This document shows positions 1 through 49,965 of a stretch of 49,965 nucleotides of DNA, one piece after another (the stretch's first letter is position 1; every line of letters starts with the position of its first letter). Position numbers and translations under genes: made by a program. The notes under the pieces are model-generated. The model was given only the letters and a program-made list of their open reading frames with translations. It ran no database searches and had not been told where the DNA came from. Source of the DNA: Candidatus Gastranaerophilales bacterium (GTDB lineage: Bacteria > Cyanobacteriota > Vampirovibrionia > Gastranaerophilales > Gastranaerophilaceae); assembly GCA_944323615.1 (NCBI GenBank), contig CALUTG010000007.1:1-49965 (forward strand), read 5' to 3'.

Positions 1-1640
1 GCTTCTTCCATACCTTTTCTTGCAGGTTCAATGTATTCTTTAGGAATAGCACCGCCGACGATTTTGTTTTCAAATACAAAACCTTCGTTTTCACCTGCAG
101 GAGAGATTCTGATCTTAACGTGACCGTATTGCCCTTTACCGCCTGATTGACGAGCGAATTTAGAATCTTGATCAGCATTTCCTCTGATTGTTTCACGATA
201 AGCAACCTGAGGTTTACCAATATTAGCTTCTACTTTGAATTCTCTTAACATACGGTCAACAATAATATCGAGGTGAAGTTCGCCCATACCTGAAATAATT
301 GTCTGACCTGTTTCTGTATCAGATTTAACCCTAAATGAAGGATCTTCTTCAGCAAGTTTCTGAAGAGCAATACCCATTTTATCCTGATCAGCTTTTGTTT
401 TTGGTTCAATAGCAACAGAGATAACCGGTTCTGGGAAGCTCATTCTTTCTAAGATAATAGGAGCTTTTTCATCACATAATGTATCCCCTGTTGTAGTGTC
501 TTTCAAACCAACAGCTGCGCAGATGTCGCCTGCGTAAACTTCTGATTCTTCAAGTCTCTGGTCAGCATACATACGAACCAATCTTGAGATACGTTCTTTT
601 TTGCCGTTAGTAGCGTTAAGAACATAAGAACCAGAGGTAATAACACCTGAGTAAACCCTTAAGAAAGTTAAACGTCCTACAAACGGGTCTGTCATAACTT
701 TGAAAGCAAGAGCTGAGAACGGTTCTGAGTCAGAAGAGTGTCTTTCAACCTTAGTTCCGTCTTCAAGTTCACCTTCAATAGCTTTAACATCAACCGGTGA
801 CGGCATTAATTCAACAATAGAATCCAGAAGAAGCTGAACACCTTTGTTTTTAAATGCTGTACCGCAAGTTACAGGAACGATTTTGTTTTCACAAACAGCT
901 TTTCTCAAGCCTTTTTTCAATTCGTCAACTGTAATTGAAGCAGGGTCTTCAAAATATTTTTCCATTAAATCATCATTTTCAGCTGCAATAGCTTCAACGA
1001 GTTCATCTCTGTATTTTTGAGCCATTTCAAGCATATCAGCCGGAATATCTTCTTCTCTGATATCTGTACCTAAGTCATTAGTATAGATTTCAGCCTTCAT
1101 TGTGAAAAGATCAATAAGTCCTCTGAACTGATCTTCTGCGCCGATAGGAAGTCTGATAGGGAATGCGTTTGCACCCAATCTGTTTTTAATCTGATCAACT
1201 ACTCTGAAGAAATCAGCCCCTGTTCTGTCCATTTTGTTAACAAATACCATTCTAGGAACTTCATATCTGTTAGCTTGTCTCCAAACAGTTTCTGATTGTG
1301 ATTGAACACCGCCTACTGCACAGAACACAGCAACAACACCGTCTAATACGCGAAGTGAGCGTTCAACTTCGATTGTGAAGTCAACGTGACCCGGGGTGTC
1401 AATAATGTTAATCTGATGACCTTTCCATTCAGCTGTGACAGCTGCTGATTGGATAGTAATACCTCTTTCTCTTTCTTGTTCCATAAAGTCGGTTACTGCA
1501 GCACCATCGTGAACTTCACCGAGTTTATGTGTTTTACCTGTATAGAACAGGATACGCTCAGTTGTAGTGGTTTTACCGGCATCGATGTGAGCGGCAATAC
1601 CAATATTTCTGATTTTTTCTAATGGAGTCTTTCTAGCCAT
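1..1640 (-). CDS. fusA: Elongation factor G, 3' end cut by window edge
   Basis: GTPase that drives ribosomal translocation and, with RRF, ribosome recycling. Translating the minus strand from ATG 1640 gives [20 protein letters not shown] followed by [11 protein letters not shown] (P-loop), RERGITI (switch I), DTPGHVDF (G3) and NKMD (G4). Later parts match EF-G domains II-IV, including [10 protein letters not shown]. About 546 codons are present and roughly the last 150 residues lie outside. AAGGAAA precedes the ATG at good spacing. In most bacteria fusA follows rpsL-rpsG; here the upstream neighbour is a divergent mscL, so the str operon is broken on this side. Gene identity is certain. Confidence 0.98.
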
Positions 1641-1699
1641 TGTCTCGATTTCCTTTATATCTTTACTACTACGATTTATACTGTTTACCAGTTATTTTT

Positions 1700-1728
1700 A
1701 TTCTCACATAAACAAAAATCATGTACAA
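1700..1728 (-). promoter_or_regulatory. Candidate fusA promoter
   Basis: On the minus strand TTGTAC (1723-1728) is followed after 17 nt by GAGAAT (1700-1705), about 60 nt upstream of the fusA ATG. Spacing is ideal but the -10 is a modest match. Confidence 0.4.
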
Positions 1729-1757
1729 GTAGAGCTTAATACTCCTCAACATAGCAA

Positions 1758-1785
1758 TTACAGGAAAAATATTTTTTGATAAAAT
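1758..1785 (+). promoter_or_regulatory. Candidate mscL promoter
   Basis: TTACAG (1758-1763), a 16-nt spacer and TAAAAT (1780-1785) lie just upstream of mscL. The predicted RNA start near 1792 leaves a short leader holding the AAGGAG ribosome site. Confidence 0.45.
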
Positions 1786-1803
1786 TATTAAAAAGGAGAA
1801 ATT

Positions 1804-2280
1804 ATGTTTAAAAATCTTGTAAAAGAACTCAAAGAATTTATTTTAAGAGGAAATGTTCTTGATATGGCAGTCGGTATAATTATCGGCGCAGCTTTCGGAA
1901 AAATTGTTGATTCTCTTGTGAAAGATATTATTATGCCACCGGTCGGTTTAATTTTAGGAAAGGTTGATTTTTCTAATCTGTATTTTCAAATTTATCCGAA
2001 AGGAACTGTTTACCCTTCTCTCGATGCGGCAAGGGAAGCCGGTGCGGTTACAATTAATTACGGTGCATTTATTAACAATATTATAAGTTTTTTGATTGTA
2101 GCGGTAGCTATATTTCTCATAATAAAATCAATTAATACCCTGAAAGCAAAGATTTGCAGAGAGGAAAAAGCGGAAGAAGCAGCAAAAGTAAAAGATTGTC
2201 CGTATTGCTGTACTTCTATTCCGGTAAATGCTGCCAGATGCCCGAATTGTACATCAGAGTTAGAAACTAATTGCAATTGA
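1804..2280 (+). CDS. mscL: Large-conductance mechanosensitive channel with C-terminal zinc-ribbon tail
   Basis: Inner-membrane pentameric channel that opens under membrane tension and releases solutes on osmotic downshock. The N-terminal helix and TM1 match the family ([20 protein letters not shown], then [12 protein letters not shown]), and TM2 follows at about residues 90-110. At 158 aa it is longer than the E. coli protein (136). In place of the usual amphipathic C-terminal bundle it has a CxxC...CxxC ribbon: Cys132/135 and Cys146/149, CPYC and CPNC. AAGGAG lies 6 nt before the ATG. The family call is certain; metal binding by the tail is inferred from the cysteine spacing. Confidence 0.96.
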
Positions 2281-2331
2281 TATGTCAAGTGCATTGTAAT
2301 AAACTTGTAATAAAGTTATAAAGAGGTTGTT

Positions 2332-2484
2332 ATGGCGGGAAATGAGAAAAAAAGATTTGTTTTGCTGGTGGAAGAAGAAGTTTTTCAAAAGTTTAAAAAG
2401 CTTGCTGAGGAGCAGAATCGTACAGCGGGAAATCTTGGGACAACTCTAATAAAAGAGTATGTTAAAAAACATTATGAAAACTAA
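2332..2484 (+). CDS. Small ribbon-helix-helix (Arc/CopG-like) DNA-binding protein
   Basis: A 50-aa ORF starting MAGNEKKRFVLLVEEEVFQK. It has the ribbon-helix-helix layout: a short basic N-terminus, one beta strand (RFVLLV), helix A (EEVFQKFKKLAEEQ), an NRTAGN turn and helix B (LGTTLIKEYVKKH). Such proteins dimerise and insert the paired strands in the DNA major groove; many are antitoxins or small repressors. No toxin ORF is adjacent. It begins 51 nt after mscL on the same strand, with AGAGG upstream, so it may be cotranscribed. The family is called from the pattern only, and the target is unknown. Confidence 0.75.
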   Translation: MAGNEKKRFVLLVEEEVFQKFKKLAEEQNRTAGNLGTTLIKEYVKKHYEN

Positions 2485-2492
2485 TTTGCAAA

Positions 2493-2535
2493 AAACATTC
2501 ACCGCAGATTAAACTCAATACGGTGAATGTTTAAC
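2493..2535. terminator. Shared terminator between convergent genes
   Basis: Perfect 12-bp inverted repeat: AAACATTCACCG at 2493-2504 and CGGTGAATGTTT at 2521-2532. Read on the minus strand it ends in a run of six T, so it best serves the minus-strand EF-hand gene. It also lies just after the plus-strand RHH gene. Confidence 0.75.
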
Positions 2536-2551
2536 TTTTGTATAACCTTTA

Positions 2552-2968
2552 TTATGCCTCATTAGCAACAAATGCCGTTGGCAGATTTATCTCAGATGAA
2601 GAATAAGTGGTAAGAGCTTTGCCTATATTAATAGGACGAATGCTTTGAATATTATTTTCGGGATTTTGTATATGTTCTACAACGGTTAAACCCGGATTTT
2701 CACTGTATTGTGAAACGGCATTCTTTTCGCAGTATGCCATATATTCATCATAAGTTACAGTACCGTCACCGTTTGCATCCATTTCAGCATTGTAATTATC
2801 ATCACCTTCCTGAGCGTATACTCTTGCGGTTTGTCCTTGTGCCTGAGTATCAGCCTGAACACTTACGGGCTGAGGAGTCATTTTGCTTATTTGCTGTCCT
2901 GTAGAAAGCGCACTTTGAAGCAATTGCGAATTAAGAGACAGGGCATTCATCTGTATATCGTTGGTCAT
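2552..2968 (-). CDS. Small EF-hand protein, unknown function
   Basis: A 138-aa soluble protein without signal peptide or membrane segment. Residues 64-75 form a canonical EF-hand calcium loop, DANGDGTVTYDE: Asp1, Asn3, Asp5, Gly6, Thr7, Thr9 and Glu12 are all in place. Asp/Glu-rich residues precede the loop and a helix (YMAYCEKN) follows it. The N-terminus is Gln/Ser-rich and probably disordered; no second EF-hand is visible. AAAGGA lies 8 nt before the ATG. It sits 67 nt downstream of ribD on the same strand with no obvious link. Calcium binding follows from the motif; the partner is unknown. Confidence 0.8.
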   Translation of the reverse strand: MTNDIQMNALSLNSQLLQSALSTGQQISKMTPQPVSVQADTQAQGQTARVYAQEGDDNYNAEMDANGDGTVTYDEYMAYCEKNAVSQYSENPGLTVVEHIQNPENNIQSIRPINIGKALTTYSSSEINLPTAFVANEA

Positions 2969-3035
2969 ATAATTATCCTTTCAACTTCACATACATGATA
3001 ATTGGAATATATTGTTATTTTAACACCATTTTTTA

Positions 3036-4067
3036 TTATCTCAATCGCTCTAAAGTATTAAAAATCCCTTTGATTAGTATGTCAGGAGTTATTTTTTTGG
3101 CTTCATAGATATGTAAATTCTTAGCTTGTGAAATTGATTCAATGCAATCTCCGTTAAAAGTGCTAAACCCCTCGTTATCATTGAGTATTTTCGGGGCAAT
3201 AAACTGATAAATTTCATCAATCAAACCTTCTTTTAAAAACGCTCCGGCAAGAGTTCCTCCGCATTCAACAAAAACTGAGCAGATTCCTTTTTGATACAAA
3301 GTTTCAAGAACGGATTTCAAATCAAGATTATTATCTTTAATCGGAGTATTCTCTTTTGAGGCAATATAAATTTCTCCCTGCTTAAGTATTAAAGAATCTG
3401 CCGGAATTTTTTTGTCTTTATCAAGAATGCATTTAAATTTGTGTTCCATTTTCGGATTATCAGCAATGACCGTATTTGAACTTGTGAGAATACAGTCAAA
3501 CTCTTTTCTCATTTTATAAACTTCTTTTCTTGAATTCTCGGACGTTATCCACTTGGAAGAGCCTGTTTTGGCAGCTATTTTACCATCCAGTGTTGAAGCG
3601 GTTTTCAAAACCACATAAGGAAGGTTTTGAGTCATATTTTTAATAAATACGCGATTTAAAAAGCGGGCTTCTTCTTCCAGAACACCTTCTGTTATTTCAA
3701 TTCCGGCTGCTATTAGTTTTTTTATTCCGTCCACTTTCGGGTTTGGGTCGCGCATTGCAAAGACTACTCTTTTTAGCTTTCTTTCAATAATCAAATCCAC
3801 ACATGGCGGAGTTTTTCCGTAATGTGAACAGGGTTCAAGATTAACGTAAAGAGTTCCGCCTTCAGCCTCATTATTTTTAAGCTTTAGTAAAGCATCTCTT
3901 TCCGCATGGTTTTCGCCGTACTTTTTATGGTAACCCTTAGAAACCGGATTTCCGTTTTTATCCAGAACAACACATCCTACCATCGGATTCGGTGAAACCT
4001 TTCCTTTCCCATGTTTCGCAAGGGTAAGGCACATTCGCATATATTTTTCATCTTGTTCTTTAAACAT
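3036..4067 (-). CDS. ribD: Bifunctional riboflavin biosynthesis deaminase/reductase
   Basis: Catalyses two successive riboflavin steps: deamination of the 2,5-diaminopyrimidine and NADPH reduction of its ribosyl chain. The deaminase domain (residues 1-145) has the zinc/catalytic set HAE at 54-56 and PCSHYGKTPPC at 79-89 (Cys80, Cys89). The reductase domain covers the rest, with LKTASTLDGKIA and VECGGTLAGAFL typical of it. The length (343 aa) is normal. It starts 4 nt after the stop of the upstream endonuclease IV-like gene, so the two are probably cotranscribed. No ribE, ribBA or ribH is in the window, so the pathway is scattered. Confidence 0.96.
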   Translation of the reverse strand: MFKEQDEKYMRMCLTLAKHGKGKVSPNPMVGCVVLDKNGNPVSKGYHKKYGENHAERDALLKLKNNEAEGGTLYVNLEPCSHYGKTPPCVDLIIERKLKRVVFAMRDPNPKVDGIKKLIAAGIEITEGVLEEEARFLNRVFIKNMTQNLPYVVLKTASTLDGKIAAKTGSSKWITSENSRKEVYKMRKEFDCILTSSNTVIADNPKMEHKFKCILDKDKKIPADSLILKQGEIYIASKENTPIKDNNLDLKSVLETLYQKGICSVFVECGGTLAGAFLKEGLIDEIYQFIAPKILNDNEGFSTFNGDCIESISQAKNLHIYEAKKITPDILIKGIFNTLERLR

Positions 4068-4071
4068 TTGT

Positions 4072-4890
4072 TTATAAACTCAAATAATAATCTTTAAGAA
4101 GCTTGGCATCTTCTTCAATATTAGGGCTTTCGCAAATAACAGCCCCTTTTATATTGAAATCTTTAAATGCCTTTAATAAAGCTTTATAGTTAAAATCAGA
4201 CTCTTCAAGATTCAGATGCTTTTTCTCTCCTTTTGCACCGTAATCTATTCCGGCAATATGTGCGTGAAAGTTTTCCAGTGCGATGCTGCCGAGTTCTTTC
4301 CCGATTTTTTCAAAAATTCCGGCGAACTCATCATAAGTATTCACTTCTCCATTATATCTGGCATGGAGATGCGAAAAATCCACACACGGAAGAACCTGTT
4401 TATATTCTTTGGAAAGCCTGATAATTTCTTCCAAATCTCCCCATTGGGTTGCTTTTCCCGTTGTTTCAGGACGAACCCAGATATTATTTCCGGCTTTTTG
4501 GAGTGCATCTGTTATAATCCCGACCTGTTCCTTTATTTTTTGGAATACGGTTTCTTTATCCTGCCCCAGATAAAATCCGGCATGAAAAGTTGTGCTGTAT
4601 CCACCGAGGTCTTTTGTAACCATTGCAGTTTCAATTATTCTCTGAACGCTTGCTTCAATCTTCTCTTCCTCTCTTGAATTCAGGTTTACATAAAAAGGAG
4701 CGTGTGCTGTTATAATTTTTTTAGAAGCGCTTACCGCATCACGGCTTTTGTCGGATATTCTTACTCCGTGAACAAATTCAAGTTCAAGTCCGTCAAGCCC
4801 CATCTCTTCAAGGATTTCAAACCCTCTTTCATATCCTTTATTTCCTGCGCTGAGCGGAACTCCTGCCGTTAAAAAATATAATTTGTCCAT
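4072..4890 (-). CDS. Endonuclease IV-like / sugar-phosphate isomerase-like TIM barrel
   Basis: A 272-aa TIM barrel of the AP endonuclease 2 superfamily. Metal-ligand blocks appear in order: HAPFYVNL, FHAGFY, RPETTGK, CVDFSHLHAR, FHAHIAG and CESP. These line up with the His, His, Glu, Asp/His, His and Glu ligands of endonuclease IV. The DxH ligand pair is altered: the site reads GEKKHLNL, with Lys where Asp is expected two residues before His. It may be an AP endonuclease with a changed zinc site, or a sugar isomerase of the same fold. GGGAAG precedes the ATG. It is followed at 4 nt by ribD. Confidence 0.75.
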   Translation of the reverse strand: MDKLYFLTAGVPLSAGNKGYERGFEILEEMGLDGLELEFVHGVRISDKSRDAVSASKKIITAHAPFYVNLNSREEEKIEASVQRIIETAMVTKDLGGYSTTFHAGFYLGQDKETVFQKIKEQVGIITDALQKAGNNIWVRPETTGKATQWGDLEEIIRLSKEYKQVLPCVDFSHLHARYNGEVNTYDEFAGIFEKIGKELGSIALENFHAHIAGIDYGAKGEKKHLNLEESDFNYKALLKAFKDFNIKGAVICESPNIEEDAKLLKDYYLSL

Positions 4891-4930
4891 TTTTTCTTCC
4901 CTTTGTTCTGGTTTAAAAGATTTAATCTGT

Positions 4931-4992
4931 CACCTCACCCCTACCCTCTCCTGTTAGGCGAGGGGGGATTTCAGTCACTTAGTCACCAAACA
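4931..4992. repeat. Intergenic palindrome (family A) with CACTTAGT units
   Basis: The gap between the TIM-barrel and formyltransferase genes holds one copy of the dispersed palindrome: CACCTCACCCC, a pyrimidine arm CCCTCTCCT, TGTTAGG and a purine arm. It runs into two octamer-type units (CAGTCACTTAGTCAC). This copy is slightly decayed (GGCGAGGGGGG in place of GGAGAGGGAG). Confidence 0.85.
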
Positions 4993-5020
4993 CCCCTATG
5001 TTTACCTGTTCATTCTCCCC

Positions 5021-5962
5021 CTAGCGGAATTCTTCTCCGATTTTAGGGTTAACGATTCTAATAAAGTCTTTGCTGTCTCCGATAAAGAAGCTTCCGAACT
5101 GTAAAACTGTCGGCACAATCAGACCTTTAGAAGTTGCAATAAAGAACTTGTCATCCTCAATTTTGGCGACAGTTCCGGCAGGATGAGGAATGCAGAAGGC
5201 ATCTGAAGCTACTTCCGCTTTCATAATCTTCATCAGATTCCCTCTAAAAGTTGTGCTTGCAAGAATAAACGGGTTTAGAGCACGGATAAAACGTTCAATC
5301 TCTTCGGCAGTCTTATTATAGTTTATAAAAATATCTCTTTCAGAGAGACCTTTGCCGGAGATAAAATCTCCCTGCGGCTGCTTGATTCTCGGAAGTTCGT
5401 TTGTTTCGTAAGCCTGTAGTACTTGAAGCAGAAGCTCAATTCCCAGCACGTTTAATTCATTAAACAGAGTTCCCATTGTGGCTTTGGAGTGAATGTGATA
5501 AGGTCTTTGAACGATAATATCACCGGTATCAAACTTTTCATCCATAAAATGAATAGTAACACCGGTTTCTGTTTCACCGTTCATAATAACCCGTGAATAA
5601 GGGTTTCCGCCTCTGTATTTTGGAAGCATGGAAGGATGGACATTAATAAATCCGTCTTTTGTGGCTTCCATTAAGGCTTTTGGAACTTTGTAGTTAAAAG
5701 AACACACAACGGCTGCATCTACATTTAAATCTCTGATTTTTTGAAGCAGCTGAGGTTCATCAAGTTCATCATACTCAATAAAATTAAGTTTTCTTGAAAG
5801 AACATAATCCCTGAATGCTTCATACATATTATGATCTTTTTTCGGTCCGAGAACTCCGACAATATTTACTCCTGCCATCAAAAGACCATCCAGACCAATG
5901 TAAGCCATATCCGGAATTCCGACAAAAAGTATTCTTTTTTTAAAAGCTGTTCTGTTAAACAT
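5021..5962 (-). CDS. fmt: Formyltransferase, methionyl-tRNA formyltransferase-like
   Basis: A formyl-transfer enzyme using 10-formyl-THF. The catalytic Asn and His are in FINVHPSMLPKYRGG and the catalytic Asp is in FDTGDI. A C-terminal domain (GTVAKIEDDKFFIATSKG) matches the Fmt tail. The block MLPKYRGGNPYSRVI also resembles sugar-nucleotide formyltransferases of the ArnA type, so the tRNA substrate is probable, not proven. An upstream TTG (5980) would add six residues, but it overlaps the -10 of a good promoter, so I take ATG 5962 (313 aa). No strong ribosome site is visible. The symbol is tentative. Confidence 0.8.
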   Translation of the reverse strand: MFNRTAFKKRILFVGIPDMAYIGLDGLLMAGVNIVGVLGPKKDHNMYEAFRDYVLSRKLNFIEYDELDEPQLLQKIRDLNVDAAVVCSFNYKVPKALMEATKDGFINVHPSMLPKYRGGNPYSRVIMNGETETGVTIHFMDEKFDTGDIIVQRPYHIHSKATMGTLFNELNVLGIELLLQVLQAYETNELPRIKQPQGDFISGKGLSERDIFINYNKTAEEIERFIRALNPFILASTTFRGNLMKIMKAEVASDAFCIPHPAGTVAKIEDDKFFIATSKGLIVPTVLQFGSFFIGDSKDFIRIVNPKIGEEFR

Positions 5963-5979
5963 AGTTTCTTGCCATATCA

Positions 5980-6008
5980 AGTATAACCGAAATTCTGCAA
6001 TTTAACAA
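5980..6008 (-). promoter_or_regulatory. Promoter of the formyltransferase gene
   Basis: On the minus strand TTGTTA (6003-6008), a 17-nt spacer and TATACT (5980-5985). The predicted start near 5973 gives an 11-nt leader before ATG 5962. Confidence 0.6.
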
Positions 6009-6016
6009 ATCAAACT

Positions 6017-6058
6017 TTAAAATAAAACCGCCGGAGGAAAAATTTTCCTCCGGCGGTT
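6017..6058 (-). terminator. tpiA terminator
   Basis: A 16-bp perfect inverted repeat (AACCGCCGGAGGAAAA at 6026-6041 and its complement at 6043-6058). On the minus strand TTATTTTAAA follows. Strong intrinsic terminator directly after tpiA. Confidence 0.9.
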
Positions 6059-6076
6059 ATTATCAAAATTTTAAAA

Positions 6077-6871
6077 TTATACGCTTACTTTCATTGTGTT
6101 AGCGATAATTTCGTTAAAGCTTTCAGCCTTCAAGCTTGCACCGCCGACTAATGCGCCGTCGATATCAGATTGAGACATTTGTTCTTCAATTGTAGAAGGT
6201 TTTACAGAACCGCCGTAAAGGATTCTGATTGAATCACCTGCTTTTTCAGAAGAAACTTCTTTAATAACATTTCTAATCATAGCAATTACTCTGTTAGCTT
6301 CGACGCTGTCGCAAGTTTTACCTGTACCGATAGCCCAGATTGGTTCGTATGCGATAACTGATTTAGCAACTTCTTCTTCTGATAAACCGTTTAATGCAGC
6401 TCTGATTTGAGTTGCAATGTGCTGGTCAGTAACACCTGCTTCTCTTTGTTCAAGAGTTTCACCGCAGCAGATAATAGGAATCAAGCCGCCTGCTAAAATA
6501 GCTTTAGCTTTTTTGTTAATCATTTCGTCTGTTTCTGAGAAGTATTGTCTTCTTTCACTGTGTCCGATGATTACATAAGAGCATCCTGCATCAGCTAACA
6601 TTTCAACAGAAACTTCGCCGGTGTAAGCACCTGATTTTTCCCAGTGGCAGTTTTGACCTGCAATAGCGATTTTGTCGCCGCCGCATCCGCAATTACATTT
6701 TTCTGTATGAACAACATTTAATGAAGTAAATACAGGTGCTATAACAATTGTAGGTAATTGAGGAGCTGTAAAATCTTTTGTAAATTCTTTTATCCCTTCA
6801 AACAAAGCTTTTGCTTCATCTTGAAGTAAGTTCATTTTCCAGTTCCCTGCAATAATTGGTTTTCTTGACAT
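6077..6871 (-). CDS. tpiA: Triosephosphate isomerase
   Basis: Glycolytic interconversion of dihydroxyacetone phosphate and glyceraldehyde 3-phosphate in the cytosol. All active-site blocks are present: GNWKMN (Asn10, Lys12), IGHSERR (His104), AYEPIWAIGTG (Glu176, flexible loop 6) and LYGGSVKPS for the phosphate. The length is 264 aa, slightly above the usual 250. The excess sits in a surface loop at residues 58-67 with three cysteines, CNCGCGGDK. AAGGAG lies upstream of the ATG and a consensus promoter lies 33 nt further up. It is a monocistronic unit with its own terminator. Confidence 0.98.
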   Translation of the reverse strand: MSRKPIIAGNWKMNLLQDEAKALFEGIKEFTKDFTAPQLPTIVIAPVFTSLNVVHTEKCNCGCGGDKIAIAGQNCHWEKSGAYTGEVSVEMLADAGCSYVIIGHSERRQYFSETDEMINKKAKAILAGGLIPIICCGETLEQREAGVTDQHIATQIRAALNGLSEEEVAKSVIAYEPIWAIGTGKTCDSVEANRVIAMIRNVIKEVSSEKAGDSIRILYGGSVKPSTIEEQMSQSDIDGALVGGASLKAESFNEIIANTMKVSV

Positions 6872-6910
6872 AATTCTTCTCCTTTTTTAAAGAACTCACT
6901 CTACAGTTGA

Positions 6911-6939
6911 ATCTTAGAACAAAAAACAGACAAGGTCAA
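6911..6939 (-). promoter_or_regulatory. tpiA promoter
   Basis: Minus strand TTGACC (6934-6939), 17-nt spacer, TAAGAT (6911-6916). The predicted start near 6904 leaves a 33-nt leader with a ribosome site. The rest of 6940-7134 is AT-rich and shows no gene or clear structure. Confidence 0.65.
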
Positions 6940-7134
6940 GATTTAAAAAAGAAAACAGACCATAAAACTTTGAATAAATACAATATTAAAAGTTATTCAT
7001 AAATTAAACAATTTTGCCTGAGATAATATATCAGTACACATACTAACTCAAAAAGAATAGCGAATTATCTGTTATATACTACCAAATAACCTTACTTATT
7101 CAGTACATTTAATATTAATAACATAAAAATATAG

Positions 7135-7944
7135 TTACTTCCCTAAGGCATGAGCTTTTTCGGCAGTGCTTTTTATAACTTCATAAAACATCTGCTCCGA
7201 GTTTTCTTCTTCCATACAGTCAACGCCTACTCTAGTACAGCCGCCTTTAGTCGCCACATTTGAAATCAATTCTTCCATAGAAATGGTTCTGTTTAGAGCC
7301 ATCTTTGCAGAACCGATTGCGGTTTGAATACTTAGTAACAGAGATTTTTCGTAATCCAGACCTAATTTTTCGCCCGCACGCGCAATATCATTTATAACTT
7401 TATAGAAAAATGCAGGCCCTGAACCTGAAATCGCAGTAACTATATCGATTTGAGATTCTTCCACAATAATACATCTGCCTATAGTGGAAAGCATTTTTTG
7501 AATGTATTCCAAATCCTCTCCTTTTGCGGATTTTCCGCCGCAGATTCCGCTCATACCCTCACCCACAAGTGCCGGAGTATTCGGCATAACCCTTATTACG
7601 CGGGTACCTTCCGGAAGATTTGATTCAATAAATCCGGTTGTCACACCTGCAGCAATTGATACAACAAGTTTCTCCGGAGTAATCAAAGGTGAAATTTCTT
7701 TAAGTACATCTTCTACCTGATTAGGTTTTGTTGCAATGAAAATAATATCAGAAGACTCAACCAGAGGTTTATTATCCAGAATAATTTTTATACCTAAATC
7801 TCTTGATTTTTCTTCCACACCTTCGGTTTCAGCCTGAGTTGCAATAAGGTTTGCAGGCTTTGTAAATCCGCTTTTTATAAGACCTTTAATAATAGCACTT
7901 GCCATTTTACCTGAACCGATAAATCCGATATTATATTCCTGCAT
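7135..7944 (-). CDS. proC: Pyrroline-5-carboxylate reductase
   Basis: Last step of proline synthesis: NAD(P)H reduction of pyrroline-5-carboxylate. The N-terminal Rossmann motif is IGFIGSGKMASAIIKGL and is followed by the signature VIRVMPNTPALVGEGMSGIC. The C-terminal dimerisation part carries SGSGPAFFY and the TKGGCTRVGVD-type block near residue 232. The 269-aa length is standard. GGAGGAGAGG before the ATG is one of the strongest ribosome sites in the window. No proA or proB is nearby. Confidence 0.97.
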   Translation of the reverse strand: MQEYNIGFIGSGKMASAIIKGLIKSGFTKPANLIATQAETEGVEEKSRDLGIKIILDNKPLVESSDIIFIATKPNQVEDVLKEISPLITPEKLVVSIAAGVTTGFIESNLPEGTRVIRVMPNTPALVGEGMSGICGGKSAKGEDLEYIQKMLSTIGRCIIVEESQIDIVTAISGSGPAFFYKVINDIARAGEKLGLDYEKSLLLSIQTAIGSAKMALNRTISMEELISNVATKGGCTRVGVDCMEEENSEQMFYEVIKSTAEKAHALGK

Positions 7945-7966
7945 AACCTCTCCTCCATTTTTTACT

Positions 7967-7975
7967 TTATTATAA
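7967..7975 (-). promoter_or_regulatory. proC extended -10 promoter
   Basis: On the minus strand TGTTATAAT forms an extended -10, with TTGAGT 19 nt upstream as a weak -35. The leader carries the GGAGG site. Confidence 0.45.
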
Positions 7976-8010
7976 CATAGAACACAAAAATGAACTCAAA
8001 ACACTTTTTC

Positions 8011-8046
8011 TTGACCCGAAGTAAATCAAATGAGATAATCAGGTTA
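8011..8046 (+). promoter_or_regulatory. Promoter placing the RNA start on the permease ATG
   Basis: TTGACC (8011-8016), 17 nt, GATAAT (8034-8039), then exactly six nucleotides (CAGGTT) before ATG 8046. The expected RNA start is the A of the ATG, so the mRNA would be leaderless. Only AGG at very short spacing could pass for a ribosome site. Confidence 0.6.
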
Positions 8047-8915
8047 TGAATTATTACAAAAAATATACACCGTATTTGTTTATATTACCTGCTGCAGCAG
8101 TGTTAATAGTATTCTTTTTTATTCCGTTTTTTCAAACTTTCGGGTTAAGTTTCTTTGACTATTCATCAAGTATTTATCACCCGTCATATTGCGGAGTTGA
8201 TAATTATATAAAACTCTTTAAGGAACCTGTTTTTTACAAAGTTATGTTTAATACTTTTATGTACCTCGTAATAGCGGTTCCGTTTCTGGTAACATTTCCG
8301 CTTTTCCTTGCGGTTTTAATTAATCAGAAAATAAGGGGAATAACGCTGTATAAAATAATACTTTACCTTCCTGTTATTGTATCAATTGTTGTTGCTGCAA
8401 TTGCATTTAAGTGGCTTTACGCTACACAGGGGATTTTAAACTACCTGTTATCTTTGTTCCATATAAATCCTGTGGGATGGCTTACGGATACAAACTGGGC
8501 GCTGTTTTCCGTTGCTGTTGTTACAATCTGGAAAGGTATCGGGTATTATATGATGATTTATCTGGCATCTTTAATGAGCGTACCGCAGGATTTATACGAA
8601 GCCTGTGATATTGACGGGGCAAACTTCTGGCAGAAACATTTTACCGTCACGATTCCGCATATTATGCCTACGATAGCTTTAGTTTCTACAATCAGTACGA
8701 TTTCTGCGATGAAAGTTTTTGCGGAAATCTATGTTATGACAAAAGGCGGACCTTTAAATTCTTCTAAGACAATTGTTTATTATATTTATGAACGCGCGTT
8801 TGAGAACCTGGATCTGGGATATGCTTCCGCGCTTGCTGTTGTGCTGCTTGTGGTGGTTATGATTTTTTCTTTGATAAACATTCTCTGTTTTGAGAGAGGT
8901 AAATACAGCGAGTAG
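8046..8915 (+). CDS. Sugar ABC transporter permease (MalF/UgpA type), orphan
   Basis: A six-helix inner-membrane permease of the carbohydrate-uptake ABC class. Hydrophobic helices begin at residue 10 (YLFILPAAAVLIVFFFIPFF). The EAA loop that docks the ATPase is near residues 185-210 (YEACDIDGANFW, then TIPHIMPT). The 289-aa length is normal. Its usual partners (second permease, solute-binding protein, ATPase) are absent on both sides; a glycosyltransferase follows 16 nt downstream. Either the remaining subunits are elsewhere or the operon has been taken apart. The substrate cannot be told. Confidence 0.9.
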   Translation: MNYYKKYTPYLFILPAAAVLIVFFFIPFFQTFGLSFFDYSSSIYHPSYCGVDNYIKLFKEPVFYKVMFNTFMYLVIAVPFLVTFPLFLAVLINQKIRGITLYKIILYLPVIVSIVVAAIAFKWLYATQGILNYLLSLFHINPVGWLTDTNWALFSVAVVTIWKGIGYYMMIYLASLMSVPQDLYEACDIDGANFWQKHFTVTIPHIMPTIALVSTISTISAMKVFAEIYVMTKGGPLNSSKTIVYYIYERAFENLDLGYASALAVVLLVVVMIFSLINILCFERGKYSE

Positions 8916-8931
8916 GGATAAAGGGGTTATC

Positions 8932-9981
8932 TTGAAAATACTTTTAATAACAGATTTATATCCAATAAAAGAGGATGAAAAATATACTCCTCATACTCTG
9001 GAAGCTTTTGTAAAAAGCTGGCAGAAGGAAGAGCATGAGGTTAAAGTTATTAAGCCGAATTTTCTTTTTAATTCTTTTTTGCGGGGTAAACCTTTTTATA
9101 AAAACGGAATATACGGAGATGTGGAAAACATAAATTTTCTGCTGCCGTTTTTAAGAGTTCCCAAGCTCAATTACGAACCTGATATAATTTTTGCTCACAT
9201 GCCGTCAGGATTAATTTATGCAAACCGTCTGGGACTGCCGTTTTGCGCGGCTGTACATAATTCCGATTTGGAAGTTTTAACCAGCCCGATTTATTCAATT
9301 TATTTTAAGCCTGAACTTGAAAAGTCTTATCGGAATGCAAAAAAAATCTTTGCCCGTTCGGATGTTTTAAGGCAAAGGTTTTTAAAACTCTACCCTCAAT
9401 ATGAAAACAAGACCTTCACCGCACCTTCGGGAGTAGATAAAAGTATTATTCTAAAAAAAGAATGGCAGGAAAAGAAAAGGTTCAGAGTTCTTACCTGCGG
9501 GCAGTTTATCAAAAGAAAAAATATTGATAAGGTAATAAAAGCATGCGAAAGGTTTGAAAATATTGACCTTACGGTAATCGGCTCCGGCAAGACGGAGAAA
9601 GAATTAAAAAAACTTTCTGATAAACCAAAATTTACGGGACAAATTCCGCACGAAAAAGTACTTGAAATAATGCGGGAATCAGATATATTTATCCTGCCGA
9701 GTGTGAATGAAACATTCGGAATGGTTTATTTAGAAGCTATGGCATCTGGCTGTATAGCTGTATGTACAAAAGGTGACGGTATTGACGGAATTATAAAGGA
9801 TGGAATAAACGGATTTTTAACTCTTCCTGATGTTTCAGATATTGAAAACTGTTTCAAGAGAATTCTTGAATTTGCCCCAAAATCAGATATATTAGAAAAT
9901 TCTTACAATACGATTTTGAATTATACATCCGATAAAACTGCCGAAGACTATCTAAAGTCTGCTCTCAATCCTAGCCTTTAA
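8932..9981 (+). CDS. GT4-family glycosyltransferase
   Basis: A GT-B fold retaining glycosyltransferase of family 4, probably transferring a sugar from a nucleotide donor to a surface glycan. The N-terminus is KILLITDLYP and the C-terminal nucleotide-sugar site is NETFGMVYLEAMASG near residue 260, with the E-x7-E signature. I choose TTG 8932, preceded by AAGGGG at 7 nt, because an earlier TTG (8890) lies inside the permease gene and has no ribosome site. The product is 349 aa. It is cotranscribed with the permease. Acceptor and sugar are unknown. Confidence 0.88.
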   Translation: MKILLITDLYPIKEDEKYTPHTLEAFVKSWQKEEHEVKVIKPNFLFNSFLRGKPFYKNGIYGDVENINFLLPFLRVPKLNYEPDIIFAHMPSGLIYANRLGLPFCAAVHNSDLEVLTSPIYSIYFKPELEKSYRNAKKIFARSDVLRQRFLKLYPQYENKTFTAPSGVDKSIILKKEWQEKKRFRVLTCGQFIKRKNIDKVIKACERFENIDLTVIGSGKTEKELKKLSDKPKFTGQIPHEKVLEIMRESDIFILPSVNETFGMVYLEAMASGCIAVCTKGDGIDGIIKDGINGFLTLPDVSDIENCFKRILEFAPKSDILENSYNTILNYTSDKTAEDYLKSALNPSL

Positions 9982-10082
9982 CTACAATGTATTAATTTCT
10001 ATATCCTGCCTTTAAAAACTAGACAAAATGGTAATTTATGTTCACACGTAACACATTACAATCTTTGTATGGAGATTGTGTT

Positions 10083-10394
10083 ATGGAAAACTTTCAGAAC
10101 AAATACTTAGAAATCAAAAACATTAACAGAGATATAGTTGACTGGGTTGAAAATATCGCAGAAGAAAACAACTGTCGTGTTGAAAGAAAGGAATGGAAAA
10201 GCAAATATAACAGCTATGTTGTTTATGATTACGAGCCTTTCTGTTCGGAAGGTTTTGAAATTAATCTTCTTTTGAGTTCGTTCGATATATCGTATCTGAA
10301 TTTTATCAAATATCTTTATAACGAAAAACTCAGCACGATAGAGTATTTGGACAACTGTATAAAGATACCTTCAATCAAAAACTATATTGTCTGA
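10083..10394 (+). CDS. Hypothetical protein
   Basis: About 103 aa, acidic and rich in Asn, Tyr and Glu, with no signal peptide or membrane helix. It contains VDWVENIAEENNCRVERKEW, then a Tyr-rich strand region. I do not recognise a family. ATG 10083 is preferred over an upstream ATG at 10038 because GGAG lies 9 nt before it. It is followed by a hairpin with a T-run that may end its transcript. Confidence 0.6.
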   Translation: MENFQNKYLEIKNINRDIVDWVENIAEENNCRVERKEWKSKYNSYVVYDYEPFCSEGFEINLLLSSFDISYLNFIKYLYNEKLSTIEYLDNCIKIPSIKNYIV

Positions 10395-10412
10395 ACCTAA
10401 GATTAGTTATAT

Positions 10413-10446
10413 AATATCCTCATATATTTTTATGAGGATATTTTTT
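10413..10446 (+). promoter_or_regulatory. Hairpin hiding the aminotransferase ribosome site (or terminator)
   Basis: An 11-bp perfect stem: AATATCCTCAT at 10413-10423 and ATGAGGATATT at 10432-10442, with an 8-nt loop. TTTT then runs straight into ATG 10447. The GAGGA ribosome site (10434-10438) lies in the 3' arm. The same structure could end the upstream transcript or mask translation of the downstream gene. Confidence 0.6.
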
Positions 10447-11685
10447 ATGCAGGAATTTTTTAATGATTACGTTCAGTCACTTGAAACATATATTATGTTT
10501 AGAATCAAAGAGACAGTGGCAAAAATCACGCCTGAACTAACGGCAAAAGGCAGAGCGCCTATCTCGTTATCAATGGGAGCGCCTACCGATACACCGCCTG
10601 AATTTGCCATAAATTCATTAAAAAATGCTCTTGATAAAAAAGGAGTGCACACTTATTCAACCCCTAAGGGCGAAAAATTCTTCCGTGAAGCTATTGCACT
10701 CAGGATGAAAAACCGTTTCGGGGTCGAACTCAATCCTGAGACAGAAATCTTTTCTCTAATAGGTTCAAAAGAAGGACTTGCAAACTTTATAAGAATTTTG
10801 ATTAACCCGACTACTGATGATAAGGAAAAAGAAATAATAATGGTTCCTGACCCGGGGTATGCCTCTTATAAAGAAATGGTAAAAGTTTCAGGAGGGTTTG
10901 CTTATCCGGTTGCACTGACACCTGAAAACAATTTTATGCCTGATATGGAAGAAGTGTTTGAGGAGCTTATTAAAAAAGGATACAATCCTAAAAAGGTTAA
11001 AGCACTTTTGATAAATTATCCTAATAACCCTCTTGGGGCAACAGCAACAAGAGAATATCTGCAGAGTGTTGTTGCATTTTGCAAAAAACACCATATCCTC
11101 TTAATTTCAGATGCAGCGTATGTTGATGTGTATTTTAAACCGGAACTCAAACCGATGAGTGTTTTGGAGATAGAGGGTGCTAAAGATATCGCGGTAGAAT
11201 TTTTCAGCTTCTCAAAACCTTATGCAATGACAGGCTGGAGACTCGGCTGGATTTGCGGAAACCCTGATGCGGTAAAGATTTTTGGGAAACTCAAGTCCAC
11301 TCTTGATTCGGGTCTTTTCAAAGCGCTGCAGATTGCATGTGCGGATATTTTGAACTCAAAAGAAGGGGATGAATATATTGAAAAAGCTAATAAAGAGTTC
11401 AAGAAAAGACAGCAGGTTTTTGTAGAAGGGTTGAAGGAACTTGGCTGGGGTGAATTCAATGTGCCGGATGCAACATTTTATCTATGGCTTCCGATACCTC
11501 CGAGATATAAAGGTTCTGCTGAGTTTACGGATGATTTGATGTTTAAGTCCGGTGTAATTGCGGTACCCGGCTGCGCTTTTGGTGAACATGGCGACAGGTT
11601 CTGCCGTGTATCAATAGTTTGTCCGGAAGAGGAGCTAAGGGAAGCAATTAGAAGAATGAAAGAGGACGGATTTTATTTTAACTAG
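10447..11685 (+). CDS. Class I/II PLP aminotransferase, LL-diaminopimelate aminotransferase-like
   Basis: A fold-type I aminotransferase of 412 aa. The PLP lysine is in SFSKPYAMTGWRLGW. NYPNNPLGA and SDAAYVD are the PLP-ring contacts and CRVSIV holds the C-terminal substrate arginine. STLDSGLFKALQ resembles the DSG-F-AxQ block of LL-diaminopimelate/aspartate aminotransferases. DapL makes the lysine and peptidoglycan precursor in one step in cyanobacteria and relatives, so that role is plausible, but a general aspartate or alanine aminotransferase is not excluded. ATG 10447 is chosen for its GAGGA site; upstream in-frame starts lie inside the hairpin. Confidence 0.85.
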   Translation: MQEFFNDYVQSLETYIMFRIKETVAKITPELTAKGRAPISLSMGAPTDTPPEFAINSLKNALDKKGVHTYSTPKGEKFFREAIALRMKNRFGVELNPETEIFSLIGSKEGLANFIRILINPTTDDKEKEIIMVPDPGYASYKEMVKVSGGFAYPVALTPENNFMPDMEEVFEELIKKGYNPKKVKALLINYPNNPLGATATREYLQSVVAFCKKHHILLISDAAYVDVYFKPELKPMSVLEIEGAKDIAVEFFSFSKPYAMTGWRLGWICGNPDAVKIFGKLKSTLDSGLFKALQIACADILNSKEGDEYIEKANKEFKKRQQVFVEGLKELGWGEFNVPDATFYLWLPIPPRYKGSAEFTDDLMFKSGVIAVPGCAFGEHGDRFCRVSIVCPEEELREAIRRMKEDGFYFN

Positions 11686-11689
11686 CAAA

Positions 11690-11714
11690 AAAACTTTTCA
11701 GGGGTTTTATTTTT
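11690..11714 (+). terminator. Weak terminator-like hairpin after the aminotransferase
   Basis: AAAACTT and GGGTTTT can pair (two G-T wobbles) around a short loop, followed by ATTTTT. It is a marginal intrinsic terminator. Confidence 0.35.
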
Positions 11715-11738
11715 GATAAAACCATAGGAGTTTTGTAT

Positions 11739-12416
11739 ATGCAGATTCAGCCAACCGGAATTCAAACAAATTGCGGAGTCAAATTTTCACCAAACTTTAA
11801 GTCTTGTTATCCTGTCACGCATTGGGTTGCAGAGACAAACGGAAGTTATGCTCCTGTTTTAACTGTTGAATTAGCAAAAAAATTGCAGGGAATTCTAGTC
11901 AGGTTTTTGAATGCTCCTGCCGGTAAATACAGTGATAGTAAAGAAGTTATGAGCAAACAGGTTAAAAATTATATAGCATCAAAAGATAAAGATTATAGAA
12001 ATATGGAATTTGTTCGTTCTTTTTATGATAAAAAAGGGGGATGGATAAAAGATAAGATTACACCGGTTGCATATATGTTAACCGGGGCGGATGCGAGGTA
12101 TTTTGATCAGAAATACGGCTTGCCGATAGGGGAGATTAAGCGGGCATCTTCAGCTCCTTCAAGGCTGCCTAATTCGGCGGAGCTTAATATGGCTTTAAAT
12201 GATTATTTTAGAGGGGGATTGCAATTTGTAAAAAGCCGTTCTAAGGAGTTTTGCGATATAAATAAAATGCCTTACGGTTTGCATGCAAAATTTGAAACAA
12301 TACGAAGCCGGACCGGAAATATTAAGGGGTTCAAGCTTATGGGGCTGGGTTTTTATCCTGAGGAGGGACCAAATAATCCTTTTGTTAAATTAATGTATCC
12401 GCCGCTAGACAAATAA
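11739..12416 (+). CDS. Hypothetical protein with I-x-P-T-x-I N-terminus
   Basis: About 225 aa, basic and soluble, with no signal peptide or transmembrane helix. The start MQIQPTGIQTN...VKFSPNF resembles that of another protein in this window (35103-36236, IEPTSIKYN...ISFRM). No other similarity between them is obvious and I do not recognise a domain. Central residues are Lys/Tyr/Phe-rich; the tail has GFKLMGLGFYPEEGPNNPF. AGGAG lies 9 nt before ATG 11739, which I prefer to the TTG two codons earlier. It is followed by a repeat-filled gap. Confidence 0.65.
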   Translation: MQIQPTGIQTNCGVKFSPNFKSCYPVTHWVAETNGSYAPVLTVELAKKLQGILVRFLNAPAGKYSDSKEVMSKQVKNYIASKDKDYRNMEFVRSFYDKKGGWIKDKITPVAYMLTGADARYFDQKYGLPIGEIKRASSAPSRLPNSAELNMALNDYFRGGLQFVKSRSKEFCDINKMPYGLHAKFETIRSRTGNIKGFKLMGLGFYPEEGPNNPFVKLMYPPLDK

Positions 12417-12421
12417 ATATG

Positions 12422-12508
12422 TTTCTACCTTCCCGTGGAGTGTTAACGGAATGCGGGGAGGGTTGGGTTTCTTAACGAACGTTGTGAGTTTAGAAACCCG
12501 GGAGGGGG
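12422..12508. repeat. Inverted-repeat element family F, copy 1
   Basis: GGGTTGGGTTTCTTAACGAA...GTTTAGAAACCCGGGAGGGGG can fold on itself through GGGTTTCT/AGAAACCC. The reverse complement of the same sequence occurs at 42987-43054. This copy carries about 19 extra bases near its left end (12433-12452). Confidence 0.85.
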
Positions 12509-12531
12509 TATACTCAAGCAACCCCAATCGA

Positions 12532-12622
12532 CACCTCACCCCACCCCTCTCCTCTTAGGAGAGGGAGCAATAAAAGCCACGATTTACTACTCACTGCTCA
12601 CAACTCACGATTAATCACTCAT
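12532..12622. repeat. Family A palindrome plus short CACT units
   Basis: CACCTCACCCC, the arms CCCCTCTCCT / AGGAGAGGGAG (12532-12567), then irregular ACTACTCACTGCTCACAACTC units. The whole gap 12417-12997 holds only repeats and tRNA-Gly. Confidence 0.85.
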
Positions 12623-12632
12623 TATTGGTAAG

Positions 12633-12704
12633 ATCCTGAAAGGGGTAAATAAAGCTAGTAGTCTAAACGTTAAGCTGTTCCGCCTGATGTAAAAAGTTCA
12701 GGAT
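12633..12704. repeat. Family D inverted repeat, interrupted copy
   Basis: ATCCTGAA (12633-12640) and TTCAGGAT (12697-12704) flank 56 nt. At 39318-39338 the same arms flank only TCAAG. Both are followed by the related sequence AACAATATTATTTA / GACAAGATTATTTA, so this copy appears to carry an insertion in the loop. Confidence 0.7.
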
Positions 12705-12720
12705 AACAATATTATTTACC

Positions 12721-12800
12721 TACTCACTATTCACTAGGTACCAACACCTCACCCCTACCCTCTCCTGTTAGGAGAGGGAGATTCTTCATCACTTAGTCAT
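12721..12800. repeat. Family A palindrome flanked by CACTATT/CACTTAGT units
   Basis: CACTATTCACTAG, then CACCTCACCCC and the palindrome TCTCCTGTTAGGAGA (12745-12780), then CATCACTTAGTCAT. Confidence 0.85.
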
Positions 12801-12814
12801 AGATAAAATAAGTA

Positions 12815-12842
12815 TTGACTTAAAAAAATCAGCATGTAATAA
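12815..12842 (+). promoter_or_regulatory. tRNA-Gly promoter
   Basis: TTGACT (12815-12820), 16 nt, TAATAA (12837-12842), with TG just upstream of the -10. It lies 12 nt before the mature tRNA 5' end. Confidence 0.6.
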
Positions 12843-12854
12843 TTTTTATACCGA

Positions 12855-12926
12855 GCGGGGGTAATTCAGTGGTAGAATGCCTCCTTGCCAAGGAGGATGT
12901 CGCGAGTTCGAGCCTCGTCTCCCGCT
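12855..12926 (+). tRNA. tRNA-Gly (GCC)
   Basis: 72-nt cloverleaf. The acceptor GCGGGGG pairs with CTCCCGC (one G-U). The anticodon arm is CTCCTTGCCAAGGAG with GCC at 12887-12889, and the T arm is GCGAG-TTCGAGC-CTCGT. The discriminator base is T. CCA is not encoded, so it must be added by the CCA enzyme. Confidence 0.97.
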
Positions 12927-12965
12927 AATAAAAAACACTCATCATTCGATGGGTGTTTTTTATTA
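12926..12965 (+). terminator. tRNA-Gly terminator
   Basis: Long stem AAAAAACACTCATC / GATGGGTGTTTTTT with ATTC loop, ending in a T-run. It begins at the last tRNA base. It is convergent with the SLOG gene and may serve both strands. Confidence 0.9.
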
Positions 12966-12997
12966 GCTTGATGATAGTGGTTTGACGAAGCACTTCT

Positions 12998-13438
12998 TCA
13001 AATTAAAGTAACTTTAATTAACCCTTTTTTTTCTCGTCTTTGAGCATATTCCACAATCTTCAGAGAGTTACAGACACCGGGATAGGATATTAAATAGTCG
13101 CTTTGCTGAACCATATAGCGATTTGCCTGTACAATTGCGTATCGCATTGGTACAAATTCCAAACCTTCAGGATAGAAAATTCCGTCAAAACTTTCCGGGT
13201 TTTCTGTTTGTTGATTAAATGCATAAGGAGCAAGTAAGTATAACTTTATATTTTCATGACGCTTCTTTGTTTCTCTTAAAACGCTTATTACTAAACTGTC
13301 AAACGAGCCGTAATGCCCGACTATAAAGGTTGTAACACCATATTCCGTAATATGTTTCTCAATAGCTTCCGCCAGTTTCTCCTTAATACGAATTGTCGCG
13401 TGCCTGCTTCCTATAAAAAAACATGTTTTTTCGCTCAT
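12998..13438 (-). CDS. SLOG-family (DUF1273/YpsA-like) Rossmann protein
   Basis: About 146 aa. The start EKTCFFIGSRHA and the blocks VGHYGSFDSLV, YLLAPYAF and RYAIVQANRYMVQQSDYLI are typical of the small SLOG proteins. These have a Rossmann-like nucleotide-binding fold related to DprA and to TIR/SLOG signalling proteins. The biochemical role of this branch is unsettled. An in-frame TTG at 13450 sits almost on the AAGGA site, so ATG 13438 is preferred. The next genes upstream are two divergent XRE regulators, which could be linked with it. Confidence 0.8.
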   Translation of the reverse strand: MSEKTCFFIGSRHATIRIKEKLAEAIEKHITEYGVTTFIVGHYGSFDSLVISVLRETKKRHENIKLYLLAPYAFNQQTENPESFDGIFYPEGLEFVPMRYAIVQANRYMVQQSDYLISYPGVCNSLKIVEYAQRREKKGLIKVTLI

Positions 13439-13543
13439 AATTAAAATCAAATCCTTATTAAGATAATGTTTTCTATTCTCTAAGCTTCATAATCATATTA
13501 TATGAGGGGTTAACCATATTGTGCATTATTCAAAAGTAGTATT

Positions 13544-13601
13544 TTGAAGCATATAAATAGTTAATAATTGGATTACAATTTTGCTTCAATAATTCCATAA
13601 T
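13544..13601 (+). promoter_or_regulatory. Promoter with operator-like repeat for the first XRE gene
   Basis: TTACAA (13573-13578), 17 nt, CATAAT (13596-13601), then six nt to ATG 13608 (leaderless geometry). TTGAAGCA (13544-13551) and its exact complement TGCTTCAA (13582-13589) form two half sites. The second lies between -35 and -10, where a repressor would block RNA polymerase. Confidence 0.55.
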
Positions 13602-13607
13602 TAATTT

Positions 13608-13928
13608 ATGACAGATTTTAGAAAGAAATTTGCAAAACGTTTAAAAGAACTGAGAATCGCTGCGGGGTTAACACAAGAAGAGTTAGCCAGTGCGGTAGGT
13701 GTAGAAACAAAGACTGTAAGTTACTGGGAGAATGGACATAATTCGGTTACATTTAATAAACTTCCGGTTATTGCTAAAGCTCTTGGCGTTCCGGTTTACA
13801 AGCTGTTTGTTTTCGGTGAGATTTTAGGCGGTGATAGCAACGAAATTATGGATCTGCTTAATTCTATGAATCAAAGAGAACTTCGTTGTATTTCTACTAT
13901 AATCAAATCAATACTAGCTTTAAAATAG
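13608..13928 (+). CDS. XRE-family transcription regulator
   Basis: A 106-aa protein. Residues 8-62 form the Cro/CI-type helix-turn-helix (RLKELRIAAGLTQEELASAV, then GVETKTVSYWENG). The rest is a helical tail (NEIMDLLNSMNQRELRCIST), perhaps for dimerisation. There is no ribosome site; the promoter places the RNA start at the ATG. An inverted repeat inside that promoter suggests autoregulation. The tandem neighbour (13947) has the same layout but little sequence identity. Role: repressor or activator of unknown targets. Confidence 0.9.
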   Translation: MTDFRKKFAKRLKELRIAAGLTQEELASAVGVETKTVSYWENGHNSVTFNKLPVIAKALGVPVYKLFVFGEILGGDSNEIMDLLNSMNQRELRCISTIIKSILALK

Positions 13929-13946
13929 TTGTAGGAAATTATACTT

Positions 13947-14276
13947 ATGAGTTATCAAGAATTAATAACTAATGGTATTAAGCGATTACGTATAGGAAAC
14001 CAACTAACACAAGCACAGTTTGCAGAAGTTGTTGGATTGTCAGTAGAAGCAATACGAAATATTGAACATCAAAAGTACACGCCATCTGCAAAGACTATTG
14101 ATGCAATATGCAATAAATTTAACTTATCCCCAATTGATTTATTAATTCCAGCAGTTTCCGATGATAAAAGTTCAATAATAAATGCTATAAACGGAAAATT
14201 AAAAGATTGCGAATTACTGGAACTCGGTAGCATTAATGCAATGATTGACGTTATACGTAAAACTTACAGACATTAA
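13947..14276 (+). CDS. Second XRE-family transcription regulator
   Basis: A 109-aa protein with an N-terminal helix-turn-helix (IKRLRIGNQLTQAQFAEVVG, then LSVEAIRNIEHQ) at residues 12-67. A short helical C-terminal tail follows (CELLELGSINAMIDVIRKTY). It lies 18 nt after the first XRE gene and is probably in the same transcript; AGGA lies about 11 nt before its ATG. The pair resembles duplicated regulators with diverged recognition helices. No phage or toxin partner is visible. Confidence 0.88.
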   Translation: MSYQELITNGIKRLRIGNQLTQAQFAEVVGLSVEAIRNIEHQKYTPSAKTIDAICNKFNLSPIDLLIPAVSDDKSSIINAINGKLKDCELLELGSINAMIDVIRKTYRH

Positions 14277-14349
14277 TAGACTTGATGATTATTTTGTCAT
14301 GCTGAATTTTTTACATCAAGCAGAGCAGCTTAGCGTTGGAGAATTCTGT

Positions 14350-14378
14350 TTGTAAAATCATTCTCCCTGTGAGATAAT
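14350..14378 (+). promoter_or_regulatory. Candidate promoter of the membrane glycosyltransferase
   Basis: TTGTAA (14350-14355), 17 nt, GATAAT (14373-14378). The leader of about 20 nt contains AGAGGGAG before ATG 14406. Confidence 0.5.
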
Positions 14379-14405
14379 AAACTCATCCGGTACAAGAGGG
14401 AGAAT

Positions 14406-15833
14406 ATGAAAAAACACTGGTTCGGATGGGTTATAGGAATCTTGTTTGTCGTCGGAATTCTGCTCCGGCTTAATTTCTTTATCCACTCTAACGCTTTTGA
14501 AGATGATGAATGCAGGCTGATTCTTACCATACTTGATAAAAGCTTTTTAGGGCTGTTCGGACCGCTGGGTGATGCTCAGTCTGCGCCCCCTGTTTTTACT
14601 GTGTGGTCAAAGTGTTTAATGAATATTTTCGGTTTAAAAGAACAGATTATAAAATTCACTCCCTTTGCAGCTGCAATAGCCTCGATTTTTATGTTCTATA
14701 AACTGGCTCTTAAACTTTATACAAGAAAAATAGCTGTAATTGCCGCCTGTATACCTTTTCTGTTTGCAAGAAACCTGATTGAATTTTCAGTTGTTTTCAA
14801 GCAGTACTCAACAGATATTCTAACCGCAGTGCTGTGTATATATTTCTTGCCTGAAATTGATTTAGATAAACTTAATAAAAAACAACTTATCGCCCTCGCT
14901 TTCGGGCTAATTCTGCTGCCTTTAGTTTCACTTCCCGCAATGTTTTTTGCAGGTGCATTTTTAATACTGAATCTCATCAAAAATAAAAACTACAAACCTG
15001 TAATCTGCGCAATCCCGCTTGTATTATTCTTTATCGGGTATTATTTTCTAACCCTACTGCCTTCAAGAGCTTCGCTTGACTTTTACTTTCCGAACTATTG
15101 GGATAACGGATTTATCGGGCTCTCATTAAAGAGTTTAATCGGGGTAATAGGTTTTCATCTCAAATATTTATTTTATCCTAACTCGCTTACACTATTTACT
15201 TTTATTCTCTTTCTCTGGGGAATTTATTTATACTGGAAAGAAAGCTCGGAGCGCGGAAAATATATTTTAATCACGTTTGCACTAATTCTTCTGGCATCCG
15301 TTCTAAAGCAGTATCCGCTTATGGGCAGAGTTGCGCTCTATACAGCGCCTATATTTATACTAATTATCTCTAAGCCTCTGGATATAAAGGGAAAAATGTT
15401 TTGGGCTGCACTGATTTGTTTTGTAATAAGTTTTTGCGGATACAATTTTCACTACTTTAAACAAATTTCCAATCCGGATAACAGTATCAGATATTCACCT
15501 AAAAAACTTATGTATATTCTGAAAGATAAATACCAGCCCGATGAGGCAATTTTGATTAATAATGCGTCAGCTTCAAGCTACCTTTTTTACTCGTCCTTGC
15601 TAAAATTCAGATCGGAAGACTCTTTCCTGATGAATATTGAAAATCCGGCGGATGAAGAACATACACTTAATTACCTTAACAGTTTAAAAAACGGGCAAAA
15701 ATTCTGGTTTTATATGGTTAAAGATTACAGGAAAAAACCGGTGTTTTCTTATATTCTAAGCTGGCTTGAGAATCAAAATGTGATTTACAAATATCAAGAT
15801 AAAGATTCTTATTTGTTCTTAATCCAAAAATAA
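14406..15833 (+). CDS. Multi-pass membrane glycosyltransferase (ArnT/PMT-like, GT-C)
   Basis: A 475-aa polytopic protein with about ten hydrophobic helices. The first loop carries the acidic pair FEDDECR, the position of the DD/ED catalytic motif in GT-C enzymes that use polyprenyl-phosphate sugars. The C-terminal 120 residues form a soluble domain (YSPKKLMYILKDKYQPDEAI). Enzymes of this class decorate lipid A, lipoproteins or glycans on the outer face of the inner membrane. AGAGGGAG precedes the ATG. It is followed 17 nt later by yraN. Substrate unknown. Confidence 0.8.
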   Translation: MKKHWFGWVIGILFVVGILLRLNFFIHSNAFEDDECRLILTILDKSFLGLFGPLGDAQSAPPVFTVWSKCLMNIFGLKEQIIKFTPFAAAIASIFMFYKLALKLYTRKIAVIAACIPFLFARNLIEFSVVFKQYSTDILTAVLCIYFLPEIDLDKLNKKQLIALAFGLILLPLVSLPAMFFAGAFLILNLIKNKNYKPVICAIPLVLFFIGYYFLTLLPSRASLDFYFPNYWDNGFIGLSLKSLIGVIGFHLKYLFYPNSLTLFTFILFLWGIYLYWKESSERGKYILITFALILLASVLKQYPLMGRVALYTAPIFILIISKPLDIKGKMFWAALICFVISFCGYNFHYFKQISNPDNSIRYSPKKLMYILKDKYQPDEAILINNASASSYLFYSSLLKFRSEDSFLMNIENPADEEHTLNYLNSLKNGQKFWFYMVKDYRKKPVFSYILSWLENQNVIYKYQDKDSYLFLIQK

Positions 15834-15850
15834 TATGATAAAATCATTTT

Positions 15851-16195
15851 ATGATTAATAAAGCAGTCGGAAAATCAGGAGAAGAAATCGCACAAAGATA
15901 CCTTGAAAAAGAGGGTTACAAAATTCTGGAAACCAACAAGCGATTTTCAAGGCTTTGTGAAATTGATATTATTGCGCTTGATAAAAACACCCTCGTTTTC
16001 TGCGAGGTTAAAACCCGGCGGACAGAAATCTGCGGAAGCCCCTTAGAAGCAATTACAAAAACAAAGTATTTAAACATTAGAAAAGGAATATTCCTTTACC
16101 TTCAGGAAAATCCCCAATATAAAAAATTTAGAATTGATGCCGTTGCAATTACCCTAAAGCCGGAAGTTACAATCAAGCACTTAAAAAATATCTGA
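15851..16195 (+). CDS. yraN: UPF0102 (YraN) endonuclease-like protein
   Basis: A 114-aa protein of the UPF0102 family, a restriction-endonuclease-like fold of unsettled role. The core motif set is intact: GEEIAQRYLEKEGYKILETN, then CEIDIIALDKNTLVFCEVKTR, holding the D-x(n)-ExK nuclease residues. TAAAAT ends six nt before the ATG and no ribosome site is seen, so it may have its own leaderless start within the upstream gene's tail. Its stop abuts the stop of the convergent gene at 16196. Confidence 0.92.
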   Translation: MINKAVGKSGEEIAQRYLEKEGYKILETNKRFSRLCEIDIIALDKNTLVFCEVKTRRTEICGSPLEAITKTKYLNIRKGIFLYLQENPQYKKFRIDAVAITLKPEVTIKHLKNI

Positions 16196-16441
16196 TTATT
16201 TTAATAAGGTAGAAACAAATCTTATAGAGTCATCTGCTAATTCTCTAACGAAGTCTTTAGCGATCTTAGAAAGAGGTCTGTTATCGATTTTATCGAAGAT
16301 AGCATAAATAGGATCTCCGCCGTTGTTAAATCTCATCTGTCTATCCTGTTTATTAAGATAGTAGAAATGAAAATTTTCAGGGATTTCTAAAGCACCTGCC
16401 GGTTTTTTATTTCTTTCAATTGCGTCATATACTGCTGCCAT
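16196..16441 (-). CDS. Small hypothetical protein
   Basis: 81 aa, soluble, with alternating short helices (MAAVYDAIERNKKPAG, then KIAKDFVRELADDSIRFVST). No family is recognised. AGAGAG lies upstream of the ATG, and the reading frame fills the space exactly up to the yraN stop, which supports it as real. Confidence 0.6.
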   Translation of the reverse strand: MAAVYDAIERNKKPAGALEIPENFHFYYLNKQDRQMRFNNGGDPIYAIFDKIDNRPLSKIAKDFVRELADDSIRFVSTLLK

Positions 16442-16542
16442 TTTTAATACTCTCTCTAATTAAATAACTCTTACATATATATAAAGTATATAACTTCCAA
16501 AAAATTGCCTTTTAAAGGTGGAATATTAAGAAATGTTACGAG

Positions 16543-16884
16543 TTATTTAAATTTGAATATAAAAAATACGGCAAGAACAATAAAAACAAAGCCTACAAGA
16601 TAATTCCAGCGAAATTGTTCTTTCAGATACCAGATAGAAAATAATGAGAATACCACAAGAGTAATGACTTCCTGAATAGTTTTGAGCTGTACGGCATTGT
16701 AGCAATCATAACCGATTCTGTTAGCCGGAACTTGAAAACAGTATTCAAAAAAGGCGATACCCCAGCTTGCAAGGATGACAATAAGAAGCGGCAGGCTTCT
16801 GAATTTGAGGTGGCCGTACCACGCAAAAGTCATAAATATATTTGATATTAGTAACAAAACTATTGGTGCAACGTGTCTTAGCAT
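16543..16884 (-). CDS. DUF486 / DMT-like small membrane protein
   Basis: 113 aa with four predicted membrane helices. It has the family features NIFMTFAWYGHLKF, SWGIAFFEYCFQVPANRIG and LKTIQEVITLVVF. The DUF486 family resembles half-size drug/metabolite transporters, which work as dimers; no substrate is known. TAAAAT ends six nt before the ATG and there is no ribosome site, so a leaderless message is possible, though the -35 is poor. Confidence 0.88.
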   Translation of the reverse strand: MLRHVAPIVLLLISNIFMTFAWYGHLKFRSLPLLIVILASWGIAFFEYCFQVPANRIGYDCYNAVQLKTIQEVITLVVFSLFSIWYLKEQFRWNYLVGFVFIVLAVFFIFKFK

Positions 16885-16939
16885 AAATAAATTTTAACAC
16901 AAAGGGAGTAAATGGGAGGGGGGGTAAATGAGTGGGGAT

Positions 16940-17147
16940 TTTGTGAACAGTGAATTGTGAGTCGGAGTGATTAAGTGATTAAGTTCAACCCCTCACCCCT
17001 GCCCTGTCTTGAATTATTCGGGGTGTTGGAAAGTTCCCAGCTTCCCAACACCTTACGGGTTCCGCTTGCGTGAATGAGTTCCTCCGGAACTCTCGCTCCC
17101 GCACGCTCCACCCTGCCGAAAATTCGCTCTCCTGTAAGGAGAGGGAG
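16940..17147. repeat. CACTTAAT-type units plus long element C, copy 1
   Basis: GTGATTAAGTGATTAAG units lead into CCCTCACCCCTGCCC, then an inserted block (TGTCTTGAATTATTCGGGG ... CCGAAAATTCG). The palindrome end CTCTCCTGTAAGGAGAG closes it (about 16989-17147). It is more diverged than the two copies at 39455 and 45775. The remainder of 16885-17278 is the groES upstream region. Confidence 0.85.
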
Positions 17148-17248
17148 AAACTCAGGCTTTTTTCGGTAGAAAAAGAAAGAACAAACTAAAACTCAATTAT
17201 TAAAATTTCCTTAATATTTTTCGTTATTTTTAAAATCTATTATATAAA

Positions 17249-17254
17249 TATAAT
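17249..17254 (+). promoter_or_regulatory. groESL -10 element
   Basis: TATAAT about 25 nt before groES, with no convincing -35. No CIRCE element (TTAGCACTC and its complement) is present, so HrcA control is not supported here. Confidence 0.4.
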
Positions 17255-17278
17255 TGTAGAAAATAGGAGGATTATATT

Positions 17279-17566
17279 ATGGCATTAAAACCATTACAAG
17301 ACAGAATTGTTATTAAAGTTATTGAAGATACAGAACAAACTTCAGGCGGAATATTTATTCCTGACAGCGCAAAAGAAAAACCTCAAAAGGGTGAAGTAGT
17401 TGCAGTTGGCGAAGGAAAAATCGGTGAAAACGGCGAAAGAGAACCTATGGATGTTAAAGTAGGGGATGTTATTCTTTACGCTAAATATGCAGGCACAGAT
17501 ATTAAAATGGATGGTGTAGAATACAAAATTCTTTCTATTAAAGACGCTTTAGCAATTGTTGAATAA
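17279..17566 (+). CDS. groES: Co-chaperonin GroES
   Basis: 95-aa lid of the GroEL chamber. The start [20 protein letters not shown], the mobile-loop region [14 protein letters not shown] and the end [13 protein letters not shown] all match the family. AGGAGG lies 8 nt before the ATG, the classical strong site, fitting a highly translated gene. groEL follows after 18 nt in the same operon. Confidence 0.99.
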
Positions 17567-17569
17567 TGA

Positions 17570-19231
<1,662 letters not shown>

Positions 19232-19255
19232 TGCTACGCACGTAGATTATTTGTC

Positions 19256-19312
19256 GGGAGGCAGAGGTGAACAATACAAAATAGTATTAAAACCTCCTTG
19301 CCTCCCTTTTTT
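19256..19312 (+). terminator. groESL terminator, first copy
   Basis: GGGAGGC-A-GAGGT pairs with ACCTC-CTT-GCCTCCC, enclosing an inner AATAC/GTATT hairpin, then TTTTTT. Confidence 0.9.
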
Positions 19313-19365
19313 GTTACTCGCCACGATAAATGGAGCACTACGACTACGCACGTAGATTATTTGTC

Positions 19366-19422
19366 GGGAGGCAGAGGTGAACAATACAAAATAGTATTAA
19401 AACCTCCAAGCCTCCCTCTTTT
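19366..19422 (+). terminator. groESL terminator, second copy
   Basis: Same stem as the first copy, 110 nt downstream. The tail is CTCTTTTG in place of an unbroken T-run, and the bulge is AAG in place of TTG. Confidence 0.8.
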
Positions 19423-19486
19423 GTTACTTTAATTAATTTATTATCCATCTGTACTTCCGATTTTGTCCGTGTGGCGGTTTGTTACT

Positions 19487-19511
19487 AAATCATTATAACA
19501 GACAATGATTT
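19487..19511 (+). promoter_or_regulatory. Operator-like inverted repeat at the XRE start
   Basis: AAATCATT (19487-19494) and AATGATTT (19504-19511), a perfect 8-bp inverted repeat with 9-nt centre, ends one base before ATG 19513 and covers the likely RNA start. Confidence 0.6.
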
Positions 19512-19512
19512 T

Positions 19513-19725
19513 ATGGACAAGGAATTATTAGTTAAACTTGCAAAGAGAATTAAAGAACTTAGAAAAGTCCATCATTATACACAAGATGAATTATCTTTTC
19601 GTGCAAATATTCCGCGTTCTACTTTAGGCAATATTGAACTAGCACAAAACGATGTTGTACTCAGTAAGGTTAACAAAATTGCCGGTGCTTTTGATATGAC
19701 ATTATCAGAATTTCTAAATTTTTAA
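19513..19725 (+). CDS. Minimal XRE-family regulator
   Basis: A 70-aa protein that is almost only a helix-turn-helix: AKRIKELRKVHHYTQDELSF, then RANIPRSTLGNIELAQ. Nothing remains for an effector domain. There is no ribosome site; GACAAT ends six nt before the ATG. The perfect inverted repeat across its start suggests it represses itself. It is separated from groEL by two terminators and convergent with the FkbH-like gene. Confidence 0.88.
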   Translation: MDKELLVKLAKRIKELRKVHHYTQDELSFRANIPRSTLGNIELAQNDVVLSKVNKIAGAFDMTLSEFLNF

Positions 19726-19741
19726 AAAGTCTTAATAAAAA

Positions 19742-21517
19742 CTATTCAAAAAACTTTAGTGTTAAAAGATTCTGACCGAGAACCCCGTTTGCTTTTTCAA
19801 CAATTCTTTGTGCGAGTTCAAAATAAACCTGCCTTGAAAAATGGTTTATGCAGTCCCCGTAATCATCCTCAGAACGGATAAGCTCCGTCAGCTCAATAAG
19901 GTCGATATTGTCATAGTTTGAAGCAAATTTTCGGACTGCCTGATTTAAAATCTTATGCCTTTGAGCCATATTTTCATATCCTGCCTGAACTTTTGAGCAA
20001 GGAATCTCGCTTCCGAGAATCAGAACAAGGCTTGTCTCAGGTCTCAAATTTTCTCTTATGTATTTGAGATTATTTAAGACCGTTTCCACAGGCGGATTCC
20101 CGCAGAAAGTGTATTCCTTTTTGAACTGGTTGAGCATAAGAAGGTTTAATTTTTTCGCCTCCTCCGGAAGCGGCGCAAGAATCTTTTCCCAATTGTTTTC
20201 ATCCGTTATATCACAATCCGCGTAGCCGAAAAATGCATAACTGCTATCCGTCTTATTTTGATAAATTCCGCTATGTGTAGTAGTTAAAAGGCTCAAAAAA
20301 ATAAGATTATATTTTTTATCAAAAAATTTTGTTTTAAACTCATCCGGATCAGGAAAAGGAAACCTTTTACTAAGCTCAGCTAGTTTTTCCGGAGAAAACT
20401 TATGTGTCTGCTCAATAAACGCCGTATGTGTATGAGCAAGAATATAGACAGGTTTTTTGTTCCAATACGGAAACTCTGTATCAATATTCACATCCGTATC
20501 AATATAACCCAGAGTCGAATACAAATCACAAGGTCCTTTTAACAAAATATTTATCCCGCTGTCCTGTTTTTGTTTTACCTCTTCCGGATTCAAATCAGAA
20601 ACAAGTTCAATCCAATCAGGTACATAATCAAGAGAAGATGAGACTTCACCCTTTATCTCAAGCTCAGGTTTGTTTAAATACGAATAAACAAACTGCTCAA
20701 TTCCCATGTTCATTACCCTGCAGGAGAACAAAAACTGCTCCAGTTTATTTTCTTCTTTATCTAATACATAAAACCCGCAAATACCGTAGTTTCCGAACTT
20801 ATCTCTTACAACAATATAAGCTGAATCATATTTTTCAGGATTATTAAAATATCCTTCCAAATCTTCTTTTTCGACGCGGTTCTTTGTAAAATTCAGCTGG
20901 TTTGTTCTTTGAATGAGTTTATAAATCCTATCAATATGAGCTTTGCAATCTTTTTTTACCGCGATTTGTATTTCGCTTTTTCTGAGAAAGTCCTCATTCG
21001 ATAAATTAAGAGCCTCTTTTTCTCTTGTTTTATCTTCCAATACTTTATATTGCTTATATCTTGTGTACTCAAAATCATAATCATTTACAAGATATAATTC
21101 ATCAATCAATTTCTGTATCTGAAAAGATTCTGCCGTCATAATTTTAGGGCAATAGAACTTAACCTCATTAATATTGGAAACATTATCATCAATAAAAATA
21201 ACATTTTCTTCCCTGAGGTTCATCTTTCTTATAATCTCTTTTACCCTGCCGCCTTTTGGAGTCCAATCAACAGAAGGAAAAAGAAATAAATCCCAAATAT
21301 GCTTAAAACCATTGTTGATAAAGGCTTCTTTTACCCTCTCAAAATCATTCTTAGAACAAACAGAGTTCATAATCCCCTTAAGAGTAAGTTCCTGCACAAA
21401 GTCAACAACCTCCGGCTTGAACACCACACCGGTTTCAGTCAGAGTACCATTCCAGAAGGTTTCATCCAAATCCCAGATAACAAGTTTTGCTTTGGTTATA
21501 TCGTAATCTTTTGACAT
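19742..21517 (-). CDS. FkbH-like HAD-IIIC protein with GNAT and extra C-terminal domain
   Basis: 591 aa. Residues 10-165 form a HAD phosphatase-like domain (VIWDLDETFWNG with Asp16/Asp18, FIDDN). Residues about 180-320 fit the GNAT-like part of FkbH proteins (RTNQLNFTKNR, VRDKFGNYGICGFY). FkbH enzymes load glyceryl units from 1,3-bisphosphoglycerate on carrier proteins. The last 250 residues resemble an SGNH-hydrolase-like fold (LILGSEIPCSK, and near the end DYGDCINHFS with a DxxxH pair). In FkbH relatives such a domain is usually N-terminal. No PKS/NRPS gene is nearby. Its ATG is 3 nt after the atpC stop, so it may be cotranscribed with atpDC. Confidence 0.78.
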   Translation of the reverse strand: MSKDYDITKAKLVIWDLDETFWNGTLTETGVVFKPEVVDFVQELTLKGIMNSVCSKNDFERVKEAFINNGFKHIWDLFLFPSVDWTPKGGRVKEIIRKMNLREENVIFIDDNVSNINEVKFYCPKIMTAESFQIQKLIDELYLVNDYDFEYTRYKQYKVLEDKTREKEALNLSNEDFLRKSEIQIAVKKDCKAHIDRIYKLIQRTNQLNFTKNRVEKEDLEGYFNNPEKYDSAYIVVRDKFGNYGICGFYVLDKEENKLEQFLFSCRVMNMGIEQFVYSYLNKPELEIKGEVSSSLDYVPDWIELVSDLNPEEVKQKQDSGINILLKGPCDLYSTLGYIDTDVNIDTEFPYWNKKPVYILAHTHTAFIEQTHKFSPEKLAELSKRFPFPDPDEFKTKFFDKKYNLIFLSLLTTTHSGIYQNKTDSSYAFFGYADCDITDENNWEKILAPLPEEAKKLNLLMLNQFKKEYTFCGNPPVETVLNNLKYIRENLRPETSLVLILGSEIPCSKVQAGYENMAQRHKILNQAVRKFASNYDNIDLIELTELIRSEDDYGDCINHFSRQVYFELAQRIVEKANGVLGQNLLTLKFFE

Positions 21518-21520
21518 AAA

Positions 21521-21913
21521 TTACTTATTCATAGCAGCTTTTAGACGGGCTAATGATCTTGCAAGAGCAGCCTGCGCTCTTTGGATATCAACCTGAGCCG
21601 CGCTGTCGGCAAGTCTTGCTTCCGCACGGTTCTTAGCAGCGTTAGCTCTGGTTACATCAATATCGCATCCGTCCTCGCAAACATCTGTCAATATGGTTGC
21701 CATATTGTCTTTGAACTGCAAAACTCCGCCCATTGTTGCAAAGTATTTTACTGCGCCGCCGGTTTTAGCCTTGGTAACACCAATCTCAAGTACGGTTGTT
21801 ATAGGAATATGGTCTTTTAATATACCTATCTGACCGCTTTTTGTCTGGGCGACAATTTCATCAACTTCGCCGTCAAAAACAATTCTTTCATGTGTTATAA
21901 TTTTTAGTTCCAT
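21521..21913 (-). CDS. atpC: ATP synthase epsilon subunit
   Basis: 130-aa rotor-stalk subunit that couples F1 to F0 and inhibits ATP hydrolysis. The N-terminal beta-sandwich (LKIITHERIVFDGEVDEIVA, then GQIGILKDHIPITTVLEIG) and the C-terminal helical hairpin rich in Ala/Arg are intact. GCDIDVTRANAAKNRAEARL is the usual family block. AGGT lies upstream. It follows atpD on the same strand, separated by 100 nt that hold a repeat array. Confidence 0.97.
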   Translation of the reverse strand: MELKIITHERIVFDGEVDEIVAQTKSGQIGILKDHIPITTVLEIGVTKAKTGGAVKYFATMGGVLQFKDNMATILTDVCEDGCDIDVTRANAAKNRAEARLADSAAQVDIQRAQAALARSLARLKAAMNK

Positions 21914-21959
21914 TTTTTATACCTATTAAGTCAGGCAACCAGGTGATTTCGTATTAAAT

Positions 21960-22013
21960 GACTGATTATTAGTCTTAGTCACTTAATCACTCAGTCACTT
22001 AGTCACTGAATAA
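21960..22013. repeat. CACTTAGT/CACTTAAT unit array between atpD and atpC
   Basis: About five octamer-like units (TTAGTCACTTAATCACTCAG, then TCACTTAGTCACTGAATAAC) without the GC-rich palindrome. This copy sits inside an operon rather than between transcription units. Confidence 0.8.
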
Positions 22014-23426
<1,413 letters not shown>

Positions 23427-23524
23427 TTACCTCTTCTTCTATAAGCGGAGCAGATGCTACTTAAATTTACCCCCCACTTCGTGTTGATTATACAACAGAC
23501 AAAAGACTTTTTCAATAAGGGCTT

Positions 23525-24787
23525 CTAACCCTCTTCACATGGACATTTCCCGCGCTTAAGCATTTCAATTAACGGCATTAGGTAATCCTCTTCTCCCTCT
23601 CCGGAAGTTTTCAAGGTATAAAAAGCGATTTCAGCCAGTTCTTTACATATATTTAGAATTGGAAACTTTCCTATTTTTGCGTGAACTGCACTTCGGGCAA
23701 CATTGTACCGCAGTTCTTTAATCTCATTTGCCGTATATCTGTTCAATAGTTCTTCAACCTCTTCAAGCGCTGATTTTGAATACATTATTCCTTTATAAAG
23801 CGCCGGAATTGAATACTCCAGCCCTCCGCCTACGCAGTCGTGGTTCCTTATTTCAATAAAGTTTCTCAAGCGAACATCCGGGAAATAAAGGTTTGTATGC
23901 AGCTTCCAGTCACTAAGAGTAGGAATAAATCCTTCATAACCTGAATCCATAAATTGCTTGAAGGTCATTCTGCCATTAAGATTTACAACTTTATCTTCTC
24001 TGTTTATAAAAATCATCGGAGTCTCGAGAAGTAAGTTAACATAATCTTTAAAACACATATTACGATTGAATTGAGTAGCAAACCCGCATCTTTCGTTATC
24101 GGTATTCAGCCATGCCAGCGCCCTGAAAGATTTATAACCAGTGTCAACACCGCCTCTGATTTTAGAATTGGCACACATTGCCGTTACAAACGGCATCATA
24201 AGATTAGCGAGGCGGAATTTTTTCATAGCATCTTCTTCCGATTTGTAATCTATACCTACCTGTATCCCCGCAGTCTCTCTCATCATTACGTCTGAAAGTA
24301 TGCCCCAAAGATAATTTGCCATAACATGATATCTTTTTTTAGGAATAAGTTTTATATTTTTATATGTAGTCTTTGGAGAAACACCGAGATTCAAAAGCTT
24401 AATTTCAAACTCTTCCAAAATAGGTTTTAGCGCTCTGTCAATTTCTTCCACCCTGTTTTTTAGTTCATGCACAGTCTCTTTCGGCTCTAAACTCAATTCA
24501 AACTGGCATCCCGGTTCAAGCGTAATTGTATCGTGGAGTTTTTTCAACCCTATAATTTCTTCACCGTCTAAAATATAATCCCAGTTATCAGATTTAGCAA
24601 ATTCTCTTAAGAGTTCACAGACACCAAACTCCCCTTCATAAGGTACAACATTATTCCCGAACTTTGAAACAGGAATCCTCTCATACTCCAGTCCGATTCT
24701 CTGTTCTGTCTTGCACCCCAAAAGGTATTCATCCAAAAGCTGGCTGTACTCAAGACGTTCTTCCGTTTTTACTCCGCAATAACTCAC
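23525..24787 (-). CDS. gshA: Glutamate-cysteine ligase
   Basis: First step of glutathione synthesis: ATP-dependent joining of glutamate and cysteine. The 420-aa protein has the GCS2-type blocks GLEYERIPV, LEPGCQFELSLEP, MMRETAGIQVGIDYKSEEDA, LHTNLYFPDVRLRNFIEIRN and DCVGGGLEYSIPALYKG. This layout is the cyanobacterial/plant-proteobacterial GshA branch, not the E. coli one. The start is GTG 24787, preceded by AAGGAG at 7 nt. No gshB is in the window. The Cys-rich end CPCEEG is unusual. Confidence 0.93.
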   Translation of the reverse strand: MSYCGVKTEERLEYSQLLDEYLLGCKTEQRIGLEYERIPVSKFGNNVVPYEGEFGVCELLREFAKSDNWDYILDGEEIIGLKKLHDTITLEPGCQFELSLEPKETVHELKNRVEEIDRALKPILEEFEIKLLNLGVSPKTTYKNIKLIPKKRYHVMANYLWGILSDVMMRETAGIQVGIDYKSEEDAMKKFRLANLMMPFVTAMCANSKIRGGVDTGYKSFRALAWLNTDNERCGFATQFNRNMCFKDYVNLLLETPMIFINREDKVVNLNGRMTFKQFMDSGYEGFIPTLSDWKLHTNLYFPDVRLRNFIEIRNHDCVGGGLEYSIPALYKGIMYSKSALEEVEELLNRYTANEIKELRYNVARSAVHAKIGKFPILNICKELAEIAFYTLKTSGEGEEDYLMPLIEMLKRGKCPCEEG

Positions 24788-24904
24788 GATTTTCTCCTTA
24801 TTTAAATTATATCCGAAACATGTGTGTTAAAAATATTTTCACAATTCAAATATAAATGAGAATAAAAGTTTTAACATTTAGCTATTTGTATTATTATAAA
24901 TACC

Positions 24905-25741
24905 ATGACGGACTATTTACAAAGAGCAAAATACTTTAGAACAAAAAAACGCCTCGGACAGAATTTCTTAATCAATCCGGAGGTAATATCGGATATTATT
25001 GACTTTTCCGGACTTACCAAAGAAGATACCGTGCTTGAAATCGGTCCCGGGGTCGGGTTCGTTACAGAACAACTGGTTAAGCATGCCGGAAAAGTTATTG
25101 CGGTCGAATTAGACGAAGAAGCAATAAAAGAGCTTGAAAAACTCAATTGCGATAATCTGGAAATTATTCACAAAGATATCTTAAAAACCGACTTATCCGA
25201 ACTCTGTGATGGAAAAATAAAAGTGGTCGCAAATATTCCTTACTATATAACTTCTCCTATCATTGCCCATCTTTTGGGAGAAATTGATGATTTGCACAAC
25301 AAAAACCGAGAAAAAATTACGGATATAATTCTGATGGTTCAAGAAGAAGTTGCAAGAAGAATCGTTGCAACGGAAAAAAGTTCATCAAAACAATACGGAC
25401 TCTTAACAATACTTTCCCAATTCTGGGCTGAATGTTCTATTTTGAGAACCGTCGGAAGACGCTCATTTTATCCCGCACCAAAAGTTAATTCCGCACTTGT
25501 GTATATGAAAGTAAGAGAAAATCCGCTTCTAGAGTTAAGCGACTATACACATTTCAGAAGAACTATTAAAGCCGCATTTTCTCAGAGACGCAAAACACTT
25601 AAAAATTGTCTTGTCGGTGCAGGCTTTGATAAAGAAAAAGCCGCTGCAGTAATCGCGGCATTGAATCTTGACGAAAATATCCGCGGCGAAAAACTTTCTA
25701 TATCAGATTTTGGGAATTTATCAGAAATGTTAAAATTATAA
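24905..25741 (+). CDS. rsmA: 16S rRNA dimethyladenosine transferase
   Basis: 278-aa SAM-dependent methyltransferase that dimethylates two adjacent adenosines near the 3' end of 16S rRNA, a ribosome assembly checkpoint. The start KRLGQNFLINPEVISDII, SAM motif EIGPGVGFVTEQL and catalytic NIPYYITSPI are all intact. The C-terminal domain has SQRRKTLKNCL. There is no ribosome site; TTAACA (24871-24876), 17 nt and TTATAA (24894-24899) end five nt before the ATG, so a leaderless or near-leaderless message is likely. The SulP gene follows 51 nt later. Confidence 0.98.
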   Translation: MTDYLQRAKYFRTKKRLGQNFLINPEVISDIIDFSGLTKEDTVLEIGPGVGFVTEQLVKHAGKVIAVELDEEAIKELEKLNCDNLEIIHKDILKTDLSELCDGKIKVVANIPYYITSPIIAHLLGEIDDLHNKNREKITDIILMVQEEVARRIVATEKSSSKQYGLLTILSQFWAECSILRTVGRRSFYPAPKVNSALVYMKVRENPLLELSDYTHFRRTIKAAFSQRRKTLKNCLVGAGFDKEKAAAVIAALNLDENIRGEKLSISDFGNLSEMLKL

Positions 25742-25792
25742 CTTTCCGTGCATATTACCAACACATATTTCTGTTTGTGATAGTATTATTTC

Positions 25793-27430
25793 ATGATAAA
25801 AACCAGACTAAAAATCTTTGCGGGTGATATTTTAGGGGGGCTTAATTCTGCAATTGTAGCGCTTCCGCAGGCACTGGCTTTTGGTGTAGCGACAGGTTTC
25901 GGCGCAAGCGCAGGGGTTTGGGGCGCAATAATATTATGCTTTATTGCAGGACTTTTCGGAAGCAAAGTTCCGCTTGTATCCGGGATTACTGGACCTGTAA
26001 CCATTGTTATTGCATCAATTATGCATGCTCTGAACGCAGATATCCCATCCGTTATTCTGGTTATACTAATGGCAGGAATTTTACAGATAATTCTCGGGCT
26101 GACATCTTTGGGAACTATTGTTAAATATGTTCCTTATCCTGTAATTTCCGGATTTATGAACGGTATTGGAACAATCATTATAATTATGCAGCTTAATCCG
26201 TTGATGGGCTGCCCTGTTATGTCAAACACAATCACAAGCGTGGAAGCGTTTTTTAAAAATATTCATACAATTAATCCTGATGCTCTGTTAATAGGACTTA
26301 TCACTCTTGTTATTGTATTTGCTATTCCTAAAAAGTTTAATAAAATTATTCCGGGTCAGGCAATTGCACTTGTTATATGCACATTTATCTCAATAAAAAT
26401 GGGGCTTGATGTTGAAAGAATATCAGAAATTTCCGTCAACATGCCGGCGCTTACTTTGCCTGAATCAAGTCTTCATTCAGTAATAACATATTTTCATTAT
26501 GCGGTTATGCTTGCTATTGTTTTGTCGTCAGAAAGCCTTTTAACAGTACTTGTCGCGGATTCTCTTATGAAAACCAAAACCCCCACCAAGAAAATGCTTA
26601 TAGGACAAGGTATAGGAAACATGTTCTGTGCATTTACGGGAACTCTTCCGGGTTCGGCCGCCACTATGAGAACCGTTGCGGCAATAAATTCGGGTTCAAC
26701 CACAAAAATCACCTCAATTGTAAGCTCGCTTATTTTATTGCTTCTAATCTCTGTATTTTCAGACTTTGCAGCCCAAATTCCGCTTGCTGTGCTTGCTGGA
26801 ATTTTAATCAAAATCGGCTACGATATTATTGATGTTAAACTGCTTAAGGTTATCAAATACGCGCCTAAAGATGATTTATACATTCTGGTTCTGGTTTTTG
26901 TTCTGACAGTATTCTATAATCTTATTGTTGCAGTCGGCACCGGAATCACCTGCGCAGCTCTTCTTTATGCAAAAAGAACAGCGGATAAAACAAAACTTGT
27001 GCATAAAACAGTTTATGATAAAGATATAATAAAGCTGGAAAAACTGCTTGAAAAAGATTACAAACACAAAATAAGGGTTGTGCATATTGACGGGCAGTTT
27101 TTCTTCGGCTCTGCGACCCAGCTTGTTTCTCAATTTGAAGATGTTTGGGGAACAAAATATTTGATTCTGGATTATTCGGCAGGAGATTTATTAGATATTT
27201 CCGCAATCTTTGCTCTGGAAGATATTATAATAAGACTTCAAGCTCAAAAAATTAAAATTATTCTTGTAATCAAAGATGAAGCAATAAAAAAACAATTAAT
27301 CGAACACGGAATAATTCCCCAAATAGGAGAAGATAAAGTATTCTTTACTGAAATTGCGGCTATAGATTTTGCTAAAGAATGTCTGAAAAATAAAGTACAG
27401 AAAAAACATTTTTGGAATAATTTTAAATAA
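25793..27430 (+). CDS. SulP-family anion transporter with STAS domain
   Basis: 545 aa. The N-terminal two thirds are 12-14 membrane helices with SulP signatures (GLNSAIVALPQALAFGVATG, SGITGPVTIV, YVPYPVISGFMNGIGTI). The last 120 residues form a cytosolic STAS domain (IDGQFFFGSATQL, LDYSAGDLLDISAIFALEDI). Members move sulfate, bicarbonate or dicarboxylates; the substrate cannot be read here. In cyanobacteria this family includes the BicA bicarbonate carriers. TAGTAT ends six nt before the ATG and no ribosome site is seen. Confidence 0.93.
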   Translation: MIKTRLKIFAGDILGGLNSAIVALPQALAFGVATGFGASAGVWGAIILCFIAGLFGSKVPLVSGITGPVTIVIASIMHALNADIPSVILVILMAGILQIILGLTSLGTIVKYVPYPVISGFMNGIGTIIIIMQLNPLMGCPVMSNTITSVEAFFKNIHTINPDALLIGLITLVIVFAIPKKFNKIIPGQAIALVICTFISIKMGLDVERISEISVNMPALTLPESSLHSVITYFHYAVMLAIVLSSESLLTVLVADSLMKTKTPTKKMLIGQGIGNMFCAFTGTLPGSAATMRTVAAINSGSTTKITSIVSSLILLLLISVFSDFAAQIPLAVLAGILIKIGYDIIDVKLLKVIKYAPKDDLYILVLVFVLTVFYNLIVAVGTGITCAALLYAKRTADKTKLVHKTVYDKDIIKLEKLLEKDYKHKIRVVHIDGQFFFGSATQLVSQFEDVWGTKYLILDYSAGDLLDISAIFALEDIIIRLQAQKIKIILVIKDEAIKKQLIEHGIIPQIGEDKVFFTEIAAIDFAKECLKNKVQKKHFWNNFK

Positions 27431-27513
27431 ACTTAATCTGAATAACATCTTTTTCAAAATTTTCGCCATCTAGCCCATTAAAATTATGATCTAAATAGTT
27501 TATCCTAAGTCAT

Positions 27514-27609
27514 ATGGCTGATACGTATGAAAAAAATCTTTTAGCAGAAATAATAAAATTTAGCCCGATTGTTTATTCAAAATTCCCTTCAAGGTTAATA
27601 TCAACTTAA
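27514..27609 (+). other. 31-codon ORF of doubtful status
   Basis: An open frame starting MADTYEKNLLAEIIKFSPIV in the otherwise empty gap before the autotransporter. There is no ribosome site and no family is known to me. It could be a remnant or chance; I list it because it fills half of the gap. Confidence 0.2.
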
Positions 27610-27633
27610 GTTTGAGAAATCAATAATAATCTT

Positions 27634-30219
27634 ATGTTAAAAAGATTGCTGTTGATTTTATGGCTTATTACTATTATTCCATCAGTATGGGGGAATAATA
27701 TTGATATAGACAATTTTAATGAACTTATCAACTCTACTCCTCAAAACGGGGATACCCTTGTGTTTACAAATGATTTAGATTCGACAGAGAGTATTGGAAC
27801 TTATTTTTCCAATCTCGACATTAATTTTGAAGGAAATAATTATTATATAGATGGTGACAATACTTTTGGAGGGTTTATACTAAACGGAGCAAGCACTTTT
27901 AATCAAGTGGGAATGCGAAATTGTCAAGGGCAGGCTTACAGCGGATCAAAATTTGCCGGTGCCATATTTAATAACGGACAAGAGATTCTTATTGAAAACT
28001 CAGCTTTCTTAAATAATTATGTAGATTCGGCAGGTTATAATTTTGGAATTGGAGGAGCTTTATATAATGCAGTTGCAGGATATATGGAAATAAACTACGG
28101 ATTATTCGCAAATAATTATTCTGTCGGGGCTTCTTCTTACGGGGGAGCGATTTCTAACGGTTATGGCGGGACAACCAATGAAACAATGATTATTAATAAT
28201 TCCATCTTAACCGGAAATTACACGGAAGGATCTGTTAATCCATGCGGAGGTGCAATTTTTAATTACGGAAATGTCAGTATTAATAATACCCAGCTTTCCG
28301 GAAATTATGTTAAAGGTGAGGATTTTGTCTACGGATATGGCGGGGCTTTATATAATGTTGGAGAAATGGAACTTAATAATGTGACTCTTTCCAATAATTA
28401 TGCTCAGGCAGCTGCAAATTCAGCACTTTGGGGCGGAAGTATCTATAATAACGGAACTCTCCGGATAGATAACTCTGTATTAAGAGAAAACTATATTGAT
28501 TCTGATTTCCTCGCAGAGGGCGGTGCTATTAAAAATGATTCAAGCGGAGTTATTACAATATCAAATTCTGTGATTGAAAACAATTATATTGCTTCTTCCT
28601 CTACAGAAGGAAATGGTGGTGGTATTTATAACTCAGGGGTTTTGAATATTTCCGGAACAACTTTTAGAAATAATCGAAATCAGTACGGAGAAATGAACGA
28701 TATTTATAATACAGGAACCGTCAATCTTGAGTCTGCAGATATTTTAAGCGGAATTGCAGGAAGCGGTACTTTAAATAAAACCGGAAACGGAGTATTAAAT
28801 CTGGGCGGAACAAATAATAATTATACGGGGAGTTTTAATTTTGAGGGCGGAACGTTAAATCTTTTATCCGGAGCAAGTTATTTTACGGCCTCAGATACTA
28901 CTTTTGATAACGGAATAAATTTTAATATGAGAAACGGCGAGATTAATAATATAAATTTTGGAAATCTCACGCTTAACGGCACTTCACATATTTTTGCAGA
29001 TATAAATTTTAATACAAATACAATGGATAGAATAAACGCTTCATCTTTAAACGGAAGCGGGAATATATTTCTTGAGAGACTTAATCCGATAGGAACTCCC
29101 AAAAGCCAGTTTATATCAATACCTTTTGCCGACACAGTTTTAAAAGATAGAGTAAGCTACACACCGCAGACTATTGAAACACCTATTTACAACTATACAT
29201 CCGTCTACGACTCTTCAGACGGGAATATAGAACTCACAAGAGGCGGATTTAATTCTTCTGTCTTTATACCCGCTGTTGCAACTCAGATAGCAGGATATTT
29301 AGCCCAGATTGATACTTACAAAAATATTTTTGCAAATCTTGATATGGTTATGATTCAGCCTCCGGATGCCAGAACGGGTTTTGATACAAGAAATAAAATA
29401 GCAAGTACATCTTCTCAGTTTGCATTTTCTCCGTTCCTCATGCCGGAAGATAACAAGGGAATATGGTTCAAGCCGTATTCAACTTTTGAAAATGTACCTC
29501 TAAGAGGAGGTATAGACGTATCAAATGTAAGCTATGGTGCACTGGTCGGCGGAGAGAGCGGACTTAAGAAATTAAAAAGAGGATGGTATGGAATTTATGG
29601 AGCTTACGCTTCTTATAACGGTTCGCATCAGACTTTTTACGGGAACAGTATTTACAATAACGGAGGGCTTATCGGTATCGACGGAGTATTATATAAAGGC
29701 GGATTTTTTACTGCCTGGACAGCTGATATCGGTGCAAATTCAGCCGAAGCTTCTTCAAGGTTCGGAAGAGAAAATTTTGTTATGCTTAACACCGGTATTG
29801 CTGAAAAAACAGGATATAATTTTGAACTCTTCAAAAGAAGGCTTATTCTTCAGCCAAGTTTTATGATGTCTTATAATTTTATAAATACATTTAACTACAC
29901 AACGGATTATGATTTGCAAATCAATGCCGATCCTCTGCATGCTATTCATATTGAACCTCAAATAAAGCTGATAGGAAATTTCAAAAACTATCTCCAGCCG
30001 TATTTGAGTGTTTCAATGGTTTGGAATATTCTTGATGATTCAAGATTTCAGGCAAATGACGTGTATCTTCCGGAGCTTTCTGTTAAACCTTTTGTTCAGT
30101 ATGGTGTAGGGGTTCAAAAACGATGGGGCGAACGATTAACCGGTTTTGTTGAGGCAATGATACGAAACGGAGGAAGAAACGGTATTGCTCTCATGTTTGG
30201 CTTAAGATTCACTATCTAG
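27634..30219 (+). CDS. Autotransporter adhesin with Pmp-like GGAI repeats
   Basis: 861 aa. Residues 1-20 are a signal peptide (MLKRLLLILWLITIIPSVWG). Residues about 90-360 form a beta-helix with repeated GGA(I/L)xN motifs (GGALYN, GGAISN, GGAIFN, GGSIYN, GGAIKN, GGGIYN) and FxNN/LxxNY turns, like chlamydial polymorphic membrane proteins. From about residue 605 (GIWFKPYSTFENV) to the C-terminal MFGLRFTI is an autotransporter beta-barrel. The passenger is probably surface-displayed through the outer membrane, as an adhesin. AATAAT ends six nt before the ATG and there is no ribosome site. Confidence 0.88.
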   Translation: MLKRLLLILWLITIIPSVWGNNIDIDNFNELINSTPQNGDTLVFTNDLDSTESIGTYFSNLDINFEGNNYYIDGDNTFGGFILNGASTFNQVGMRNCQGQAYSGSKFAGAIFNNGQEILIENSAFLNNYVDSAGYNFGIGGALYNAVAGYMEINYGLFANNYSVGASSYGGAISNGYGGTTNETMIINNSILTGNYTEGSVNPCGGAIFNYGNVSINNTQLSGNYVKGEDFVYGYGGALYNVGEMELNNVTLSNNYAQAAANSALWGGSIYNNGTLRIDNSVLRENYIDSDFLAEGGAIKNDSSGVITISNSVIENNYIASSSTEGNGGGIYNSGVLNISGTTFRNNRNQYGEMNDIYNTGTVNLESADILSGIAGSGTLNKTGNGVLNLGGTNNNYTGSFNFEGGTLNLLSGASYFTASDTTFDNGINFNMRNGEINNINFGNLTLNGTSHIFADINFNTNTMDRINASSLNGSGNIFLERLNPIGTPKSQFISIPFADTVLKDRVSYTPQTIETPIYNYTSVYDSSDGNIELTRGGFNSSVFIPAVATQIAGYLAQIDTYKNIFANLDMVMIQPPDARTGFDTRNKIASTSSQFAFSPFLMPEDNKGIWFKPYSTFENVPLRGGIDVSNVSYGALVGGESGLKKLKRGWYGIYGAYASYNGSHQTFYGNSIYNNGGLIGIDGVLYKGGFFTAWTADIGANSAEASSRFGRENFVMLNTGIAEKTGYNFELFKRRLILQPSFMMSYNFINTFNYTTDYDLQINADPLHAIHIEPQIKLIGNFKNYLQPYLSVSMVWNILDDSRFQANDVYLPELSVKPFVQYGVGVQKRWGERLTGFVEAMIRNGGRNGIALMFGLRFTI

Positions 30220-30244
30220 AATCTGTTTATTATATACTTAAAGT

Positions 30245-31093
30245 ATGAAAGCCGACTTACATATACACAGCAGCTTCTCTGACGGGAGTGATTCAATAAA
30301 ACAACTTGCCGAAAACATTCAAAAAGCAGGGATTAGTATTTTTGCTCTGACAGATCATGACACAATAGAAGGCTGTCTTGAGATGAAAAAATTGATTCCT
30401 TCGGGTATAAAATTTATCCCGGGAGTAGAATTAACCTGCAAGGCAGATGAGGTTAAGTGTCATATTTTGGGGTACAACTGCAATCCGGAAGATAAAACCA
30501 TAAAATCATTAATTGAAAAAGGGAAAATTCTTCGCAGACAAAAACTCGAAACCAGAATCAAATTTTTAAAAACCGAGCACGGAATAGAATTAACACAAGA
30601 GGAGCTGGACTGGCTTTATTCAAGAAGAAGCGTTGTAAAGACACATCTGGCAAATGTTCTTGTAAGAAGAGGGCTTGCTAAAAATAATCTGGATGCTATG
30701 GCAAAATATCTTGACGGCTGCAAAACCGGAAATACCAGATTCGATGGTAAAGAGGGGATAGCTGCGATAAAAGCTTCCGGAGGAATTCCAATCTGGGCGC
30801 ATCCTCTCGGAGGAGAAGGCGAGAAACATATTGCGCCTGATGAGTTTTACAAGAAATTTGAAGTCCTAAAATCTTGCGGTATTCAAGGACTTGAGTGCTA
30901 TTATTCAAGATACTCTATGGAAGAAATTAGTTTTCTTGTAAATTTTGCCAAAGAAAATAATCTTCTGATATCAGGCGGAAGCGACTATCACGGGACAAAC
31001 AAGGATATTCCGCTCGGCAAGTTAAATATTAGTAATAACCCGATTTCTTCCGCTTTTTTTACAATAATTGACACTATTTATCAACCGGTTTAG
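30245..31093 (+). CDS. PHP-domain phosphoesterase (RNase AM / nucleoside bisphosphatase type)
   Basis: 282 aa with all PHP metal ligands: ADLHIHSSFSDGS, ALTDHDTIEG, PGVELTC, IWAHPLGG and GGSDYHG. The size and block order fit the TrpH/YciV group. E. coli RNase AM of that group removes 5' nucleotides from RNA and cleaves 3',5'-nucleoside bisphosphates. TATACT (30233-30238) ends six nt before the ATG and no ribosome site is seen. Its 3' end overlaps that of the convergent membrane-protein gene by 20 nt. Confidence 0.9.
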   Translation: MKADLHIHSSFSDGSDSIKQLAENIQKAGISIFALTDHDTIEGCLEMKKLIPSGIKFIPGVELTCKADEVKCHILGYNCNPEDKTIKSLIEKGKILRRQKLETRIKFLKTEHGIELTQEELDWLYSRRSVVKTHLANVLVRRGLAKNNLDAMAKYLDGCKTGNTRFDGKEGIAAIKASGGIPIWAHPLGGEGEKHIAPDEFYKKFEVLKSCGIQGLECYYSRYSMEEISFLVNFAKENNLLISGGSDYHGTNKDIPLGKLNISNNPISSAFFTIIDTIYQPV

Positions 31094-31925
31094 TTATTAT
31101 AGAATATTTTATTCCCCTATGGCTGACAGTATAAGGATTCCGGAGTTTATCTAATTCTTTATTCCTTATAATAAGGAGATTATTTTCTTTTTCAAGTTCT
31201 TTTTCTAACCAAAGAGTATCCTCTCTATGAAAATCAATATGGTTTAAATCGGAATAGTATAACAAGCTGTATTTGTTTCCTGTTTTATAAGTTGATATTG
31301 TGTTTCCGCCTTCTTTTGCAAGCTGCGCGTATTTAATTAAATCACTCTCGCCGAATGAATAATCCAGTTTATAAACCATCGGGGTAGCAAAAGCTGTCAA
31401 TACTGCCATAAGAAATACTATTGACAAGAAATTAAGCTGTTTGTTATTTTTTATAATGCTGTAAATATTTGTACCCAGGAAAATCGGAAGAGTTATCAAC
31501 AAAAGAATTTGAATACTCTGCAGCCTTGAGTACAAATCTGCCGGAAGAAAGAATCCGCAAAAAATAATTCCAATCAGGGCTATAGAGAATAATATATCAA
31601 TAATGCCGGAAGAAATTTTTAAAACTTTATCATTTTGCCTGTACCAGATTCTTGCCGTTATCGCGGCTAAAAACGGATATATCGGAAGAATATAGGTTAT
31701 AAGTTTTGTTCCGGAAGATGTGAAAAATACAAAAGTTACAAGAGCTGCTATAATATTGAGTTTTATAAACCTGTCAAAATCCGTTATCGGAAGTTTAATT
31801 ACAAAAAATCTTTTGTTTTGAGTTTTGCAACAATTTTTGAAAGGAAAACAAAAATATGTGGGAAGAATCCCCATAAAAGAACTACAAAATAAAAATAGAA
31901 GGGTTAATATTATCGGCTTTTTCAT
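31074..31925 (-). pseudogene. C-terminal half of an ArnT-like membrane glycosyltransferase
   Basis: 283 aa. The segment SSGTKLITYILPIYPFLAAI matches the middle of ArnT/PMT-type enzymes, where xSKLxxYILPxYP is typical. Four to five helices and a soluble tail (YAQLAKEGGNTISTYKTGNK) follow. The N-terminal helices and acidic catalytic loop expected before it are missing: only 80 nt separate the ORF start from the next gene. There is no ribosome site, and the AT-rich start region forms ACTAAT/ATTAGT. It is most likely a decayed gene, though a short functional protein cannot be excluded. Compare the full-length relative at 14406. Confidence 0.6.
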
Positions 31926-32005
31926 ACTAATTTGATATTAGTATTGATTTGTTAATTTATTGTTAGGAAAAGCCGTATAAAATTTTAAATACAATTATAA
32001 AAAAC

Positions 32006-32965
32006 TTAAAATCTTAAACAGGCAGAATAATGATTTCCGCCGCGTGAAGAAAGTTCGGGGTTTTCCGCATCACACAAACCTGTCTCACAAAACTCGCATC
32101 GCGGATGGAATTTACAGCCTATAATTTCTTCCTGTATACTCGGAGGCGCTCCGGCTATTGTTTTAAGTTTTTGAGCCGGATTATTTCCCGGAAGGGAATT
32201 TAAAAGAGCAATGGAATACGGATGTTTTGGATTTTTAAAAAAATCTTTTGAATCAGCTTGTTCAACAATATGACCGGCATACATAACAGATACCGTATCT
32301 GCGTAATTACTTACGAGCGCTAAATCGTGAGAAATTAAAAGCACGGTTAAACCTAATTCATTGCGTATATCAAGAATTAAGTCCATAATTTGTTTTTGAA
32401 TAGTAACATCAAGAGCAGTTGTCGGCTCATCCGCTATAATAAGTTCGGGCTTACAGGCAAGCGCCATCGCTATAATAATTCTTTGTTTCATTCCCCCTGA
32501 AAATTCATGAGGATAAAATTCAAGTTTTTTATCGGCATCAGGAATTTTGACAAGATCCATTATTTCTCTTACTTTTCTCATTCCCTGTCTTTTAGAAACT
32601 CCCGTATGAGTTCTTACGGATTCCAAAAGCTGGTTCCCTATTGTATAAAGAGGGTTTAGAGAAGTCATAGGATCTTGCGGAATCAGGGCAATCTTATTTC
32701 CGCGGAGTTTTCTTATTTGAGATTCCTTGTATTCAAGCAAATTCTCTCCGCAAAAAATTATTTCTCCGCTTTCAATATAAGCACTTTTAGGCAAAAGTCG
32801 CATAACAGACATAGCGGTCATTGTTTTACCGCAGCCGGATTCTCCCACAAGTGCATGAACTAAACCTTTTCCAAGCTCAAGATTAATATTGTATAAAGCT
32901 TGATATGATTTTTCTTCCCCTTGAAAAAAAAGATTAAGATTTTTTATATTTAAGATTTTTTCCAT
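32006..32965 (-). CDS. Peptide/nickel ABC transporter ATPase (DppD/OppD type), orphan
   Basis: 319-aa ATPase. Walker A is GESGCGKTMTAMSVM, the Q-loop IPQDPMTSLNPLYTIG, the signature FSGGMKQRIIIAMAL, Walker B ELIIADEPTTALDVT and the H-loop LLISHDLALV. The C-terminal oligopeptide extension has the Fe-S-type cysteines CKFHPRCEFCETGLC. Transporters of this class need two permeases, a binding protein and usually a second ATPase; none is adjacent. TAAAAT ends six nt before the ATG and there is no ribosome site. It is probably a working subunit with partners elsewhere. Confidence 0.93.
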   Translation of the reverse strand: MEKILNIKNLNLFFQGEEKSYQALYNINLELGKGLVHALVGESGCGKTMTAMSVMRLLPKSAYIESGEIIFCGENLLEYKESQIRKLRGNKIALIPQDPMTSLNPLYTIGNQLLESVRTHTGVSKRQGMRKVREIMDLVKIPDADKKLEFYPHEFSGGMKQRIIIAMALACKPELIIADEPTTALDVTIQKQIMDLILDIRNELGLTVLLISHDLALVSNYADTVSVMYAGHIVEQADSKDFFKNPKHPYSIALLNSLPGNNPAQKLKTIAGAPPSIQEEIIGCKFHPRCEFCETGLCDAENPELSSRGGNHYSACLRF

Positions 32966-33008
32966 AAAAATATTTTACCGCCGGTTGTAAAAATTTGGAA
33001 TCCGCAGG

Positions 33009-33647
33009 TTAGATTAGACTTTCTATAGCCTTCTTGTAGTCATTGCTGCCGTAAATATAGCTTCCTGCAACAAGAGAATTTGCGCCGAGAGATTTACAAA
33101 TTTTGCTTGTAATATTATTTATTCCTCCGTCCACCTGAATAATAAGGTTTTCCGGTGAGTGTTCTTTTATTGAAGGAATTTTCATTGCACAATCATGCAT
33201 AAACTCTTGTCCCCCAAAACCGGGTTCAACCGTCATCACAAGGACTAAATCAAGATCATTTAAATAAGGGAAAATTTTATCACTGTAAGTATTTGGTTTT
33301 ATAGAAATTCCTGCTTTTTTTCCAAAACTCTTTATTAAAGAAATAACTTTTTCCGGTTCATCTGAAGCCTCGTAATGAAAAGTAATCAAATCCGCTCCGG
33401 CATTTGCAAAAGCCTTAACATATTTTTCCGGATTTTCTATCATTAAGTGAACATCCAAAAACATATCCGTTTTTTTACGGATTGACTTCACAACAGGCAC
33501 CCCTATAGTAATATTAGGTACAAAGTGTCCATCCATTACATCTATATGAACCCACTCAGCTCCTGCTTCCTTCACGGAAGTAATTTCCCGCTCCAAATTC
33601 ATAAAATCAGCAGAAAGTATTGACGGTGAAATAATTATTTTATTCAT
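33009..33647 (-). CDS. rpe: Ribulose-phosphate 3-epimerase
   Basis: 212-aa TIM barrel of the pentose phosphate pathway, interconverting ribulose 5-phosphate and xylulose 5-phosphate. The start ISPSILSADFMNLEREI, the metal/acid blocks HIDVMDGHFVPNITIG and DVHLMIENPEKYV, VMTVEPGFGGQEF and IQVDGGINN are complete. TAAAAT ends six nt before the ATG (leaderless geometry, weak -35). It shares its upstream region with the divergent gene at 33726. Confidence 0.97.
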   Translation of the reverse strand: MNKIIISPSILSADFMNLEREITSVKEAGAEWVHIDVMDGHFVPNITIGVPVVKSIRKKTDMFLDVHLMIENPEKYVKAFANAGADLITFHYEASDEPEKVISLIKSFGKKAGISIKPNTYSDKIFPYLNDLDLVLVMTVEPGFGGQEFMHDCAMKIPSIKEHSPENLIIQVDGGINNITSKICKSLGANSLVAGSYIYGSNDYKKAIESLI

Positions 33648-33676
33648 TTCTATATTTTACCATAAAAAAAGTTATC

Positions 33677-33705
33677 TTGTGATTTTATCAAAGTTAATGT
33701 ATAAT
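33677..33705 (+). promoter_or_regulatory. Promoter of the 128-aa gene
   Basis: TTGTGA (33677-33682), 17 nt, TATAAT (33700-33705). The leader of about 14 nt includes GAGAGGT. Confidence 0.65.
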
Positions 33706-33725
33706 TATGATAGAGAGGTCATTAA

Positions 33726-34112
33726 ATGTTAAATCCGGAAGAAATAATAGCTGATTTACAAAAATACTTAAAGAAATTAAATACGATAATTAATGAAGAA
33801 TCTTCTTGTGGACTTTTAGGCGGCAGAAGTGCAAGTAAAGCAAGAATAGATGATATCCTTTGCTGTATTGAAGGCTCTTTTCCTGAAGAATACAAACGTT
33901 ATATAGAACGTTACGGTTCTGCAAGCAAATTAAAAAGCTACAAATATTTTCAGCAGCTGCAAGATACTATTAAAAAGAAAAATGTCTGGAATAAAAATTC
34001 ATATTCAATAGAAATTAATAAAGCTAATAAGTTTATAAAAGCTATGCAATCAACATTACCTTCCGATATCCGATTCATATACAGCAATGAATCAGGCATG
34101 ATCCAGGATTGA
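33726..34112 (+). CDS. Hypothetical protein
   Basis: 128 aa, basic and mostly helical (MLNPEEIIADLQKYLKKLNT), with a small Gly/Cys loop (SSCGLLGGRSASKARIDDIL). No signal peptide or membrane helix. I do not recognise it. A strong promoter and a GAGAGGT ribosome site support it. The next gene (34174) has its own promoter, whose -35 overlaps this stop codon, so the two may be expressed separately as well as together. Both proteins share an early LxG(x)C/GLL type motif. Confidence 0.65.
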   Translation: MLNPEEIIADLQKYLKKLNTIINEESSCGLLGGRSASKARIDDILCCIEGSFPEEYKRYIERYGSASKLKSYKYFQQLQDTIKKKNVWNKNSYSIEINKANKFIKAMQSTLPSDIRFIYSNESGMIQD

Positions 34113-34138
34113 CTTTTTCTTGTTATTTGTTGTACAAT
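34109..34138 (+). promoter_or_regulatory. Promoter of the coiled-coil gene
   Basis: TTGACT (34109-34114), 18 nt, TACAAT (34133-34138) preceded by TG. The -35 overlaps the stop codon of the upstream gene. Confidence 0.6.
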
Positions 34139-34173
34139 TCTGTTAACTATCATACTAAGTTACGGAGTGTAAA

Positions 34174-34776
34174 ATGAATTCACAGCAAGATGTTATATAC
34201 GGTTTAATGAATGAACTTGAAGAGGCTTTAGACAAAGGATTCCCGCTTTTAGGTTATTGTTTTACCGTCGTCAAAAAAGATACCGTAACTAATATATTAG
34301 ACAAGTTATATGCGGCACTTCCCGATGAAATTAAGGAAGCAAGGGCTCTTTTAAGAAGGAAAGATGAACTTCAATATGAAGCGCAACAGAGAGCAGAAAA
34401 AATTGTTGCTGATGCTCAGGCAGAAGCTAACAGGTTATTAAGTGAGTCTGATCTTTTGAGAGCTGTCCAAAGAGAAGCTGAAAAAATCAAAGAACAGGTT
34501 ATTAACGATTGCGAAGACATTAAACGCAAAGCTCTTGAAGAAGCTGATAATATGAGAAATCAAGCTATTGATGAGGCGTTAAGAATAAAAGACGGGGCAT
34601 CTGTTTATGCAGAGCAGGTTCTTGTAAATCTTGAACAAAATCTTAACCAGCTTCAAGAAATTGTTAAAAACGGGCAGGTTCAGCTTGAAAGAAGAAGAGC
34701 GGAATCAGACGGACAAATTGCCGGAAATTACACTAATCAGAGACCGGAATTTGCACAAGATTTCAGAATGAATTAA
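34174..34776 (+). CDS. Coiled-coil protein, DivIVA/ATP-synthase-b-like
   Basis: 200 aa. A short N-terminal globular part (YGLMNELEEALDKGFPLLGY) precedes a long heptad region at residues 65-175, rich in Ala/Glu/Arg/Gln (EAQQRAEKIVADAQAEANRL). This looks like DivIVA-type or F0 subunit b-type coiled coils but has no membrane anchor. Similar coiled-coil proteins occur in cyanobacteria without a settled function. GGAG precedes the ATG and a strong terminator follows. A scaffold or division role is a guess. Confidence 0.65.
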   Translation: MNSQQDVIYGLMNELEEALDKGFPLLGYCFTVVKKDTVTNILDKLYAALPDEIKEARALLRRKDELQYEAQQRAEKIVADAQAEANRLLSESDLLRAVQREAEKIKEQVINDCEDIKRKALEEADNMRNQAIDEALRIKDGASVYAEQVLVNLEQNLNQLQEIVKNGQVQLERRRAESDGQIAGNYTNQRPEFAQDFRMN

Positions 34777-34782
34777 GAAATT

Positions 34783-34813
34783 AAAAAAGAACCTTAAAAG
34801 AGTTCTTTTTTTT
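34783..34813 (+). terminator. Terminator after the coiled-coil gene
   Basis: AAAAAAGAAC (34783-34792) and GTTCTTTTTT (34802-34811) with a 9-nt loop and a continuing T-run. Confidence 0.85.
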
Positions 34814-34853
34814 AATATAAAGCTAATTTAAACAAATTATTCCGAATCTTTAA

Positions 34854-35051
34854 TTAACCCCTTTTAACAACGGTTGTAATTTGTTCGCCGTAACTATTCA
34901 CACAGCCGTTAGTTTCCTCAATTGTATAAGAAATTTCGGGGTCGGCAGCTTTTTCTTTTTCTGCCAACTCAAGAGCTTTATCATAATCCTTAAACTCTCC
35001 AACCATATCTGGCTCAAAGGAACTCGGTCTGTCGATATAAACTTGGTACAT
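34854..35051 (-). CDS. Small hypothetical protein
   Basis: 65 aa starting MYQVYIDRPSSFEPDMVGEF. It looks like a small alpha/beta protein (EFKDYDKALELAEKEKAADP, then SYTIEETNG). ATG 35051 is preferred because AGGAGG sits just upstream; the longer frame (35072) would place that site inside the gene. Family unknown. It is probably a real, well-translated gene. Confidence 0.7.
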   Translation of the reverse strand: MYQVYIDRPSSFEPDMVGEFKDYDKALELAEKEKAADPEISYTIEETNGCVNSYGEQITTVVKRG

Positions 35052-35102
35052 ATAAGCCTCCTTACGATTCAATTCTAGTCTTAAGAAACAAAAAAGTAAA
35101 GA

Positions 35103-36236
35103 TTATTTACAAACAACAATATACCTTTGACTAAGCCGATCAGAAGCATTATTCTGACGCTGTTGGGCTTTAGAAATCTTTAACCCGCTGGTATCAAGTA
35201 TTACACGGCCTTCTGTTTCATTTTCCACAGCTTTTTTTATACTTTCAGGATAATAGCTTCTCATTGCAAATTGAGATTTTGGATTATTGACTTCTCTTAT
35301 TACATCGTTCATATATTTTTGCAGATTTTTTTCTATTTCAAGCCCCGGATTCAGCATAATATATTCATGAAGGGGCATAGATTGTCTGTTATTGTTGAAT
35401 GCAGCAGATACAAGAAGATAGTTCCCGAGTTTATCTTCACCGCTGCGCTGGTGCGGTTTAATATGTTCAATAGAACCGACAGCCGTGCTTATTAATCTCT
35501 TTGCAATATTATTATGCGGCTCTTTTGCATACTTAACAATGAATGCATCCATATCTTTGGATGAAGCAGGCAATTTATACCAGGCTTGATAAACTTTAAT
35601 AACCTTAGCTAAATCTTCCTGGGGAGCTTTAACAGATTTAATCAAATCCAAAGGAGCTTTTCTGCCAAAAATTCCATTATTAACAATCTGGTCGATAGAC
35701 TGATTTTTAATTCTTAAAATTTCTTCTGCTGTCGGCTCACTCATGGTATCAATGATTTTGTCAGCAGAAGAGAGGATCGTAATTTGTTTTTCTTTTAATC
35801 TTTCAAGGGCATCAGGTTTATGTTCCTGCAATATAGATTGGAAGTCTCTTTTCCCTTTATGTGAAGCTTCCTGAAATAAATCAAAAATATAACCTTCAAC
35901 ATCATGCATATAATTTGAATAGTGGACTAAAAAGTTAATTGCAGATTGAGCATTTGGTCTTTTTAAAAGCTTTGCATATATATTTTTTGCTTCCGCAAGC
36001 GGTATCATATCTCTGCCGCTGTATGCACATTTTAAACGCCTGCTTTGTGAAAGTAAAAATCCGGCATCGGCATTCATTCTAAAAGAAATATTGGGGAAAT
36101 TAACGAGAGACAAATTCGACGTCGGAAGATTATAATTTGTATCCGGTATTTGCGGAGGGATATTTTTCTCCAGTGCCGCCGCACCTTTTTTGTAATAATT
36201 ATATTTAATACTTGTTGGTTCTATACTTATTTTCAT
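35103..36236 (-). CDS. HNH-nuclease-like protein with large helical insert
   Basis: 377 aa. Two blocks resemble an HNH endonuclease. The first is Cys70 in RLKCAYSGRDMIPLAEA (a CxxC knuckle reduced to CxxS). The second is at 257-284, EHIKPHQRSGEDKLGNY plus FNNNR, placing His258, Asn272 and Asn281-283 as in the H-N-N pattern. About 180 mostly helical residues lie between them. The N-terminus (IEPTSIKYN...NISFRMN) resembles that of the protein at 11739. Nuclease activity is inference; the lost cysteine suggests metal-free structure or decay. No ribosome site is clear. Confidence 0.55.
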   Translation of the reverse strand: MKISIEPTSIKYNYYKKGAAALEKNIPPQIPDTNYNLPTSNLSLVNFPNISFRMNADAGFLLSQSRRLKCAYSGRDMIPLAEAKNIYAKLLKRPNAQSAINFLVHYSNYMHDVEGYIFDLFQEASHKGKRDFQSILQEHKPDALERLKEKQITILSSADKIIDTMSEPTAEEILRIKNQSIDQIVNNGIFGRKAPLDLIKSVKAPQEDLAKVIKVYQAWYKLPASSKDMDAFIVKYAKEPHNNIAKRLISTAVGSIEHIKPHQRSGEDKLGNYLLVSAAFNNNRQSMPLHEYIMLNPGLEIEKNLQKYMNDVIREVNNPKSQFAMRSYYPESIKKAVENETEGRVILDTSGLKISKAQQRQNNASDRLSQRYIVVCK

Positions 36237-36304
36237 ATCACTGTATTCATCATAAAGAATCTAACAACCCCGAGTCAAATTTTTAACATGTAAAACATAA
36301 AATT

Positions 36305-36333
36305 GTTACATTTCTATAAAATTATTGTATAAT
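36305..36333 (+). promoter_or_regulatory. Promoter of the M16 peptidase gene
   Basis: TATAAT (36328-36333) with GTTACA 17 nt upstream. The leader carries TGAGG before ATG 36356. Confidence 0.55.
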
Positions 36334-36355
36334 GTACACATAATATGAGGTATTT

Positions 36356-37690
36356 ATGAAAGAAACATCGGTAAAGTATCCATTCCTAACGAGGGATGTT
36401 AAGATTTATGAACAAGAAAACGGACATAAGATTGTTCTTGCGTACAAAGAAGGAGGCATGGTTAATGTGTCATCCTGGGTGAAAACAGGTTCTATTAATG
36501 AAAATGACAAGAACAACGGAATTTCGCATTTTCTTGAACATTTGATGTTTAAAGGTACTCACAAGCACAAAGCCGGAGAATTTGATCATATTCTTGAATC
36601 CAGAGGCGCTATAGTTAATGCGGCCACCTGGAAGGATTATACTTTTTATTATGTAACTCTGCCGAAGGGAGAAAATGATGAGAATTTTGACCTTGCAATA
36701 GAACTTCACGCAGATATGATGACAGATCCGGTTATTCCTGATTATGAAATGGGTGCTCCGTTTGATGTTAATGACAAAAATGTTACGGATAAAAGAGAAA
36801 GACACGTTGTTATTGAAGAAATCCGGATGAGAAAAGACCAGCCTTGGACAAAGGTTTATAACGCAACAAACAACGCAATGTACACCTCTCATCCTTATAA
36901 AAGAGATGTTATCGGAACTCCGGAGATTATCTCGCAAGTTCCGCAAGAAGAAGTAATGAATTATTACAGAACTTTTTATTCTCCAAAGAATGTTACAACA
37001 ATTATTGTCGGAGAATTTGATTTTGATAAAGTTCTTAATAAAGTTGTAAAAGAATTTAACTGGGGTGAAAGACCGGAACCTCCAGAAAGAAATATTCAGC
37101 CTGATAAACCTGTCCAAAACACTGTTTATGTAGAAAATGAAGCTAATATTAATTCTTCATTTATGATGTTCGGTTACCTCGGAGTGCCGGCAAAAGATTT
37201 GAGAAATTTAATCGCGCTTGAAATGTTATCCATTATATTGGGCGAAGGTTCAAGCTCAAGATTGTATCGGAATCTTATTGAGAACTCCGAAGAGAGAATT
37301 TTCAATATAATTGATGCGGAAAATTACGCTTTCCGCGACGGAAGCAATTTCTTTGTACAGGCAAACTTTAACCCTGAATACAAAGAAAAAGCTATTGAAC
37401 TTGTTAAAAATGAGATTGAAAAACTAAAAGAAAATATTACGGAGCGCGAGCTTAATAAGGCTCAAAAGAAGCTTAAATCACGATTTGCCTGCGAAGTTGA
37501 AACCGTTTCGGAAATCGGCGAAACAATCGGTTATTATATGACTGTCTGCGATGATCTGGCTCTTGCTGAGGATTACATTCCTATTTGTAATGAAATCACA
37601 ACAGAAGATTTAAAAAACGCTGCTAAAAAATACCTTAATATTAATAACGCCGTTATTTCAATTCTTTCTCCGAAAAGCTCAAGTAATTAA
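36356..37690 (+). CDS. M16-family zinc peptidase
   Basis: 444 aa, inverzincin type. The inverted zinc motif HFLEH is at residues 58-62, with the third ligand downstream in RHVVIEEIRM. The C-terminal inactive half is normal (NFFVQANFNPEYKEKAIELV). Members are processing proteases or act on peptides. The M16B subfamily often works as a pair of active and inactive subunits, but here a single gene stands alone. No signal peptide, so likely cytosolic. A small lipoprotein gene follows 62 nt later. Confidence 0.94.
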   Translation: MKETSVKYPFLTRDVKIYEQENGHKIVLAYKEGGMVNVSSWVKTGSINENDKNNGISHFLEHLMFKGTHKHKAGEFDHILESRGAIVNAATWKDYTFYYVTLPKGENDENFDLAIELHADMMTDPVIPDYEMGAPFDVNDKNVTDKRERHVVIEEIRMRKDQPWTKVYNATNNAMYTSHPYKRDVIGTPEIISQVPQEEVMNYYRTFYSPKNVTTIIVGEFDFDKVLNKVVKEFNWGERPEPPERNIQPDKPVQNTVYVENEANINSSFMMFGYLGVPAKDLRNLIALEMLSIILGEGSSSRLYRNLIENSEERIFNIIDAENYAFRDGSNFFVQANFNPEYKEKAIELVKNEIEKLKENITERELNKAQKKLKSRFACEVETVSEIGETIGYYMTVCDDLALAEDYIPICNEITTEDLKNAAKKYLNINNAVISILSPKSSSN

Positions 37691-37752
37691 AGGATGAAAA
37701 AGGATAAAAAACCTGTTAACATGAAATGTATTCCAATAATGGGAGAACTTTT

Positions 37753-37995
37753 ATGGGCAGAATGTCTCTTTTTATTATCTGCGTTCTTATGACAAGTATT
37801 TTACTATCTGCGTGCGAGATGAATACAAACGAACCTATGATTAAAGCCAAACGCAGATTAGGACAGTATTTCCAGAGTGAAGAACAAAAACCCGCCGGAG
37901 TTGTTGACTTAAGTGAAGGGCCAAAGCTTCGTTATGATGCCCATTTTGGACCAAAGGATTTAAACTTTGACATCAAGATTGTAGATCCTTATTAA
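37753..37995 (+). CDS. Small lipoprotein
   Basis: 80 aa starting MGRMSLFIICVLMTS. A lipobox LLSAC places the lipid-modified cysteine at residue 21. The mature part is short and has no recognised domain (EPMIKAKRRLGQYFQSEEQK, ending KIVDPY). ATG 37753 is chosen because GGGAGA lies upstream; a longer frame from 37726 would push the signal inward. It lies 6 nt before the next gene, so both are in one operon. Confidence 0.75.
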   Translation: MGRMSLFIICVLMTSILLSACEMNTNEPMIKAKRRLGQYFQSEEQKPAGVVDLSEGPKLRYDAHFGPKDLNFDIKIVDPY

Positions 37996-38001
37996 AGTAT
38001 T

Positions 38002-38364
38002 ATGGATGAAACAGCGAACAGAAGATTTGTAGGACGACTGATTTATAAAGTGCTGACCGAACAGACATGTGTTCGGGAAGCTATCAAGCTTTTTCCTGAG
38101 ACAAAAGACCCTAATATAATATGCGCTTACCATGCACTGGTACACTATGAAGCTGATGAAAATATCAGATATCAGGATATTGAATACAGAGATGCGCAGG
38201 ATGAGTATTTGGAATATATTGCCCAAACCTTGAGCGCCGGAAAAATTTTGCCAAAAAACATAATTGATGAATACAAGCCTTATTACAGCGGTATTGCAAG
38301 ACCCTGGCATGACGGGTTAAGAAGTGCCGTAAAAGAGTTTTTAAGATTTATAAATATTAAATAA
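38002..38364 (+). CDS. Hypothetical protein
   Basis: 120 aa, helical, soluble: MDETANRRFVGRLIYKVLTE, then IICAYHALVHYEADENIRYQ. It starts 6 nt after the lipoprotein gene and shares its operon with the M16 peptidase. I do not recognise a family. The conserved-looking end is RPWHDGLRSAVKEFLRFI. Confidence 0.65.
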   Translation: MDETANRRFVGRLIYKVLTEQTCVREAIKLFPETKDPNIICAYHALVHYEADENIRYQDIEYRDAQDEYLEYIAQTLSAGKILPKNIIDEYKPYYSGIARPWHDGLRSAVKEFLRFINIK

Positions 38365-38426
38365 ATGAAAAGGAGAAGGCATTTCTCAATCACTATTCAC
38401 TAGTCCCAATATCTTACCCCAGCCTG

Positions 38427-38753
38427 CTAATCTGATTTTTGAACAACCAGTATACCGTCTTCCATGTCAATATCTATAAAATCTTTTTCAGGATTCACAC
38501 TCAATAATGCAAGCATAGGCTGCGACAAGATTAGTCCGTAACCACCTCCCCTTTTCATAAGATTTTTAGTTAAAAGATTCTTATTATTATCCAAATATTT
38601 TTGAACGTATAACTTCTTTTTCTCAAATAATAAAGTTACACGGCAATCATCTTTCGTAATTCCCATAAGTTCAGTAATAGTTTTGTTTATATACAAAAAC
38701 CAAGAATTGCCGTTGGTTTTTAATTGCTTTTTTGAATATTGTGAATTTTGCAT
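38427..38753 (-). CDS. Tandem AbrB/MazE-like DNA-binding protein
   Basis: 108 aa made of two similar swapped-hairpin units. Unit 1 is NGNSWFLYINKTITELMGIT (residues 15-34) plus VTLLFEKKKLYVQK. Unit 2 is GGGYGLILSQPMLALLSVNP plus IDIDMEDGILVVQK. Both show the G-(N/G)-S/Y-hydrophobic-I-P-like pattern of SpoVT-AbrB/MazE domains. A single chain with two halves could act as a built-in dimer. There is no ribosome site; perfect inverted repeats overlap and precede its start, so self-repression is likely. No toxin is next to it; the divergent gene at 38864 is the only candidate partner. Confidence 0.7.
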   Translation of the reverse strand: MQNSQYSKKQLKTNGNSWFLYINKTITELMGITKDDCRVTLLFEKKKLYVQKYLDNNKNLLTKNLMKRGGGYGLILSQPMLALLSVNPEKDFIDIDMEDGILVVQKSD

Positions 38754-38800
38754 ATATTATGCATACATGGTACATTGTTTATGCAATAATAAATATTGCA
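38749..38800. promoter_or_regulatory. Inverted repeats between AbrB-like and divergent gene
   Basis: TGCATA-TAT-TATGCA (38749-38763) covers the AbrB-like start codon, and TGCAATA-ATAAA-TATTGCA (38782-38800) is centred 35 nt away. Both share TGCA-T-rich half sites and lie in the shared control region. Confidence 0.55.
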
Positions 38801-38863
38801 CAACATAGGCATATTGTATGTATTAATAGCTATAAATTAATAAAGAAGTGAAAGGAAAGTATT

Positions 38864-39211
38864 ATGCCAATTAACGAATTTAAACGAGATAAGAAAAGAT
38901 TGCTTAAAACTCTGGAAAAAACAATAGAACTTTCTAAAACAATGGCTGTTTATATGCTTAATGAACAAGAGATAAAAAGACGACAGGGCGGAAAAGATAA
39001 AGAATTGGATATTATTGAAAATAATCTTAATCGTCTTTGTATTTATGCGTTTGCACTTCGGGATATACTTAATGACGCTAAATTTATTACCTGTTTATCA
39101 GATTTCTCTTACAAAAAACTGCAAGATTTAGCATTTAACAGCGAGATTAATATTCATCTTTCACGCGAAGAAGATTTTGTACATTATTGGGAAAAAACAC
39201 ACCGAAAATAA
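38864..39211 (+). CDS. Hypothetical helical protein
   Basis: 115 aa, basic, all-helical in appearance (KRDKKRLLKTLEKTIELSKT, then NNLNRLCIYAFALRDILNDA). GAAAGGAAAG precedes the ATG. It is divergent from the AbrB-like regulator and shares its operator region, so it is the first candidate for regulation by it. No toxin family is recognised. Confidence 0.6.
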   Translation: MPINEFKRDKKRLLKTLEKTIELSKTMAVYMLNEQEIKRRQGGKDKELDIIENNLNRLCIYAFALRDILNDAKFITCLSDFSYKKLQDLAFNSEINIHLSREEDFVHYWEKTHRK

Positions 39212-39245
39212 GTGGATTGGAGTTTCAGTTCGACAGAAGCTAAAC

Positions 39246-39345
39246 TGTCATTCCGGCCTCGAGCTGGAATCTGTTTTACTCGTGAATAGTGAATAGTGAG
39301 TCGTAATTATTAGGAAGATCCTGAATCAAGTTCAGGATGACAAGA
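39246..39345. repeat. Inverted repeats E and D with heptamer units
   Basis: ATTCCGGC-CTCGA-GCTGGAAT (39250-39270) and ATCCTGAA-TCAAG-TTCAGGAT (39318-39338) are two short palindromes. GTGAATAGTGAATAGTGAG units lie between them. The gap 39212-39786 holds only repeats. Confidence 0.8.
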
Positions 39346-39354
39346 TTATTTATT

Positions 39355-39446
39355 GATTCACGATTCACGAATTAGTCACCTCACCCCAACCCTCTCCTCA
39401 AGGAGAGGGAGTCACTCAGTCACTATTCACTATTCACTATTCACGA
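39355..39446. repeat. Family A palindrome with CACTATT array
   Basis: CACCTCACCCC and CCCTCTCCTCAAGGAGAGGG (39377-39411), followed by four CACTATT-type heptamers. Confidence 0.85.
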
Positions 39447-39454
39447 CTTTCCAA

Positions 39455-39607
39455 CACCTCACCCCAGCCCTGTCTTGAATTATTCGGGGCGTCGGAAAGT
39501 TCTCAGCTTCCCGACACCTTACGGGTTCCGCTTGCGGGAATGAGTTCCTTCGGAACTCCCGCTTCGCTCCACCCTACCGAAAATTCGCTCTCCTATTAGG
39601 AGAGGGA
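39455..39607. repeat. Long element C, copy 2 (153 bp)
   Basis: Family A palindrome whose left arm is split by about 118 bp (TGTCTTGAATTATTCGGGGC ... ACCGAAAATTCG). Inside are hairpins GTCGGAA/TTCCCGAC and GAGTTCC-TTC-GGAACTC. It matches 45775-45927 at 151 of 153 positions. Confidence 0.92.
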
Positions 39608-39637
39608 AAAGTTTACCAGCACGTATTGCTTGATATT

Positions 39638-39707
39638 CTCGGGAATTGTTCACGAAACGATAGCGGGAGGCGAAGCCGAGAGCGTGTTTGAGTGAATAAT
39701 TCCCGAG
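39638..39707. repeat. 70-bp stem-loop element
   Basis: CTCGGGAATTGTTCAC (39638-39653) and GTGAATAATTCCCGAG (39692-39707) pair over 16 bp with one G-T. The loop is 38 nt and GC-rich (GCGGGAGGCGAAGCC), reminiscent of the inner part of element C. Confidence 0.8.
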
Positions 39708-39720
39708 GGATAAAACTCAA

Positions 39721-39782
39721 CACCTCACCCCAACCCTCTCCTCTTAGGAGAGGGAGTCACTAGTCACTAGCCACCAACTCAC
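39721..39782. repeat. Family A palindrome with CACTAGT units
   Basis: CACCTCACCCC and CCCTCTCCTCTTAGGAGAGGG (39721-39756), followed by GTCACTAGTCACTAGCCACC. Confidence 0.85.
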
Positions 39783-39786
39783 GAAC

Positions 39787-40446
39787 CTACACCAGACCCT
39801 CTTTCAGCGCTTTTACTGCCGCCTGGGTTCTATCATCCACTACAAGTTTTTGGATAATATTACAAACGTGGGCTTTTGCCGTATGTTCGCTTATGGTAAG
39901 AGTTCTTGCTATATCACTGTTAGACTGCCCGTCTACTATCAGTTTTAAAACTTCGTATTCTCTCTGGGTCAGGTTTGAATGCCGCTCTTTGAATACGCTT
40001 CTTGACAGCTGTCTTGAAGGAACCACTCCGCAGTTTTTATCTCTTATAAATGGTACAACGTGCGGATCTATCCACATTGCCCCTTCTTTTATCATTTTAA
40101 TTATGTTCATTAAAAACTCGGTATTAATATCTTTAATCACATAAGCGCTTGCCCCTGCTTGAAGCGCGGAAGTTACTTCTTCTTCAGTAACGTGGGAAGT
40201 AAGTATTATTATGCGAATGTTATTGTTATGTTCAAGTATTTGCTTTGTGGCTTCTATTCCGGTCATATCCGGCAGGCCTAAATCCATTAAAATAATGTCC
40301 GGCTTAAGAAGTCTGGCTTTTTCTACCGCTTCTTTTCCGTTAACGGCTTCTGATATTATTTCGAGTTCCGGATAATCGCAAAACAAAGATTTGATACCGA
40401 TACGCATTAGTTTTTGGTCTTCAACGAGTAATATTTTTATACCCAT
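39787..40446 (-). CDS. NarL/FixJ-family response regulator, orphan
   Basis: 219 aa. Receiver domain (1-125) with Glu9/Asp10, phosphoacceptor Asp55 in ILMDLGLPD, Thr/Ser in ILTSHV and Lys in VIKD. LuxR-type helix-turn-helix at 155-215 (LTQREYEVLKLIVDGQSNSD, then TAKAHVCNII). AAGGAGG precedes the ATG. No histidine kinase is in the window. A TPR gene lies 137 nt upstream on the same strand, across an AT-rich gap with partial hairpins. Target genes unknown. Confidence 0.95.
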   Translation of the reverse strand: MGIKILLVEDQKLMRIGIKSLFCDYPELEIISEAVNGKEAVEKARLLKPDIILMDLGLPDMTGIEATKQILEHNNNIRIIILTSHVTEEEVTSALQAGASAYVIKDINTEFLMNIIKMIKEGAMWIDPHVVPFIRDKNCGVVPSRQLSRSVFKERHSNLTQREYEVLKLIVDGQSNSDIARTLTISEHTAKAHVCNIIQKLVVDDRTQAAVKALKEGLV

Positions 40447-40583
40447 ATTTCCTCCTTGTCCGAACGGAAAAAATACTTTCCGCCAACATAATATTAAAAC
40501 ATGGGTAAATCTGCATAAATTGTAAAATCAAAAATTTTAAAGGTATTTTTTACCCTTTTAAATTTTTAAAACATTTTTTTAAT

Positions 40584-40970
40584 TTAATTTGAATACTCTT
40601 TAATTAATCGGTCTTGAAGTTCCGCAATTTTTAAATGGTTTTCCAGCATAGTTTGGTTTCTGCCTTCGTATGCCGGCTCATAACCGTCATTTTCTTCAAT
40701 TGCGAGTTCAAAGTATTTCAGAGCGCTGTCAAGTTCTTCTTTGAGGTAATAAATGGTTCCGATAAGGGTGTATTCAATTTCTTTTCGGGAGGAATTTTCC
40801 AACGCCCCAAAATAGTATTCAAGTGCTTTATTAAAATCACCTTTTTTCTGCATTTCCAGCCCGAGAGCTCTTAAAGCATCCGGATCTTCCGGATTATTGG
40901 TTAGTTTTAGTAAAATATTTATTTTTTCTTTTAAATTGTATAAAAGAGTATTTATATTAGAATTGTCCAT
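40584..40970 (-). CDS. TPR-repeat protein
   Basis: About 128 aa with two to three tetratricopeptide repeats: PDALRALGLEMQKKGDFNKA, EIEYTLIGTIYYLKEELDSA and a following partial helix pair. TPRs mediate protein contacts. No signal peptide. The start is unsure: ATG 40970 lacks a ribosome site, and a TTG at 40991 would add seven residues and also lacks one. It may be linked to the response regulator downstream. Confidence 0.78.
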   Translation of the reverse strand: MDNSNINTLLYNLKEKINILLKLTNNPEDPDALRALGLEMQKKGDFNKALEYYFGALENSSRKEIEYTLIGTIYYLKEELDSALKYFELAIEENDGYEPAYEGRNQTMLENHLKIAELQDRLIKEYSN

Positions 40971-41101
40971 TATAGGTATGCATTTTTTCAAAAATATTTT
41001 TTTATTATGTAAAAATATTATAGCATGAACCCGAAATTAAAACAGAAGCCAATATTTAAAAACTTTTCAGGTCTTTGAGCTTGCTTTTTGCTCTTGAGCT
41101 C

Positions 41102-41118
41102 TTACAATTAAATTGTAA
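41102..41118. promoter_or_regulatory. Inverted repeat upstream of typA
   Basis: TTACAAT-TAA-ATTGTAA, a perfect 7-bp inverted repeat about 37 nt before the typA ATG. It could be an operator; nothing else supports it. Confidence 0.35.
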
Positions 41119-41154
41119 AGCTTACACTAGAGAAATAAAAACGGAATTATAATA

Positions 41155-42948
41155 ATGAATAAGAAAAATATTAGAAATATAGCAATAATAGCGCACGTTG
41201 ACCACGGGAAAACCACTCTGGTTGACTGTATGTTGAAACAAAGCGGTGCATTCAGAGAAAACCAGCATGTTCAGGAACGTGTATTAGACAGCAACGATTT
41301 GGAAAGGGAAAGAGGAATTACTATTCTTTCCAAGAATATTTCCATTAACTATAAAGGCACTAAAATTAATGTTGTAGACACTCCGGGACACGCAGATTTC
41401 GGCGGAGAAGTCGAACGGGTGCTCGGAATGGTAGATGGTGCGCTTTTAATCGTTGATGCTGCAGAAGGACCTATGCCTCAGACAAGATTTGTACTTTCAA
41501 AAGCACTTGAGCTGGGCATAAGAATTATTGTTGTAATAAACAAAATTGATAAACCTGCTGCAGATCCGGACAAAACACTTGATAAGGTTTTTGACTTATT
41601 TACGGAACTTACAGACAGAGAAGATTTAATTGATTTTCCGTATATTTATGCAAGCTCGCTTCAGGGCTTTGCAATCAAGCACCTTGATGATGAAAGAAAA
41701 GATGTAAGTCCTCTTCTGGACTGTATTTTGGAAAATATTCAAGAGCCGTCAGGTAATGTAAATAAACCTTTCCAGTTCAGAGCTACTACTCTGGATTATA
41801 ACGACTATGTCGGACGAATTGTAATCGGACGTATTGCAAACGGAAAAGTATATTCTCAAGAGCAGGTTGCATGGGTTAAAGCTGACGGAAGTATTGAAAG
41901 AGGCAAAATTACAAAGCTTTTCGGGTTCAAAGACCTTGGCAGAGTTGAAATTGAATCGGCAGAAGCAGGTGATATTGTAGGTATTGCAGGGTTCTCTGAA
42001 ATCCACATCGGCGAAACTCTCTGTGATGTTAATAATATTAATCCTCTTCCTCTAATCAAAGTTGATGAACCTACGCTGCAGATGAATTTTTCCGTAAACG
42101 ACAGTCCTTTTGCAGGTCAGGAAGGGAAGTTTGTAACTTCAAGACAATTAAGAAAGCGCCTTTTTGATGAGCTTGAAAAGAACGTAAGTTTAAGGGTTGA
42201 AGAAACTGACTCTACAGACTGCTTTAAAGTAAGCGGCAGAGGCGAACTTCACCTTGGTATATTGATTGAAACAATGCGCCGTGAAGGGTATGAATTCCAG
42301 GTATCAAAACCGGAAGTTATTTATAAAGAGATTGACGGAGTTCAGTGCGAGCCGTTTGAAAACCTTGTTATTGATGTTCCGGAAGAGTACGCCGGTTCCG
42401 CAATTGACCGCCTTTCCGGAAGAAAAGCCGTTATGCTGGAAATGCAGAGTGCAAACGGAAGAACTAATCTTAAGTTCTCTATCCCTGCAAGAGGGCTTAT
42501 CGGATTCAGAACTGAATTTATCCGTATGACAAGGGGGGAAGGTATTATGTACCATACATTTGACGAGTACAAACCTTATGCCGGTGATATTCCGAAACAA
42601 AGAAGCGGCTCAATCCTTGCGCACGAACAAGGGGAAGCTATCCCTTATGCGCTTGCCCAGTTTGAAGACAGGGGTGTATTCTTTATTACTCCGAAAACAA
42701 AAGTTTACAGAGGTATGATTATCGGTGAAGGCAACCGCCCTCAGGATATTGTGGTTAATATCTGCAAAACAAAAAAACTAACCAATATGAGAAGCGCAAC
42801 TGCTGATGTAATGGTTACTCTGCAGGCTCATAAAGAACTTTCGCTTGAAGACTGCCTTGAATATATCGGGGATGATGAGCTTGTCGAAATTACTCCTCAA
42901 AATATCAGAATGCGTAAACTGGATTTGGTTAAGTTCAAAAGTATTTAA
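41155..42948 (+). CDS. typA: Ribosome-binding GTPase TypA/BipA
   Basis: 597-aa translational GTPase acting in ribosome assembly and stress adaptation. G motifs: [38 protein letters not shown]. Domains II and III match EF-G ([20 protein letters not shown]) and the BipA-specific C-terminal domain has [20 protein letters not shown] and [11 protein letters not shown]. The length is standard. ACGGA lies upstream of the ATG. It is followed by a repeat-filled gap. Confidence 0.98.
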
Positions 42949-43078
42949 CTCGTGAGTTGGTGACTAGTGAGTAGTGATTAAGTGAACCCCCTCCCGGGTT
43001 TCTAAGCTCACAAAGTTCGTTAAGAAACCCAACCCTCCCCGTAGGGAGGTAGAAATTGTGTGACTGAGTGATTGAGAA
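42949..43078. repeat. CACT-type units and inverted-repeat family F, copy 2
   Basis: GTGACTAGTGAGTAGTGATTAAGTGA units, written here in pieces GTGACTAGTGAG and TAGTGATTAAGTG, flank a block at 42987-43054 (CCCTCCCGGGTTTCTAAGC ... AACCCTCCCCGTAGGGAGG). The block is the reverse complement of 12422-12508 without its 19-bp extra segment. Confidence 0.85.
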
Positions 43079-43079
43079 G

Positions 43080-43115
43080 CTCCCTCTCCTTACAGGAGAG
43101 GGTTGGGGTGAGGTG
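43080..43115. repeat. Family A palindrome, opposite orientation
   Basis: CTCCCTCTCCTTACAGGAG then AGGGTTGGGGTGAGGTG. This is the only copy here with the CACCTCACCCC tail on the right, so the element occurs in both orientations. Confidence 0.88.
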
Positions 43116-43151
43116 TCAATTATTCGTGAATGGTGATCTGTATAAAATTCT

Positions 43152-43187
43152 TTCATATTCTGTCCCCGCTATAGTATAATTACATTA
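43152..43187 (+). promoter_or_regulatory. recG promoter with leaderless geometry
   Basis: TTCATA (43152-43157), 17 nt, TATAAT (43175-43180), six nt (TACATT) and ATG 43187. There is no ribosome site. Confidence 0.65.
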
Positions 43188-45559
43188 TGGATAATCTGGA
43201 GCAGGTTAAAAAAGCTGTAGAAATTGAGGTTAAACACAGGTATATCAATATAAACGGAAGAAGCAGAACCTTCGCTTCGTTTATATGTTCCGTTTTGCGC
43301 AATGAAATTAAGCTCCATCCCGATAACCCAAAATGGAAGGTACTTTTAGAGCATTTTGAGCGGTATCCTATGGAAACCGCACCCGTAAGAAAAAAATCAC
43401 TCGAAAGATTTGTGTCTGTAATCAAAGCAGAATATATATCCCCACCTGCCAAGCTCCAAGAAAAGACTAATAAAAAGCCAATTTCACAGGCTGATGTAAC
43501 ATATATTAAAGGTGTAGGACCGAAAATAGCCTATATGTTAAATAAACTCGGAATCTATACGGCTAACGATTTGTTGTATTATTTCCCGCGCAAGCATGTA
43601 GACTATTCTACACGTACAAGGATAAGAGACCTCGAGCCGGAGATGACAACTACAATTTTCGGTACAATTAAATCGGTGGAAGCTTTTACGACAAAGAACA
43701 ATCTCGGGGTTATAAAAGTCAGGATTAATGACGGAAGCGGAAGCATTTATCTTAACTTTTTTGCTTCCAAATCTAATAAGTATATGATGGAGAGGATGAA
43801 ATCCCAGTTTCCGAAAGGCTCGGGAATTATGGTTTCCGGCACCGTTAAAATAAATTCTTATGACGGAATGCTGACTCTGGATAAGCCGACTTATTCCATT
43901 ATGGATGATGAGGTTCTGGATGGCTCAAACCTTAATATGGCGCGCATTGTACCTATCTATCCTTTGAGTGAAAATCTTAATATCAAAACTCTAAGAAAAG
44001 CTATTTTTAATGTTCTTGAAACTTATGAATCAGAAATTGAAACAGTTTTACCGGATTTCCTTATCAAAAAATACGATTTAATGGATAAGAAAACAGCTCT
44101 AAGACAGATTCATTTCCCAGATAACAAGGAAAATTTAGACAGAGCGCATTACACACTTGTTTTTGAAGAATTTTTCCTCATTCAGTTACGATTAGCTCTT
44201 GTAAGGGAAGAAAATAACAAAAATCTGGTTTCAATTCCGCTCCAAATCAAGCGTGACGGACTTGTGATGAAATTTATTAACTCTCTTCCGTTTAAACTTA
44301 CCGGAGCGCAGCAGCGCGCGTTAAATGAAATCCTTAACGACTTAAACTCTACAAAACCGATGCAGCGGCTTTTACAGGGTGACGTTGGGAGCGGTAAGAC
44401 TGTTGTCGCTGCGGCTATGCTTCTGGCTGCCGTAGAAAACGGTTATCAGGCAGCAATTATGGCGCCTACGGAAATCCTTGCGCAACAGCACTTTAACAAT
44501 ATTTCCAAATGGTTAAATCCTCTCGGGATAAGAGTTGAACTGTTTTTAGGCAGTATAGGGAAAAAGCAGCGCCGTATATCCGAAACTAACCTTAGAAACG
44601 GACAGGTTGATATTGCAATCGGAACCCACGCTTTGATACAGGATAACATTGATTTTGCTAATCTTGGCGCAGTTGTAATAGATGAGCAGCACAGGTTTGG
44701 AGTTAAGCAGCGGCTTGCACTGCGCCGTAAATCCCAAAACCCGCAGGTTTTAACTATGACTGCCACGCCAATACCAAGAACTCTTGCGATTACATTAAAC
44801 GGGGACTTGGACTTGACTATTATTGATGAGCTTCCGCAAGGCAGAAAACCTATTCTGACCACAATGACTAATTCCCGAAAACAAATAGCTGATTTAATCA
44901 GGCGAGAGGTTAATGCCGGACGACAGGCTTATATTGTTTATCCGCTGATTGATGAGAGTGAGACTCTTTCTGCCAAAGCAGCAACAAAAGAGCGGGAAAT
45001 CTGGCAAAATGAAGTGTTTCCGGAATACAAAATCGGACTTTTGCACGGCAAACTTAAAAACGACGAAAAAGACGATGTAATGAACAAGTTCAAAAACAAA
45101 GAATACGATATTCTTGTTTCCACTACCGTTGTGGAGGTTGGTGTTGATGTTCCGAATGCGACTGTTATTGTTATAGAAAACGCAGAACGGTTCGGGCTTT
45201 CCCAGCTCCACCAGTTAAGGGGAAGGGTCGGAAGAAGCGATTTACAGTCTTATTGTATACTTTCGTCTTCCACCAAATCACAGGAAACCAGAGCTAGACT
45301 CAATATTATGACCCAGACAAACGACGGTTTTGTTATTGCGGAAAAAGATCTTCAAATCCGCGGACCGGGCGAATTTTTAGGAACACGCCAGAGCGGGCTT
45401 CCGGATATGATTATTGCCGACCTTGTTAACGATTCTAAGATTCTTGAGCTTGCCAGAAGTGAGGCTATTAATTTTGTTAAAAACTATGATATCAAAGATT
45501 TTCCGCTCCTTGAAAATGCTAAGGGTTTGAATTTTGATGGTGATATTTTCGGAAGTTAG
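43187..45559 (+). CDS. recG: ATP-dependent DNA helicase RecG
   Basis: 790-aa helicase that remodels stalled forks and branched DNA. An N-terminal extension of about 100 residues (MDNLEQVKKAVEIEVKHRYI) precedes the wedge/OB domain (VGPKIAYMLNKLGI, YFPRKHVDYSTRTRI). The helicase core has Walker A GDVGSGKTVVAAAM, DEQHRFG, TMTATPIPRTLA and motif VI QLRGRVGRS. The tail DLQIRGPGEFLGTRQSG is RecG-specific. The extension is known in cyanobacteria and a few other phyla and is absent from E. coli RecG. The promoter predicts a leaderless message. Confidence 0.98.
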   Translation: MDNLEQVKKAVEIEVKHRYININGRSRTFASFICSVLRNEIKLHPDNPKWKVLLEHFERYPMETAPVRKKSLERFVSVIKAEYISPPAKLQEKTNKKPISQADVTYIKGVGPKIAYMLNKLGIYTANDLLYYFPRKHVDYSTRTRIRDLEPEMTTTIFGTIKSVEAFTTKNNLGVIKVRINDGSGSIYLNFFASKSNKYMMERMKSQFPKGSGIMVSGTVKINSYDGMLTLDKPTYSIMDDEVLDGSNLNMARIVPIYPLSENLNIKTLRKAIFNVLETYESEIETVLPDFLIKKYDLMDKKTALRQIHFPDNKENLDRAHYTLVFEEFFLIQLRLALVREENNKNLVSIPLQIKRDGLVMKFINSLPFKLTGAQQRALNEILNDLNSTKPMQRLLQGDVGSGKTVVAAAMLLAAVENGYQAAIMAPTEILAQQHFNNISKWLNPLGIRVELFLGSIGKKQRRISETNLRNGQVDIAIGTHALIQDNIDFANLGAVVIDEQHRFGVKQRLALRRKSQNPQVLTMTATPIPRTLAITLNGDLDLTIIDELPQGRKPILTTMTNSRKQIADLIRREVNAGRQAYIVYPLIDESETLSAKAATKEREIWQNEVFPEYKIGLLHGKLKNDEKDDVMNKFKNKEYDILVSTTVVEVGVDVPNATVIVIENAERFGLSQLHQLRGRVGRSDLQSYCILSSSTKSQETRARLNIMTQTNDGFVIAEKDLQIRGPGEFLGTRQSGLPDMIIADLVNDSKILELARSEAINFVKNYDIKDFPLLENAKGLNFDGDIFGS

Positions 45560-45589
45560 TAAAAAGGCTGTAAGTCGGGTTTTACTCTA

Positions 45590-46187
45590 TGTCCTTTCCC
45601 TTGAGGGAGGAGCGGAGTCTTTGATTTCGAATAGAAGAGGGAGCCACTCAGTCACTTAATCACTAGTCACCAACTCACTAATTCCCAACACCTCACCCCA
45701 CCCCTCTCCTGTTAGGAGAGGGAGTTTCTTAGTCACTATTCACTATTCACTATTCACTATTCACTAATTCCCAACACCTCACCCCACCCCTGTCTTGAAT
45801 TATTCGGGGCGTCGGAAAGTTCTCAGCTTCCCGACACCTTACGGGTTCCGCTTGCGGGAATGAGTTCCTTCGGAACTCCCGCTTCGCTCCACCCTACCGA
45901 AAATTCGCTCTCCTGTTAGGAGAGGGAGCTTCTTAGTCACTATTCACTATTCACTATTCACTAGTCACTAGTCACAACTCACTAATTCCCAACACCTCAC
46001 CCCACCCCTCTCCTGTTAGGAGAGGGCATCCTTAATCACTTAGTCACTTAATCACTTAATCACTATTCACTATTCACTAGTCACTAGTCACAACTCACTA
46101 ATTCCCGACACCTCACCCCAACCCTCTCCTGTTAGGAGAGGGAGCTTCTTAGTCACTATTCACTAGTCACTAGTCACTAGTCACGAG
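45590..46187. repeat. Composite repeat array of about 600 bp
   Basis: Alternating family A palindromes (45689-45724, 45993-46026, 46109-46144), one element C (45775-45927) and runs of CACTATT, CACTAGT and CACTTAAT units. The linker AATTCCCAACACCTCACCCC or a close variant recurs at the start of each block. A decayed copy begins the array near 45590. No ORF of note is inside. It fills almost the whole gap 45560-46303 between recG and accD. Confidence 0.92.
45775..45927. repeat. Long element C, copy 3 (153 bp)
   Basis: It differs from 39455-39607 at only two positions (AGCCC/ACCCC and CTATT/CTGTT), although the copies are 6.3 kb apart. Confidence 0.92.
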
Positions 46188-46273
46188 TTGTAACAATTTT
46201 ATGAAAAACTATACCAAACTGATATTTTTGGTGTAAAATTAGTTTATGCCAATCGCATTTTAATTAGGGAAAG

Positions 46274-46294
46274 GGACGGCCGGGGTTTGGCCGA
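46274..46294 (+). promoter_or_regulatory. GC-rich hairpin in the accD leader
   Basis: CGGCC-GGGGTTT-GGCCG lies just before the accD start, an unusually GC-rich stem in AT-rich DNA. No ribosome site is seen at accD, so the leader may matter for control; the role is unknown. Confidence 0.4.
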
Positions 46295-46303
46295 ATGTAA
46301 AAT

Positions 46304-47170
46304 ATGACAATTCAGGAATGGTTTGATAAAAGAAAACAAGCCCAGATAGAACGCAGGGCAAAAGATATGAAAGGGATTGAAGACAATGCCGCAGGACTCT
46401 GGATAAAGTGTGTGCATTGTGATTCACAGATATTAAAAAGTGAGCTGGAAGAGAATTTGATGGTTTGTCCGCACTGTGATTATCATTTCAGGATAAACGC
46501 AAGAACAAGAATCTCCCAGCTTTTTGATGAAGGTTCTTTTGAAGAGTTGTTTAAAAATGTTCTTCCTACAGATCCTCTAAACTTTGTAGATACGGAATCT
46601 TACGCGGAAAGACTCAAAAAAGCACACGAAAAAACAGGTCTTGATGAAGCCGTTATAACCGGACTAGGCAAGATTGAAGGACACAAAATCGCTGCCGCAA
46701 TAATGGATTTTGATTATATGGGCGGCTCTATGGGAAGTGTTGTCGGAGAAAAAGTTACCAGAATGATGGAAAAAGCTCTTGCACTTAAGCTTCCTATGCT
46801 TGCAGTTACCTCATCAGGCGGTGCAAGAATGCAGGAAAGTGCGCTAAGCTTAATGCAAATGGCAAAAACATCATGTGCTGTAGGAAGGCTTGATGAAGCA
46901 GGAATTCTATATATAAACCTGCTTACGGAACCGACTTTCGGCGGTATCACGGCAAGTTTCGGCACTCTGGGTGATATTATTATCGCTGAACAGGGCGCAA
47001 GAATCGGGTTTGCGGGAAGAAGAGTTATTGAGCAGACAATAAGACAAAAACTTCCTTCAGACTTCCAAACAGCAGAATACCTGCTCAAATACGGTCAGGT
47101 TGATATCGTTTCCAAAAGAAAGAATTTAAGAAAAACACTTGCCAATATTTTAGATATGCACGGAGTATAA
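46304..47170 (+). CDS. accD: Acetyl-CoA carboxylase carboxyltransferase beta subunit
   Basis: 288-aa subunit that, with AccA, moves the carboxyl group from biotin-BCCP to acetyl-CoA at the start of fatty-acid synthesis. The N-terminal zinc ribbon (CVHC ... CPHC, residues about 38-63) and the crotonase-like core (GGSMGSVVGEKVTRMMEKAL, VTSSGGARMQESALSLMQMA, TEPTFGGITASFGTLGDI) are complete. accA follows 5 nt after the stop, an adjacent pair that differs from the separate E. coli loci. Confidence 0.98.
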   Translation: MTIQEWFDKRKQAQIERRAKDMKGIEDNAAGLWIKCVHCDSQILKSELEENLMVCPHCDYHFRINARTRISQLFDEGSFEELFKNVLPTDPLNFVDTESYAERLKKAHEKTGLDEAVITGLGKIEGHKIAAAIMDFDYMGGSMGSVVGEKVTRMMEKALALKLPMLAVTSSGGARMQESALSLMQMAKTSCAVGRLDEAGILYINLLTEPTFGGITASFGTLGDIIIAEQGARIGFAGRRVIEQTIRQKLPSDFQTAEYLLKYGQVDIVSKRKNLRKTLANILDMHGV

Positions 47171-47175
47171 AAAAG

Positions 47176-48132
47176 ATGTCTATAGTTTTAGATTTTGAAA
47201 AACCTATAGTTGAAATACAAAAGAAAATAGATGAACTAAAAAAAATGAGCGAAGATTCCGGAATGGACTTGGAGTCACAAATTAAAGACTTTGAAAAGCA
47301 AGCTCAGGATTACAAAAAGGAGTTGTACTCAAAATTGAAACCTTCACAAAAACTACAAATCGCAAGACACCAAGAAAGACCGAAATTTCTCGACTTTGTT
47401 GAGTTGATGTGCGAAGATTTTATTGAACTTCACGGTGACCGGGAAGGCACTGACGACAGAGCCATTATAGGCGGACTTGCTAAAATGGACGGCAAACCGG
47501 TTATGATAATAGGTATCCAAAAAGGTAAAACCACCAAAGAAAATTTGGAATACAATTTCGGAATGCCGCAGCCACAAGGCTACAGAAAAGCTTTAAGACT
47601 TTTCAAACACGCAGATAAGTTTAATATTCCGATTGTTACTCTTATTGATACACCGGGTGCTTATCCGGGTATCAAAGCGGAAGAAACAGGACAGGGCTCT
47701 GCTATTGCGGTTAACTTAAGAGAAATGTCAAAACTAACAGTTCCTATTGTGGCTATTATAACCGGAGAAGGCTGCAGCGGCGGAGCTCTGGGTTTAGCGG
47801 TCGCTGACAGAGTGATGATGCTTGAACACGCTTACTACACGGTTATTTCGCCGGAAGGCTGCGCATCTATTCTTTGGAGAGACGCTTCTATGTTTGCAGA
47901 AGCAGCAGAGGCACTTAAAATTACCTCGAAAGACCTGCTTGAACTCGGAATTATTGATGAAGAAATTCCTGAACCTTTAGGCGGAGCTCACGCTGATTAT
48001 AAAGCTACAGCTGACAGTATGAAAGCTTCTATCCTCAAAGCACTCAAGGAATTGAAAAAACTTTCGGTAAAAGATTTAAAAGAACAAAGATACGAAAAAT
48101 TCCGCGCAATGGGCAGATTTATTGAAGGTTAA
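47176..48132 (+). CDS. accA: Acetyl-CoA carboxylase carboxyltransferase alpha subunit
   Basis: 318-aa partner of AccD in an alpha2-beta2 carboxyltransferase. The N-terminal helical part (FEKPIVEIQKKIDELKKMSE) and the family blocks RPKFLDFVELMCEDFIELHG, GMPQPQGYRKALRLFKHADK, TLIDTPGAYPGIKAEETGQG and GEGCSGGALGLAVADRVMML are intact. The gene starts 5 nt after accD and is translationally coupled to it. accB and accC are not in the window. Confidence 0.99.
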   Translation: MSIVLDFEKPIVEIQKKIDELKKMSEDSGMDLESQIKDFEKQAQDYKKELYSKLKPSQKLQIARHQERPKFLDFVELMCEDFIELHGDREGTDDRAIIGGLAKMDGKPVMIIGIQKGKTTKENLEYNFGMPQPQGYRKALRLFKHADKFNIPIVTLIDTPGAYPGIKAEETGQGSAIAVNLREMSKLTVPIVAIITGEGCSGGALGLAVADRVMMLEHAYYTVISPEGCASILWRDASMFAEAAEALKITSKDLLELGIIDEEIPEPLGGAHADYKATADSMKASILKALKELKKLSVKDLKEQRYEKFRAMGRFIEG

Positions 48133-48208
48133 GTTTTGTAAATTTTATTTCGAAGACCTTAAAGTTTTAACTAAATTTGACGTTAAATATCATGTAAGAT
48201 AAAGGTGC

Positions 48209-49588
48209 ATGATGTCATTAGATAATGTTGCAAATTCTGTTATTAAATTCTTTTCATGTTTTGATACTGCAGGCAAAAATTCCCGTATCGACACCATGCT
48301 TGAGTATGAAAAATTAGGAGAATATCTGAACGGAAACCGAACAGAAAGTTTTCCAGCTTATTCTGAATTGTCAGAAAAAGACAAAAATACCCTGCAAAAA
48401 TATTATGCAAAACTAAAAGATAAATTTACAAACTTTTTCTCAAATGAAAATATACTTCCTGAGATAACGTCAGAAAATGTTAATGACTATATTTCTATAT
48501 ACGCTGAGCTTAATTTTAAATCTGATAGAAATTCAACTGAAGAACAAAAGTATCAAAAAATTATTAATGCACTATACCAATATGCAGAAAACAGCGGTTA
48601 TGATTTATTCGGTTTGGCGCCAGATCAAGTAGATTTTAAATTTGTCATGTCTGAAATTAACAAAAAGACAAGAATAAAGCAAGAACGAAAAGAATTTGCA
48701 GAAAAAAGTTTAAAGCTTATTAATGAACCATACAAAAATACAAAATTAGAATCTGCTGTTAATAAATTCATAAAAAAACATAATATTGAAAAGAAAACAG
48801 ATTCAACAGAAAATATTGATTTAGGAAATGGGAAATTTGACAAACCTGCAACGCAACAGACTGAAGTCTGCTGGGCATTAGCATCTATAAATGCCCTTTT
48901 AACAACAAAAGAAGGTACAAAATTATTAGAAAGTAACAAGTATTATGATAAAAAGACCGGTGTTTTTGCAATACATCTGCAAGAAGCTGAGGATAATGGT
49001 TTTCACGATGGAATATACATAATCACACCGGAAGATATTAAAAAAGAAAGTCCTAATTTAGTACAAGGAGAAGGAGACGCTGCAGCATATGTTATTGCAG
49101 TAAAAAAATATTTTGAAGAAGTTAATCAAAATCCGGAGCTTAAAACAAAAATGGAGTCTGAAAAACATTCTGTTATAGACATGGATTCAGGCAATTACAG
49201 TTTCCGATTCTTTGAAGTTTTGACAGGAGGGAATTTTACACAATACAAATCCCTAGATAAAGACAGCAAACTCCAAAATGGTATAGGTACAGGAGACCCC
49301 TATTATACTGGAAGTTTTGATGAAATCTATAATATGGCAAATAAAAAAGAGGGAGCAGCCGTGCTTGTTATCGCAGCACACACTATAAGCATTATAGGAG
49401 CACGAAATGGGAAATTATTAGTACAAGAATCGAATAATAGTGAGAATTTCTCTCAAGAATTTACCGATAAAAAACAAAATCATATACTTTTCCAACGTGT
49501 AGAAGACATAAACGGCGCTCCGGCTTACGAACTTTCGCGAAATGATTATGAACATTATATTAATGCAATATCATTTTTGAAGTGGTAA
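48209..49588 (+). CDS. Papain/calpain-like cysteine protease, uncharacterised
   Basis: 459 aa. Residues 1-200 are helical and Lys/Glu-rich with no recognised domain or signal peptide. At 216-230 is QQTEVCWALASINAL: Cys221 followed by Trp and a helix, with Gln216 as the likely oxyanion residue. This is the papain-superfamily active-site arrangement. A matching His lies in AAHTISIIGARNGKLLVQES, followed by Asn (NNSENF) as third residue. No signal peptide means a cytosolic or specially exported protease. AAAGG precedes the ATG. It sits between accA and prmA without a functional link. Family placement is my inference from the catalytic pattern. Confidence 0.65.
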   Translation: MMSLDNVANSVIKFFSCFDTAGKNSRIDTMLEYEKLGEYLNGNRTESFPAYSELSEKDKNTLQKYYAKLKDKFTNFFSNENILPEITSENVNDYISIYAELNFKSDRNSTEEQKYQKIINALYQYAENSGYDLFGLAPDQVDFKFVMSEINKKTRIKQERKEFAEKSLKLINEPYKNTKLESAVNKFIKKHNIEKKTDSTENIDLGNGKFDKPATQQTEVCWALASINALLTTKEGTKLLESNKYYDKKTGVFAIHLQEAEDNGFHDGIYIITPEDIKKESPNLVQGEGDAAAYVIAVKKYFEEVNQNPELKTKMESEKHSVIDMDSGNYSFRFFEVLTGGNFTQYKSLDKDSKLQNGIGTGDPYYTGSFDEIYNMANKKEGAAVLVIAAHTISIIGARNGKLLVQESNNSENFSQEFTDKKQNHILFQRVEDINGAPAYELSRNDYEHYINAISFLKW

Positions 49589-49597
49589 ACTTATATT

Positions 49598-49965
49598 ATG
49601 AATTATTATGAACTAAAAATCTCTATTAATCCGGAGATGGAAGATATCATGGCCGATGTCTTTTTCTCAAACTTTGATTGCGAAGGTGTTATTCTGGCAG
49701 AGGAAGCTTACAAAGATCTGGAAATGACTTCCACCACAAGAGGGACACTTAAGGTTTTTCTTACTTCTTTTCCCCAAAACCTCAATGAAATTTTGCATAC
49801 AGAAAGAGAACTCTTAAAAGAACGCGGATTTTCAGATGAGGAACTCGGAAGCTGGAAAATTGAGCTTGATGAAAAAGAGAATCAGGATTGGTCTAAAAAA
49901 TGGAAAGAAAAATGGGATGTAACCCATGTTACGGATAAAATTGCGGTTGTACCGAGCTGGCTCAG
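49598..49965 (+). CDS. prmA: Ribosomal protein L11 methyltransferase, 5' part
   Basis: The first 122 codons are present. MNYYELKISINPEMEDIMAD and the block DWSKKWKEKWDVTHVTDKIA, then VVPSWL, match the N-terminal domain and linker of PrmA, which trimethylates L11. The SAM-binding domain lies beyond the window. TAAACT overlaps the previous stop codon and ends six nt before the ATG; no ribosome site is visible. It may be read through from the protease gene as well. Confidence 0.88.
   Translation, partial: MNYYELKISINPEMEDIMADVFFSNFDCEGVILAEEAYKDLEMTSTTRGTLKVFLTSFPQNLNEILHTERELLKERGFSDEELGSWKIELDEKENQDWSKKWKEKWDVTHVTDKIAVVPSWL

Follow-up and report, generated by a model that had tools for sequence, protein, structure and literature searches.

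Between recG and accD of a Gastranaerophilales (Melainabacteria) genome lies an array in which a 32-nt triplex-type palindromic motif is coupled, in fixed order and orientation, to tracts of TCACTAN heptamers, and composites of these parts lie at both ends of a derived inversion of about 6 kb. Unit differences from the closest congener end within heptamer tracts, and the heptamer pattern is largely confined to one genus. We consider it probable that these non-coding arrays are mosaic repeats whose units are exchanged through recombination or slippage between heptamer tracts, and that they serve as sites of rearrangement.

The host is a metagenome-assembled genome (MAG), a 1.93-Mb draft in 90 contigs with 96% completeness, and belongs to a group of non-photosynthetic relatives of cyanobacteria; most of its accD relatives come from Candidatus Gastranaerophilales MAGs. 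The window analysed is a stretch of 49,965 nucleotides on contig 7; genome statistics were drawn from stretches totalling 641 kb of the 1.93 Mb.

A four-unit repeat array lies in the recG–accD spacer

The array lies in the interval between the end of recG (45559) and the start of accD (46304) and consists of four head-to-tail units of 86–218 nt, each passing from a linker through a palindrome into oriented TCACTAN hepta- or octamers (Table 1), which confirms the same-order blocks described in a first-pass annotation made from the sequence alone. The linkers, AATTCCC[A/G]ACACCTCACCCC, start at 45680, 45766, 45984 and 46100 (the last copy reads CCCGACACC), and the palindromes, CTCTCCTGTTAGGAGAG, at 45704, 45908, 46008 and 46124. 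Runs of TCACTAT, TCACTAG or TCACTTAA lie 3′ of the palindromes; the octamers preceding the heptamers of unit 3 are TCACTTAA and TCACTTAG. The long form of the unit, with about 120 nt extra between linker and palindrome, recurs near 17001–17143 and 39470–39604.

Table 1 Repeat features of the recG–accD spacer and of other sites in the window
Position	Strand	Feature	Basis
12526..12786	+	Two further palindrome units, heptamer remnants attached	
16940..17153	+	Palindrome unit in the long form; groES-like gene downstream	
21979..22009	+	Octamer run standing alone, outward from a stop codon	
39279..39762	.	Other inversion end; second composite, with palindromes 39392, 39588, 39736 and inverted heptamer arms 39279-39299 / 39412-39447	
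42949..43113	-	Composite between ORF 41155-42948 and recG, opposite orientation	
45560..46303	.	recG–accD spacer with array; one inversion end relative to closest congener	Synteny vs G054
45652..45681	+	Lead-in octamer/heptamer run TCACTTAA-TCACTAG-TCACCAAC-TCAC	
45680..45765	+	Unit 1: linker, triplex-type palindrome, four TCACTAT heptamers	
45691..45722	-	Unit 1 intrastrand triplex motif CCCTCTCC-TAACA-GGAGAGGG-GTG-GGGTGAGG, 0 mismatches	
45766..45983	+	Unit 2 (long form): ~120-nt insert separating linker from palindrome 45908-45924; heptamers 45937-45983	
45984..46099	+	Unit 3: linker, palindrome 46008-46024, octamers before heptamers 46036-46099	
45995..46026	-	Unit 3 triplex motif	
46100..46187	+	Unit 4: linker, palindrome 46124-46140, heptamers 46153-46187	
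46111..46142	-	Unit 4 triplex motif	

Several other identities for the array were rejected. Each reading frame contains 7–27 stop codons and every frame is closed, ruling out a coding array, as the first reading had also held. The heptamers of this spacer have a single orientation, ruling out a two-armed array. The 37–47 kb interval gave no Rfam match at gathering level, only weak chance matches, and an intrinsic terminator was set aside since no T run was seen by eye after the palindrome and PIT motifs are reported to lack terminator activity (PMC4666352). No orthologous array was found at accD among the first 40 accD relatives checked; the nearest of them have another gene order, or repeats there that are few and degenerate.

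The same parts are dispersed. Chance does not account for their numbers: across the whole genome the palindrome gave 58 matches (≤1 mismatch) against 0 for a reversed control, and 81 matches to the heptamer pattern compare with 4 to its control. The palindrome copies lie on many contigs, which settles whether copies exist outside the window, a check that the first-pass annotation had proposed. Its further claim that the parts occupy most large gaps of the window holds for the largest, those above 380 nt (4 of 5); above 200 nt the figure is 5 of 10. Although tandem repeats are error-prone in a draft MAG, it is extremely unlikely that the array is an artefact of short-read metagenome assembly: copies dispersed over different contigs and matching modules in independently assembled relatives speak against this, and unique flanks lie on either side of the array. 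Other palindromes were also seen in the window. A second long palindrome, GGGTTTCTTAACGAACTTTGTGAGCTTAGAAACCC, with GGGAGGG/CCCTCCC at its flanks, occurs twice (12460–12510 and 42975–43050), and palindromes of the GATCCTGAATCAAGTTCAGGATGACA and TCATTCCGGCCTCGAGCTGGAATC types lie at 12630–12720 and 39240–39340; at other genomic sites these types are part of such mosaics too.

Linker and palindrome form one triplex motif

The CCTCACCCC linker together with CCCTCTCC-loop-GGAGAGGG is a motif already described in the literature, the G/C-rich intrastrand triplex motif (TM/PIT; PMC4666352). Holder et al. (2015) defined this motif (TM, earlier named PIT element) and tied it to instability; they examined triplex formation in vitro by CD/NMR, and stable triplex was not found in vivo (PMC4666352). 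The published rule specifies three stems of ≥6 nt, allowed triads, loops of 1–6 nt and ≤1 mismatch from 7 nt (PMC4666352), and our scan was stricter, with 8-nt stems and 0 mismatches. The strict motif, 32 nt long, occurred at 8 window sites (loops 4–5 and 3 nt) against 0 in five dinucleotide shuffles, and 38 times in a further 592 kb of the same genome; one minus-strand example reads CCCTCTCC-TAACA-GGAGAGGG-TTG-GGGTGAGG. Linker and palindrome therefore constitute a single motif, and the linker, which had been described initially as a separate part, is not an entity apart from the palindrome. The window palindromes lie in spacers, intergenic and multi-copy as for TM/PIT.

Searching a phylum sample recovered the full motif in 37 of 292 genomes, some from classes other than that of the host, with 37 copies in the host genome. 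When a 64-nt query spanning the linker end, palindrome and heptamers was used, Methylobacterium, Azospirillum and Klebsiella matched only its first ~40 nt, without the heptamers, and the same part had a weaker match in 243 E. coli genomes. The statement in the first-pass annotation that palindromes of the CCTCACCCC/CCTCTCC type occur in other Gram-negative bacteria was sound, and this type is the published motif (PMC4666352).

The array shares with TM/PIT the order CCCTCTCC-loop-GGAGAGGG-spacer-GGGTGAGG, an intergenic location and high copy number; TM/PIT is also tied to variable loci and is known from cyanobacteria too (PMC4666352). Unlike TM/PIT, about half of the motifs here have heptamer tracts alongside in one orientation, motifs and tracts are repeated together in tandem in the window, and a derived inversion ends at motif–heptamer composites. 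Nearly the same palindrome, CCCTCTCCC..GGGAGAGGG, is described in Enterobacter sp. 638, where about 100 copies, many of them in twos or threes at the 3′ ends of genes, are presumed to act as terminators; heptamers are not mentioned alongside in the portion of that report considered here (PMC2869309). In another Gastranaerophilales genome (G207, contig 3, 1827–2002), the triplex motif is present four times in tandem with a 48-nt period.

Palindromes and heptamers are coupled in one orientation

Among 44 orientable palindromes of the host genome, 21 had TCAC heptamers on their G side at a distance of up to 70 nt and none had the reversed arrangement, compared with 2.4% and 0.9% of control spacer windows for the two orientations, tandem units of one spacer being counted separately. 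Of nine motif copies read in other genomes, one had a heptamer neighbour, and on this small comparison the coupling looks lineage-specific, in line with the first impression that it was special here. Heptamer arrays also occur in genomes in which these palindromes are few or absent (G038, G051 and G062), indicating that coupling is not needed for heptamer spread. Each part on its own belongs to a known class of repeat; what is new is their coupling and their orientation rules.

Composites lie at the ends of a derived inversion

The closest genome by accD, G054 (93% over accD), revealed that the recG–accD array is an inversion breakpoint, which the first-pass annotation had missed. Relative to G054 contig L282, the window is direct at 34.86–38.36 kb, inverted at 45.56–39.64 kb and direct again at 46.12–48.13 kb. 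The inverted ~6 kb segment (window ~39.64–45.56 kb) carries recG, its window-side ends are the composites at 39279–39762 and 45651–46187, and collinearity resumes at 46122, within unit 4. The G054 junctions comprise a 58-nt degenerate remnant (site A) and one palindrome with TCACGAC-type heptamers. Reduction of site A to this remnant means that the exact crossover cannot be placed; as the module beside the 39588 palindrome is itself dispersed, we can at most infer a crossover inside that palindrome. The regulator–accD order of G054 is common to G040 and G041, which places the origin of the inversion on the host genome's own lineage.

Whole units also differed between the two genomes in a sister-locus comparison of the kind proposed at first reading. 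At L156:3808–4009, a 180-nt long-form unit is missing from G054, with the junction within ATTCAC heptamers, and the spacer at 42949–43186 measures 238 nt in the host and 451 nt in G054, the ~213 nt more including two further palindromes between octamer/heptamer tracts. The evidence for turnover relative to G054 thus consists of one inversion and two clean unit differences, the gain or loss polarity of the latter being unsettled. Spacers with repeats had changed in 3 of 4 cases and spacers without in 5 of 35 (Fisher's test, hand-calculated, p about 0.02), in a small sample whose repeat class includes heptamers. Also missing from G054 is a ~0.9-kb segment at 38390–39280 containing two small ORFs. 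Heptamers run close to each of its ends (at 38391 and 39279), and the segment may represent a gene cassette of recent insertion.

Near-identical dispersed composites, the empty site in G054 for the 180-nt unit of L156, heptamers in inverted pairs and one operon in which three spacers have a common core between inverted heptamers could instead indicate MITE-like non-autonomous elements, with heptamer tracts and palindromes as their ends, moved by some transposase. We consider this improbable, as constant element ends and a clean target-site duplication are both absent, modules swap partners freely and the sole clean junction, inside heptamers, is equally readable as a deletion.

A RAYT origin of the array palindromes is not supported

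Another candidate for mobilization was a RAYT (Y1 tyrosine transposase), which the first-pass annotation had suggested looking for and which would spread the palindromes as REP elements. REP/BIME sequences and RAYTs (PMC3733652, PMC2817692) share with the array short intergenic palindromes in tandem mosaics with other modules, and RAYT-like genes (PF01797) are present in 36 of 65 congeners. However, PF01797 (Y1_Tnp) had no match in the 96%-complete host genome, although a repeat-flanked gene could be missing from a 90-contig draft. Of 26 RAYT loci read, about half had GTTGGG..CCCAAC palindromes, several with GTAG, and one had a CTCTCC palindrome nearby. Nor was palindrome count linked to RAYT presence: G033, G053 and G055 have 11–24 palindromes yet no RAYT match. 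No GTAG or CGTC tag was evident beside the dispersed palindrome copies inspected; the array palindromes differ from REP/RAYT systems in having neither a recognised tag nor a cognate RAYT. Spread by a RAYT is thus very unlikely. The genus RAYTs look matched to GTTGGG..CCCAAC, a palindrome other than that of the array and similar to the REP of a REP/RAYT system. At RAYT loci L193, L195 and L283, the RAYT-like genes are accompanied by GTAGGTTGGGGTTTCTACCCCAAC or GTTGGGCATACCTGCCCAAC palindromes, with which they apparently constitute a separate, intact REP/RAYT system.

Heptamers follow strict orientation rules across the genus

The heptamer unit, 7 nt and in some cases 8, has six mostly fixed positions and one variable position; in 641 kb we counted TCACTAT 44 times, TCACTAG 25, TCACTAC 14 and TCACTAA 6, plus octamers and rarer forms. 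Within the order, 38 of 383 genomes carry the exact array pattern, and most of these belong to this genus, where 27 of 65 congeners have it. Of 39 placed arrays in the host genome, 37 lie outside ORFs. In four genomes, TAGTGAN read outward rather than in reverse in 22:0 arrays ≤30 nt from a stop codon and outward rather than inward in 16:4 arrays within 60 nt before start codons, with ORFs called by length alone; a few arrays contain the stop codon themselves, a position that alone favours the outward orientation. Opposed arrays <200 nt apart in nine genomes were in the hairpin-forming order TAGTGAN..TCACTAN 23 times and in the opposite order 0 times, inverted pairs that the first-pass annotation had missed, and their spacers fold better than mononucleotide shuffles (z from −2.9 to −11.6). 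In G032 a flagellar gene run has its spacers bordered by inverted heptamers, and in G033 the majority of such spacers are bordered likewise. In G033 (L171:1300–2560), a ~70-nt core between inverted heptamer arms is common to three spacers of one flagellar run.

The heptamers resemble, by description rather than by unit sequence, the seven-base STRR repeats of filamentous cyanobacteria, which can form hairpins between genes, with a proposed influence on transcript stability or coupling (PMC2670836); heptamer repeats are also known from the P6b region of the cyanobacterial trnL intron (PMC4476775). Common to both are seven-base tandem intergenic units, often hairpin-capable, in a related class of bacteria. 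STRR-type hairpin potential is present at inverted pairs in the genus but not in the recG–accD array, which has a single orientation. Unlike STRR (PMC2670836, PMC4476775), the unit here is TCACTAN/TAGTGAN, is concentrated in one Gastranaerophilales genus, reads outward after stop codons and in this species is coupled to the triplex motif.

These patterns could reflect selection at the RNA level, with arrays forming mRNA stem-loops at gene ends that would act in stability, processing or translational coupling, or back up stop codons through TAG-TGA-N, the window array being one-armed or decayed. The outward bias at gene ends, the hairpin order and folding of opposed arrays, the framing of flagellar spacers and the roles suggested for STRR hairpins (PMC2670836) all favour such a function. 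Conversely, the single-orientation window array makes a long heptamer hairpin impossible, the exact pattern is missing from 38 of 65 congeners, and the orientation counts are not independent, because related genomes share ancestry and events, as do the G032 and G033 spacers. For the inverted pairs elsewhere in the genus, a role as RNA hairpins competes seriously with the mosaic-repeat reading, but it leaves the one-armed window array unexplained; as an account of the arrays overall it seems possible but unlikely.

A model for turnover of the composites

We therefore return to the reading of mosaic repeats that turn over between heptamer tracts. The composite combines a 32-nt hairpin motif of the TM/PIT type, predicted to be capable of intrastrand triplex formation, in fixed order with STRR-like TCACTAN tracts that flank it in direct orientation. 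If a triplex or hairpin forms in vivo, it may stall or break replication, and repair or slippage could then exploit the short homologies of the flanking tracts. Units would thereby be gained, lost or tandemly multiplied, and distant copies would occasionally recombine, which could explain inversions like that of the ~6 kb recG segment.

A bolder reading, which we think doubtful, is that one gut-bacterial lineage actively generates the TAGTGAN heptamers as an element of locked orientation, through a dedicated process, with triplex hairpins as the partner that spreads the composites and reshapes gene order. Were it true, six fixed bases and one free base would be laid down in the outward direction from the gene ends that border a spacer on either side, supplying tandem stop codons in all frames plus an mRNA hairpin.

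In a non-photosynthetic cyanobacterial relative, the composite unites triplex motifs with cyanobacterial-type heptamers, both of them repeat classes that are poorly understood, and its presence at both ends of a recent inversion offers a direct case. The strict rules observed (22:0 at stop codons, 23:0 for opposed pairs and 21:0 at palindromes) make models of the origin and role of STRR-like repeats testable across dense MAG sets.
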